This document shows, piece after piece, positions 1 to 41,442 of a DNA stretch of 41,442 bases. The translations under genes and the position numbers were made by a program. How positions within the stretch are numbered: the stretch's first letter is position 1; each line of letters opens with the position of its first letter. The stretch is from positions 1 to 41,442 of the forward strand of contig CAIUUR010000098.1 of assembly GCA_903902345.1 (NCBI GenBank), written 5' to 3'. This DNA comes from an uncultured Geobacteraceae bacterium (lineage in GTDB: Bacteria > Desulfobacterota > Desulfuromonadia > Geobacterales > CAIOGM01). The notes under the pieces are model-generated. The model did no database searches. It was not told the DNA's origin and saw only the letters and a list, made by a program, of their open reading frames with translations.

Positions 1-3
1 AAT

Positions 4-44
4 AAAGGCCGTCTGTCAGTTGTAAGCTGAATCAGGCGGCCTTT
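4..44. terminator. Terminator-like hairpin
   Basis: Positions 4-15 pair with 33-44 over 12 bp with one G-U type mismatch, and an inner TCAG/CTGA stem extends the hairpin. The flanks carry short A and T runs. It probably ends a gene lying to the left of the window; the direction is not clear. Confidence 0.55.
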
Positions 45-45
45 G

Positions 46-390
46 AGTCTGATTTGTATGTTGCATATATGCACTCACTCCCAGGATTTCCTGCAAAAGC
101 GGTAAAATTGCCTCACATTACTACGCTCGTTATATTTCCGTGTCAACGAAATATCAATATAAAAAATTAATGCCAAGGTCTTCAATGCTGTCTGCTAACA
201 CTCTGGTATAATAGTCAATTGTTCAGGCAGGGGTTTCCTCAGGCGGGTCAGGCGGGGGTCGGACCAAAATAAGTTATTGTAATAACGCTATAAATCCCAT
301 TATTTACCTTATACTTTGTTCTTAAAGGCATTTTTTTACCGTAAAAAAACGCCATTCAGGTTTGACCTTCAAGATGCTGCCGCCAAAGAG
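46..390. other. Non-coding stretch, no gene seen
   Basis: This AT-richer stretch holds no convincing ORF. The only structure is an inverted repeat at 327-339/341-353 built of T7 and A7 runs, directly downstream of the stop of the minus-strand nuclease gene; it could aid termination of that gene, but it has almost no loop. Confidence 0.4.
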
Positions 391-391
391 G

Positions 392-1330
392 TTACGCCGT
401 TTCGATTTCTTCTCTTGTTAATCCGGTAATAGCCATTATCTCCTCAAGCGCCATGCCCATCTGTTTCATCTTGAAAGCGACGTCCAGCGCCTTACGCTTT
501 TCACCTTGTTCCATCCCTTTTGCCATGCCTTCTTCTCGGCCTTCTTCTCTTCCTTCTTCCCTGCCCTCTTCCCGCCCTTCAAGGCGACCGAGACCGTAGT
601 TTGATTCTACGATACTCGCCTGATAGCTCAACTCATACTGATAGCGATCATATGCCAAACGGTCTTTCTCCGTCATATTCATAACGGAAAACGCCTTTTT
701 TGCTTTCTGTATCCCCTTGGCTTTGAAGTCATCCTTGATCTCTTCGTTTTTCAGAAAGTAGATCCATTCGTCGAGGGAATTCGTCGCCACGTCGTTAAAG
801 TTATTGATCCTGATCAGATGGTATTCGGGGAACAGTTTGTCAATTTGCTCCTTGCCGTATAGTTGTTGTTGTCTGCGGTTGAGTTGTAATTTGTCGTGGT
901 TATGGATGCCGGTAAAACTCGTGGCGCCGCGATAAATGTAGTCGCTACCTTGTCCCAGGTCAAAGTAAAGGATATTGACGGATATGACCTTTACCAGGGC
1001 GGAAAATTTATCACCTGCGTTAAGGTGCTCAGTGATGGCGCGGGATGTTCCGTAAAGCATTCGTTGAAGGTAGTCATACTCACGTTCGTGCTGGATTTCA
1101 ATGATGATAATCTCGCCGGAGTTGTTTTTCACCTTCAGGTCGACTCGGTTATATTTATCGACAAAATTTTCCTTGTTGCTTTCGCTTTCCAGCAATTCCA
1201 GGATGACGATGTCTTCGTTCAGCAGTTCACTCAAAAATCCTTCCAGGATTTCAAAATTAGCCCTGCTTCGCAGCAGACGTTTCATGGCCCAGTCGAAGGT
1301 AATCAATTTTCGTTCAGAGTTACGTTTCAT
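392..1330 (-). CDS. Rpn/PD-(D/E)XK nuclease family transposase-like protein
   Basis: A 312-residue protein of the Rpn (recombination-promoting nuclease, TIGR01784) family. The nuclease core is visible as VDLKV with Asp64 followed 14 residues later by E78-I-Q80, a D...ExQ arrangement typical of the family. The N-terminal FDWAMKRLL and the REYDYLQRMLYG segment also fit. Near the C-terminus four GREE-type tetrapeptides repeat in tandem, encoded by near-identical 12-bp units (about 528-583), another family habit. I chose the ATG at 1328-1330 because GGAGGT lies about 8 nt upstream; the longer reading to 1447 has no ribosome site and an unrelated-looking leader. Family members are DNA endonucleases that raise RecA-independent recombination; whether this one is active is inference. 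It stands alone and belongs to the accessory left end. Confidence 0.8.
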   Translation of the reverse strand: MKRNSERKLITFDWAMKRLLRSRANFEILEGFLSELLNEDIVILELLESESNKENFVDKYNRVDLKVKNNSGEIIIIEIQHEREYDYLQRMLYGTSRAITEHLNAGDKFSALVKVISVNILYFDLGQGSDYIYRGATSFTGIHNHDKLQLNRRQQQLYGKEQIDKLFPEYHLIRINNFNDVATNSLDEWIYFLKNEEIKDDFKAKGIQKAKKAFSVMNMTEKDRLAYDRYQYELSYQASIVESNYGLGRLEGREEGREEGREEGREEGMAKGMEQGEKRKALDVAFKMKQMGMALEEIMAITGLTREEIETA

Positions 1331-1582
1331 AGCATTTACCTCCGTTTGATAATTTACGTTCATTCCCACGGAGGTGCAAGAAATATATGAAAAAAAATAA
1401 AGGGTGCAAAGGAGGCTAAGTGTGAGGTCGCCTGCAATCAGGAGCATGGCGCATGGGGCCGGAACTTTGTTGCAGAGCAGAGGATAGCGCAGGGATTGGA
1501 AAAAGTCGGGAATAAGGTGACACTCAAGCCTTACCAGCGTTCCAGCGACCCTGGTTAATCCGGGATTGTACAGAATTGTATT
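1331..1582. other. Gap with a possible gene remnant
   Basis: No intact gene. On the plus strand about 1400-1557 reads as an open frame without a start, ending in a stop after YQRSSDPG, with protein-like composition (WGRNFVAEQRI, GLEKVGNKVTLKPY). It is blocked upstream by a TGA. It may be the tail of a decayed gene; I do not recognise it. Confidence 0.3.
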
Positions 1583-2167
1583 TCATGAACGAACAAAGGC
1601 CAACAGTGGGGTGTAATCATTGCGGTCGGCGGCACGGAGTCCGTCAATATACTGCTTGCGACATTTATCCGCATTTACCAGATTACCGCTACCCCACGTG
1701 AAACGCGGTTGACCAAGCAGATGAACCAGTAGTATGTCGGTCAGCAACCGGGCATGACGGCCATTACCATTGGGAAAGGGATGAATTGACGTGAGTCGCT
1801 GATGAAAGCGGACGGCTATTTCGTCGGGAGGGTAGGTGTCACGCTCTCTCCAGCATTCGACATCCGCACAGAGATTACGGAGGTCGGAGTCAATCTGCCA
1901 GACTGCTACACCTATATTCTTGCCGCTGCCTCGCTTCTCTCCAGCCCATCTCCAAACATGGCCGAACATCCGTTTATGCAGGCGCTTGATAAAATTTATG
2001 GTGAGAATGTCGCGCGGGGTACGGTTAAAAGCCCAAGCCTCGGCTTCGGAGATATTTTCTTGCTCCCAGCGGTCAAGCTCTGTCCGGTTGGTAATATGGG
2101 ACAGTAACAGACCTCGCGCCTCATCCGGATCAATGGAGGTGGCTCCGTCGGGATACTCAAAATTCAT
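1583..2167 (-). CDS. Mobile mystery protein B (Fic/DOC family)
   Basis: A 194-residue Fic-fold protein matching the 'mobile mystery protein B' family (TIGR02613). The Fic motif HPFPNGNGRHAR is at residues 129-140. The usual acidic residue of HPFx(D/E)GNGR, which binds Mg2+ in AMPylating Fic enzymes, is Asn here, which I believe is common in this subfamily. The start ATG at 2165-2167 overlaps the stop of the upstream regulator gene by 4 nt (ATGA), so the two are translationally coupled. The family always travels with mobile mystery protein A and is scattered among unrelated genomes, which suggests horizontal transfer and perhaps a toxin-antitoxin or addiction role; biochemical activity is not established. 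Longer in-frame readings upstream overlap the regulator gene and are unlikely. Confidence 0.85.
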   Translation of the reverse strand: MNFEYPDGATSIDPDEARGLLLSHITNRTELDRWEQENISEAEAWAFNRTPRDILTINFIKRLHKRMFGHVWRWAGEKRGSGKNIGVAVWQIDSDLRNLCADVECWRERDTYPPDEIAVRFHQRLTSIHPFPNGNGRHARLLTDILLVHLLGQPRFTWGSGNLVNADKCRKQYIDGLRAADRNDYTPLLAFVRS

Positions 2168-2634
2168 GATTTCGGTTCCCAGAGCTCTCGCGGCATTTCC
2201 CGCATTAATTCCTCGACTGCGGCATCTCGTGAGACACACTGCTCTTCGTCGGATAAATTCTGCGCCTCCAGCAACATGGAGTGCGAGACCCTTTGTGAGC
2301 GGGCTTGTGCGACGTTGCGCGCCTGTGTTCTGACGATTTCCTCCAAGGAAGTGCGTGGAACAATGGCGTAGACGAAAACACAGTCCATTGCCTCGGCAGC
2401 TTGACGCATGGTTTTCAATGAGACAACGCCGGAAAGCTCATCCTGTTCCAGTTTGGGGATACGTGGCTGGCTGACGTCAAGTCGACTTGCCAGCTGTTTT
2501 CCCGACATTCCCAGAGCCTCACGGATTGCCCGGATCCAACCTTTGACCGGAACGGCATTATGCTTGAGGTTCGCATAGCCGGACAGAGTCTTTTCAAGCT
2601 GTTGACGTGCTATTATTTTGTATTTAGGTAACAT
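2164..2634 (-). CDS. Mobile mystery protein A (XRE-type regulator)
   Basis: A 156-residue protein matching 'mobile mystery protein A' (TIGR02612). A helix-turn-helix of the XRE type spans about residues 32-90, with recognisable segments MSGKQLASRLDVSQPRIPKLE and SLKTMRQAAEAMDCVFVYA. The C-terminal third is family specific and ends just as the Fic gene begins. It probably represses its own promoter: a pair of related 18-bp inverted repeats lies directly upstream at 2638-2688. The start is the ATG at 2632-2634; it abuts the first operator, so transcription must start within or beyond the operator pair. The pairing with a Fic protein resembles antitoxin-toxin gene order, but that role is inference. 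Confidence 0.85.
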   Translation of the reverse strand: MLPKYKIIARQQLEKTLSGYANLKHNAVPVKGWIRAIREALGMSGKQLASRLDVSQPRIPKLEQDELSGVVSLKTMRQAAEAMDCVFVYAIVPRTSLEEIVRTQARNVAQARSQRVSHSMLLEAQNLSDEEQCVSRDAAVEELMREMPRELWEPKS

Positions 2635-2637
2635 CTA

Positions 2638-2688
2638 AATAACCTCTGTGTTATTCTGCCTAGCAGATATAATAACATACAGAGTATT
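2638..2688 (-). promoter_or_regulatory. Twin operators of the mobile mystery A/B operon
   Basis: Two related 18-bp elements lie 33 bp apart (start to start), about three helical turns. The first, 2638-2655, is AATAAC-N6-GTTATT, a perfect inverted repeat. The second, 2671-2688, keeps AATAAC and ends in AGTATT. They sit immediately upstream of the XRE gene, so autoregulation is likely. Confidence 0.55.
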
Positions 2689-3112
2689 TTTTTCAATGCG
2701 ATTTATAACTCACACATTATTTTAGCGACCGCTCAACGGATGGTGAACCGTTCTACCCTCGCCATCCTCTGGGTCATCTGCTTTCTCCAGGATTTCCATG
2801 AGGATCTCCGCTTCATGGGAGTCCGTCACGGTGAGAAGCAGCGAGGCGAGAACTGTAACCGTGACGCTCATCCAGAAACCCCCTCATCATTCACTGACCG
2901 AATGGGAGAAACAGTTATTGCGGGTTCTTGCCGCTCTCGGAAAGGCGGGGCAACTCCTGAGCTGCCGGGCCGTATCAGATAGAAGGTTGGCGGCTTTTCT
3001 TGAAGAAGTTTGAGATAGACAGAATGTCTGAATGTCAAGCATAGGTTCGGCCTACGATCACGACCTTGTCTACTGACGTGCGTTACAAATACGGGCTCGG
3101 CGCGCCGTGCCC
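2689..3112. other. Gap with decayed coding sequence
   Basis: No intact gene. On the plus strand 2886-3013 reads as a protein-like tail (LTEWEKQLLRVLAALGKAG ... RRLAAFLEEV, stop) without a credible start. A 49-codon minus-strand frame from about 2870 to 2726 is also open. Both look like remnants beside the mobile mystery genes rather than working genes. Confidence 0.3.
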
Positions 3113-5008
3113 CTAGGAACGTAACTCCTCCAGCTCTTCCCACCGATGATAGACCAAAACCAACTCCCGCTCCAGCTCACCCAGCCGTGACGTCATCCGC
3201 GCCACCTCGGCTCCGGCGCTCCGGTAGAGGGCAGGATCGGCAATTCTCTCATGCAGCGTGGCCTGCTCCGCTTCCAGGGTGGCGATCCGCTCCGGCAGAC
3301 CATCCAACTCCCGCTGATCCTTAAAACTCATCTTTTTCGGGCGCGCTGCCTGAGTTTGCGGCCTGGCCAGCGGCGCCGGGTTGCTGGTGGTGGGCGCCTC
3401 GATGGTCCCTGCTGCGGCCTGCCTCAGCCAGTCATCATATCCCCCCACCGATTCCCGCACCTGGCCGTCCACGGAAACCGCCAGGGTGCTGGTGACCACG
3501 TTGTTGAGAAAATCCCGGTCGTGACTCACCAGGAGGAGTGTTCCCGGATACTCCATGAGGAGCTCTTCCAGCAGGTCCAGGGTCTCGGCGTCCAGGTCGT
3601 TGGTCGGTTCATCCATAACCAGGAGGTTGGAAGGTTTGGTGAAGAGTTTGGCCAGGAGAAGACGGTTCCGCTCCCCCCCGGAGAGTATCCGCACCGGACT
3701 TCTCGCCCGCTCCGGTGAGAAGAGAAAGTCCTGGAGATAGCCGATGATGTGACGGGGTTTCCCGTTAATGATCAGGGTGTCGTTCCCCTCCCCCACATTG
3801 TCCTGAACACTCTTGTCCGGGTCCAGCTGCGCCCGCATCTGGTCGAAATAGAGCACCTCCCGACGGCTCCCCAGTTTCACCTCGCCCTGGTGTGGAAGGA
3901 GTTCACCCAGAAGCAGCCGAAGCAGCGTGGTTTTTCCCGAGCCGTTGGGGCCGATGATCCCGATCCGGTCCCCCCGGGTGATGATGGTGGTGAGGTCATT
4001 GATGATGTTCCTGCCGTCATAGCCGAAGACGGCGTTCTCCGCCTCCACCACCAGGGCGCCGGAACGTTCGGCCACCTGAAGCTCCATCTTCACCGATCCC
4101 AGTCGTTCCCGTCGCTGCCGCCGTTCGTCCCGCAGTTTTTTCAGAGCCGTAACCCGCCCCTCGTTGCGCGTCCGGCGCGCCTTGATCCCCTGACGTATCC
4201 ATGCCTCTTCCTGGGCCAGTTTCTTGTCGAAGAGCGCCTGGCGGGTGATCTCGGCTTCCAACAGCGCCTCCCGTCGTTCCACGAAGGTGTCATACCCGCA
4301 GGAAAAGGCGTAGATCCGGCCCCGGTCCAGTTCCGCCACCCGGTTTGCCAACCTTCTGGCGAAGGCCCGGTCATGGGTGACGAAGAGAAGCGTCTTGACA
4401 TTCTTCAGAAGAAACTCTTCCAGCCAGATGATGGTGTCGATATCCAGGTGGTTGGTCGGCTCGTCCAGGAGAAGGATGTCCGGCTGCGAGACCAGCGCCC
4501 GGCCCAAGAGTGCGCGGCGCTTGGTGCCGCCGGAAAGGGTGTCGAACTCCGCCTCCGGCTCAAGGCTCAGTCGCTCCAGTATCCGTTCCACCTCCTGGTG
4601 CAGTGACCAGCCGTCGCAATCCTCCAGCAATTTCTGGGTAATCTCCAGTCGTTTCAGCAACTCCTCCCCATCTTCGCCCGTTGCCAGCAGGTGACTTATC
4701 CGATGGTACTCGGCCAGGAGTTCCGCCGCATTCCCCATCCCTCCGGCCACCACGTCGAAGACCGTACCCGAGAGCCCCTGGGGGACCTCCTGGGAAACCA
4801 GGGCTACTCGGAGTCCCTGCTGCCGGACGATATCGCCGCCGTCGGGAGGGAATTCCCCCCCCACCAGCTTGAGAAGCGTGGACTTGCCCGAACCGTTTCG
4901 CCCCATGAGGCAGAGCCGTTCCCCCTGTTCGATCTGGAGTGTGATTCCATCAAGAAGCGGCGGACCGCCGAAGGCCAGGGTTATGTTGCGAAGAGTAAGC
5001 AGAGCCAC
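3113..5008 (-). CDS. uup: ABC-F family ATPase, Uup-like
   Basis: A 631-residue soluble protein with two ABC cassettes and no membrane segments, the ABC-F layout. Cassette 1 has Walker A GRNGSGKS at 36-43, signature LSGG at 158-161 and DEPTNHLD at 182-189. Cassette 2 has GPNGSGKT at 353-360, LSGG at 442-445 and DEPTNDLD at 466-473. A charged linker (about 240-310) separates them, and residues from about 555 form a C-terminal coiled coil. Length and tail fit Uup (E. coli 635 residues), a branch tied to DNA branched-intermediate processing and ribosome function. The start is GTG with GAGGT just upstream. It lies 17 nt after the DUF1653 gene, so the two are probably cotranscribed. Another ABC-F subfamily (Ettp/EttA) is less likely because of the long C-terminal extension. 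Confidence 0.9.
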   Translation of the reverse strand: MALLTLRNITLAFGGPPLLDGITLQIEQGERLCLMGRNGSGKSTLLKLVGGEFPPDGGDIVRQQGLRVALVSQEVPQGLSGTVFDVVAGGMGNAAELLAEYHRISHLLATGEDGEELLKRLEITQKLLEDCDGWSLHQEVERILERLSLEPEAEFDTLSGGTKRRALLGRALVSQPDILLLDEPTNHLDIDTIIWLEEFLLKNVKTLLFVTHDRAFARRLANRVAELDRGRIYAFSCGYDTFVERREALLEAEITRQALFDKKLAQEEAWIRQGIKARRTRNEGRVTALKKLRDERRQRRERLGSVKMELQVAERSGALVVEAENAVFGYDGRNIINDLTTIITRGDRIGIIGPNGSGKTTLLRLLLGELLPHQGEVKLGSRREVLYFDQMRAQLDPDKSVQDNVGEGNDTLIINGKPRHIIGYLQDFLFSPERARSPVRILSGGERNRLLLAKLFTKPSNLLVMDEPTNDLDAETLDLLEELLMEYPGTLLLVSHDRDFLNNVVTSTLAVSVDGQVRESVGGYDDWLRQAAAGTIEAPTTSNPAPLARPQTQAARPKKMSFKDQRELDGLPERIATLEAEQATLHERIADPALYRSAGAEVARMTSRLGELERELVLVYHRWEELEELRS

Positions 5009-5025
5009 AAATACCTCGATAAGAG

Positions 5026-5265
5026 TTAAGTAGGGAGAGCGTCGGGTTGGAAACGGGGAACCGTAACGCCGTCGACCTCCACGTTTTCCACGAACATGGC
5101 CAGGGGGCGAACCCAGAGAGATCCATCACCATACAGGCAACGATAGACTACCAGCCACTCTTCGGTTTCGCTGTGACGAGCCGTTCCCATGACCTCGTAA
5201 AAGTTCCCCTTGTAGTGGCGATACCGGCCGGGGGGAACGTCATTACCACTGTTCATCCTTTCCAT
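5026..5265 (-). CDS. DUF1653 domain protein
   Basis: A 79-residue protein nearly all of which is a DUF1653 domain: PPGRYRHYKGNFYEVMGTA, then ETEEWLVVYRCLYGDGSLWVRPL and MFVENVEVDG. These are the conserved GxYxHYKG, YxxLYG and WVRP-type blocks. Function of the family is unknown. Two ATGs, at 5265 and 5256, are possible; neither has a strong ribosome site, and I chose the first. Probably in an operon with the ABC-F gene. Confidence 0.8.
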   Translation of the reverse strand: MERMNSGNDVPPGRYRHYKGNFYEVMGTARHSETEEWLVVYRCLYGDGSLWVRPLAMFVENVEVDGVTVPRFQPDALPT

Positions 5266-5320
5266 CCTGTATGTCCTGTAAATAGGTTGGGTGCTTCGCA
5301 GCAATAAAGACGCCTACATT

Positions 5321-5395
5321 TGTCATCCTGAGCAACGCGAAGGATCTGCTGTTGAATCAAACAGAAGCAGATCCTTCACTTCGTTCAGGATGACA
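5321..5395. repeat. Dispersed palindromic element (REP-like)
   Basis: Two 30-nt arms, 5321-5350 and 5366-5395, are inverted copies matching at 26 of 30 positions around a 15-nt loop. The arm text (TGTCATCCTGAG ... GAAGGATCTGCT) belongs to a very widespread palindromic intergenic repeat in bacteria. The four mismatches sit in the middle of the arms. It separates the DUF1653 gene from the end of the methyltransferase gene. Confidence 0.8.
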
Positions 5396-5430
5396 GACGG
5401 TGGTTATGTTTATTTTCGCGGATCACCTTG

Positions 5431-6630
5431 TTACTGCCTTGCCGCCTTGACGCAGAGTGCGTACTTGAGATATCGCCCTTCCGGAAAGGTAACGGGGTAG
5501 GGGAAGTCCGCGGGCTGTCCGGCCAACGTGATGACTCGCAGGTCGCACTCCGCCTGGAGGGCGCCACGGCGGAGTTCCTTCAGGTAATCCGCCGGATCGA
5601 CCTTCTGGTGATTGGATGAGGCGATAAGAAGCCCTCCCGGACGGAGGAGCGGCAGCGCGGCAGCCACCAGATCTGATGTCCCCCCCCGGGTGGTAAACCT
5701 CCCCTTTCCCGTGGTGGAGAAGGAGGGGGGGTCCATGAGGATTATATCATACTCTTTCCCCCTGCGAAGGAGGTCGGTCACCGTGGCGAGGCAGTCACCC
5801 ACCATGAACTCATGTTTCCGGGGATCCAGCCGGTTGGCGCCGAAATTATCTCGGGCCCACTCCGTGTAGGACGGGGAGACGTCCACCGACGTCACCAGTT
5901 CCGCCCCCCCCGACGCGGCGGCCACGGAAAAGGCGCCGGTGTAGGCGAAGAGGTTAAGGAGCCGTTTACCCCTGACGCGGGGTATCAGGTCACGGCGGTT
6001 GACTCGCTGATCCAGAAACAGTCCGGTATTGAGGCCCCGCTCCAGTTCCACCAGAAACGACAGACCGTTCTCCCTGACGATGAGCCGCTGGGGAGCAGCT
6101 GTTCCGGCCAGGAGTCGACCGTATTTTTTGGTATCTCCGGTTGACTCCAGTTCGCGGGTGTTTCTCGGGCGGGTTTTTTCATAGATCCCCCGCGGCGCAA
6201 AGAGTTCCTGCAACAGTCCGGTGAGGGTGGCTAGATGAGGCCGCCAGCCACCGGAATAGAGTTGCACCATGAGGTACTCTTCATAGCGGTCAACGGTGAT
6301 CCCCGGGAGACCATCCCCTTCCCCGTTGACCAGGCGGAAGGCATTCGTATCCCCCAGGACGGCGTATTCCCGACGAAGCACCGCCGCAGTTTCCAGCCGC
6401 CCCCGAAGCCAAGAACGCTCCATTCTCATGGGCTCCCGCGCCAGCACCCGGGCGATGATCCGTTCGCCCGGCTCCAGCAAAGCAGTGGCCAGGAAGCGCC
6501 CAGTGGGATCGGTCAGTTCCACCAGGTCCCCCGCACTCCCTGCAGGCCATTTTTTCGTATAGCCGTCGGCGATAATCCAGGGATGCCCCAACTCCAGCAT
6601 CCTCACAGTTTCCGGGCCGACGATTCTCAC
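5431..6630 (-). CDS. rlmI: Class I SAM-dependent rRNA methyltransferase, RlmI-like
   Basis: About 400 residues. An N-terminal PUA-like domain carries the RlmI hallmark ELGHPWII, followed by the EEHAD-type middle domain and a Rossmann methyltransferase domain with NLFAYTGAFSVAAASGGA (SAM motif I) and the DPPSFS catalytic motif. RlmI methylates C5 of a cytosine in 23S rRNA; substrate identity here is inferred from the family. The open frame extends to 6681, but that start lies inside an intrinsic terminator hairpin. Better starts are the GTG at 6630 (AGGG upstream, and the right length against E. coli RlmI) or the TTG at 6645 with GAGAGG upstream. Confidence 0.85.
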   Translation of the reverse strand: MRIVGPETVRMLELGHPWIIADGYTKKWPAGSAGDLVELTDPTGRFLATALLEPGERIIARVLAREPMRMERSWLRGRLETAAVLRREYAVLGDTNAFRLVNGEGDGLPGITVDRYEEYLMVQLYSGGWRPHLATLTGLLQELFAPRGIYEKTRPRNTRELESTGDTKKYGRLLAGTAAPQRLIVRENGLSFLVELERGLNTGLFLDQRVNRRDLIPRVRGKRLLNLFAYTGAFSVAAASGGAELVTSVDVSPSYTEWARDNFGANRLDPRKHEFMVGDCLATVTDLLRRGKEYDIILMDPPSFSTTGKGRFTTRGGTSDLVAAALPLLRPGGLLIASSNHQKVDPADYLKELRRGALQAECDLRVITLAGQPADFPYPVTFPEGRYLKYALCVKAARQ

Positions 6631-6667
6631 ATTTTTCCCTGACAACTTTTCCTCTCTTTCATCGTAC

Positions 6668-6703
6668 AAAAAAAGCCGCACCCTTGCGGGTACGGCTTTT
6701 TTC
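6668..6703. terminator. Bidirectional intrinsic terminator
   Basis: A 15-bp stem with A6 on one side and T6 on the other and a short TTG loop. On the minus strand it lies just after the stop of the small Lys/Ala-rich gene and before the methyltransferase gene. Confidence 0.85.
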
Positions 6704-6723
6704 TGTTTCCAGGGAAACGGGAA

Positions 6724-6945
6724 TTACTTGGCAGCCGGAGCAGCAGCTTCAGCAGGTTTTTCTTCGGCTTTCTTGGCTTTTTTGGCTTTCTTGGCTTTTT
6801 TCTTTGCAGGAGCTTTTTCTTCTTTTTTCACGTCGGCAGCAGCAGGAGCAGCAGCAGGAGCAACAACCGGCTCAGCGGCGCAAACGATTCCAGCGAAAGA
6901 AAGAGCAACGATAGCGGCAACAACGGCGGAGAGAACTTTTTTCAT
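6724..6945 (-). CDS. Small exported Lys/Ala-rich protein
   Basis: A 73-residue protein with a clear Sec signal (MKKVLSAVVAAIVALSFAG, cleavage near VCA-AE). The mature part is almost only Ala, Pro, Lys and Glu, with a run of KKAKKA units, so it is probably disordered and strongly basic. AAAGGAG lies 9 nt before the ATG. Such short AP/K-rich periplasmic proteins are common in Geobacter-like genomes; no function is known. It has its own promoter region at 6984-7011 and a terminator directly after the stop, so it is likely a single, possibly highly expressed gene. Confidence 0.75.
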   Translation of the reverse strand: MKKVLSAVVAAIVALSFAGIVCAAEPVVAPAAAPAAADVKKEEKAPAKKKAKKAKKAKKAEEKPAEAAAPAAK

Positions 6946-6983
6946 GGGGAGACTCCTTTTTTGTGTGGGTAACTTCTATTTAG

Positions 6984-7011
6984 CTTATAGCACGGTCCGT
7001 GCCAAAAACAA
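6984..7011 (-). promoter_or_regulatory. Promoter with palindrome upstream of the small exported protein
   Basis: Read on the minus strand, TTGTTT and TATAAG are 16 nt apart, a plausible sigma-70 promoter. The spacer contains GCACGG-T-CCGTGC (6990-7002), a perfect palindrome. The same bases also read TGGCAC-N5-GTGC, close to a sigma-54 -24/-12 element. Which is used cannot be told from sequence. Confidence 0.5.
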
Positions 7012-7142
7012 GAAAACCGATAACTACTTGAAGTTACACAATTTATAATTTTTATCATTCGAGATGGCAACCCATGTTTTACCGCGTATCCTCCACCCTA
7101 CACCTCATTTCGGGTATGACCGGAAAAGCATGAAAAAAGTAG

Positions 7143-7172
7143 TTGACAACACGCGTAGGGTATTGATATACA
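7143..7172 (+). promoter_or_regulatory. Promoter of the riboswitch transcript
   Basis: A perfect -35 TTGACA (7143-7148) is followed after 18 nt by TATACA (7167-7172). A start near 7179 would place the whole GEMM aptamer at the 5' end of the RNA. Confidence 0.55.
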
Positions 7173-7194
7173 GATACCACAATCGAATTACACA

Positions 7195-7280
7195 ATGGAT
7201 ACACGATACTACTAAACCATCCGCGAGGGTGGGACGGAAAGCCTATTGGGTCTCACCGAGACAGCCGGGTTGCCGAAATA
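7195..7280 (+). promoter_or_regulatory. GEMM-I riboswitch, predicted 3',3'-cGAMP type
   Basis: The core matches the GEMM-I cyclic dinucleotide aptamer: CACG, then CTAAACC (7212-7218), a hairpin closed by CCATCC/GGGTGG with GCGA loop, GGGACGGAAAGCC, a second hairpin TGGGTCTCACCGAGACA and the closing GCCGGGTTGCCG. The nucleotide equivalent to Vc2 G20, which sets ligand choice, reads as A by my alignment (TACT before AAACC). A20 marks the Geobacter cGAMP-responsive subclass (GEMM-Ib); G20 would mean c-di-GMP. The 3' arm AGCCGGGTTGC is shared with the following terminator, so ligand binding should prevent termination (an ON switch). The first downstream genes are the two small envelope proteins at 7369 and 7756. 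Confidence 0.85.
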
Positions 7281-7314
7281 TCATACAGATATTGAAGCAA
7301 CTCGGCTTTTTTTT
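7263..7314 (+). terminator. Riboswitch-controlled terminator
   Basis: AGCCGGGTTGC (7263-7273) pairs with GCAACTCGGCT (7297-7307) with one G-U, followed by eight T. The 5' arm belongs to the aptamer, so the hairpin and the ligand-bound fold exclude each other. Confidence 0.85.
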
Positions 7315-7368
7315 ACCTACTCACCATGCGGCGCCAACTCGGCGGTATCACAAAAGGGGTAACATACC

Positions 7369-7698
7369 ATGAAGAACTGCAGTCGAAGCATTTCCGGCGC
7401 CATGATCTGCATGATTATTTTATTGACTGCATCTTTTGCACAATGCGAAACCGGACCCGTCCCGGGAAAGATATCCTCCGCCACGGGACAACGGATGAAA
7501 TGGAACTCCGTCGAAGAAATCATCAAGGAATTGGCCCTCCCCCGGGCTCAGCCAGTCACCAAGGTCGCAGATGGCCGGGACGGCGATGCGAAACTTCTGA
7601 GAGAGCTCCTGGACCAAAGTAACGGAGAACTGCGCGCCGCATGGTCTCCCCGTACCACACCCATGAAGCGTACCGGCTTGATCGCATCCAGGTACTGA
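7369..7698 (+). CDS. Small secreted hypothetical protein under riboswitch control
   Basis: A 109-residue protein not recognised by motif. An N-terminal hydrophobic segment (about residues 11-24, ending SFAQC) is a Sec signal; cleavage after FA is likely, and the cysteine context is not a good lipobox. The remainder is polar, with a helix-prone part (VEEIIKELALP, AKLLRELLDQSNGELRAAW). AAAGGGGT stands 8 nt before the ATG. It is the first gene after the GEMM-I riboswitch and its terminator, so its expression should follow the cyclic dinucleotide level. In Geobacter, cGAMP riboswitches often precede genes for extracellular electron transfer, but no haem motif (CxxCH) is present here. Confidence 0.6.
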   Translation: MKNCSRSISGAMICMIILLTASFAQCETGPVPGKISSATGQRMKWNSVEEIIKELALPRAQPVTKVADGRDGDAKLLRELLDQSNGELRAAWSPRTTPMKRTGLIASRY

Positions 7699-7755
7699 GG
7701 GGAGAGCGTTATGCTTTCCGTATGTGCATCAACTACGTTCACAAGGAGACATCCC

Positions 7756-7965
7756 ATGGAACCATTAGCCTTATTTTCTTCTCTCCTGGTGCTCTACTGC
7801 GGCTATGTGACCTACAGGGATTTGATTCGAACTCCGCGTAAGTCGGAGACGGTAAAAAGAGAGTCGGGACGACTGGGGCAGGCGGTGCTTCTCAGACCAA
7901 ATCTGGCGTCAAGTAGAACGCTTATGTCGGCGATGGGTGGAGGGCGAGCGTCGACCTCACGGTAA
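7756..7965 (+). CDS. Small single-pass membrane protein
   Basis: A 69-residue ORF with AAGGAG 7 nt before the ATG. Residues 4-20 (LALFSSLLVLYCGYVTY) form one membrane segment, followed by a basic, polar tail rich in Arg and Ser. It lies 57 nt after the first riboswitch-controlled gene in the same direction and no terminator separates them, so it is probably cotranscribed. No family recognised; coding status rests on the ribosome site, the hydrophobic start and position. Confidence 0.45.
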   Translation: MEPLALFSSLLVLYCGYVTYRDLIRTPRKSETVKRESGRLGQAVLLRPNLASSRTLMSAMGGGRASTSR

Positions 7966-7999
7966 TACTGTTCCGCGTCAACAGCTCGACACGTTAATC

Positions 8000-8551
8000 T
8001 CAACCACTGCGAACCGCATGGATACCCGGTAAGTTTCGCCAGAATCCCCGAATATCCATGCCACAGCCGAAGAGGAAGCGATCAACGGTTTCTATTCCGG
8101 TAAATTCGGCACGGAAGCCGGGAAATACTTTCCGGTCATGACGCTTGTCCACGAGCACGGCAGTTAAAACCTCCCGGGCGCCCATATTGCGGTACTGTCG
8201 GGAGATGGCCTCCAGCGTTACCCCTTCATCCAGGATGTCATCCAATAACAGCACACTTCTGCCCCGTGGTTCCAGATGGGGGGCAACTAACCAGCTCAAT
8301 TCTCCCCCCCTGGTTTCATCTCCGTAGCGGGTGGCATGCACGTAGTCCACTTCCAACGGAAATTTCATCCTGGTCAACAACTGCCCCGCAAAGATGAGCC
8401 CCCCGTTCATGACGCAGCATACTATGGGCTTGCTACCCATGAGCTGTGCCGAGATATCATCTGCCATACGATCCATGGCCGTCATCACCTCAATCGCACT
8501 AACCAGAAGCTCTGCCTCCTCCAAGACCCTGTTCGCTTCCTCAACGGTCAT
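8000..8551 (-). CDS. hpt: Hypoxanthine(-guanine) phosphoribosyltransferase
   Basis: A 183-residue type I phosphoribosyltransferase. The PRPP-binding loop is LLLDDILDEGVTL at 101-113, and MNGGLIFAGQL (48-58) and VDYVHATRYGDE (68-79) are the other active-site blocks, as in hypoxanthine/guanine enzymes of purine salvage. Length fits the family. Of the possible starts (TTG 8572, ATG 8566, ATG 8551) I chose ATG 8551 because GGGGAA precedes it by 6 nt. It is not in an evident operon with the ATPase gene upstream. Other PRTases (xanthine, Gpt) are possible but less likely. Confidence 0.85.
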   Translation of the reverse strand: MTVEEANRVLEEAELLVSAIEVMTAMDRMADDISAQLMGSKPIVCCVMNGGLIFAGQLLTRMKFPLEVDYVHATRYGDETRGGELSWLVAPHLEPRGRSVLLLDDILDEGVTLEAISRQYRNMGAREVLTAVLVDKRHDRKVFPGFRAEFTGIETVDRFLFGCGMDIRGFWRNLPGIHAVRSG

Positions 8552-8641
8552 GCGGTTCCCCGACATCGCCAAAATCGGTAACCTGATCCAGTAAAACTGT
8601 TTTGATCCCCTTCGCCATTAACTTTCCTGTTTTTCTTTCCT

Positions 8642-9877
8642 TCAGATTCGCTGTTCACGTAGACGGCCACCTCCTGCTCCGGCAAAGAACCCCCGCAACA
8701 GTGGTGGGGTTGCAAAAACCATCTTCTTGAGGGGAGATCTGTCGGGCAAGGGGGTCGTTAACCGTGCGGTCAATTCGGCGAAAGCCCTGGCAACAGAAGA
8801 TCTGGGGTAGCTGGTCACCAGCGGAGTCCCTTTGTTGATGGAGCTGTTTACCTCACGGTAGGAGTTGGGGATGGCGTGAAAGATCGCTACCCCCAATTTT
8901 TTTTCCAAAACGGCAACCCCCAGCTGCTCGTTGGAATCATACCTGTTGACAACCACCTTCACCCGGTCCGGACCAACCCCCCTGGATTTCAGAGCCTTCA
9001 GATAGCGGTCGGCAGTTGACACTGCCGCTTGAGTCTGGAGAAGCGGGTACAAGATGACATCCGAGGCGTCGAACAGTTCCAGGTTGCGCCTGGAGAGCGA
9101 ACCTCCGGAATCGATGATCGTAAAGTTGAACTGACCCCGTAGGGAGGAGAGGATGTTCGGCAGGACATCCGGCGCAGCGGTACTTTCCCGTGCAACTTCA
9201 TCCGGACCGCAGAGAACTCGCACACCCGAGGCGTGGTGCGTCATGACACGCTGAAGTTCTCCCTGGGTCACGCAATGCTCCGACTCCAGGAGACCAGCCA
9301 CTGTCTCGGCCGGAGTGAGATCCAGGAATGTCGTGACATCATTGCTGAACGGATTCAGATCGATCAAGGCCGTACTCTCTTCCCTTGCGGCGAGAGATGC
9401 GGCCAGATTCACCGCCATGGTGGTGGTTCCCACGCCACCCGCGGGGTTATACACGGTTATTATCGTCCCACCGGCAACCGCAGCACCCTGTTTCAGCTCA
9501 AACAGCCTGGTAGCCTGCTTCAGAACTCCTTCCAGTTCCCCACAGGTTGTCGGCGTAGTCAATTGTTCCTCCGCTCCGGCCCCAATCAGAGTACCTCTCC
9601 AGTCGGAACGCTTCTCCACGGTGGTCGCCAGGATCGTCGTCCGGGGGTGTACGGCCAACAGTGCGGAGATATCCCGGATTCCTTGCGCCAGGGAACAGAC
9701 CTCCAGAATTGCCACCTGGGGATCGGAAAAAGAGTGAAGGAGCTGGAGCCCATCGGGGAGCAGAACGGGAAGGGCGCTTATTTCCAGGGAACGTCGGCAT
9801 TCGCCGATGAGGTCGGCGATTATCGACCGGGATTCCTTGCTCTGGGCGATAAGGAGTATGGAGTGAAGGTTAAGCAT
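8642..9877 (-). CDS. CpaE/TadZ-like MinD-fold ATPase, orphan
   Basis: A 411-residue protein in two parts. Residues 1-125 look like a degenerate receiver domain (response-regulator fold without a clear phosphorylation site), and 135-390 are a ParA/MinD-type domain. This is the layout of CpaE/TadZ, which marks the assembly site of Tad pili. The deviant Walker A is NPAGGVGTTT (144-153): both the signature lysine and the P-loop lysine of KGGxGKT are missing, as in several TadZ proteins, so ATP hydrolysis is doubtful. IDLNP and FTIIDSGG are the other switch motifs. No other tad/cpa gene is in the window. GGTGAG precedes the ATG. The Arg/Gly-rich last 20 residues are unusual. Confidence 0.75.
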   Translation of the reverse strand: MLNLHSILLIAQSKESRSIIADLIGECRRSLEISALPVLLPDGLQLLHSFSDPQVAILEVCSLAQGIRDISALLAVHPRTTILATTVEKRSDWRGTLIGAGAEEQLTTPTTCGELEGVLKQATRLFELKQGAAVAGGTIITVYNPAGGVGTTTMAVNLAASLAAREESTALIDLNPFSNDVTTFLDLTPAETVAGLLESEHCVTQGELQRVMTHHASGVRVLCGPDEVARESTAAPDVLPNILSSLRGQFNFTIIDSGGSLSRRNLELFDASDVILYPLLQTQAAVSTADRYLKALKSRGVGPDRVKVVVNRYDSNEQLGVAVLEKKLGVAIFHAIPNSYREVNSSINKGTPLVTSYPRSSVARAFAELTARLTTPLPDRSPLKKMVFATPPLLRGFFAGAGGGRLREQRI

Positions 9878-10300
9878 GACTCACCAGAATGACAGCACTC
9901 TTGTAAATTGATTAACGAAGCGCAGTATACTACGTTAGGCGGCAGAACATACAAAAAAGTTACAAAAAAACCGCCATAGTTACCTTCCCGCACATCGTCA
10001 TCTCAGCCGTTTTTCGTAACTCCATCAACACCGGTTGTTTTCATCCGGCGACCGTATCTTCCTCGCGGAATTCTCCCCGATGCCGCTCCGTCTCCCAGCG
10101 ATGCGGAGTCCGAACCCGGACACCATTGTAGCGTGATCGTCAACAAAAATGTGTCAAGTTATGTAAGGAATTGTAAGCGCTCTTATTGCACCACCTGCGC
10201 ATAATGAGTCAAAACAGTTGCATTCAACCGGCATATGTTGCAAGATCACACAGACCTAACCATCTCCACCGGAAAAAAGTTTCAAAAAAGGGATTCCTGA
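9878..10300. other. Intergenic region between divergent genes
   Basis: About 420 bases with no credible gene between the CpaE-like gene (minus) and cheB (plus). It must hold both promoters, but I found no pair of boxes good enough to name. Short partial inverted repeats occur near 10075-10115. Confidence 0.4.
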
Positions 10301-11401
10301 GTGAAACTTCGCGTCCTGATTGTTGACGATTCCATCATGTTCCGGAAAGTGATAACCGATGCCCTCTCCGGGATACCCGAAGTGGAAATCGTGGGAACCG
10401 CCGCCAATGGCCGGATTGCCCTTGCCAAGGTCAAGAGCCTGAAACCGGACGTCCTGACCCTTGATCTGGAAATGCCCGAGATGGACGGCCTCGAACTTTT
10501 GAAGGTACTGAGAGATGAGAAGATTCCGGTGGGAACCGTTCTCCTGAGCTGTTTGTCGGACAGTTGCGCCGAACTCACCATGAAGGGGTTGGAATTAGGC
10601 GCCTTTGATTATGTTCCCAAGCTCAACGGTACATCGTCGGAGGAGAATGTCATCACCATCAGGAAATCTCTGGATGTGATCTTCAAGGCATTCAAAAAAC
10701 AAAATCTGACCAATGGTTTGCCTCAAACAAAGCCGTGTCTGCTCCCTGCCGCTCTCCCCGGGAAACCTGTCGTTTCTCCACCGTTGTCTCCTTCCCTACT
10801 ACCCAAGCCACGTGACAAACGGAGTGAAGCGGTTGCCATCGGTATCTCCACCGGAGGACCCAAGGCACTGGCCGCGGTAATGGCGGCGCTACCGGCCCAT
10901 ATGGGAGTCCCTCTCTTTATTGTCCAGCATATGCCGGCATCTTTTACAACGTACCTGGCTGTCAACCTGAACAGCCGCTGCCCCTATCTGGTAAAAGAGG
11001 CGGAAAACGGTGAAGCGGTACGTCCCAATACGGCCTATATTGCTCCGGGAGGAAAGCAGATGTCTGTCGCACCAACAACGAACGGCGCCGGTAAAATCAT
11101 TCGGATCACCGATGACCCTCCGGAAAACAACTGCCGTCCATCGGTGGACTACCTGTTTCGCTCCATTGCCAGTCATTATCCGGGGAGAGCCACCGGTGTC
11201 ATCATGACCGGCATGGGGAGTGATGGAGCTTTGGGCGCCAAGCTCATGAAGCAAAACGGCGCTGTAATCATCGCCCAAAACCAGGAAAGCTGTGTGGTCT
11301 ATGGTATGCCGAAGGCTGCGGTGGATGCAGGTATTGTCGATCTCATTGTCCCCCTTCACGATATCGCAGGAGAAATAGTAAAGACCCTCGGCGTAGCATG
11401 A
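10301..11401 (+). CDS. cheB: Chemotaxis methylesterase/response regulator CheB
   Basis: A 366-residue CheB. The receiver domain (1-120) has acidic pair D9-D10, phosphoacceptor D55 in LTLDLEMPEMDG and K107. A Pro-rich linker (about 140-172) leads to the methylesterase domain with Ser183 in ISTGGP, His210 in VQHMP and Asp308 in TGMGSDG, so the catalytic triad is complete. It demethylates and deamidates chemoreceptor glutamates/glutamines. The start is GTG with AGGG upstream. Its stop overlaps the cheR start by 4 nt. No cheA, cheW or receptor gene is nearby, so this pair may serve an alternative chemosensory pathway, perhaps with the CheR-containing kinase that converges on it. Confidence 0.92.
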   Translation: MKLRVLIVDDSIMFRKVITDALSGIPEVEIVGTAANGRIALAKVKSLKPDVLTLDLEMPEMDGLELLKVLRDEKIPVGTVLLSCLSDSCAELTMKGLELGAFDYVPKLNGTSSEENVITIRKSLDVIFKAFKKQNLTNGLPQTKPCLLPAALPGKPVVSPPLSPSLLPKPRDKRSEAVAIGISTGGPKALAAVMAALPAHMGVPLFIVQHMPASFTTYLAVNLNSRCPYLVKEAENGEAVRPNTAYIAPGGKQMSVAPTTNGAGKIIRITDDPPENNCRPSVDYLFRSIASHYPGRATGVIMTGMGSDGALGAKLMKQNGAVIIAQNQESCVVYGMPKAAVDAGIVDLIVPLHDIAGEIVKTLGVA

Positions 11402-12234
11402 TACCCCTCTCTTCAGAAGAGTTCAGCCAACTGGCAAGCCATATCGAGAGTATTTCCGGGATATCCCTGGACAGGTCAAAGGCATACCTCATTGAGTCTC
11501 GACTCAGCAGAGTTGTGCGGGAATTGGGACTGACTTCATTCAGAGAACTCCACTCGCGCGCTGTGGCGGATCTCAGCAGGACAACAGAGAAACAGATCAT
11601 CAACGCCATCACCACGGGAGAGACCCTCTTCTTCCGAGACAATACCCCCTATGAACTTCTGCGGCAGAAGATCCTCCCGGATTTTATCGGCGCCAGAACC
11701 CGCCAGAAACGGATTCCTGCGACACTACGCGTCTGGAGCTGTGCCTGCTCCACCGGGCAGGAGGTCTACAGCATTGCGATGTTACTCAAGGAGAAACTTC
11801 CCCAGGACGGGAGGTTCCGCACCGAACTGATTGCCACGGACATCTCCGACGCGGCCCTTGACAAGGCGAGAGTCGGAAAATACAGCACTCTGGAGGTCGA
11901 AAGGGGGTTGCCCCGGGAGAAGCAACAACGCTATTTTGTCCGTGATCCGGACTGTTGGAGGATTCGTGACGAGATCCGCGCCATGGTTACCTATCAGAAA
12001 CTGAATCTCCTGGATGATTTTTCCCGGCTGGGAAAATTCGACATCATCTTCTGTCGCAATGTAGCAATCTATTTTTCCGCAGTCAACAAGGCGCAGCTGT
12101 TCCGCCGGCTGGAAAACTCCCTGCAACCCGACGGCTGCCTGATCATCGGCGCCACCGAGTCCTTAGCCGGGGCAACCACGAACTTCATCACAAAGAAATA
12201 CCTCCAGACCTATTACTATGGGTTGCAGGAGTAA
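11398..12234 (+). CDS. cheR: Chemoreceptor methyltransferase CheR
   Basis: A 278-residue CheR. The N-terminal all-helical domain (1-75) is followed by the SAM-dependent methyltransferase domain: FFRD at 78-81, SCACSTGQEVYSIAM at 114-128 (SAM motif I; most CheR have TGEEPYS) and FDIIFCRNVAIYF near 218-230 (motif with the RNV block). It methylates receptor glutamates, opposing CheB. Translation is coupled to cheB through an ATGA overlap. The gene ends 31 nt from the end of the convergent hybrid kinase gene. Confidence 0.92.
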   Translation: MIPLSSEEFSQLASHIESISGISLDRSKAYLIESRLSRVVRELGLTSFRELHSRAVADLSRTTEKQIINAITTGETLFFRDNTPYELLRQKILPDFIGARTRQKRIPATLRVWSCACSTGQEVYSIAMLLKEKLPQDGRFRTELIATDISDAALDKARVGKYSTLEVERGLPREKQQRYFVRDPDCWRIRDEIRAMVTYQKLNLLDDFSRLGKFDIIFCRNVAIYFSAVNKAQLFRRLENSLQPDGCLIIGATESLAGATTNFITKKYLQTYYYGLQE

Positions 12235-12264
12235 AAGAACGACGAAATACCACCAGGAGAAGTG

Positions 12265-15200
12265 TTAGGTATCCTGGCGGGGCCACTGCATGGTGAGCTC
12301 TGCCAGAAGCAGGGTCGCCGTGGCGAACTCCATCCGGGCGAAACTATCGGCAAGCGCTCCGGCTTGCTCCGCCAATGCCGTTTCCGCCAGGAGCTGGGAT
12401 AGTTGCCGGCTGACCTTCAGAGCTTCCAGGTTATGCTGCTCAGCCAAAGGGGTGAGCTTTTGGAGCAATGTCAGGATGACATCAGCAGGAAGATGGCTTC
12501 CCCCGCCGGTTCCCTTGCCACCGGCGAGGATCACCGCCGACGCTGACAGTTCGGTCACACATTTTGCCATATTGGCAAGAAGCGACTGAGAACCGGCCAC
12601 GGCATTACAGGCGCAGAGCTGCTCCAGTTGACCGGCCAGAGCAGCGACAGTGGTGGCGCCGATGGCGCCGGCTACCCCCTTCAAGGCATGTGCTTTTCCC
12701 CCTGCATCGGTTAGGTGACCGGCGTCCAGCTCGGCGCTCAGTTCACCAACCCGCGCCGCTATCGTCCGGCAGAATTCCAGGGCAAGCTTTCGGTAGAGTT
12801 CACGATTTCCTCCCAGTTGAGTCAAACCGGCATGAATGTCCAGGCCGGGAAGGGAATCCGGCAGGAGTACGGACAAGGCCGTAGGTGAGACGACCGGAGC
12901 TGAGACCACTTGACCGCCATCGCGTTCCAACCATTCCATGAGGCAGGCATAGAGCCGCTGGGGATTCACCGGCTTGGTCAGGTGAGCATTCATCCCTGCC
13001 TGCAGGCAGAGTTCCTGCTCCCTCTTTCCGGCATGGGCCGTCATGGCGATGATGGGGAGCCGCCCTGCAGTCCACTCTTTTCGAATCTCCCGGGGAGCTT
13101 CATAACCGTCCATCACCGGCATCTGCAGATCCATGAGGAGGATGTCGAAACGCCCCCTTGCCTGAGCCACGACCGCCAGCGCCTCCCTGCCGTGGGCCGC
13201 GATGCTCACGCTGACCCCCACCTGCCCCAATATCTCCTGAAGCACCTGGCGGTTTAACGGCTGGTCATCAACCACCAGAACCCGCCGCCCCGTCAACGCC
13301 TCCGACACCCGGGCCAGGTCAAGGTTGCACTCCGCTGCCGCCACGGGAGCGGAGCCACGGAGGAAACGGGCGGTAAACGTAAAGCAACTCCCCCTCCCTG
13401 GTTCGCTTTCCACCCGGATCTCTCCCCCCATGAGGAGTACCAGCCTCTTGCAGATGTTAAGCCCCAGTCCGGTCCCTCCAAAACGGCGGGTGGTGGAGCC
13501 ATCCGCCTGGGTGAACGGATCGAAGATCCCCTCCATCTGCTCCGGGGTCATACCGATGCCGCTGTCTCGCACAAAGAACCGGAGAACTATTTCCTCCGCA
13601 TCTTCCACGGGAGAGACGGTGAGCACCACCGTGCCGGAAGAGGTGAACTTGATGGCATTCCCCAGCAGGTTGAGGAGGATCTGCTCCAGCCGGAGAGTGT
13701 CTCCCACCAGATATTCCGGGATATCTGGATCACACTCCAGAGTGAGCCGCAACCCCTTGGAGGATGCCCCGACTTCCGCCAGACTGAGTAACTTTTCCAG
13801 GAGCGGCAGGAGCGAAAAAGAGGACTCTTCCAGCTCCATTTTGCCGGCTTCTATCTTGGAAAAATCCAGCAGATCATTCAGCAGCCTCAGCAACCCTTCG
13901 GCCGAAAGTGTGATCTTGTCCAGGTAATCCCGTTGCTTACCCGTCATCTCCGTCTGCAATGCCAGGTGTCCCAGGCCGATGATGGCGTTCATGGGGGTCC
14001 GGATCTCATGACTCATGTTGACCAGGAACTCGCTCTTGGTTCGGTTGGCGGCAAGGGCGGCCTCGCGGGACTGCATCAGCTCGCGTTCGTACACTTTGCG
14101 CCTAGTGATGTCGGTAATGTAGCCGTAATAGTATTCCGGTTCTCCTACAACATCGGACTTCCGGCCAACCAGCAGTTCGATGGGGACCCGAAGGCCGTCT
14201 TTGCGAAGATATTCCTTTTCATACCGTACCGGCCGGCCGGTCCGATTCAGTTCGGCAAGCTGTTCTGCTTCGCGCTCAAGCCAATCCGGGGGAGTCAAGG
14301 CGGTTGCCCAGTCCATTTCTCGCAGCTCCGCGCCGGAATAGCCGGTCAGCTCTTCGAAGGCGGGATTGAAGACACCGATCCGGCCATCGGGGTACGCCTG
14401 GGCAAACGGCTGGGAGGAGTGATTGATGAAATCAGCCAGAATTTGATTCTGTTTCTGGCTTTCAAGGAGTTCTCCTTCGCCCCGCTTCCGCTGGGTGATA
14501 TCGATGAAGGTGACGACAATGCCGGCGATGTTCCCCCCTGCGTTCCGGTAGGGAAGAACCCGCTTCAGGTAGCAGTTGCTCCCATCCCGGGTCGTTACCT
14601 CCCGATCGACGACGGTACGGCCCGCCAGGACCGCGGTCGCGTCTTCGGAGAAGTTGGGCAAATCGATCTTTCCTGTCAGGCGCAGAAAGGGGTGCCCGAC
14701 ATCGGCGCTGATCATATCGAATAATCCGGTAACGGCGGGGGTAAAGCGCTTGATGTTAAGGTTCGGATCAAGGAAAATGGCGGAAATCTCGGAGCTGGTG
14801 AGGAAGTTCTCCAGGTCGCTGGTTACCTGGTTCCGCTCCTCAACCTTTTCCTGAAGCTCCGCATTGACCGTCAAGAGCTCCTCGTTCAGGGCCTGAAGTT
14901 CCTCCTTGGAGGTCTCCAGCTCCTCATTGGTTGATTGCAACTCCTCGTTGGCCGACTGGAGCTCCTCGTTGGCCGACATCAACTCTTCATTCGCCAACAT
15001 AAACCGTTCGTTGGCGCTTTCCAGCTGTTCGCTGGTAGCCTGGAGCTGTTCGTGGGTGTCGCAGAGCTGTTCCTCCAACTGGAGCACCAGTAACTCCCAC
15101 GACCTTCCGGCGCCAGACGCACCGTTCTCTTTGCTTGACGCCGCCAGGGGGGGAGTGAGGGAGGCGGGTTCGAAAATGACCACCGCCAGCTTACCGGACG

Positions 15201-16521
15201 GCGGGGGTGCGTTGAGTGGCGCCACGATGATGTTGACCACCTGTTCGTCGCGTTCGGTATCAATCCTTATTCCCCGGAACGTGATCTCATTCTGCTCGGC
15301 GAATGCCTTGTAGATGGCGGCCCGCAAGGCCGGCCGCAGCTCTTCCCTGGCTATCATCAGGAGGTCGTGTGTCGGCTGCCCCGATGGTATCTCCAGATAT
15401 GCGCTCGTCCGGTTTGAAAAATGGATCACCTCGTTCTTGTCATTGACGATGACGCGGGCGGGGAGGTAGCGATCCAGAAGGAGCTTATCCGCCAGGTCGA
15501 CAGGTCTCGATTCCTCGGCTTTGGTCTGGGGAGTGAAACGCGTCTCGCCGGCGTAGCCGCATACAGGGGTGGTAAAGGGAAAGAGCGTATCGACCCGGCG
15601 CTCCACCTCCTGCCGGGAGAAGATATTCCATTTCTTGTCCACGGGAGTGTACAGATCGTTGTGCGGTCCCACCGCTTCAGCGCTGCCCAGGAAAAGAAAG
15701 CCCACCGGTTTCAGCAGTTGGTGGAACAACTGGATGAGCCGTTTCTGAATGTCGGAGTTCAGATAGATGAGAAGATTGCGGCAGACGAGGAGGTCGAGTT
15801 TTGCAAAGGGGGGGTCCCTGAGCACGTTGTGGTGAGCGAAGACGACCATCTCCCGCAGCAGCTTCGTCACCTGCCAGGAGCCGGCGTCCCTCGTAAAGAA
15901 GCGCTTCAGCCGCTCCTCACTTACGTCCGCACTGATGCTATCGGGGTAGAGCCCGGTCCGTGCCTGGCCGATCGCCGCCACGTCAATGTCGGAGGCGAAG
16001 ATCTGCACCTTGTGAGGTAGATTCTGCTTGCCCAGGTACTCCTGAATCAGGATCGCCAGCGAATAGACTTCTTCCCCGGTGGCACAGGCGATATGCCAGA
16101 TGCGCACCGGAACTTCGGGGGAACGCCCCGCGAAGATGCTGGGGATGACCTCGCTGGCCAGGAGATCGAACGCCTCGGGATCGCGAAAAAAGCAGGTCAC
16201 CCCGATCATGATCTCCCGGGCAAGGACCACGGCCTCCTGCGGGTTAGTGTTAAGACAGTCGAGGTAGCTGTCGAGCCCGCTCACCTCATTCACCGCCATA
16301 CGTCGCTGGACCCGGCGCATGATGGTGCTCATCTTGTAGGAGCTGAAATCGTGGCCGGTCCTGGCCTTTACGATAATGAAAATGTTGTGCAGATCTTCGA
16401 CGAGTGAGGCGGGGAGTTTCGTCAGAGCCGTGCCAACCGAAGAGGTAGCTTCTCCGGCTTCCCCGGGAGGGTTAGCCGCATCGTGAACAGGTGCGCTGAG
16501 AGCGTCTTTCTTCTTTCGCAC
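12265..16521 (-). CDS. CheR-PAS hybrid sensor histidine kinase with receiver and HPt
   Basis: A 1418-residue multidomain protein (numbers from the upstream TTG frame, 4 more). Order: CheR methyltransferase (about 40-310, with ACATGEEVYSLAIL and LLVCRNLLIYL), a PAS-like segment (345-460), a long coiled coil of repeated ANEEL/SANEELQ heptads (480-575), PAS (580-685), PAS (695-812), HisKA with NMSHEIRTPMNAIIG (His841), HATPase with DSGIGMT and GGTGLGLNICKR, receiver with D1135 in LLMDLQMPVMDG, and a C-terminal HPt with HALKGVAGAIGA (His1283). Such proteins usually carry CheB before CheR; here CheB is missing and a separate cheBR pair lies opposite. No membrane segment, so cytoplasmic. Start GTG at 16521 with GGAG 6 nt upstream. 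It follows the lipM-like gene by 39 nt. Confidence 0.9.
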   Translation of the reverse strand: MRKKKDALSAPVHDAANPPGEAGEATSSVGTALTKLPASLVEDLHNIFIIVKARTGHDFSSYKMSTIMRRVQRRMAVNEVSGLDSYLDCLNTNPQEAVVLAREIMIGVTCFFRDPEAFDLLASEVIPSIFAGRSPEVPVRIWHIACATGEEVYSLAILIQEYLGKQNLPHKVQIFASDIDVAAIGQARTGLYPDSISADVSEERLKRFFTRDAGSWQVTKLLREMVVFAHHNVLRDPPFAKLDLLVCRNLLIYLNSDIQKRLIQLFHQLLKPVGFLFLGSAEAVGPHNDLYTPVDKKWNIFSRQEVERRVDTLFPFTTPVCGYAGETRFTPQTKAEESRPVDLADKLLLDRYLPARVIVNDKNEVIHFSNRTSAYLEIPSGQPTHDLLMIAREELRPALRAAIYKAFAEQNEITFRGIRIDTERDEQVVNIIVAPLNAPPPSGKLAVVIFEPASLTPPLAASSKENGASGAGRSWELLVLQLEEQLCDTHEQLQATSEQLESANERFMLANEELMSANEELQSANEELQSTNEELETSKEELQALNEELLTVNAELQEKVEERNQVTSDLENFLTSSEISAIFLDPNLNIKRFTPAVTGLFDMISADVGHPFLRLTGKIDLPNFSEDATAVLAGRTVVDREVTTRDGSNCYLKRVLPYRNAGGNIAGIVVTFIDITQRKRGEGELLESQKQNQILADFINHSSQPFAQAYPDGRIGVFNPAFEELTGYSGAELREMDWATALTPPDWLEREAEQLAELNRTGRPVRYEKEYLRKDGLRVPIELLVGRKSDVVGEPEYYYGYITDITRRKVYERELMQSREAALAANRTKSEFLVNMSHEIRTPMNAIIGLGHLALQTEMTGKQRDYLDKITLSAEGLLRLLNDLLDFSKIEAGKMELEESSFSLLPLLEKLLSLAEVGASSKGLRLTLECDPDIPEYLVGDTLRLEQILLNLLGNAIKFTSSGTVVLTVSPVEDAEEIVLRFFVRDSGIGMTPEQMEGIFDPFTQADGSTTRRFGGTGLGLNICKRLVLLMGGEIRVESEPGRGSCFTFTARFLRGSAPVAAAECNLDLARVSEALTGRRVLVVDDQPLNRQVLQEILGQVGVSVSIAAHGREALAVVAQARGRFDILLMDLQMPVMDGYEAPREIRKEWTAGRLPIIAMTAHAGKREQELCLQAGMNAHLTKPVNPQRLYACLMEWLERDGGQVVSAPVVSPTALSVLLPDSLPGLDIHAGLTQLGGNRELYRKLALEFCRTIAARVGELSAELDAGHLTDAGGKAHALKGVAGAIGATTVAALAGQLEQLCACNAVAGSQSLLANMAKCVTELSASAVILAGGKGTGGGSHLPADVILTLLQKLTPLAEQHNLEALKVSRQLSQLLAETALAEQAGALADSFARMEFATATLLLAELTMQWPRQDT

Positions 16522-16560
16522 GTTAATCTCCAAATTATCAATGAGTTACATGAGCTCTAT

Positions 16561-17457
16561 TCAGGATGCTCCCCGAAGATTCCAGTCGTCATTTTGGTAC
16601 TTGACCCGCAGTTCTGCAGACCTGACCTCTTCCTCCCCCGACAGCGCCTCTTCCCGCAATTCGACTCCCATCCCCTCACGAAAGGATTCAGCCAGCAGAG
16701 AGTTCAGCACATCGACATCTCCCGCGATCCCCGCCTGGGCGAGTGAGTACGTCTGCTCCCCGATCCCCACCGGTGTCTCCACCATGAAGGTTCCCCCCTC
16801 TTCAGCCCTGTTCACGAGGGGGATGGAGCCATGCTGGAAGATGACCTGCTTCAGCCGTCGCTGGGCGTTGCCACCGATCTTTTTCCCCTGTATCAGGATG
16901 TCGTAGCTTTCCTGCCCCGCGAAGCAGAAGGGGGTTCGCTCCCCCAGCCCCCCCCCCTGACCGATATCCATGGCATAGGAAGGATCAAGACCGAGTTTTG
17001 TATAGAAGATGAGGAGAAATCCGGTGAGGATCCGAAACGATTCCTTAATGGAGGTGGAGGGAGGGAGATGATGCGGTGCGCAGACGATGCTGTAGGTCAG
17101 CTCGTCGCCATGGTAGATGACCCCGCCACCGGAGATCCGCCGGACGAGGGGGAGAGCAGCCGCACGGCACCGCTCCAGGTTGAGGACAGCGGCAGCGTCC
17201 TGAAACCGTCCCAGGGAGAGGGCCGGCGGATTCCAGCCGTAGAAACGGAGGATGGGTAGTGAGTCGGAAGGATCAAAGGAAAGAAGAAGCGCCTCGTCCA
17301 CGGCCATGTTGGTGGGACCGTCCCCGAAACCGCTCCCGATGAGACGCCAGGTTGCTTCCCCTCCCGTCGAAGAGAAAGGAGCTCCGGCCGATTGCCGGAG
17401 CTCCCCGGGGGAGGCGTCAGCAGCCGACAAAGCAGACGTTCTGGGAGCGGGCCGCAC
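16561..17457 (-). CDS. lipM: LipM-like octanoyl/lipoyl-protein transferase
   Basis: A BPL/LplA-fold protein of up to 298 residues. The lipoate motif RRISGGGVIYHGDELTYS is at 107-124, GKKIGGNAQRR at 191-201, and Cys178 in PFCFAGQESYDILIQG corresponds to the active-site cysteine of the LipM octanoyltransferase group. It would load octanoyl or lipoyl groups on GcvH, whose gene lies in the same cluster. The open frame starts with GTG at 17457 inside gcvPB; family members normally begin near residue 36 (ATWRLIGSGFG), where no normal start codon is present, so the true start is uncertain. A lipoate-protein ligase role cannot be excluded. Confidence 0.8.
   Translation of the reverse strand: MRPAPRTSALSAADASPGELRQSAGAPFSSTGGEATWRLIGSGFGDGPTNMAVDEALLLSFDPSDSLPILRFYGWNPPALSLGRFQDAAAVLNLERCRAAALPLVRRISGGGVIYHGDELTYSIVCAPHHLPPSTSIKESFRILTGFLLIFYTKLGLDPSYAMDIGQGGGLGERTPFCFAGQESYDILIQGKKIGGNAQRRLKQVIFQHGSIPLVNRAEEGGTFMVETPVGIGEQTYSLAQAGIAGDVDVLNSLLAESFREGMGVELREEALSGEEEVRSAELRVKYQNDDWNLRGAS
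17378..17404 (-). terminator. Perfect hairpin at the gcvPB-lipM junction
   Basis: An 11-bp perfect stem (17378-17388 with 17394-17404) and a 5-nt loop lie just after the gcvPB stop. On the minus strand it is followed by TTTCTCTT, so it may terminate or attenuate the gcv transcript before lipM. Confidence 0.5.
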
Positions 17458-18859
17458 GGGTCTCGTCCAGTCGACTCACCGGCATAGTGGCGGGGAACGA
17501 CGCAAAGGCAGCCGGGTCACTTTCCGCCAATTCCGCCGCCTGGATCATCACCTCTATGAAGGCGTCCATGGTCTCCCGGCTCTCCGTCTCCGTGGGCTCA
17601 ATCATGATGGCGTCCTTGACGATGAGGGGGAAGTAGATCGTGGGGGGGTGGTACCCCTTGTCGATGAGGAACTTGGCGATGTCCAGGGCGTGAACCCCCT
17701 GTTTCACCTGGCGGCTGGCGGAGAGGACGCATTCGTGCATACAGGTGAAGTCATAGGGGATGTCGTAGTGTCCCTTCAGCTTGGCCATGATGTAGTTGGC
17801 ATTGAGGACCGCCTGCTCGCTCACCCTGATCAATCCTTCGCGCCCCAGCAACAGGATGTAGGCGTAGGCCTTTACCATTACCCCGAAGTTACCGAAGAAG
17901 TTGGCGGTCCGACCGATGCTCCGGGGGTTATCCGTCTCCAGGACGTAATCATCGCCATTCTTGACAATGCGCGGCGTGGGAAGGAATGGAATCAGCGCAC
18001 TCTTGACCCCCACCGGCCCTGCTCCCGGGCCGCCACCGCCGTGGGGGGTGCCGAAGGTCTTGTGAAGATTCAGGTGAATGACGTCAAACCCCACGTCACC
18101 CGGCCGGACCTTCCCCATGATGGCATTCAGGTTAGCTCCATCATAATAGCAGAGGGCGTCGTAGGAGTGGGCGATATCGCAGATCTCCCTGATATGCGGA
18201 TTGAACAATCCCAGGGTGTTGGGGCAGGTCATCATCACCGCCGCCACCTGGTCGCTCATGGCTGCCTTGAAAAGCTCCAGATCCATGTCGCCATAGGGCG
18301 CCGTGGGAACGGTGATGATCTCGTATCCCACCATGGCCGCCGAGGCCGGGTTGGTGCCGTGGGAAGAGTCGGGGACCACCACGTATCGTTTTTTATTCCC
18401 CTTGGCACGGTGGTAGGCGGCGATGAGCATGATTCCGGTCATCTCCCCATGAGCCCCGGCCAGAGGTTGGGTAGTTACCTCGTCCATCCCCGTGATCTCC
18501 GCCAGAGCCGTGCCGAGACCATGCAGGAGTCCCAGTGAGCCCTGGGCATGCGCCAAACCTCCGGGAAGAAGCGGTAACAACGGGTGCTCGTCGGCAAAGA
18601 GTGTTGCGGCGTTCTCCACTGCCTTGACGTTGTACTTCATGGTGCAGGAACCCAGGGGGTAAAAATGGGTATCCACCGAGTAGTTACGCCGGGAAAGATT
18701 GGTGAAGTGGCGCACCGTATCCAGTTCGCTCACTTCGGGAAGTTCGGCGGAGTCCGTCCGGAGAAGTTCCGGGGGAAGAAAACCGGCGGCGGGAACATCG
18801 GAAGCGGGGATCCGCACGCCACGACGCCCCGCGCTGGATTGTTCGTATATCAGTTTCAT
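17417..18859 (-). CDS. gcvPB: Glycine dehydrogenase (decarboxylating) subunit 2
   Basis: A 480-residue P-protein beta half. The PLP-binding lysine is K267 in HLNLHKTFGTPHGGGGPG; other family blocks are FYPLGSCTMKYN (67-78), QPLAGAHGEMTG (131-142) and PDSSHGTNPASAAM (163-176). Together with GcvPA it decarboxylates glycine and passes the aminomethyl group to the lipoyl arm of GcvH. I chose ATG 18859 because AAGGATAA precedes it; the frame continues upstream to 19135 but that part overlaps the lipoprotein gene antiphase and looks non-coding. It ends with the motif CFVGC. A DUF1566 lipoprotein gene separates it from gcvPA. Confidence 0.95.
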   Translation of the reverse strand: MKLIYEQSSAGRRGVRIPASDVPAAGFLPPELLRTDSAELPEVSELDTVRHFTNLSRRNYSVDTHFYPLGSCTMKYNVKAVENAATLFADEHPLLPLLPGGLAHAQGSLGLLHGLGTALAEITGMDEVTTQPLAGAHGEMTGIMLIAAYHRAKGNKKRYVVVPDSSHGTNPASAAMVGYEIITVPTAPYGDMDLELFKAAMSDQVAAVMMTCPNTLGLFNPHIREICDIAHSYDALCYYDGANLNAIMGKVRPGDVGFDVIHLNLHKTFGTPHGGGGPGAGPVGVKSALIPFLPTPRIVKNGDDYVLETDNPRSIGRTANFFGNFGVMVKAYAYILLLGREGLIRVSEQAVLNANYIMAKLKGHYDIPYDFTCMHECVLSASRQVKQGVHALDIAKFLIDKGYHPPTIYFPLIVKDAIMIEPTETESRETMDAFIEVMIQAAELAESDPAAFASFPATMPVSRLDETRAARSQNVCFVGC

Positions 18860-18890
18860 TGTCTTATCCTTGTCTTTTAGTTCAGTACTG

Positions 18891-19622
18891 TCAGGGGCGC
18901 ACGGGCCAGACGTCGTAATTCCTTCCCTTAAAGTCGTAGGAGGCGCTTCCATCCCACAGGGCGATGATCCATGCATAATTGCTCCGCACGGTGTAACTCG
19001 CCGACGTCCAGTACCAGCTGTTCTTGGGGTTCGGTACCGATGTAAATCCCTGGGAGTCGAGAAATTCCTGGGGGGTGGGGCCGCCGGATTGAAAAAGCGC
19101 CTCCAGCTCTTCCTTGGCAGGCAAACGCCAGTCACGGTGACCGCCGATGTTCACCGTCTGCACCCAGTTCATCGCCTCTTCCCAATTCATCTGCCTTCCG
19201 GCAACGTTGGCTTTACGCGCCCACATCAGTCCGCTCTTGGTGTCGAGGACCGTAGCCCCATCCGCTGAGCAGTAGAAACGGATCTTAATCGGCTGCGGTA
19301 TGTTGTAGGTGAGCCCCTTGGAGCCGCTTTCCACCTTTATCAACGGCGCGGTGGTCGCACCGTTGGCGGCGGCGGCCAGTTCATAGGCGGAATTGGGATA
19401 AAGTTCGTCGAACAGGAAATAACCGTCCGGTTCGCTGGTCGTCTCGAACCGTTCATATCCCACAACGGGCTCTACCTGCTTGGCGATAACCCTGATGCCT
19501 GCCCGGGGATTTCCCTTGCAATCCACCACCGTCCCCTCCAGTCCCGACTTGTTGTTGCAGCCGAGAAGAAAGGTCGCCAGCAGCAGCCCCACAACGGGCG
19601 CTTTCATTAATTTCACTATCAT
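18891..19622 (-). CDS. DUF1566 lipoprotein inside the gcv cluster
   Basis: A 243-residue lipoprotein: signal with lipobox LLGC near residue 22, a carboxypeptidase regulatory-like beta sandwich (about 30-105: GTVVDCKGNPRAGIRVIA, DGYFLFDEL) and a C-terminal DUF1566/FISUMP domain (about 115-243) with LDTKSGLMWARK, GHRDWRLPAKEELEALF and YWTSASY. Function of the domain is unknown; it occurs in many surface proteins of delta-proteobacteria. It starts 4 nt after the gcvPA stop. ATG 19622 directly abuts GAGGA; the GTG at 19616, 6 nt further, has better spacing and may be the true start. Why it sits between the two halves of the P-protein is unclear. Confidence 0.8.
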   Translation of the reverse strand: MIVKLMKAPVVGLLLATFLLGCNNKSGLEGTVVDCKGNPRAGIRVIAKQVEPVVGYERFETTSEPDGYFLFDELYPNSAYELAAAANGATTAPLIKVESGSKGLTYNIPQPIKIRFYCSADGATVLDTKSGLMWARKANVAGRQMNWEEAMNWVQTVNIGGHRDWRLPAKEELEALFQSGGPTPQEFLDSQGFTSVPNPKNSWYWTSASYTVRSNYAWIIALWDGSASYDFKGRNYDVWPVRP

Positions 19623-19625
19623 TCC

Positions 19626-20981
19626 TCAGAAATGGATAGTTTCCAGTTCAGACCGCAGCGCCTCCGCCAGTTCGTCAATCTCCGCTTTCGACCGTTTCTC
19701 CGTCACCGTCACCACGAGGCACTCCGCCAGATCCGGTTCATACCCCCCAAGGGGAAGGCCCGGGGCGATCCCCCGCTCCAGCAACCGCGCCACTACCTCA
19801 TCGGCGTTCCGGGGAAGACGAAGGGTGAATTCATTGAAGGTATGGCCGGTGTTGACGATGGTCACACCCTTTATCTCCGCTAACTTCTTCCTGGCATACT
19901 CACTTTTGTCCCGATTGAGTTCCGCCAACTCCCGAAACCCCTCCTTCCCCAAGGAAGTGAGGAATATCAAACCCTTGAGAGCACAGAGCCCCTGGTTGCT
20001 GCAGATGTTGGAGGTGGCTTTTTGCCGCTTGATATGCTGTTCACGGGCCTGCAGAGTCAGCACGAAACCGCGCCGTCCCTGACCGTCCACGGTCTCTCCC
20101 ACGATTCGCCCCGGCACGTTCCGGATATGCTTCTTGAGAGCACCGATGAAACCGAAGGAGGGGCCGCCGAAGCTCATGGCGTTCCCCAGGGACTGGCCGT
20201 CACCCACGACGATGTCGGCTCCCATTTCGCCGGGGGATTTTATTATTCCCAGGGAGAGGGGATACGCGGAGACAACAAGAAGCGCCCCCTGGAGGTGAGC
20301 GGCGGCGGCGATGGCGGTAAGATCCTCCACCGTGCCGTAGAAGGTGGGATTCTGAACGAGAACTGCGGCGGTGGCGTCGTCCAGGGCAGCCAGAAGCGCA
20401 TCCCGGTCGATTCCGCCATCCAGGGAAACAACCTCCATGATCTCCAGATCCAGATTCGCCAGATAGGTGCGGATTACCTGGCGGGTGAACGGGCTGACCC
20501 CGCCGTCGATGACCAAACGGCGTCGACCGGTAACGCGAAGCGCCATGAGAGCGGCCTCCGCCAGGGCCGTGGCCCCGTCGTAGAGCGAGGCATTGGCCAC
20601 CTCCATCCCGGTAAGACGGCATATGGCGGTCTGATATTCAAAGAGGGCCTGAAGCGTTCCCTGGGAACATTCCGGCTGGTAGGGAGTGTAGGCGGTATAG
20701 AACTCTGCCCTCCCCGCCAGATGGTCAACCACCGCCGGAATGAGATGGTCGTAGCATCCCCCCCCGATGAACGGAATAACCGCCGCACCGTTAAGCTTTG
20801 CCGCCCCCTTGAGTTTCTTCAGCATCTCGAATTCGGACATCCCCGGGGGAAGATCGAAGGATGCGGCTCGCAGGTGGGGGGGAATGGGTGCGAAGAGATC
20901 TTCTACCGAGGCCGCACCGATGACCTCCAGCATCTCCCGGACCTCCCGGGGTGTGGTGGGACAGTAGTCGGCGCTGCTCAT
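19626..20981 (-). CDS. gcvPA: Glycine dehydrogenase (decarboxylating) subunit 1
   Basis: A 451-residue P-protein alpha half. Family blocks: [43 protein letters not shown] (split here only for quoting), [19 protein letters not shown], and [20 protein letters not shown]. It pairs with GcvPB; this half lacks the PLP lysine, as expected. The ATG overlaps the gcvH stop by 4 nt, so translation is coupled. Forms part of the glycine cleavage system. Confidence 0.95.
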
Positions 20982-21352
20982 TCCAGCCCCCGCAGGAACT
21001 CTTCATACTGAGCCCTGGTCATGAGCTCTTGCAGTTCATCCAGGTTGGACGGTTCCACCCGGACGATCCAGGCGGACTCTTCAGGCGATTCGTTGACAGT
21101 CTCCGGCCGCTCTTCCACTGCGTCGTTGACCTGTACGACCTTTCCGGAAAGCGGGGCGTAAATATCGCTGGCAGCTTTCACCGACTCGATGGCGGCAAAC
21201 TGCTGGAACTGTTTCACCACCTTTCCCAGAGAGGGAAGCTCCACAAAAGTGATGTCCCCCAACAGGTGTGCAGCATAATCACTGATCCCTACCACCGCCA
21301 CCCCTTCTTCGATCCTGACCCACTCGTGTTCCTTGGTGAAATAGGTTTCCAT
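20978..21352 (-). CDS. gcvH: Glycine cleavage system H protein
   Basis: A 124-residue lipoyl carrier. The modified lysine is K59 in [16 protein letters not shown], and [19 protein letters not shown] at the N-terminus is the usual H-protein entry. The lipoyl arm shuttles the aminomethyl intermediate between GcvPA/PB, GcvT and the dihydrolipoyl dehydrogenase (no lpd gene in this window). The likely lipoylating enzyme is encoded at the end of the same cluster. It lies 64 nt after gcvT and overlaps gcvPA. Confidence 0.95.
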
Positions 21353-21416
21353 AACAAAACTCCCTTGTTGTATCTCGATTTTATTGTTAGTTTATAACTA
21401 AACTATTTTACTGAAA

Positions 21417-22511
21417 TTATCCCCGTACCGACCCGTCCCGGTAAAAGGGGAGGTCGCAGATCGTGGCCTCCATACTCACTCTTTCGTGGCGAATCGTGAG
21501 GTGAGAACCGACAACCGCCCGACTCGGAGGGACGAAGCCGATACCGATACCACACCCCAACATGGGAGAGAAGGCGCCGCTGGTGACACTGCCGATCTTT
21601 TCCTCCTGGAAGTAAATGTCGTAGTCATGGCGGGGTGAACGGCGGGAATCGACCTTGAAGGCGACCTTAACCCGTGACACGCCGGCCTCCCGTTGCCCCA
21701 GGAGCACCTCCTTCCCCACGAACTCCTTATTGAAATTGACGAAGGAGGGTAATCCCGCCTCCAAGGGAGACGTTACCTCGTTTATATCACTGCCATAGAG
21801 ACTGTAGCCGACCTCCAGGCGGAGAAGGTCCCGGGCGCCCAACCCGGCCGGCTTGACTCGCGGGTCGGAAAGGAGCAGCTCCCAGAGTTCTTGCACCTTG
21901 CCGGCGGGGAGAAAGAGCTCGTACCCCAGTTCACCGGTGTACCCGGTCCGGCTGACGATGGCCTCAACCCCCAGGAGAGACGTCTCCCTGAAGGCGAAAT
22001 AGGGGAGGGTACCGAGATCATCTCCGAAAAAACGTGTCAGGACAGCGCGGGCCTCCGGACCCTGAAGATCCAGTTTGGCAGTGGCATCGGAGATGTCGCG
22101 AAAATTGGCCGTTCCGGCCAGGCGGGAACTGATGACACGGAAATCATTGGCGATAGTGGCGGCGTTGACGACGATCATCACCTTCTCTTGAGCCAACCGG
22201 AATACGATCAGGTCGTCGATGACTCCACCACCTTCGTTGAGGAGAAATCCATAGCGTGAGCGACCCACCGGAATACTCTTTACCGAGAAGGTGAACACCC
22301 CCTCAAGTCCCCCCCCCTCCAGGTCACCTTCGTAGAGGAATTCTCCCATATGGCAGATATCAAAGAGGGCGCTCTGCTCCCGGCACCAGCGGTGCTCGGC
22401 GATGATCCCGCCGGAATACTGGATCGGCATCTCCCAGCCGCCGAAGGGGGCCAACAGCGCCTTCAATTGCTCATGGTCCTGAAAAAGAGGTGTTTTTTTG
22501 AGCTGTTCCAT
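21417..22511 (-). CDS. gcvT: Glycine cleavage system T protein (aminomethyltransferase)
   Basis: A 364-residue aminomethyltransferase. Family motifs: KTPLFQDHEQL and FGGWEMPIQYSGG at the start, SALFDICHMGEF, LDLQGPEA, SRTGYTGELGYELF and GLGARDLLRLEVGYSLYG. It transfers methylene from the H-protein-bound group to tetrahydrofolate and releases ammonia. I chose ATG 22511, with GGGA upstream, because T proteins begin close to this point; the frame runs up to 22640 but the extra part has no match. First gene of the gcv cluster. I looked for a glycine riboswitch in 22512-22779 and saw none. Confidence 0.95.
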   Translation of the reverse strand: MEQLKKTPLFQDHEQLKALLAPFGGWEMPIQYSGGIIAEHRWCREQSALFDICHMGEFLYEGDLEGGGLEGVFTFSVKSIPVGRSRYGFLLNEGGGVIDDLIVFRLAQEKVMIVVNAATIANDFRVISSRLAGTANFRDISDATAKLDLQGPEARAVLTRFFGDDLGTLPYFAFRETSLLGVEAIVSRTGYTGELGYELFLPAGKVQELWELLLSDPRVKPAGLGARDLLRLEVGYSLYGSDINEVTSPLEAGLPSFVNFNKEFVGKEVLLGQREAGVSRVKVAFKVDSRRSPRHDYDIYFQEEKIGSVTSGAFSPMLGCGIGIGFVPPSRAVVGSHLTIRHERVSMEATICDLPFYRDGSVRG

Positions 22512-22724
22512 TAGATTCCCGTTTCCATCCGTTTGATGTTTTTGCGAGGTCACTGTAAGAAAAAACGTCCGGTTTGTAAACCCATTTTCTACGCTGGTTT
22601 GCTTCATGAGTCCAACGAAAAAGCAGGAAAACAATCGCACCGGTAAAGTAACGTACGGAAAACAACAAATTTAGAAAACTATGCAGATATTTCAGTGATT
22701 TACATCTAACGTTATAATTTTTTC

Positions 22725-22753
22725 TTGACATATGATTCGCATAGTGGCATAAG
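22725..22753 (+). promoter_or_regulatory. Promoter of the RlpA-like gene
   Basis: A perfect TTGACA (22725-22730) is followed after 17 nt by CATAAG (22748-22753), 26 nt before the ATG, with GGAGG between. Confidence 0.6.
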
Positions 22754-22779
22754 AGAGCCTCGCCCAGAAGGAGGTATGA

Positions 22780-23214
22780 ATGCGGTACCCGAATCTGCGG
22801 ATCATGACGGTTCTGGCCGTCATGTCCTGCACGATGCTCGCACCGAGCCACCCCCTGAGAGCAGAAGAGTTTGCCACAGGTGTCACACAAGGGGTCGCCG
22901 CTCACGAACGAGCGGTGGAAAGCAGTACAGGCAACAAGGGAGTAGCAACGTACTACGCCTCCCGCTACAAAGGCAGGCGGACTTCATCGGGGGATCGTTA
23001 TAACCCCGCCAAACTGACGGCGGCACATAACAACATCCCCCTCGGCACAAAAGTCAAGGTCACCAATCTGGATAACGACCGAGAAGTCGTGGTGACCGTC
23101 AACGATCGATGCAGGAAGCGCAAGTCCCGTCTCATCGATCTCTCCAGAGCGGCGGCAAGGAAACTCGATTTCCTCCGTCAAGGCAGAGCCAGGGTGTTGA
23201 TTACGGCCCTGTAA
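22780..23214 (+). CDS. RlpA-like septal ring protein with double-psi beta-barrel
   Basis: A 144-residue exported protein. A Sec signal covers residues 1-28 (cleavage after LRA); no lipobox. The DPBB domain spans about 53-144 with GVATYYASRYKGRRTSSG, LTAAHNNIPLGTKVKVTNL and VTVNDR, then LIDLSRAAARKL, all typical of RlpA lytic transglycosylases, which cut peptidoglycan lacking stem peptides. The family usually reads NDRGPF after the Asp; here it is NDRCRKR, a change near the active site. There is no SPOR domain, so it would not be targeted to the septum in the usual way. GGAGG precedes the ATG and a terminator follows. Confidence 0.8.
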   Translation: MRYPNLRIMTVLAVMSCTMLAPSHPLRAEEFATGVTQGVAAHERAVESSTGNKGVATYYASRYKGRRTSSGDRYNPAKLTAAHNNIPLGTKVKVTNLDNDREVVVTVNDRCRKRKSRLIDLSRAAARKLDFLRQGRARVLITAL

Positions 23215-23247
23215 ATCTAAAAAAATCCTATACATTAGGGCGAACAG

Positions 23248-23275
23248 AAAAGCCGGGGATCTTTCCCCGGCTTTT
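23248..23275. terminator. Bidirectional terminator between convergent genes
   Basis: AAAAGCCGGGG (23248-23258) pairs perfectly with CCCCGGCTTTT (23265-23275). It serves the RlpA-like gene on the plus strand and the TPR gene on the minus strand. Confidence 0.85.
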
Positions 23276-23304
23276 CATCGTTTCTAGCTCTCCACCGGTA
23301 CCAC

Positions 23305-25185
23305 CTACTTTTTCTTCTTCCTCTTTTTCGACGTCTTTTCCTTGCCCGTCCCCTTCACCGGGGACTTCCCTCGTCTCTCCCTCTTGGCCGATCTACCCCG
23401 TTTGCGGGTAGCCTTCTTCGGCTCCGAGGTCAGTTCATCACGCAGATTCCCCAGAAGGACCTTGGTCTCCTCCAGGTTCGGATCAATCTTCCTCGCCGAC
23501 TCCAGGGCTTCCCGCGCCTCGGCAATGCGGCCGCTCTTCATATAGACCCGCCCCAGGGCGTTATAAGCCTTGGCGTGATCGACATTGAGCTCCACCGCGC
23601 GCTTGTACTGCTCCGCTGCCGCCGGATACTCTTTCCGAAACTCGTAGATAATTCCCAGTTTATAGTGGTTATTGGCGTCGCCGGGGTTCAGCTCGACCCC
23701 ATCCTTCAGGAGGGTAATGACCTCGTCATATTTCTTGTTCTCCACATAGATGGCGATGAGGGAGTTGCGAGCCTCGCTGTCGTCCTTCTTCAGTCGGAGC
23801 ACCTGACGAAAGTGCTGTGCAGCCCCCTCGGTATCACCCTGCTTCTTTTGCAACGACGCCAGCTCCCGGTGGGCGTCCGCGTTGTCTCCATCCAGCCGGA
23901 GAGATTCTTCGTAAAAGACGGCAGCTTCATTGACGTTTTTACTCAGAACCTGGAGACGGGCCATCTGGAGATAGAGGGTCGGATTGTCCCCCTTCAGCTT
24001 GATGAGGGTCTGGTACTGCTCGATGGCCTGGGGAAGAGTCCCCCGTGCGGCGTAGATCTCGGCGAGATGGAGGAGAGTCTCGTAATGCTCCGGGAAAAAC
24101 TTCAGCGCCTGACGATACTCCACCACAGCCTCGTCGGTGAGCCCCCGCTTTTCATACAGCAGTCCCAGATTGTAGTGGAGATCGCCACTTGTCGCCTTCA
24201 GTCGAAGAGCCTCCCGGTACGCCTTGATGGCGTCTTCGTCCCGACCGGCTTCCTGATATGCCGCCGCCAGTTTAATCTGGGCCTCCGGCCACTCCGGCTT
24301 TCCCTTGAGGGCGTTCCGATACTCGCCAATGGCCTTGTCATACTCTTTCTTCACCAGAAAGGTATCACCCCGGCTCAGAAAACTTACCGCAACTTCACCC
24401 TGTTTTCTGCCGGCCAGCCGATACTCGGCGGCGGCCTGTTCCAACTCGCCACCCTTCTCGTACAACTCGGCGATCCTGCCGTGTATTTCCAAGTTCTTCG
24501 GTTCAATGTCGGCAGCTTTTTTAGCCTGCTCCAAGGCCTTGCGAGGCTGATTCGTCTCGTCATACACCGCCGAGAGCCCCAGTAAGGCGTCCGTGTTCTT
24601 GGGCTCCAGGGAGAGAGCCTTGAGATACTCCGTCTCGGCATCCACACGGGCGCCCATGTTCCGATAAGCTTCAGCCAGCCCCAGATGGAGCGAGAGATCG
24701 TCCGGATACGACTTGAGAGCCTCAACATAATGGTAGGCGGCCAGGGAATAGAATTTCTTGTCCGCAAAAATGGTCGCCAGCGCCCGTTGAGTCCGGGGAT
24801 CCCCTCCATCCGCAAGCCCTTTGGTCAACTCCACGGCGGCCTCTTCGGTAAGCCCTTTCTGGAGATAAATCTGCCCCAGGCTCCTGCTGGCTTCGGACAG
24901 GGCGGGGTCAATTTTGAGAACGATCCGGTACTCAGCGACGGCTTCCTCCTGCTTCCCCTCCTGTTCCAACTGACGGGCAAGGAGGAGGTGAGCTGCAGCT
25001 CCTTCCGGACAGAGTTCCCGAATTCTGGACTCAGTTTTTTTTCGCTCCACCGAATTTCTGACCGATTGTCCCTGGAGAAGGGATCGGGCCTCACCGCACT
25101 TATCCTTGGGACCGAATCCCCAATCGAATCCCGTTGTCAACAGCAGGAGGAGCAGCAGCAACGGAATGGTCCGAACAAAGGTCAT
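23305..25185 (-). CDS. Long TPR-repeat protein, exported
   Basis: A 626-residue protein starting with a hydrophobic signal (MTFVRTIPLLLLLLLLTTGFDW) followed by roughly fifteen tetratricopeptide repeats from about residue 50 to 585; clear units include GDLHYNLGLLYEKRGLTDEA and AKAYNALGRVYMKSGRIAEA. The last 40 residues are extremely basic (KKRKKKK at the end), unlike the acidic repeats. TPR arrays are protein-binding scaffolds; partner unknown. I chose ATG 25185 with AGAGG upstream; the frame extends to 25281 without a good start. The run of about 10 leucines suggests either a cleaved signal or a membrane anchor. Not assignable to a specific pathway. Confidence 0.8.
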   Translation of the reverse strand: MTFVRTIPLLLLLLLLTTGFDWGFGPKDKCGEARSLLQGQSVRNSVERKKTESRIRELCPEGAAAHLLLARQLEQEGKQEEAVAEYRIVLKIDPALSEASRSLGQIYLQKGLTEEAAVELTKGLADGGDPRTQRALATIFADKKFYSLAAYHYVEALKSYPDDLSLHLGLAEAYRNMGARVDAETEYLKALSLEPKNTDALLGLSAVYDETNQPRKALEQAKKAADIEPKNLEIHGRIAELYEKGGELEQAAAEYRLAGRKQGEVAVSFLSRGDTFLVKKEYDKAIGEYRNALKGKPEWPEAQIKLAAAYQEAGRDEDAIKAYREALRLKATSGDLHYNLGLLYEKRGLTDEAVVEYRQALKFFPEHYETLLHLAEIYAARGTLPQAIEQYQTLIKLKGDNPTLYLQMARLQVLSKNVNEAAVFYEESLRLDGDNADAHRELASLQKKQGDTEGAAQHFRQVLRLKKDDSEARNSLIAIYVENKKYDEVITLLKDGVELNPGDANNHYKLGIIYEFRKEYPAAAEQYKRAVELNVDHAKAYNALGRVYMKSGRIAEAREALESARKIDPNLEETKVLLGNLRDELTSEPKKATRKRGRSAKRERRGKSPVKGTGKEKTSKKRKKKK

Positions 25186-25312
25186 GGGGTATCCTCTCGG
25201 CAGGTGGTATAAGGGAGCCCCGATCCGTCCGGCGCTGCTCATGAACGCGCCAACTATACACGCTCCAGTTTCCAATTTCAATTCCTACACGCAGGAGTCG
25301 CCCAGGGGGTAA

Positions 25313-25576
25313 TCAATCTTTCCTGTTCCGATCTCCACCATGACCATGCTTATGCGCCCTTTTTGAGTGCCCGACACGCCTCCCCTTCCCGTTCTTCTCC
25401 CCCATAGCTGCGGGTGGAGGGCGGACGACATACAACGGCGCAGGCGTTCCGACCTGTACCTGAACCTGCGACCCGGGGACGTTCACGTTTACGCCCACAC
25501 CCACGACCGGCGCCGCCACCGCCAGCCCCGTCAACAGGGGAACAGTCACCACCGCTCGGAAAATATTTTTCAGCAT
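25313..25576 (-). CDS. Small exported basic protein
   Basis: An 87-residue hypothetical protein. A signal segment (MLKNIFRAVVTVPLLTGLAVA) leads to a Val/Asn-rich beta-like stretch (GVGVNVNVPGSQVQVQVG), then Pro-rich and finally a Lys/Arg/His-rich tail (HSKRAHKHGHGGDRNRKD). I chose ATG 25576, since the longer frame to 25612 overlaps the preceding gene's end. It follows the DUF3108 gene closely and could be cotranscribed. The His/Lys tail could bind metal or polyanions, but this is only composition. Confidence 0.55.
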   Translation of the reverse strand: MLKNIFRAVVTVPLLTGLAVAAPVVGVGVNVNVPGSQVQVQVGTPAPLYVVRPPPAAMGEKNGKGRRVGHSKRAHKHGHGGDRNRKD

Positions 25577-25593
25577 CCCTGTCACCCTTATCC

Positions 25594-26346
25594 TTATTTC
25601 TTTTCCGGCCAATAGCTTCCGCCCACCAGCTTGGCGGTAATACTGCCGATCTTCACCTTGGACTTCATCTTCACCGGGATATGTCGTTCATCGTCGGAAA
25701 GCCAGATATACAGGTCGCCACTTTTGCTGAAGATGCCGTTGGTCTTGAGTATGGGCATGATAAGAATGGTCTTGAAGGTCCCCACGTCGCTCTTGAGCTC
25801 CTCCCGGCGCAGCACCTTCACCTCGGTATTGTGCAGACGTTTGCCGTCGAAGACATCCACGAAGTAGGATTTGCCGACCTCTACGTTCTGCAACCGGGCG
25901 AAGTAGAAACAGGAGAGGGAGTCATAGGTGATGGGGGTTATGGGGAAGTTGGTGCGGGAGTTGTCCAGATGATTGACGATGACGGCGTTCCGGCCGGTAT
26001 GATCGAAGGTCACCTCCTTGTGAAAGCGGGTACGTCCCTCACTGAGATTTTCACGGTAAATCAGCGGCACCCCGAAGAGCTGGCCGCTCTCTCCCTTGGC
26101 CATGACCGCTTCCATATGGTCGTCCACTTTGTAGAAGACCGACAACCAGTCGGCCGATTTGGCGGTGTGGGTGATGGTAACCCCGTCACCGCTGGACACG
26201 ATCTCCTGCACGGCGGTACCGGCCTTGATACCGCTCCAGCTCACATCAAAGACCAACCTCTCGGGTACGGAGAAGGCTCCCCACCCGATACCTGCCGTGC
26301 AGATGACGATCAGTACGGCGCTGAACAACATTGTTCTCAGGGACAT
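25594..26346 (-). CDS. DUF3108 domain protein, exported
   Basis: A 250-residue protein with a signal segment (MSLRTMLFSAVLIVICTAGIG) and a DUF3108 domain: ERLVFDVSWSGIKAGTAVQE, KSADWLSVFYKVDDHMEAV, YDSLSCFYFARLQ and LYIWLSDDERHIPVKMKSKV are the family's blocks. Family function is unknown; members are periplasmic beta-rich proteins in Gram-negative bacteria. ATG 26346 has AAAGGAGG 5 nt upstream; the longer frame to 26376 would start beyond the ribosome site. Confidence 0.85.
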   Translation of the reverse strand: MSLRTMLFSAVLIVICTAGIGWGAFSVPERLVFDVSWSGIKAGTAVQEIVSSGDGVTITHTAKSADWLSVFYKVDDHMEAVMAKGESGQLFGVPLIYRENLSEGRTRFHKEVTFDHTGRNAVIVNHLDNSRTNFPITPITYDSLSCFYFARLQNVEVGKSYFVDVFDGKRLHNTEVKVLRREELKSDVGTFKTILIMPILKTNGIFSKSGDLYIWLSDDERHIPVKMKSKVKIGSITAKLVGGSYWPEKK

Positions 26347-26576
26347 GGTGTCCTCCTTTCCGCCCCACCATACCACAAATGTTGCTCGTTACCTCCCAGA
26401 ATATTTACGGAGCAGTATCGCAGATACGGCTCCCGGAGGGTTTGACATCTTCCGTCGTCCTAAAAATAGCAGCAGAAAGCTCCCCCGTGTCGATTTTGAT
26501 TGACTGTCGGGCGCTCCCCCCCGTAAAAGAGAAGTTACGGCGCTACGCCACACTCACACATACGGAAGGTAGAACC

Positions 26577-27104
26577 ATGGCACAGGCACAGCAGGGGGAC
26601 AGGGTCACCATCGAGTATACCGGGACCCTCGACGACGGCAGCATATTTGATTCCACACTGGAAGGGGACGAGTGCAATTCCGAGGATTGCGATTCTGAGG
26701 AGTGCGAAAGCGGAGAGTGCGACGATGAGGGGTGCGGTTGCGGTGGCCATGAAAGCGGCCCGATGCAGCTGACTATCGGAGCCGCCGATTTTTTCCCCCA
26801 GATAGAGGAAGCACTGGTGGGGATGGCTCCCGGCGAAAAGAAGACCATCGTCATTCCCGTTGACGATGCCTTTGGCGACTATGATGAAGAGAAGGTCTTC
26901 ACCGTAGCCCGAAAGGATCTCCCCGACGATCTGGACCCGGAAATCGGCGACCAACTCGGTCTATCCGATGAAAACGACGAAACCATCGGCGTCACCGTCA
27001 TGGAAGTCACCGAAGAGAGCATCACCTTTGACGCCAACCACCCCTTGGCGGGCGAAAACCTCACCTTCGAGTTCCAACTGGTGGAGATCCTCCCCGCACA
27101 GTGA
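26577..27104 (+). CDS. SlyD-type FKBP peptidyl-prolyl isomerase with Cys-rich insert
   Basis: A 175-residue FKBP of the SlyD branch. The FKBP halves are GDRVTIEYTGTLDDGSIFDST (7-27, quoted in part) and MQLTIGAADFFPQIEEALVG, with the inserted-in-flap (IF) chaperone domain from about 95 to 150 (DDAFGDYDEEKVFTV, LPDDLDPEIGDQLGL) and the closing DANHPLAGENLTF. Between the two FKBP strands, residues 31-61, lies an insert of five-residue units beginning with Cys: Cys33, 38, 43, 48, 53, plus 55 and His58, all among Asp/Glu. E. coli SlyD carries its metal-binding region as a C-terminal His/Cys tail instead; here the tail is absent. Metal binding is inference. Start ATG 26577 with GGAAGGT upstream; a perfect terminator follows. 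Confidence 0.88.
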   Translation: MAQAQQGDRVTIEYTGTLDDGSIFDSTLEGDECNSEDCDSEECESGECDDEGCGCGGHESGPMQLTIGAADFFPQIEEALVGMAPGEKKTIVIPVDDAFGDYDEEKVFTVARKDLPDDLDPEIGDQLGLSDENDETIGVTVMEVTEESITFDANHPLAGENLTFEFQLVEILPAQ

Positions 27105-27127
27105 CCGGCGCCGATCTATCTCAACAC

Positions 27128-27158
27128 CATGAAAGGCGGCCTCCGGCCGCCTTTCATG
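27128..27158 (+). terminator. Intrinsic-type hairpin after the SlyD-like gene
   Basis: A perfect 14-bp stem (27128-27141 with 27145-27158) with a TCC loop and AAAGGC/GCCTTT ends, 23 nt after the stop. It also lies inside the longest frame of the next gene, which argues for a later start there. Confidence 0.75.
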
Positions 27159-27205
27159 CGTCCGACTCCTCCACCCTGCCCTGGCAGTCGGGGAAGACAC
27201 CGCTG

Positions 27206-28126
27206 ATGCTGGCCCCCATGCAGGGGTTGACCAATCGCGCTCTGCGGGCTCTCTTCATTCAGCGGGTCCGTCCCGACATTCTCTTCACCGAATTCATGCG
27301 GGTAAATCCCGTGGCAGCAGCCCGCCGACTCTCCGCGGGTGATCTCCGGGAGATCGTTCCCTCGGAAGGTGGTGTCCCGCTGGTGGTGCAACTCATCGGC
27401 CATGGCCTGGAGGCGCTGGTTTCAGCAGCACTGGCAGCCCAGGACGCCGGAGCCGCCCATGTGAATCTCAACCTGGGGTGTCCCTACGGCCGGATGACCA
27501 CCGGCCTCACCGGCGGCGGGATGCTCCGTCGCCCCGAGCTGCTGAAAGCGATCATTCCGGAGCTCCGCCGGGCCATTACCGGCACCTTTTCCGTCAAACT
27601 CCGTTCCGGCTACGAAGACCCCGGGCAAATATTTTCACTCCTGCCGCTTTTTGAAGGTGCAGGGGTTGATTTTATCGTGCTCCACCCCCGCACCGTACTG
27701 CAGGAGTATGCAGGGATGGCGGACCACGGGGTAACCGCCGCAGTCGTCCGTGCGACGCAGCTCCCTGTCATCGCCAATGGCGACATCCGCACTGCGGCCG
27801 ACGGCCGGCGACTCCTGGAGGATAGCGGCGCCGCCGGACTCATGCTGGGGCGAGGCGCCATTGCCGACCCGCTCCTGTTTCAGCGGCTGCGAGGTCTGGC
27901 GCCCGAAGAGCCGGGGCGGGAGGAACGGAGAGCGGAACTGCGCCAGTATCTGTACGACCTGGTGGAACGTTACGGAAAGCTTTTTTGCGGTGAGAACCAG
28001 GTACTCGGCAAGGTCAAGGGGGTACTCACCACCATGGATGATCCCGATTTCGAGAAGGAAAGGAAACGCCTCAAAAAAGCCCGTACCGTGGGAGAGTTTT
28101 GCGCTGAGCTGGACAGGATCGGGTGA
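27206..28126 (+). CDS. tRNA-dihydrouridine synthase
   Basis: A 306-residue flavin enzyme of the Dus family (COG0042). Motifs: MLAPMQGLTN at the start, ILFTEFMRVN, NLNLGCPYGRMTTGLTGGG with catalytic Cys92, FSVKLRSGYED, VLHPRT (FMN/tRNA-binding) and PVIANGDI. It reduces uridines to dihydrouridine in tRNA; the ITEF/GCPxxx pattern resembles DusC. The open frame reaches back to a GTG at 27101 overlapping the previous stop, but this leader contains a terminator hairpin; ATG 27206 with GGGGAAG about 9 nt upstream is my choice, though it leaves the first strand short. Followed 4 nt later by a DUF3820 gene. Confidence 0.87.
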   Translation: MLAPMQGLTNRALRALFIQRVRPDILFTEFMRVNPVAAARRLSAGDLREIVPSEGGVPLVVQLIGHGLEALVSAALAAQDAGAAHVNLNLGCPYGRMTTGLTGGGMLRRPELLKAIIPELRRAITGTFSVKLRSGYEDPGQIFSLLPLFEGAGVDFIVLHPRTVLQEYAGMADHGVTAAVVRATQLPVIANGDIRTAADGRRLLEDSGAAGLMLGRGAIADPLLFQRLRGLAPEEPGREERRAELRQYLYDLVERYGKLFCGENQVLGKVKGVLTTMDDPDFEKERKRLKKARTVGEFCAELDRIG

Positions 28127-28130
28127 CCCC

Positions 28131-28388
28131 ATGTCGGAAGAAATCGGGTACAATCATGAGGCGCTCCGGGAACTGGCGGAGATGCGGATGCCCTACGGCA
28201 GGTATTCCGGCCGACTCCTCGTGGAGCTCCCGGAGCCCTACGTGGTATGGCTTTCCCGGCAGGGATTTCCCGCCGGGAAGCTGGGCGATATGCTGCGGGC
28301 CGTCTACGAGATCAAGGTCAACGGCCTGGAATATCTGTTCCGGCCGCTGCGAAACGGCAGCGATTTCCGCCATTCCGGAGGGCGGTGA
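28131..28388 (+). CDS. DUF3820 family protein
   Basis: An 85-residue protein with the DUF3820 blocks MPYGRYSGRLLVELPEPYVVW and FPAGKLGDMLRAVYEIKVNGLEYLFRPL (both quoted in part of the family pattern). The family is annotated as putative quorum-sensing-regulated virulence factor, from structural work in Pseudomonas; its real function is unsettled. It begins 4 nt after the dihydrouridine synthase stop, so it is cotranscribed with it. Confidence 0.8.
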   Translation: MSEEIGYNHEALRELAEMRMPYGRYSGRLLVELPEPYVVWLSRQGFPAGKLGDMLRAVYEIKVNGLEYLFRPLRNGSDFRHSGGR

Positions 28389-28400
28389 CCTGCGCCGGCT

Positions 28401-28637
28401 TCAGCTCTCGGGAAAGAAGAGCTCGCCGTTGAATTCTCGCGTTTCCGTGACCAATTCGCACAGATTGTGGTAGCGGTCGCTCAACATATGCTCCATGTCC
28501 GATAAGAACAACTCGTAGTCGATATCTTCCTCGATCTGCGCCTGCTTGGTCGCCATCAGGATGATTCCGATTGCGCCCCGTTCCCGCTCGATCCTGTTCA
28601 TTATTACTCCGAACTGATCCGCGTGTGGATTTCCCAT
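28401..28637 (-). CDS. Hypothetical small acidic protein
   Basis: A 78-residue protein not recognised. It is acidic and helical (MNRIERERGAIGIILMATK, YELFLSDMEHMLSDRYHNL). GGGGGAGG lies 5 nt before ATG 28637, a strong ribosome site, which is the main support. It converges on the DUF3820 gene. Confidence 0.6.
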   Translation of the reverse strand: MGNPHADQFGVIMNRIERERGAIGIILMATKQAQIEEDIDYELFLSDMEHMLSDRYHNLCELVTETREFNGELFFPES

Positions 28638-28778
28638 ACTAGCCTCCCCCTTTTTTGTCCTGCTGCGACCGCTGCAGTTAATCACCGACGGTTTTCATGT
28701 TTCAACCGCCACATTCTACACGGAAGAAATAAAAAAAAACAGACTGTCTTTTTCATTTTAGGGCGGTATATTCATATC

Positions 28779-28960
28779 AGGTAGCGCTACCTGGAAGAAG
28801 AGTGACGAAGTAAAGGAGGGCTAAACTATCGAGGAAGCTACTCCGGATCACCAACAGGGCATAACCTGTCCGGCGCACCGCGTACGCCGGAATAACCCAT
28901 GAAATGGGTGGAAAATAAACAATAACTCAAAGAGGCCCGCCGATACGGCGGGCCTTTCAT
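28779..28960 (+). ncRNA. Candidate structured small RNA, GGA-rich
   Basis: A stand-alone transcript candidate between two minus-strand genes. Upstream lies TATATT (28767-28772) as a -10 box with a weak -35. Successive hairpins: CAGGTA-GCGC-TACCTG at 28779; a long stem GTGA...TCAC enclosing GGAG...CTCC; ACAGG-N6-CCTGT; CCGGCG-N9-CGCCGG; ACCCAT-GAA-ATGGGT; then a GC-rich terminator. Six GGA triplets lie in loops or linkers (near 28792, 28816, 28834, 28847, 28890, 28912), the pattern of CsrA/RsmA-sequestering RNAs. I could not match it to a known riboswitch, and no plus-strand gene follows, so a trans-acting sRNA is more likely than a leader. Confidence 0.5.
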
Positions 28961-28965
28961 GTTTT
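28933..28965. terminator. GC-rich terminator shared by the sRNA and the DRTGG gene
   Basis: AGGCCCGCCG (28933-28942) pairs perfectly with CGGCGGGCCT (28946-28955). On the plus strand TTTCATGTTTT follows; on the minus strand it lies 9 nt after the stop of the DRTGG ATPase gene. Confidence 0.75.
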
Positions 28966-30073
28966 ATCCGCCATCCCCGGCAAAGAGCGCATCCAGGACA
29001 TCAAAGTCCAACCTTTTTTCCGCCAGAGAGCGGAGAAGGTCGAGTTTTTCGGTGTCGTCGCTGGTGATCTTGGAGACATCCTCGGTGATGAGGTGATGGA
29101 GTTCGGCCGTAGTGTGATTGGCTGTCCGGAGGTAGGGGATGTTGCTACGGTCCAGTATCCGCTGGGTGATGGTGCTCACCGGAATGATCCCGGGAACCAC
29201 CAGCCCGACGATCTGCGAACGGTATTCGGGCATCTGATAAAGATTGGCCAGCGTCACCAGCAGTTCGTCCCGGCTGCTGGTGACGATGAGGAGTGATGAA
29301 GGCCGGAGCAGTTCGGTAACCCGCTGGGTGGAGGCGGCGCCGATCTGAACATGATGGATGATTCGTCCCACGTCCCGCCGATTACCCAGGAGGGGAAGCT
29401 CCAGCATCTGGGAAATTCGACGCAGGGTCGGATTGGCCAGAATCGGCTGGTAATCAAATCCCCCCAGCACGGTGAACGGTTCATGAACAAAAGCCCGCCG
29501 AAGATAGTCCAGGGTCGTCTCCCTTTTCTCCGAAATCAGCTTGTTGGCCAGGAGCGCCCGGACTTGGGCTCCCTCCTGGCGAAAGAGCGCCAGATTCATG
29601 GAGACGGTATCCACCACGCTACCCACCCCCCCTCCGGTCACCATGAGGATCGGAGCGTCCAGCATCCGGGCGATGCGGGCATTGGAAAGCCGCATGACGG
29701 AGCCGACCCCCGGGTGCCCCGACCCCTCAATGATGAGGAAGTCGCACCTTTTTTCCAGTTCGGCTGCGGCCCGTAGTATCCGTTCTTCCAGCTCCGGGAG
29801 GCAGATCTCCCCGTCGATGAACTTGCGAGTGGTATCGGGGTAGACCACCACGGGGGACATATAGCGGAGCTCCTTCTGCAGGCCGAAGACCTGCGCTATG
29901 AGGGCGGCATCCTTATCCACCGCCATCCCCCGTATCACCGTCGGCTTGGGGCCCAGAGGCTTGATGAAACCCACCCGTTGGTATTTCTTGCAGGCCAGAT
30001 GCATCAGGGAGACGCTGGCGGTGGTCTTGCCGCTGTTCTGGCCCGTGGCCGCTATGAATATTTTATGCGCCAT
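28964..30073 (-). CDS. DRTGG-domain P-loop protein
   Basis: A 369-residue cytoplasmic protein. N-terminal AAA_26/dethiobiotin-synthetase-like P-loop domain (1-220) with Walker A TGQNSGKTT at 10-18 and VGFIKPLGPKP (34-44), IIEGSGHPGVGSV with the switch region; C-terminal DRTGG domain (about 225-345), a fold shared with the front part of phosphotransacetylases and cobyrinate synthases, here with IIPVSTITQRILDRSNIPYL. It resembles the N-terminal half of long Pta enzymes without the acyltransferase half. Exact role unknown. ATG 30073 has AAGGAAC upstream; the frame to 30148 extends into the previous gene's tail. Probably cotranscribed with the DUF1318 gene 32 nt upstream. Confidence 0.82.
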   Translation of the reverse strand: MAHKIFIAATGQNSGKTTASVSLMHLACKKYQRVGFIKPLGPKPTVIRGMAVDKDAALIAQVFGLQKELRYMSPVVVYPDTTRKFIDGEICLPELEERILRAAAELEKRCDFLIIEGSGHPGVGSVMRLSNARIARMLDAPILMVTGGGVGSVVDTVSMNLALFRQEGAQVRALLANKLISEKRETTLDYLRRAFVHEPFTVLGGFDYQPILANPTLRRISQMLELPLLGNRRDVGRIIHHVQIGAASTQRVTELLRPSSLLIVTSSRDELLVTLANLYQMPEYRSQIVGLVVPGIIPVSTITQRILDRSNIPYLRTANHTTAELHHLITEDVSKITSDDTEKLDLLRSLAEKRLDFDVLDALFAGDGG

Positions 30074-30105
30074 GATTGTTCCTTTTCCTGCAACGTTGCT
30101 ATGCT

Positions 30106-30756
30106 CTACTTCTGCACCCACCGTTCGGGGGCGACCAGCAGCCACCACCCCGGCTTCGCCTCTTCCTTCCTGATGGCGGCGTAACTGGCGGCCGACTGGG
30201 GCAGAAGCTGCTTCAGAGTTTCTTTCGTCTCCTTCTGCCGGTTGTTCTTGATGATGGCCCGGGCCATACCGGTAATGACGACCTTCCGGTTCCGATTCTC
30301 CGCCTCCACCAGCGTCTGGGCCTCCGAAGTCCTGGATTTGTCCCGCACCGACACCAGCCCCTGAAAAGTCTCCCCCACAATGCCACTATCCCGCAGGACA
30401 TTCAGTCGCGGGAGTCGCCCCCTCATCTCGTCGTAGGCAGCCAACACCTCCGGCATCATGGAGAGCTCCACCGCCAGATTGTCGGAGACACTGCTCTCCT
30501 GGGCGGCGGCTTCCGGCAGCAGCTCAAATTGGAACGGGAGTAGTCCCGAGTGGGGTTTCTCGCCGCTCTTTTGTTCCGGGAGGGGCTGCTCTCCCTTCAC
30601 CGGCGTCTCCCCCTGATTGAGCAGCATCTCGTCCAGGGACTTGTAGGCCTGCTTCACATCCTTCTCGGGAAAATAGACGTTGACGGTGATAATGGCGCAG
30701 GCGGCCAGGGTGGCGCAGCAGACGGCGATCAGCCATTTCAGCAGGTTCATTTTCAC
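30106..30756 (-). CDS. DUF1318 (YdbL-like) lipoprotein
   Basis: A 216-residue lipoprotein with lipobox LAAC at residues 17-20 followed by the DUF1318 core: INVNVYFPEKDVKQAY-like start (here ITVNVYFPEKDVKQAYKSL) and MRGRLPRLNVLRDSGIVGE plus ENRNRKVVITGMARAIIKN, the YdbL pattern. The second half of the family is associated with AsmA/YdbH pairs; a 1138-residue AsmA-like gene lies 0.85 kb away on the same strand. GTG at 30756 has GGAGG 8 nt upstream. Downstream follows the DRTGG gene. Confidence 0.82.
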   Translation of the reverse strand: MKMNLLKWLIAVCCATLAACAIITVNVYFPEKDVKQAYKSLDEMLLNQGETPVKGEQPLPEQKSGEKPHSGLLPFQFELLPEAAAQESSVSDNLAVELSMMPEVLAAYDEMRGRLPRLNVLRDSGIVGETFQGLVSVRDKSRTSEAQTLVEAENRNRKVVITGMARAIIKNNRQKETKETLKQLLPQSAASYAAIRKEEAKPGWWLLVAPERWVQK

Positions 30757-30894
30757 AGGGGTAACCTCCGCCAGCGTAATCTATAACAATAGCACATCGA
30801 ATCCTACAGTGAAATACGGAAATGAAGGGTTCAGGGAGTGGTAACAGTTGAAACGGTGCTCCGTTTGTGACAGTATATGCGAAGGGAGCCATTC

Positions 30895-31569
30895 ATGAGA
30901 CTACTCACTCTTACGGTAAAGTTTATCCGGCGCCTTATAAGGAAAATAAAGATCCTTTTGGGCTTTGCCCTGGCGAAGTCGATCCAACGAAGCTCGTCCG
31001 ACCTGGATGAAAATTCCATCGTCGACGAGACGCTGGAAAAACTCCCCAAGGGGTATGTTGTCCTGAACAACTATTTTTGTCTCACCCAGAGCATCGAATA
31101 CATTGTCATCGGCCCCACCGGAGTTTTCGTCCTCTGTGTCATGAATCAACGCGGGACAATGGAGAAGATGGGGGATGATCTGCTCATCAATAGCCGTCGT
31201 CCGCCCCGGAACTACATTACCCAGGTCAAGCGGCAGATGGACGAACTGCATACCGTTTTTCTGGAAAAGTGTGAAGGGGACTGGCCGATCAGTCCCATCT
31301 TGTGTTTCATTCATGCCTATATCAAGACCAAGGGGAAGATCCGCGGCGTGGCCATGACTCCCGTGTGGGGACTCCTCCGGGAGATCAAAGAGAAACCGGT
31401 GATTTTAGACGAGTATGATGTGAAAAAAATCGCTCAATCCCTCCGGAAGTGCGACACCAAAGCCCCCCAGTTCCACCCCGCCCACCTCATCATGGTCAGA
31501 AAATACAAGCAACATACCGAACAACTCCAGCAAACGGACAAGAAGATTCGTATAGATCCGCCCCCTTGA
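30895..31569 (+). CDS. NERD-domain protein, apparently degenerate
   Basis: A 224-residue protein with a basic, partly hydrophobic N-terminus (residues 1-25, a possible membrane anchor) and a NERD-type (nuclease-related) domain at about 45-160: NYFCLTQSIEYIVIGPTGVFVL matches the DHVVVGPxGVFV core. The Asp and ExK residues usual in the nuclease core are replaced (IEY for IDH, CVMNQRG for ETKNxxG), so catalysis is doubtful. ATG 30895 has AAGGGAG 6 nt upstream. A hairpin with T run follows the stop. Confidence 0.65.
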   Translation: MRLLTLTVKFIRRLIRKIKILLGFALAKSIQRSSSDLDENSIVDETLEKLPKGYVVLNNYFCLTQSIEYIVIGPTGVFVLCVMNQRGTMEKMGDDLLINSRRPPRNYITQVKRQMDELHTVFLEKCEGDWPISPILCFIHAYIKTKGKIRGVAMTPVWGLLREIKEKPVILDEYDVKKIAQSLRKCDTKAPQFHPAHLIMVRKYKQHTEQLQQTDKKIRIDPPP

Positions 31570-31571
31570 AT

Positions 31572-31597
31572 CCGCCACTTCTCCGGCGGTTTTATTG
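31572..31597 (+). terminator. Terminator of the NERD-like gene
   Basis: CCGCC (31572-31576) pairs with GGCGG (31585-31589), followed by TTTTATT, immediately after the stop at 31569. It lies between convergent genes. Confidence 0.7.
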
Positions 31598-31600
31598 ACG

Positions 31601-34600
31601 TTATTCCAGCCAGTTGAATTCGGTCCGGGGGAGCGCCTCCGCCGGCGGCTCCTCACCTTCTTCTCTGGCGGGCTTGCCTCGTTTTACGGCGGTCCTGATG
31701 GAAGAGACCAGATGCTCCAGGGAGATCCGGTTCTGAGAGGGGACCACGCCCACCCCCAGATCCCTGACCCCCAGGAAGTTCGTATGAGCCAGCTCCAGCG
31801 TCGTAAAGGCAAGCTCTCCCCGGGAGAGGTGGCCGGTCACTTCGCCAAGGTCAAAGGAACGATCATCACGAAAGAAAAACCCCCGCAGTTTCTTTCCCGC
31901 CAATTTCTGGAGAAATTCCCTGCTCACCAGCATCTCCTCGTCGGCGGAGCTCCGCGCCCAGATCTGAAAAAAACCGATGGTGTCGTCCAGCTTCCCCCCC
32001 CTGCCGTGGAGTCCGGCAACCCCATCCACCTTTCCCGACAGATAGCCGTTAATGGCGGGGATGGTGGAGCAGAAGGAGCGGAGGCTGATGCCGCTGACCA
32101 GCAGATCTCCGTCATACAGCAGACCCCGGTCCCAGGAAAGTGCTCCCCGCCCCAGAATCTCTCCATCATAGAGGCTCGTCTCCAGGCGGAGCAGTTCAGT
32201 GCGTCCCCCCCCTGCCGCCAGATGAAACCGGCTCTCGCCGCTCTCCAGTGACCCGAACCTGACCCGGCCGATACGAAAGTTCGGCGCCCCCAGGGGGTGT
32301 CGCAGCAGCGCCCTATCATCAGGGTAGCTTTCCCGGCTGAAGCCGTGCTCTCGGGGATGATTCTTCTCTCCGGTCACAGCCAGGTCCAGGGAAAACGGCA
32401 CCCGCCCCTCCATCCCCTGGGCGCTGAACTGCCGGGAGGGGAGTGAAAGCATCCCCCCCCTTAGCTGAAGCTCCCCTTCCAGGGACGTTTTTCCCTCCCC
32501 CAGGAGTAGTCCACCCTTGAGAGCAATCGTCCCTTCACTTGTTGCCTCCTTAAAAGTGGAGGGTAGTAACGGAGCGTAGGCATTCATCAGGGTGGCGAGA
32601 GAGTTTTCCGGCAGGCTGAAGGTAATCCGGCCGGAACGGGTCGCCGCCGGAAGATCGTTCATCTCTCCGGACAGGTTGATCCCCACCTCTCCCCCCACGG
32701 TCACTACGCCTCGTTTCAGGGAGAGGCGCCCCCGGTCATACTCACCGGCAGCGGTCACCCCCACTCCCCCCAGCAGGGGCGCACCATTCCTGACGACGGT
32801 CAGGCCGCTACCTGAGGTCGAAAAGAGAAAGCTATTCATCCCTCCCTGGCCGAAACTCCCGGTGAGATCGGCGTCAAGAAGCCCGCCTCTAACCGCTACC
32901 GGGAGCGGTCTCCCCACGGCGGTGGTGATCGCTGCCGGCAGGAGTCGCCGCCCTCTCACGTGCAGCATACCAGGATTACCGGGAGCCGAAGGCGCCAGCG
33001 TGACAACAGCGGCAAGATCCCCTCCAAGCCCCGACCCGGCAATATCGCCGCTCACCCCGCGGCCATCCCCCATGAACCGGGCGGAAAGTTCCGTCGCACT
33101 CCAGGAGCGCCAGGCAAGGCGACGGGCGGTGAGGTCACTGCTACCCTGAAACATCCCTTCCCCCACCCCGGGGCGCCACTCCCCGACGAGATGCCCGGAG
33201 AGCCCTGCCAGAGAGAGATCCCCCTTCTCCAGGTTCAGCTGCCGGATCTCCGCACTCACGGGTACTCCCGAAACGTATCCGAATGATCGTAACGGGATTT
33301 GCCCCTGTACCTCCCCGAAGGTGAACCGCATATCGGCCAGTTGACCGCTCCCCCCTTCCAGCCGAAACAGTTCCGGGGAGAGAAGGTACGAGCAATCAAC
33401 TACACCCGGAGTGCCGTCCAGGATACCCCCCCCACGTATCCGGCCGACGGCCTGAGGCTGACGGCTCCCCCCCCTTGTGAACACCGCTGCCAGCGAACAC
33501 CCGGCAAGCGAAAGTTTCTTCCCGGACAAGCTCTCCGCCGAGAGCCCCTCAACAGTCGCCACCAGGTTGCCCCGCAGATCGGAAAGCTCCCGGTTCGCTG
33601 CCAGTTCCAGCTCCAGGGACGCACTCCCCCCCGTGATCCGACTCCCCCCCAGGTAGGGCGAAAACGGAACCAGGGAAGCCCTCTTCGTCCCAAGACGAAG
33701 GGTCAACGGTTCCGGAGACGCGCCACGGTAGCGGGCGTTCCCGGCAATGTCGACCCCCATGACGGTTCCGGACAGGGGGGTAACCACCTCCCACCCCGAC
33801 GGTTTTTTGATAAGGGCAAGGTCGGCGCTCCCTCCCCGAAGCAGTGGCCATCCGCGCCGCCGGGCGCTCACGTTCCGGAGAGCCACCGTTCCCCTGCCGG
33901 AGACCACCCCCTGCCGGGCGTTGCCGGAAAGTGAGAGAGCGGTGAGAGTCACTGATCCCGTTGTCATGATCCCGTCCCCCACGATTGGGAGGAGGAACTC
34001 CCCGAGGCGCTCCAGTTGCAGGGGAGCGGAGGTGAGAGTTCCGGAAAAAATTCGCTCTCTCCTCACTCCCCGGATGAAAGCCGATCCGGAAAGGGGAGCG
34101 AAGCCGTTGATGGAGAGAATCCCCCGGCTGATCCGCATCTCGTCCTGTTCCCCCCGGTATTCGACGACAGAGTTGAACGTTCCCGCCAGAGGGATGGTGC
34201 GCCCCTTTAAACGGGCGGCGAAACCGGCAAAGGTAAGCTCTCCAGCGGTGTCCAATCCCCCGTTGCCGTAGGCGGCTGTCAGGTGCAGGGAAGCAGTTCC
34301 CCGGTGGAGACCCAAAAACGACGGCAAAGAGAAGAAGCTTGTCATCCCCTGGAGGCTCCTCTCCGGGAGATCCGCCACCAGAGAGAGGGTAGGAGAGCCA
34401 CCTGGACGGAGAGTGCCGCTGAGCTTTACGCGTCGAAGCAGCGGATCGCTGAAGCCGATTTGCCACGAAGCATTGCGTGACCCCCTGGTCGCTAGATTCG
34501 AGAGCGAAACATTCATGGTGGGGAGGCAACGACCGTTAACTTTTAACGCCGTTTCCCGCAGGTGGAGGGTGTCGATAAGGAGCTCGCCTCCCCCCGGGCT

Positions 34601-35017
34601 GCTCCTGAGCCGCCGGAGGGTAGGAGCGATATTCCATTCCCCCCCCGGCTCCTGCTGCAGCTCCACCATCACCCCGACGATCTCCAGAAGTTTCAGTGAC
34701 GGCCTTCCCACGGCAAGTTGAAAAGAGGGAGCGATCCTGAGGCAGCGGATGGTGAGGAGTTTACCCGGGAAGGGAGGGAGGTTCATGACGGCGACCCCCT
34801 CCAGCGTAAGGGTGCTCCCGCTGAACCCGAGGCGGCTGACGGTGACCGGCTGCCCCAGGATGCGAGAGAGTATAACTCCCCCTTGTCCGGCCCCCAGGGG
34901 GGTAAGAATGACCACGAAAAGAAGGAGTGCCGGGATGAGCAGAAGGAGCAGCAAAAAACAGAAACCACGCCGATATCCGGAGGGAGCAGGTTGGACGGTA
35001 TCTGGATTACTCACCAT
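31601..35017 (-). CDS. AsmA-like envelope protein
   Basis: A 1138-residue protein with one N-terminal membrane segment (about 18-40) and a long beta-rich body made of repeated short strands with Gly, Ser and Arg, the AsmA/TamB/YhdP superfamily pattern. Early blocks VTVSRLGFSGSTLTLEGVAV and TIRCLRIAPSFQLAVGRPSL fit the AsmA N-terminal unit. Such proteins bridge inner and outer membrane and help transport phospholipid; the exact subfamily is not clear. The ATG at 35017 has only a weak ribosome site (AGGCC), 37 nt after the PBP1A stop, so it is probably cotranscribed with it. Confidence 0.75.
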   Translation of the reverse strand: MVSNPDTVQPAPSGYRRGFCFLLLLLLIPALLLFVVILTPLGAGQGGVILSRILGQPVTVSRLGFSGSTLTLEGVAVMNLPPFPGKLLTIRCLRIAPSFQLAVGRPSLKLLEIVGVMVELQQEPGGEWNIAPTLRRLRSSPGGGELLIDTLHLRETALKVNGRCLPTMNVSLSNLATRGSRNASWQIGFSDPLLRRVKLSGTLRPGGSPTLSLVADLPERSLQGMTSFFSLPSFLGLHRGTASLHLTAAYGNGGLDTAGELTFAGFAARLKGRTIPLAGTFNSVVEYRGEQDEMRISRGILSINGFAPLSGSAFIRGVRRERIFSGTLTSAPLQLERLGEFLLPIVGDGIMTTGSVTLTALSLSGNARQGVVSGRGTVALRNVSARRRGWPLLRGGSADLALIKKPSGWEVVTPLSGTVMGVDIAGNARYRGASPEPLTLRLGTKRASLVPFSPYLGGSRITGGSASLELELAANRELSDLRGNLVATVEGLSAESLSGKKLSLAGCSLAAVFTRGGSRQPQAVGRIRGGGILDGTPGVVDCSYLLSPELFRLEGGSGQLADMRFTFGEVQGQIPLRSFGYVSGVPVSAEIRQLNLEKGDLSLAGLSGHLVGEWRPGVGEGMFQGSSDLTARRLAWRSWSATELSARFMGDGRGVSGDIAGSGLGGDLAAVVTLAPSAPGNPGMLHVRGRRLLPAAITTAVGRPLPVAVRGGLLDADLTGSFGQGGMNSFLFSTSGSGLTVVRNGAPLLGGVGVTAAGEYDRGRLSLKRGVVTVGGEVGINLSGEMNDLPAATRSGRITFSLPENSLATLMNAYAPLLPSTFKEATSEGTIALKGGLLLGEGKTSLEGELQLRGGMLSLPSRQFSAQGMEGRVPFSLDLAVTGEKNHPREHGFSRESYPDDRALLRHPLGAPNFRIGRVRFGSLESGESRFHLAAGGGRTELLRLETSLYDGEILGRGALSWDRGLLYDGDLLVSGISLRSFCSTIPAINGYLSGKVDGVAGLHGRGGKLDDTIGFFQIWARSSADEEMLVSREFLQKLAGKKLRGFFFRDDRSFDLGEVTGHLSRGELAFTTLELAHTNFLGVRDLGVGVVPSQNRISLEHLVSSIRTAVKRGKPAREEGEEPPAEALPRTEFNWLE

Positions 35018-35054
35018 GAGCTGGCCTGGACTGACGTGGAAGCAGGTGACGCTG

Positions 35055-37523
35055 TTATTCGGTTTCTTCCCCGCTCGGCTCCGTCCCCTGGATAAAGAAT
35101 TCACGTACGCTCCCCGGCGACCACTCCGGGACCATTCTCCCGCTGACCGGATTAATGGAGACGGAGGTGATCCCGGCGGGAGGCATAAACCCCTCCACGG
35201 GGAGCCCGATGACCGCCTTCTGCATGAACTCGGTCCAGATGGGAGCCGCAGCGTGCCCTCCCGAGCCGGCAGAGCCCAGAGATTTTTCCTGGTCATAACC
35301 GACCCACACTCCGGCCACCAGTTGCGGGATGTAACCGACGAACCAGGCGTCCTTCATGTCATTGGTGGTGCCGGTCTTCCCCGCCACCGGACGACCCACG
35401 GCCAGAGCGCGACGGCCGGTACCGCTCTGCACAACGCTCTGCAAGAGACTGGTGATGATAAAGGAGGTCTCCGGCGAGATGGCCGGCACCGGTTGAAGCA
35501 CCGATAGCATGGCTGGCGGGAGCGCCTCTCCCGTCCCCGTACCCTCCGGAGTCGCCGGTTGCGGCGGTGTCACTTCCGGCGGTTGCTGACCGGAGGAGGT
35601 GATGGGGGTAAAAAGCGGGAGCTTGGGGATAGTGATCTCCTGGAGCACTCGCCCCTGGCGATCAACGACCTTGATGATGGCAAAGGGGGTCTGCCGGAAT
35701 CCTCCCGACGCGAAGGTGGCATAAGCGTTGGTCAATTCCAGGGGTGTGACGCTGGATGCTCCCAGAGCCAGGGTCAGGTTATCGGAAAGGGGGGAGGTAA
35801 TGCCGAGTTTCTTGGCAAACTCCACCGCGTAGGATACGCCGATAGCGTCAAGAATCTTGATGCTCACCATGTTGATGGAATTGGTGAGCGCCTCCCGCAT
35901 GGTGACCGGACCACGGTAGACGCCGTCATAGTTATGGGGTGTCCAGCTCTTCCCCGCTCCGCCGGGATACTCCACCGGCGAATCGTCAATGAGGGTCGCC
36001 GCGGTCAGCCCCTTATCCAGTGCCGCCGCGTAGATGATCGGCTTGAAGGCGGAACCGGGATTACGCCGGGCCTGAATTGCCCGATTGTACTGACTCTTCT
36101 TGAAATCGTACCCCCCGATCATCGCCTTGATCGCACCGGTGTGGGGATCGAGAGCGATGAGCGCTGCCTGGGCCTGCGGTTCCTGGTCCAGGGCAAAGAT
36201 GGCGCCGCTCTTGTTCTGATCGGGAGTCACCACCAGCACCTCGATGACCGACCCCAGAGCCAGAAACTTCTCCTTTCCCTTCCCCGAACCGCCGAAGCTA
36301 TCCACCAGCTCCAGCCTGCCGGCCCACTCCATACTTTTCCGCTCCAGAGTCCCGGTCCGGTCCCCCACGCGTACCGTAGCGATTCCCGCAACGGAATTAA
36401 CAGCGGTAATCACCCCGCGATAGGTTCCCCCCTGCTTCAGTGAGGGGGAATCGATTCCCTCCTCCACTTGGCGGCAGTATCCCTCAACCTCTCCTTCCTT
36501 GAGCTGCTTCAACGCGCCACGAAACCCCTGCCTCTTGTCCACGGCCTTAAGTCCGTTGGTGACCCCTTCCCATGCAGCCCGCTGCATATCCGCATTCATG
36601 GTGGTGTAAACCCTGAGCCCCTTCCGGTAAAGCTGCTCTTCCCCGTATTTTTCTTCCAGCTGAATACGGAGGTACTCCAGAAAATAGGCGGACTGCTCGG
36701 CGTTCACCTTTTTCCGGGTGCGAATCACCAGGGGGGTATTTCGGGCATGCTCCGCCTCGGCCTCGGTGATGTATCCCTCCTTCACCATCCGCTCCAGGAC
36801 ATACCGCTGCCGTTCCTTTGCCCGTTCCAGATGTTTGATGGGGGAGTAGCTGTTGGGGGCCTTGGGGAGTCCGGCCAGCACGGCCATCTCCGCCAGATTG
36901 AGCTGGTCCACGTCCTTGTCGAAATAGCTCTCCGCCGCCACCTGAACCCCATAGGAGCCTGCGCCCAGGTAAATCTGGTTCAGATAGATATAGAGGATCT
37001 CGTCCTTGCTCAACTGCTCTTCCATCCGCTTGGCGAGAATCGCCTCCTTGATCTTCCGGGAAAAACTTTTTTCCGGAGTAAGGAGCATCGATTTCGCCAC
37101 CTGTTGAGTTATTGTGGAAGCCCCCTCCTTCTTGCTCATGGTTATGACGTTCTTGAAGACGGCCCGGAGGATGCCGGCGTAATCGATCCCCTTGTGACCG
37201 TAGAAATTGGCGTCTTCGGCGGAGACGAAAGCTTGAATCAAGCGCCGTGGTATCCTCTCCACCGGCACCACCGTCCGTCGTTCAAGATAGAACTCGCCCA
37301 CCAGCTTCCCATCATCGCCAAAGACCTGAGAGACGATGGGGGGGAAGTAATCCGCCAGGCGGTCCACCCGGGGGAGAACCGCCCGGAGGTAAAACGAGAA
37401 TCCGACGAGGAAGATGAGAAACAGTCCGGCGGAGATGGCGCCGACGACGGCAAGTATTTTCAGGGGGGTCCAGCGTGATGACGAGGCTTTTTTCCGTTCA
37501 TACTGTTCGCGATACGGAGGCAT
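35055..37523 (-). CDS. mrcA: Penicillin-binding protein 1A
   Basis: An 822-residue bifunctional class A PBP. One membrane segment at about 23-47. Glycosyltransferase GT51 domain with catalytic Glu103 in SAEDANFYGHKG, GASTITQQVAK (134-144) and LNQIYLGAGSYG; an OB-like inserted domain (about 365-445); transpeptidase domain with SxxK at 491-494 (SAFK), SxN at 549-551 (SIN) and KTG at 716-718. It polymerises and cross-links peptidoglycan. A Pro-rich stretch (630-680) precedes the last part. I start at ATG 37523; the frame continues to 37811 and no start has a strong ribosome site, so the N-terminus is uncertain by up to 96 residues. Confidence 0.92.
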   Translation of the reverse strand: MPPYREQYERKKASSSRWTPLKILAVVGAISAGLFLIFLVGFSFYLRAVLPRVDRLADYFPPIVSQVFGDDGKLVGEFYLERRTVVPVERIPRRLIQAFVSAEDANFYGHKGIDYAGILRAVFKNVITMSKKEGASTITQQVAKSMLLTPEKSFSRKIKEAILAKRMEEQLSKDEILYIYLNQIYLGAGSYGVQVAAESYFDKDVDQLNLAEMAVLAGLPKAPNSYSPIKHLERAKERQRYVLERMVKEGYITEAEAEHARNTPLVIRTRKKVNAEQSAYFLEYLRIQLEEKYGEEQLYRKGLRVYTTMNADMQRAAWEGVTNGLKAVDKRQGFRGALKQLKEGEVEGYCRQVEEGIDSPSLKQGGTYRGVITAVNSVAGIATVRVGDRTGTLERKSMEWAGRLELVDSFGGSGKGKEKFLALGSVIEVLVVTPDQNKSGAIFALDQEPQAQAALIALDPHTGAIKAMIGGYDFKKSQYNRAIQARRNPGSAFKPIIYAAALDKGLTAATLIDDSPVEYPGGAGKSWTPHNYDGVYRGPVTMREALTNSINMVSIKILDAIGVSYAVEFAKKLGITSPLSDNLTLALGASSVTPLELTNAYATFASGGFRQTPFAIIKVVDRQGRVLQEITIPKLPLFTPITSSGQQPPEVTPPQPATPEGTGTGEALPPAMLSVLQPVPAISPETSFIITSLLQSVVQSGTGRRALAVGRPVAGKTGTTNDMKDAWFVGYIPQLVAGVWVGYDQEKSLGSAGSGGHAAAPIWTEFMQKAVIGLPVEGFMPPAGITSVSINPVSGRMVPEWSPGSVREFFIQGTEPSGEETE

Positions 37524-37850
37524 GGGCGGGTCCGGAACCAATGGAAAGGATGGCTGCGTCTCAGCGGAGCGCAGGATATTTGCAGGCATACTATCGGGAT
37601 TCAAGCCGAATTGCAAACGGTATCCCGCCATCACCATTATGGGGGAAGCGGCGGCACTGACCTCTCCCTCTGGCTCATGGGGCGGAGTGACGGCTACCTC
37701 CTCTCCGGACACGCACCATTCATATCTATTCCCACCGGATATGCACCCTGTCGGGAGTGTAAAAAGGTGCTTGTGTATTTTTCGCAAAAGCATTACGCTC
37801 CGAAATGTCAACTAAATCCACAGCCGGCACCCATGGGTACACCCACTCCA
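37524..37850. other. Divergent intergenic region
   Basis: About 330 bases between PBP1A and the plus-strand secreted protein. No independent gene is supported. It should hold two promoters and may code for an N-terminal extension of PBP1A (ATGs in frame at 37589 and 37634). Confidence 0.4.
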
Positions 37851-38721
37851 ATGACACGATTTTCCACACTGCTCCTTCTGGCTCCGCTTCTCCTCTCTGT
37901 CGCCATCTCCGCCGCCGAAACTTCCCGAGAACCCGAGCCGACGAGGAAATCCGATCCCGCCGGAGGAAGAGGTGCGATTCCCCTTGCGGGTAAAGTTACG
38001 GAACTCCTTACTTCCGGCGGGTACACCTAATGTCAACCTTTCCCGTGACGGCATCTCCACCTGGGTGGCCTTCCCGACGACTCCCGTGAAGGTTGGGCAG
38101 GAGTTGTTGCTGGTACCGGGATATGAAATGAAAAATTTCACCAGCAAGAGTCTCAACCGGACCTTTGAGCGGGTCATATTTTCCGCCGGCCCCTCGGAAA
38201 AGCAGGGTATTGATCCCAATCTCGTCAAGGAAGCTCACAAGGCCCGTGACCTCAAGCCTCAGCCACAAGATGAGAAGGTGGCGCAACCGGCGGCACAGCA
38301 GGCGTCCTCCCCGGCAGCCTCCATAGTCCCTCCTCACTCGCCACCTCCGTCCAAGTCGGTTCAGACGAAGGTTAAAAAGGCGGTCGGCGCAAACGCCTAT
38401 ACCGTGAAACAGCTTTATGACCGGAGGAGTTCGCTGGACAACAAACGGGTTCTGGTGCGGGGGAGGGTGGTGAAGATTAATCCCCGTATTCTGAAGCAGT
38501 GCTGGATTCATCTGCAGGATGGAACCGGGACCCCGGGGATGGTCGACAGCGTTCTGGTAACCACCACCCCCTCCACAAACTCCAAGGTCCCCTCCCTTGG
38601 TGACGTGGTGACCGCCACCGGAATCCTTCACAAGGATCGGGATTACGGCGGAAGCTATCGCTATGCAGTGATTCTCGATAACACCGAATACCGCGGAGAG
38701 GGTCACGGAAAGAAAAAGTAA
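37851..38721 (+). pseudogene. Secreted repeat/OB-fold protein, frameshifted
   Basis: The paralogue of the next gene, broken by one extra base. From 37851 a signal peptide (MTRFSTLLLLAPLLLSVAISA) and the start of a GKV-type repeat read in one frame to a TAA at 38028-38030, just after SGGYT. Removing one A there gives GGYTYVNLSRDGISTWVAF, which continues in the second frame (37972-38721) and aligns with the intact paralogue's GGYTFFQLEKEGVKFWVAS. The rest carries one repeat (ending SLNRTFERVIFSAG), a Pro/Ala linker and a C-terminal OB-like domain (KRVLVRGRVVKI, QCWIHLQDGTG, GDVVTATGILHKD). It is either a recent pseudogene or a sequencing error. Coordinates cover both frames. Confidence 0.8.
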
Positions 38722-38762
38722 CCATATCAGTGATTTTTCAAACCAGATCAAAGGAGCACCTG

Positions 38763-39911
38763 ATGAAGAAGAAGAGTACCGTTCTTTCCACCCTGCTTGT
38801 GTTAGCCCTCACCGCCGGAGCGAGTTCAGCGGAAACCGTATCAGCTCCGTCCACGCCGGCCGCAGTTCCCCCTTCCGGGAGTGCCGGGGTAAAGGCGGCA
38901 GAGAAACCGTCAACGGCAGTAACGCCGGCTTCCACCGGAGTCGTCACAGCAAAGAAGGTAGAAAGAGCCGACGCACTTTCCGGCAAGGTCCTGGAAGTCA
39001 TCAACGGCGGCGGCTATACTTTTTTCCAACTGGAGAAAGAAGGTGTAAAGTTCTGGGTTGCGTCACCGCCGACCCAGGCCAAGGTGGGAGAAGAACTCTC
39101 CTTTGAGCCCGGCATAGAGATGAGCAATTTCAACAGTAAATCTCTTAATCGCACCTTTGATCTCATCTATTTTTCAGGGGGAAAGGTCCAGCCCGCAGGA
39201 TCGGCAACGGACCCGGATTTTCTGAAAAATAAGGCACACAGCATGAAACCGTCGGCAGTAGCTGCGGCTACCGATACCAAGGGAGTTCCGGCGGCGCCGC
39301 CTGTCACCGGCAAGGTCCTGGAAAAGTTAGACGGCGGCGGTTATTCCTATTTCCTTCTGGAGAAAGAGGGGAAGAAAACTTGGGTCGCGGTTTCGCCGAC
39401 GGAGGGGAAGGTTGGAGACGTCGTCACGTTTCCTGCCGGCATCGAGATGAAGGAATTCAAGAGCAAGGCGCTTAACCGAACCTTTGACAGTATCATCTTC
39501 ACCGACAATGTTGTAGCATCCGCACCCAAGGGTGTGGCGCAGGATACGAAAAAACCGGCTGACCAATCGGGAAAACCTCTCGATGTCAAGGTTGCCAAGT
39601 CCGACGCACCCAATGGATACACCGTTGCCGAACTGTATGGCAAGAGCGGGGAGTTGAACGGCAAGGAAGTTGTGATTCAGGGGCGGGTTGTCAAGGTCTC
39701 CCGGCAGATCATGGGTAAAAACTGGGTTCATCTTCAGGACGGAACCGGTGATGTCGCTCTGGGGAGCAACAATTTAGTGACGACGACCCAGGATAGCGCC
39801 GTAGTAGGTGATCTGGTGGTAGCAACGGGCAAGCTCGCCAAGGAGAAAGATTTCGGCGGTGGTTACCGGTATGCGGTCATCGTAGAAGAGACAAAGCTAG
39901 TGAAAAAGTAG
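38763..39911 (+). CDS. Secreted two-repeat protein with C-terminal OB-like domain
   Basis: A 382-residue exported protein. Signal peptide 1-23 (cleavage after SSA), Ala/Pro/Thr-rich linker, then two copies of a 67-residue unit at 72-138 and 181-247, each of form SGKVLEv-x-GGGY-x-F-x-LEKEG-x-WVA-S-P-T-x-KVGe ... IEM-x-x-F-x-SK-x-LNRTFD-x-I-x-F. Residues 288-378 form a separate OB-fold-like domain: GKEVVIQGRVVKV, GKNWVHLQDGTGD, VGDLVVATG, GYRYAVIVEE. Similar domains are annotated 'nucleotide-binding' or 'DNA-binding' by homology only; no function is proven. AAAGGAG stands 6 nt before the ATG. The frameshifted paralogue lies 41 nt upstream with one repeat, so the repeat has duplicated after gene duplication. 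Confidence 0.75.
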   Translation: MKKKSTVLSTLLVLALTAGASSAETVSAPSTPAAVPPSGSAGVKAAEKPSTAVTPASTGVVTAKKVERADALSGKVLEVINGGGYTFFQLEKEGVKFWVASPPTQAKVGEELSFEPGIEMSNFNSKSLNRTFDLIYFSGGKVQPAGSATDPDFLKNKAHSMKPSAVAAATDTKGVPAAPPVTGKVLEKLDGGGYSYFLLEKEGKKTWVAVSPTEGKVGDVVTFPAGIEMKEFKSKALNRTFDSIIFTDNVVASAPKGVAQDTKKPADQSGKPLDVKVAKSDAPNGYTVAELYGKSGELNGKEVVIQGRVVKVSRQIMGKNWVHLQDGTGDVALGSNNLVTTTQDSAVVGDLVVATGKLAKEKDFGGGYRYAVIVEETKLVKK

Positions 39912-39972
39912 CATTTAAACGGTTCTGTAGGAAGTCCGGATCAGCGGGAGTCATGGGTGGTGAAACAGCCCC

Positions 39973-40001
39973 TTGAGTTTTACTCTGATTTGGGGTATAA
40001 G
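39973..40001 (+). promoter_or_regulatory. Promoter of tRNA-Ser
   Basis: TTGAGT (39973-39978), 17-nt spacer, TATAAG (39996-40001). The tRNA begins 41 nt downstream. Confidence 0.6.
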
Positions 40002-40041
40002 TGCACTTGCTTGAAAAGAGCAAGTTGGATACCGGAATAAT

Positions 40042-40129
40042 GGAGAGGTGTCCGAGTGGTCGATGGTGCCTGACTCGAAATCAGGTGTACAGCAATGTAC
40101 CTAGGGTTCGAATCCCTACCTCTCCGCCA
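40042..40129 (+). tRNA. tRNA-Ser(CGA)
   Basis: An 88-nt tRNA including an encoded CCA. Acceptor arms GGAGAGG/CCTCTCC, anticodon stem CCTGA/TCAGG with loop CTCGAAA giving anticodon CGA (codon UCG), a long variable arm typical of class II tRNAs, and T-loop GGTTCGAATCC. A terminator follows. Sequence beyond it is accessory, consistent with tRNA-Ser genes as integration sites, but no integrase or attachment repeat was seen. Confidence 0.95.
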
Positions 40130-40137
40130 ATAAAAAC

Positions 40138-40168
40138 AAAGGGTTAGCCATCAACGGCTAGCCCTTTT
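40138..40168 (+). terminator. Terminator after tRNA-Ser
   Basis: AAAGGGTTAGCC (40138-40149) pairs with GGCTAGCCCTTT (40156-40167), one wobble, then TTTT. Confidence 0.85.
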
Positions 40169-40304
40169 GTTATTTAATGGCATGACAAAACTGCGTTTAT
40201 GTAGCAAATATGTAGCAAACAAACCAGCCCGAAAGGGCATCAAATCGCTTCTTTCAATTTGTTTAGCTGAATTGAACCCATTCAGAGCACCATCAATGAT
40301 GGAC

Positions 40305-40400
40305 TTATTCCCGACCATTCCCGCTCTTAACCGCCTGATACAGAAAATGGGCAAAGATATCCACGAACTTTTCATTGATCACTAACTCGTCTTCGTTCAT
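40305..40400 (-). CDS. 31-residue mini-ORF, copy 1
   Basis: A 31-codon frame reading MNEDELVINEKFVDIFAHF and on to AVKSGNGRE, stop. A second copy of equal length lies at 41104-41199 with the same core NEKFVDIFAHFLYQAVKSG; the two are about 80% identical in DNA. The changes leave start, stop and core intact, which suggests a translated peptide or the conserved tail of a larger gene. No ribosome site is strong (GGAACT upstream). The two copies lie in the same direction and flank the higBA-like pair. Function unknown. Confidence 0.4.
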   Translation of the reverse strand: MNEDELVINEKFVDIFAHFLYQAVKSGNGRE

Positions 40401-40444
40401 GATAGTTCCGAACAAGCAGTAAATCATAACGGAAGATTTGTTTG

Positions 40445-40472
40445 TTGACTTTATACGTCAATGCCGTATATT
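40445..40472 (+). promoter_or_regulatory. higBA promoter and operator
   Basis: TTGACT (40445-40450), 16-nt spacer, TATATT (40467-40472). An inverted repeat TATACG-N7-CGTATA (40452-40470) lies between and over the boxes, a fitting operator for the antitoxin. The -10 ends 6 nt before the toxin ATG, so the toxin mRNA may be leaderless. Confidence 0.6.
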
Positions 40473-40478
40473 TGCTAT

Positions 40479-40799
40479 ATGGTCACTTTCGTCGAATCAC
40501 CATTGTTTACAAAACAAGTTCATGATTACCTGACAGACTCAGAATACGGATGCTTTCAGGAATACCTTGCCAGTAATCCCGAGATGGGTGACGTTGTACG
40601 CGGTTCCGGTGGTGTTCGGAAGATACGCTGGAGTCGTCGTGGGACCGGCAAAAGTGGCGGTGTCAGGGTTCTTTATTTTGCCCGGACAGAGGCTGGAGAA
40701 ATCTGGTTGCTTCTGATTTATGCCAAAAGTGCTGTTGACAGTATTCCCGGCTACATACTCAAAATCCTCAAAGAGGAGATGGAATATGCCACTCGATGA
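40479..40799 (+). CDS. RelE/HigB-type toxin
   Basis: A 106-residue protein of the RelE/ParE superfamily, HigB-like: ESPLFTKQVHDYLTDSEYGCFQEYL, GSGGVRKIRWSRRGTGKSGGVRVLYF and EIWLLLIYAKS (each quoted in part) are the family's helix, basic core and end strand. RelE-type proteins cleave mRNA on the ribosome. The ATG at 40479 is preferred to 40461 because the promoter's -10 box overlaps the upstream codons. The gene overlaps the antitoxin by 14 nt and precedes it, the order of higBA. Confidence 0.85.
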   Translation: MVTFVESPLFTKQVHDYLTDSEYGCFQEYLASNPEMGDVVRGSGGVRKIRWSRRGTGKSGGVRVLYFARTEAGEIWLLLIYAKSAVDSIPGYILKILKEEMEYATR

Positions 40800-41097
40800 A
40801 CAAGAACTTCTTGAACGTGATGCAAAGCGCAATATTGGCGAGGAACTGCTTGAGGCCGTGCGGGACCTCAAAGCTGGTAGAGTGGGGCGTATATCCACTA
40901 TAGAAGTTTCTCCTCTGGCAGCATCCCGTCTCAGAATAGGTCTTTCTCAGAGCGAGTTTGCTAAACTTCTCGGTGTGTCGCTCCGAACACTTCAAGAGTG
41001 GGAGCAGGGACGACGTGCGCCATCGGGCGCTGCGAAGTCCCTCATCACTATTGCAATAAAGAAGCCGGATGTTTTAAAAGAACTGCTTGCTGCCTGA
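40786..41097 (+). CDS. HigA-type XRE antitoxin
   Basis: A 103-residue regulator with the helix-turn-helix at about 46-85: RLRIGLSQSEFAKLLGVSLRTLQEWEQGRRAP (quoted in part, matching the HigA/MqsA-type HTH). It should neutralise the toxin and repress the promoter at 40445-40472. ATG 40786 has GAGGAG 7 nt upstream inside the toxin gene, so synthesis is coupled. Alternatives among XRE antitoxins cannot be separated by eye. Confidence 0.87.
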   Translation: MPLDEQELLERDAKRNIGEELLEAVRDLKAGRVGRISTIEVSPLAASRLRIGLSQSEFAKLLGVSLRTLQEWEQGRRAPSGAAKSLITIAIKKPDVLKELLAA

Positions 41098-41103
41098 GCC
41101 TGT

Positions 41104-41199
41104 CTACTCCCGCTCAATCCCGCTCTTAACCGCCTGATAGAGAAAGTGGGCAAAGATATCCACGAATTTCTCATTGTTCCGCAACCCGGCCTCGTTCAT
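41104..41199 (-). CDS. 31-residue mini-ORF, copy 2
   Basis: A 31-codon frame (MNEAGLRNNEKFVDIFAHF ... AVKSGIERE, stop) repeating the one at 40305-40400. The 3' end of a group II intron lies about 37 nt before its ATG. The copy begins 7 nt after the antitoxin stop on the opposite strand. See copy 1 for what can be said; function unknown. Confidence 0.4.
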   Translation of the reverse strand: MNEAGLRNNEKFVDIFAHFLYQAVKSGIERE

Positions 41200-41235
41200 G
41201 ATGCGGGGGCATGGGGACGCCCTTCGGGGGCATGG

Positions 41236-41442
41236 GTAGAGTAGGGAGCCGGTGTTACCCTACCCCCCCCTCATCAAACCGTGCTTGGAGTTTTCCCCCA
41301 CACGGCTTTCCGATGTTCTTCACCGCAAGGCATGCGCAATCGATTCGGTAACCAGTCCTGGTCAATCGGGTTAAGGTCCCCAACAGGTATCCATCTCGCC
41401 TTACTTGGCCCAACAGTAGAGCTTCCTCTGTGGCGTCCTGAT
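41236..41442 (-). mobile_element. 3' end of a group II intron (domains V and VI)
   Basis: Read on the minus strand, 41308-41276 folds as domain V: AGCCGTG ... GAAA-containing loop ... GCACGGTTT, with the AGC triad, a two- to three-base bulge and the GUU partner. Domain VI follows (ATGAGGGGG, TAGGG ... CCCTACTC) and the intron would end near TCTAC at 41236. Upstream on this strand the frame 41442-41401 ends in TAA after LYCWAK and could be the tail of the intron-encoded reverse transcriptase, most of which lies outside. Splice-site position is approximate. A 12-bp direct repeat (GGGGGCATGGG-type) lies at 41205-41237. Confidence 0.55.

Follow-up and report, generated by a model that had tools for sequence, protein, structure and literature searches.

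A predicted cGAMP riboswitch upstream of a duplicated small membrane-protein gene in an uncultured Geobacteraceae bacterium

Introduction

What does a GEMM-I riboswitch control when the genes behind it encode two small envelope proteins rather than cytochromes? This question is raised by a locus within a 41,442-nucleotide stretch of DNA (here called the window) from an uncultured Geobacteraceae bacterium, whose metagenome-type assembly comprises 4.9 Mb in 568 contigs. In Geobacter sulfurreducens, the GEMM-Ib switches are ON switches. Their targets range from cytochromes to lipoprotein transpeptidases, pilus genes and "multiple hypothetical genes", and deletion of gacA lowers the expression of every one of them (PMC6456294). 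Here we analyze the leader, the two genes and their relatives in the order Geobacterales.

Results

The leader carries a GEMM-Ib aptamer and a competing terminator

As the original prediction had proposed, an Infernal search with RF01051 (c-di-GMP-I) recovered a GEMM-I aptamer in the leader (Table 1), with a score above the gathering threshold (E = 2.3e-6), a full-length alignment (model 1-87 of 87) and a competing expression platform behind it. Model position 11, which we take to be the equivalent of Vc2 G20 and hence the ligand-selecting position, aligned with A7211, which is unpaired and adjoins the P1b strand on its 5' side, in agreement with the earlier reading of A rather than G; the pairs beside it are C-G/U-G in place of G-C/C-G. 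This A assigns the aptamer to GEMM-Ib, with cGAMP as the predicted ligand. The riboswitch is an ordinary GEMM-Ib member, one more in a well-studied class.

The promoter and the terminator sharing the aptamer's 3' arm, both noted earlier, were also borne out. TTGACA (7143-7148) and TGnTATA (7164-7170) recur in each of the genus's four genomes (G000-G003), even in G001, where the aptamer is missing; a consensus promoter scan of the window did not list this promoter because its -10 is TATACA. The terminator hairpin (7263-7307) folds with -24.4 kcal/mol (z -6.7; none of 200 shuffles folded as well) and is followed by U8, and the whole leader gave a z of -4.7 relative to shuffled sequence. The 5' arm of the hairpin, 7263-7273, lies inside the aptamer and overlaps its 3' arm, so that terminator and aptamer are mutually exclusive, which suggests that the switch works in the ON direction.

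Table 1 Features of the riboswitch locus in the window
Feature	Position	Strand	Basis
Promoter: -35 TTGACA 7143-7148, extended -10 TGATATACA with TATACA 7167-7172, 18-nt spacer	7143..7172	+	kept in aligned upstream regions of G000-G003
GEMM-I (c-di-GMP-I) aptamer, RF01051, A20 (GEMM-Ib) type	7201..7277	+	cmscan, 47.5 bits vs gathering 35
Ligand-selecting base A (Vc2 G20 equivalent)	7211..7211	+	cmscan alignment, model position 11
Intrinsic terminator: 11-bp stem 7263-7273/7297-7307, 6-bp upper stem 7277-7282/7288-7293, U tract 7307-7314	7263..7314	+	RNA fold
Shine-Dalgarno AAAAGGGG of ORF1	7352..7359	+	read from sequence
ORF1, 109 aa, signal peptide and small, mostly low-confidence mature protein, genus-restricted	7369..7698	+	homologues in G001, G002, G003 (shortened)
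Shine-Dalgarno AAGGAG of ORF2	7743..7748	+	AAGGAG and CCATGGAACC context common to other copies
ORF2, 69 aa, one N-terminal hydrophobic segment, basic tail, MEP-YCGY family member	7756..7965	+	profile search, hhalign

A20 and G20 aptamers split into two putative regulons in the genome

The source genome contains nine GEMM-I matches, four with G20 (L001-L004) and five with A20 (the window aptamer, L006, the tandem L007/L008, and L009). According to gene labels assigned from CxxCH counts and inspection, the G20 aptamers lie in front of genes for a signalling protein (1331 aa), a protein of 1620 aa and a PilZ-like protein and, in one case, in front of an exopolysaccharide cluster, while the other four A20 aptamers precede multihaem cytochrome loci; the window holds the genome's only A20 switch without such a locus. 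The A20 and G20 aptamers are therefore coherently split into two regulons. L001-L003 are c-di-GMP-I-GGC aptamers (RF03167) of the same clan as the window aptamer and very similar to it in the core, but they have G at position 20 and lie ahead of genes for signalling, PilZ-like and other proteins, whereas the window aptamer has A20.

Among eleven GGDEF matches the active site could be read in ten, nine of which have the canonical Asp and one of which (L059) has the Hypr Ser with GGDDF. The latter is a predicted cGAMP synthase, since it shares Ser/GGDDF with GSU1937, the demonstrated second cGAMP synthase (PMC8835794). No orthologue of GacA (GHxxGS with GGDEF) was found in the source genome, which has the GSU1937 type only. 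In G001, where the aptamer is lost at this locus, L152 (G001:C140) encodes a GGDEY protein whose Hypr position is Ser (GHRIGS), a possible cGAMP synthase.

The earlier designation as cGAMP type is supported by A7211; the base itself is no proof of the ligand, as both c-di-GMP and cGAMP act on the OmcST GEMM-Ib riboswitch of G. sulfurreducens (PMC6456294). With that precedent, the lack of a detected GacA-type cyclase and about nine GGDEF proteins with canonical Asp, the aptamer might bind both ligands or respond to c-di-GMP, and the operon would belong equally to the biofilm (c-di-GMP) regulon. We consider this unlikely. Many A20 aptamers of Geobacter are selective, about 1200-fold in the case of pgcA (PMC6456294), exchanging A20 for G in Gmet_0970 swaps selectivity, which makes position 20 the main determinant, and the genome does encode the GSU1937-like enzyme.

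A non-cytochrome output is common among the sampled A20 aptamers

The two-gene output of the window contains no haem motifs, so the original prediction was right that the genes are not cytochromes; its suggestion of a new kind of output did not hold, because non-cytochrome targets are the majority in our sample and hypothetical genes are among the published ones. This sample covered about 3 kb downstream of 60 aptamers, 59 of them A20, and is biased in that nearly all were found by similarity to the window aptamer and genes were called crudely; at least three CxxCH motifs occurred downstream of only 12 of the 59. Other A20 targets in the sample, judged from their first residues, were hemerythrin-like, pilM-like and lipoprotein genes. 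The proposed search for the two proteins behind other GEMM switches found ORF1 nowhere in the sample and a relative of ORF2 in G108 alone. There, in another family of the order, an A20 GEMM-I aptamer (L108, G108:C190, 1656-1731) lies about 305 nt upstream of the family gene (2037-2309). We rejected it as a second riboswitch-controlled family member: this genome has 18 GEMM-I matches and no relative in its genus clearly has the gene, so a chance arrangement is likely.

ORF1 is restricted to the genus

Both open reading frames are real genes, as indicated by their Shine-Dalgarno sequences, their conservation in the genus and a dN/dS (NG86) of about 0.26-0.36 within the genus where dS is measurable (about 0.3 for ORF1). 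The start sites of both are conserved in the genus. The protein encoded by ORF1 has a conserved core, W.S.EEII ... DGD..LL.ELL.Q, after the signal peptide, and its relatives were found only in G001, G002 and, truncated, in G003. No homologue outside the genus turned up, whether with the single sequence or with a profile, in up to 141 genomes or in GTDB contigs, plasmids and viral contigs; weak matches in G035, G091 and G119 were discarded because they sit in unrelated reading frames. No Pfam or NCBIfam model reached its cut-off. The AlphaFold model (mean pLDDT 57) has two short helices following the signal peptide and no confident fold. In the G002 homologue (L012/L016, G002:C247), a segment of about 20 aa (ATTAVAD..GDGDPK) is duplicated internally.

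ORF2 belongs to a small membrane-protein family of the order

The original prediction had recognised neither protein. For the databases this was correct, and ORF2 too has no Pfam or NCBIfam match above cut-off; for ORF2 it was incomplete, as the gene has relatives across the order, including paralogues beside lexA and recA. A profile built from the four genus proteins was run against 141 genomes of the order. At E<=0.05 it matched small proteins in 69 of them, mostly one per genome and along an N-terminal stretch that all share, those near E 0.05 being the weakest and uncertain. When the genus set was compared, profile against profile (hhalign), with 17 further copies, the probability was 98.8 (E 1.4e-16) over residues 1-29, and these first 29 residues define the family motif MEPxxIFxxLVxYCGYLxxxD, from which we named the family MEP-YCGY. 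We regard ORF2 as a duplicated member of this order-wide, previously unnamed family. Its hydrophobic segment, starting at residue 4, has a mean Kyte-Doolittle value of 1.64, borderline for a membrane span (1.16 in G002, about 2.1 in other copies), and the product may be inserted in the membrane.

MEP-YCGY paralogues lie beside lexA and recA

In the genus, paralogues were located behind lexA at L093, L094 and L096 and before recA at L092, L095 and L097, the neighbours being assigned by TIGR00498 (190 bits) and TIGR02012 (569 bits), respectively. The lexA-adjacent protein has 74 aa at L093 (G000:C449:11500-15600), L094 (G000:C424:1-2600) and L096 (G002:C104); its gene lies 35-43 nt behind lexA at two of these loci, L093 and L096, and at L094 a DUF6504-like ORF separates the two genes. 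In several genomes from other families of the order (L100-L111 and others), the gene is flanked by a divergent NapH-like 4Fe-4S membrane gene on one side and by a convergent ttcA on the other; in the window's genus the copy of this NapH-like/ttcA type is followed by recA. What is unusual about the window switch is thus one respect only, that it governs a paralogue of a small membrane protein neighbouring lexA and recA.

The genes yneA and sosA adjoin lexA, and small membrane proteins in this position are often division inhibitors. By analogy of context, the MEP-YCGY family may have a stress-related, division or checkpoint-like role. Two papers (PMC13396833, PMC6851548) give further leads on lexA-adjacent small membrane proteins.

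Two sequence elements were considered as regulon signals and rejected. The lexA promoters of L093, L094 and L096 carry a TTTGAnTACTAAGnCAAA-like palindrome, for which relaxed matches were fewer than in a reversed-pattern control, and we therefore claim no regulon. Ancestral copies of the family have in common a conserved TGCGAC-n7-GTCRCA and TATGNT element, placed about 50 nt ahead of the start; the motif upstream of these copies had one exact match in the source genome, in front of the family gene itself, and since its other, one-mismatch matches were scattered, no DNA-damage regulon is claimed for it either. The LexA box GGTTN2CN4GN3ACC was absent from the window, lexA and recA loci. The window copy neither adjoins lexA nor has a LexA-type box, and lies behind the riboswitch promoter.

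ORF2 might nevertheless stand outside the riboswitch operon and be transcribed from a promoter of its own, handed down from the ancestral copy; near 7711, a TATGCT-like sequence looks similar to the -10 of those copies. This is improbable, because their conserved operator/promoter element (TGCGAC-n7-GTCRCA ... TATGNT) was not seen upstream of ORF2, and the gap of 57 nt between ORF1 and ORF2 yielded neither a promoter nor a terminator.

Riboswitch control is labile within the genus

Conservation of the two genes in relatives, on which the original prediction had made its case depend, was found within the genus; as a pair they occur in this genus only, and riboswitch control is not present throughout. 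Riboswitch and both genes are complete in two of the four genomes, that of the window and G002, and G002 keeps the order riboswitch-ORF1-ORF2. G001 retains the promoter and an intact pair, with no aptamer in the surrounding 15 kb. In G003 the aptamer scores just below threshold (34.1 bits) and its 3' "GCC" is altered; the terminator hairpin there is perfect and ORF2 is intact, but ORF1 is truncated. Absence in G001 and decay in G003 show that cGAMP control is labile in the genus and not strictly maintained, and ORF1 is genus-only and partly decaying.

These losses, together with the confinement of the pair to one genus and an ORF1 product with no detectable fold, would also suit a lineage-specific riboswitch cassette in decay that has no important function. 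We consider this improbable, since dN/dS is well below 1 for both genes, ORF2 is intact in 4/4 genomes and homologous to an order-wide family, and all elements are intact in the window and G002.

Other features were seen around the locus. A 73-aa exported, Ala/Lys-rich and weakly Asr-like (acid-shock) protein is encoded at 6724-6945 (-) of the window and also beside the G002 riboswitch locus. A group II intron domain (RF00029) lies at the window end (41236-41310, -), and in G002 a group II intron starts downstream of the riboswitch locus (L016, 2907-3028).

Discussion

We favour the reading that a cGAMP ON-switch was recruited to a duplicated copy of a small membrane protein from the DNA-damage neighbourhood, with a probability of roughly 0.75. 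It builds on the computed aptamer, A20, terminator, gene order, homology, paralogue contexts and predicted Hypr cyclase. Transcription would begin at a sigma-70-type promoter and produce a leader RNA that folds into the GEMM-Ib aptamer. With 3',3'-cGAMP bound, the aptamer would hold 7263-7273 and block the terminator, and RNA polymerase would read through into a presumably co-transcribed two-gene operon for the small exported ORF1 protein and the 69-aa, probably membrane-anchored ORF2 protein. The likely role is that of a copy of an envelope protein placed under cGAMP, that is, under contact or metal-respiration control.

The locus shares with the GEMM-Ib switches of Geobacter (GSU1761/pgcA, Gmet_0970; PMC6456294, PMC8835794), which belong to the same order, the Rfam family, A20, a short leader, a terminator using the aptamer's 3' arm and a predicted Hypr cyclase in the genome. 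It differs from them in that the output is a genus-specific secreted protein and a small membrane protein, not a cytochrome, the ligand is predicted, and this type of control has been lost in some close relatives. With the SOS-linked division inhibitors YneA, SosA, SidA and DidA, the common ground is a small protein with one predicted membrane segment (borderline in the window copy) and paralogues by lexA/recA; the comparison is one of size and gene context, as no sequence relation was seen and ORF2 has no LysM domain, and the window copy has riboswitch rather than LexA control.

A bolder proposal, which we offer tentatively and regard as rather unlikely, is that MEP-YCGY is a DNA-damage-linked envelope or division-control family of Geobacterales. 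In this lineage one copy would have left the lexA/recA neighbourhood and come under a cGAMP riboswitch, letting surface or metal-contact signalling act on division or the envelope by way of a small membrane protein of this kind. The checkpoint idea is directly testable, because the ancestral single copy is present in many genomes of the order, some of them probably from cultured organisms. The useful result is the controlled gene, a copy of an unnamed order-wide small membrane-protein family that has lexA- and recA-adjacent copies. If MEP-YCGY is a damage checkpoint, the locus would link cGAMP signalling to cell-cycle or envelope control.
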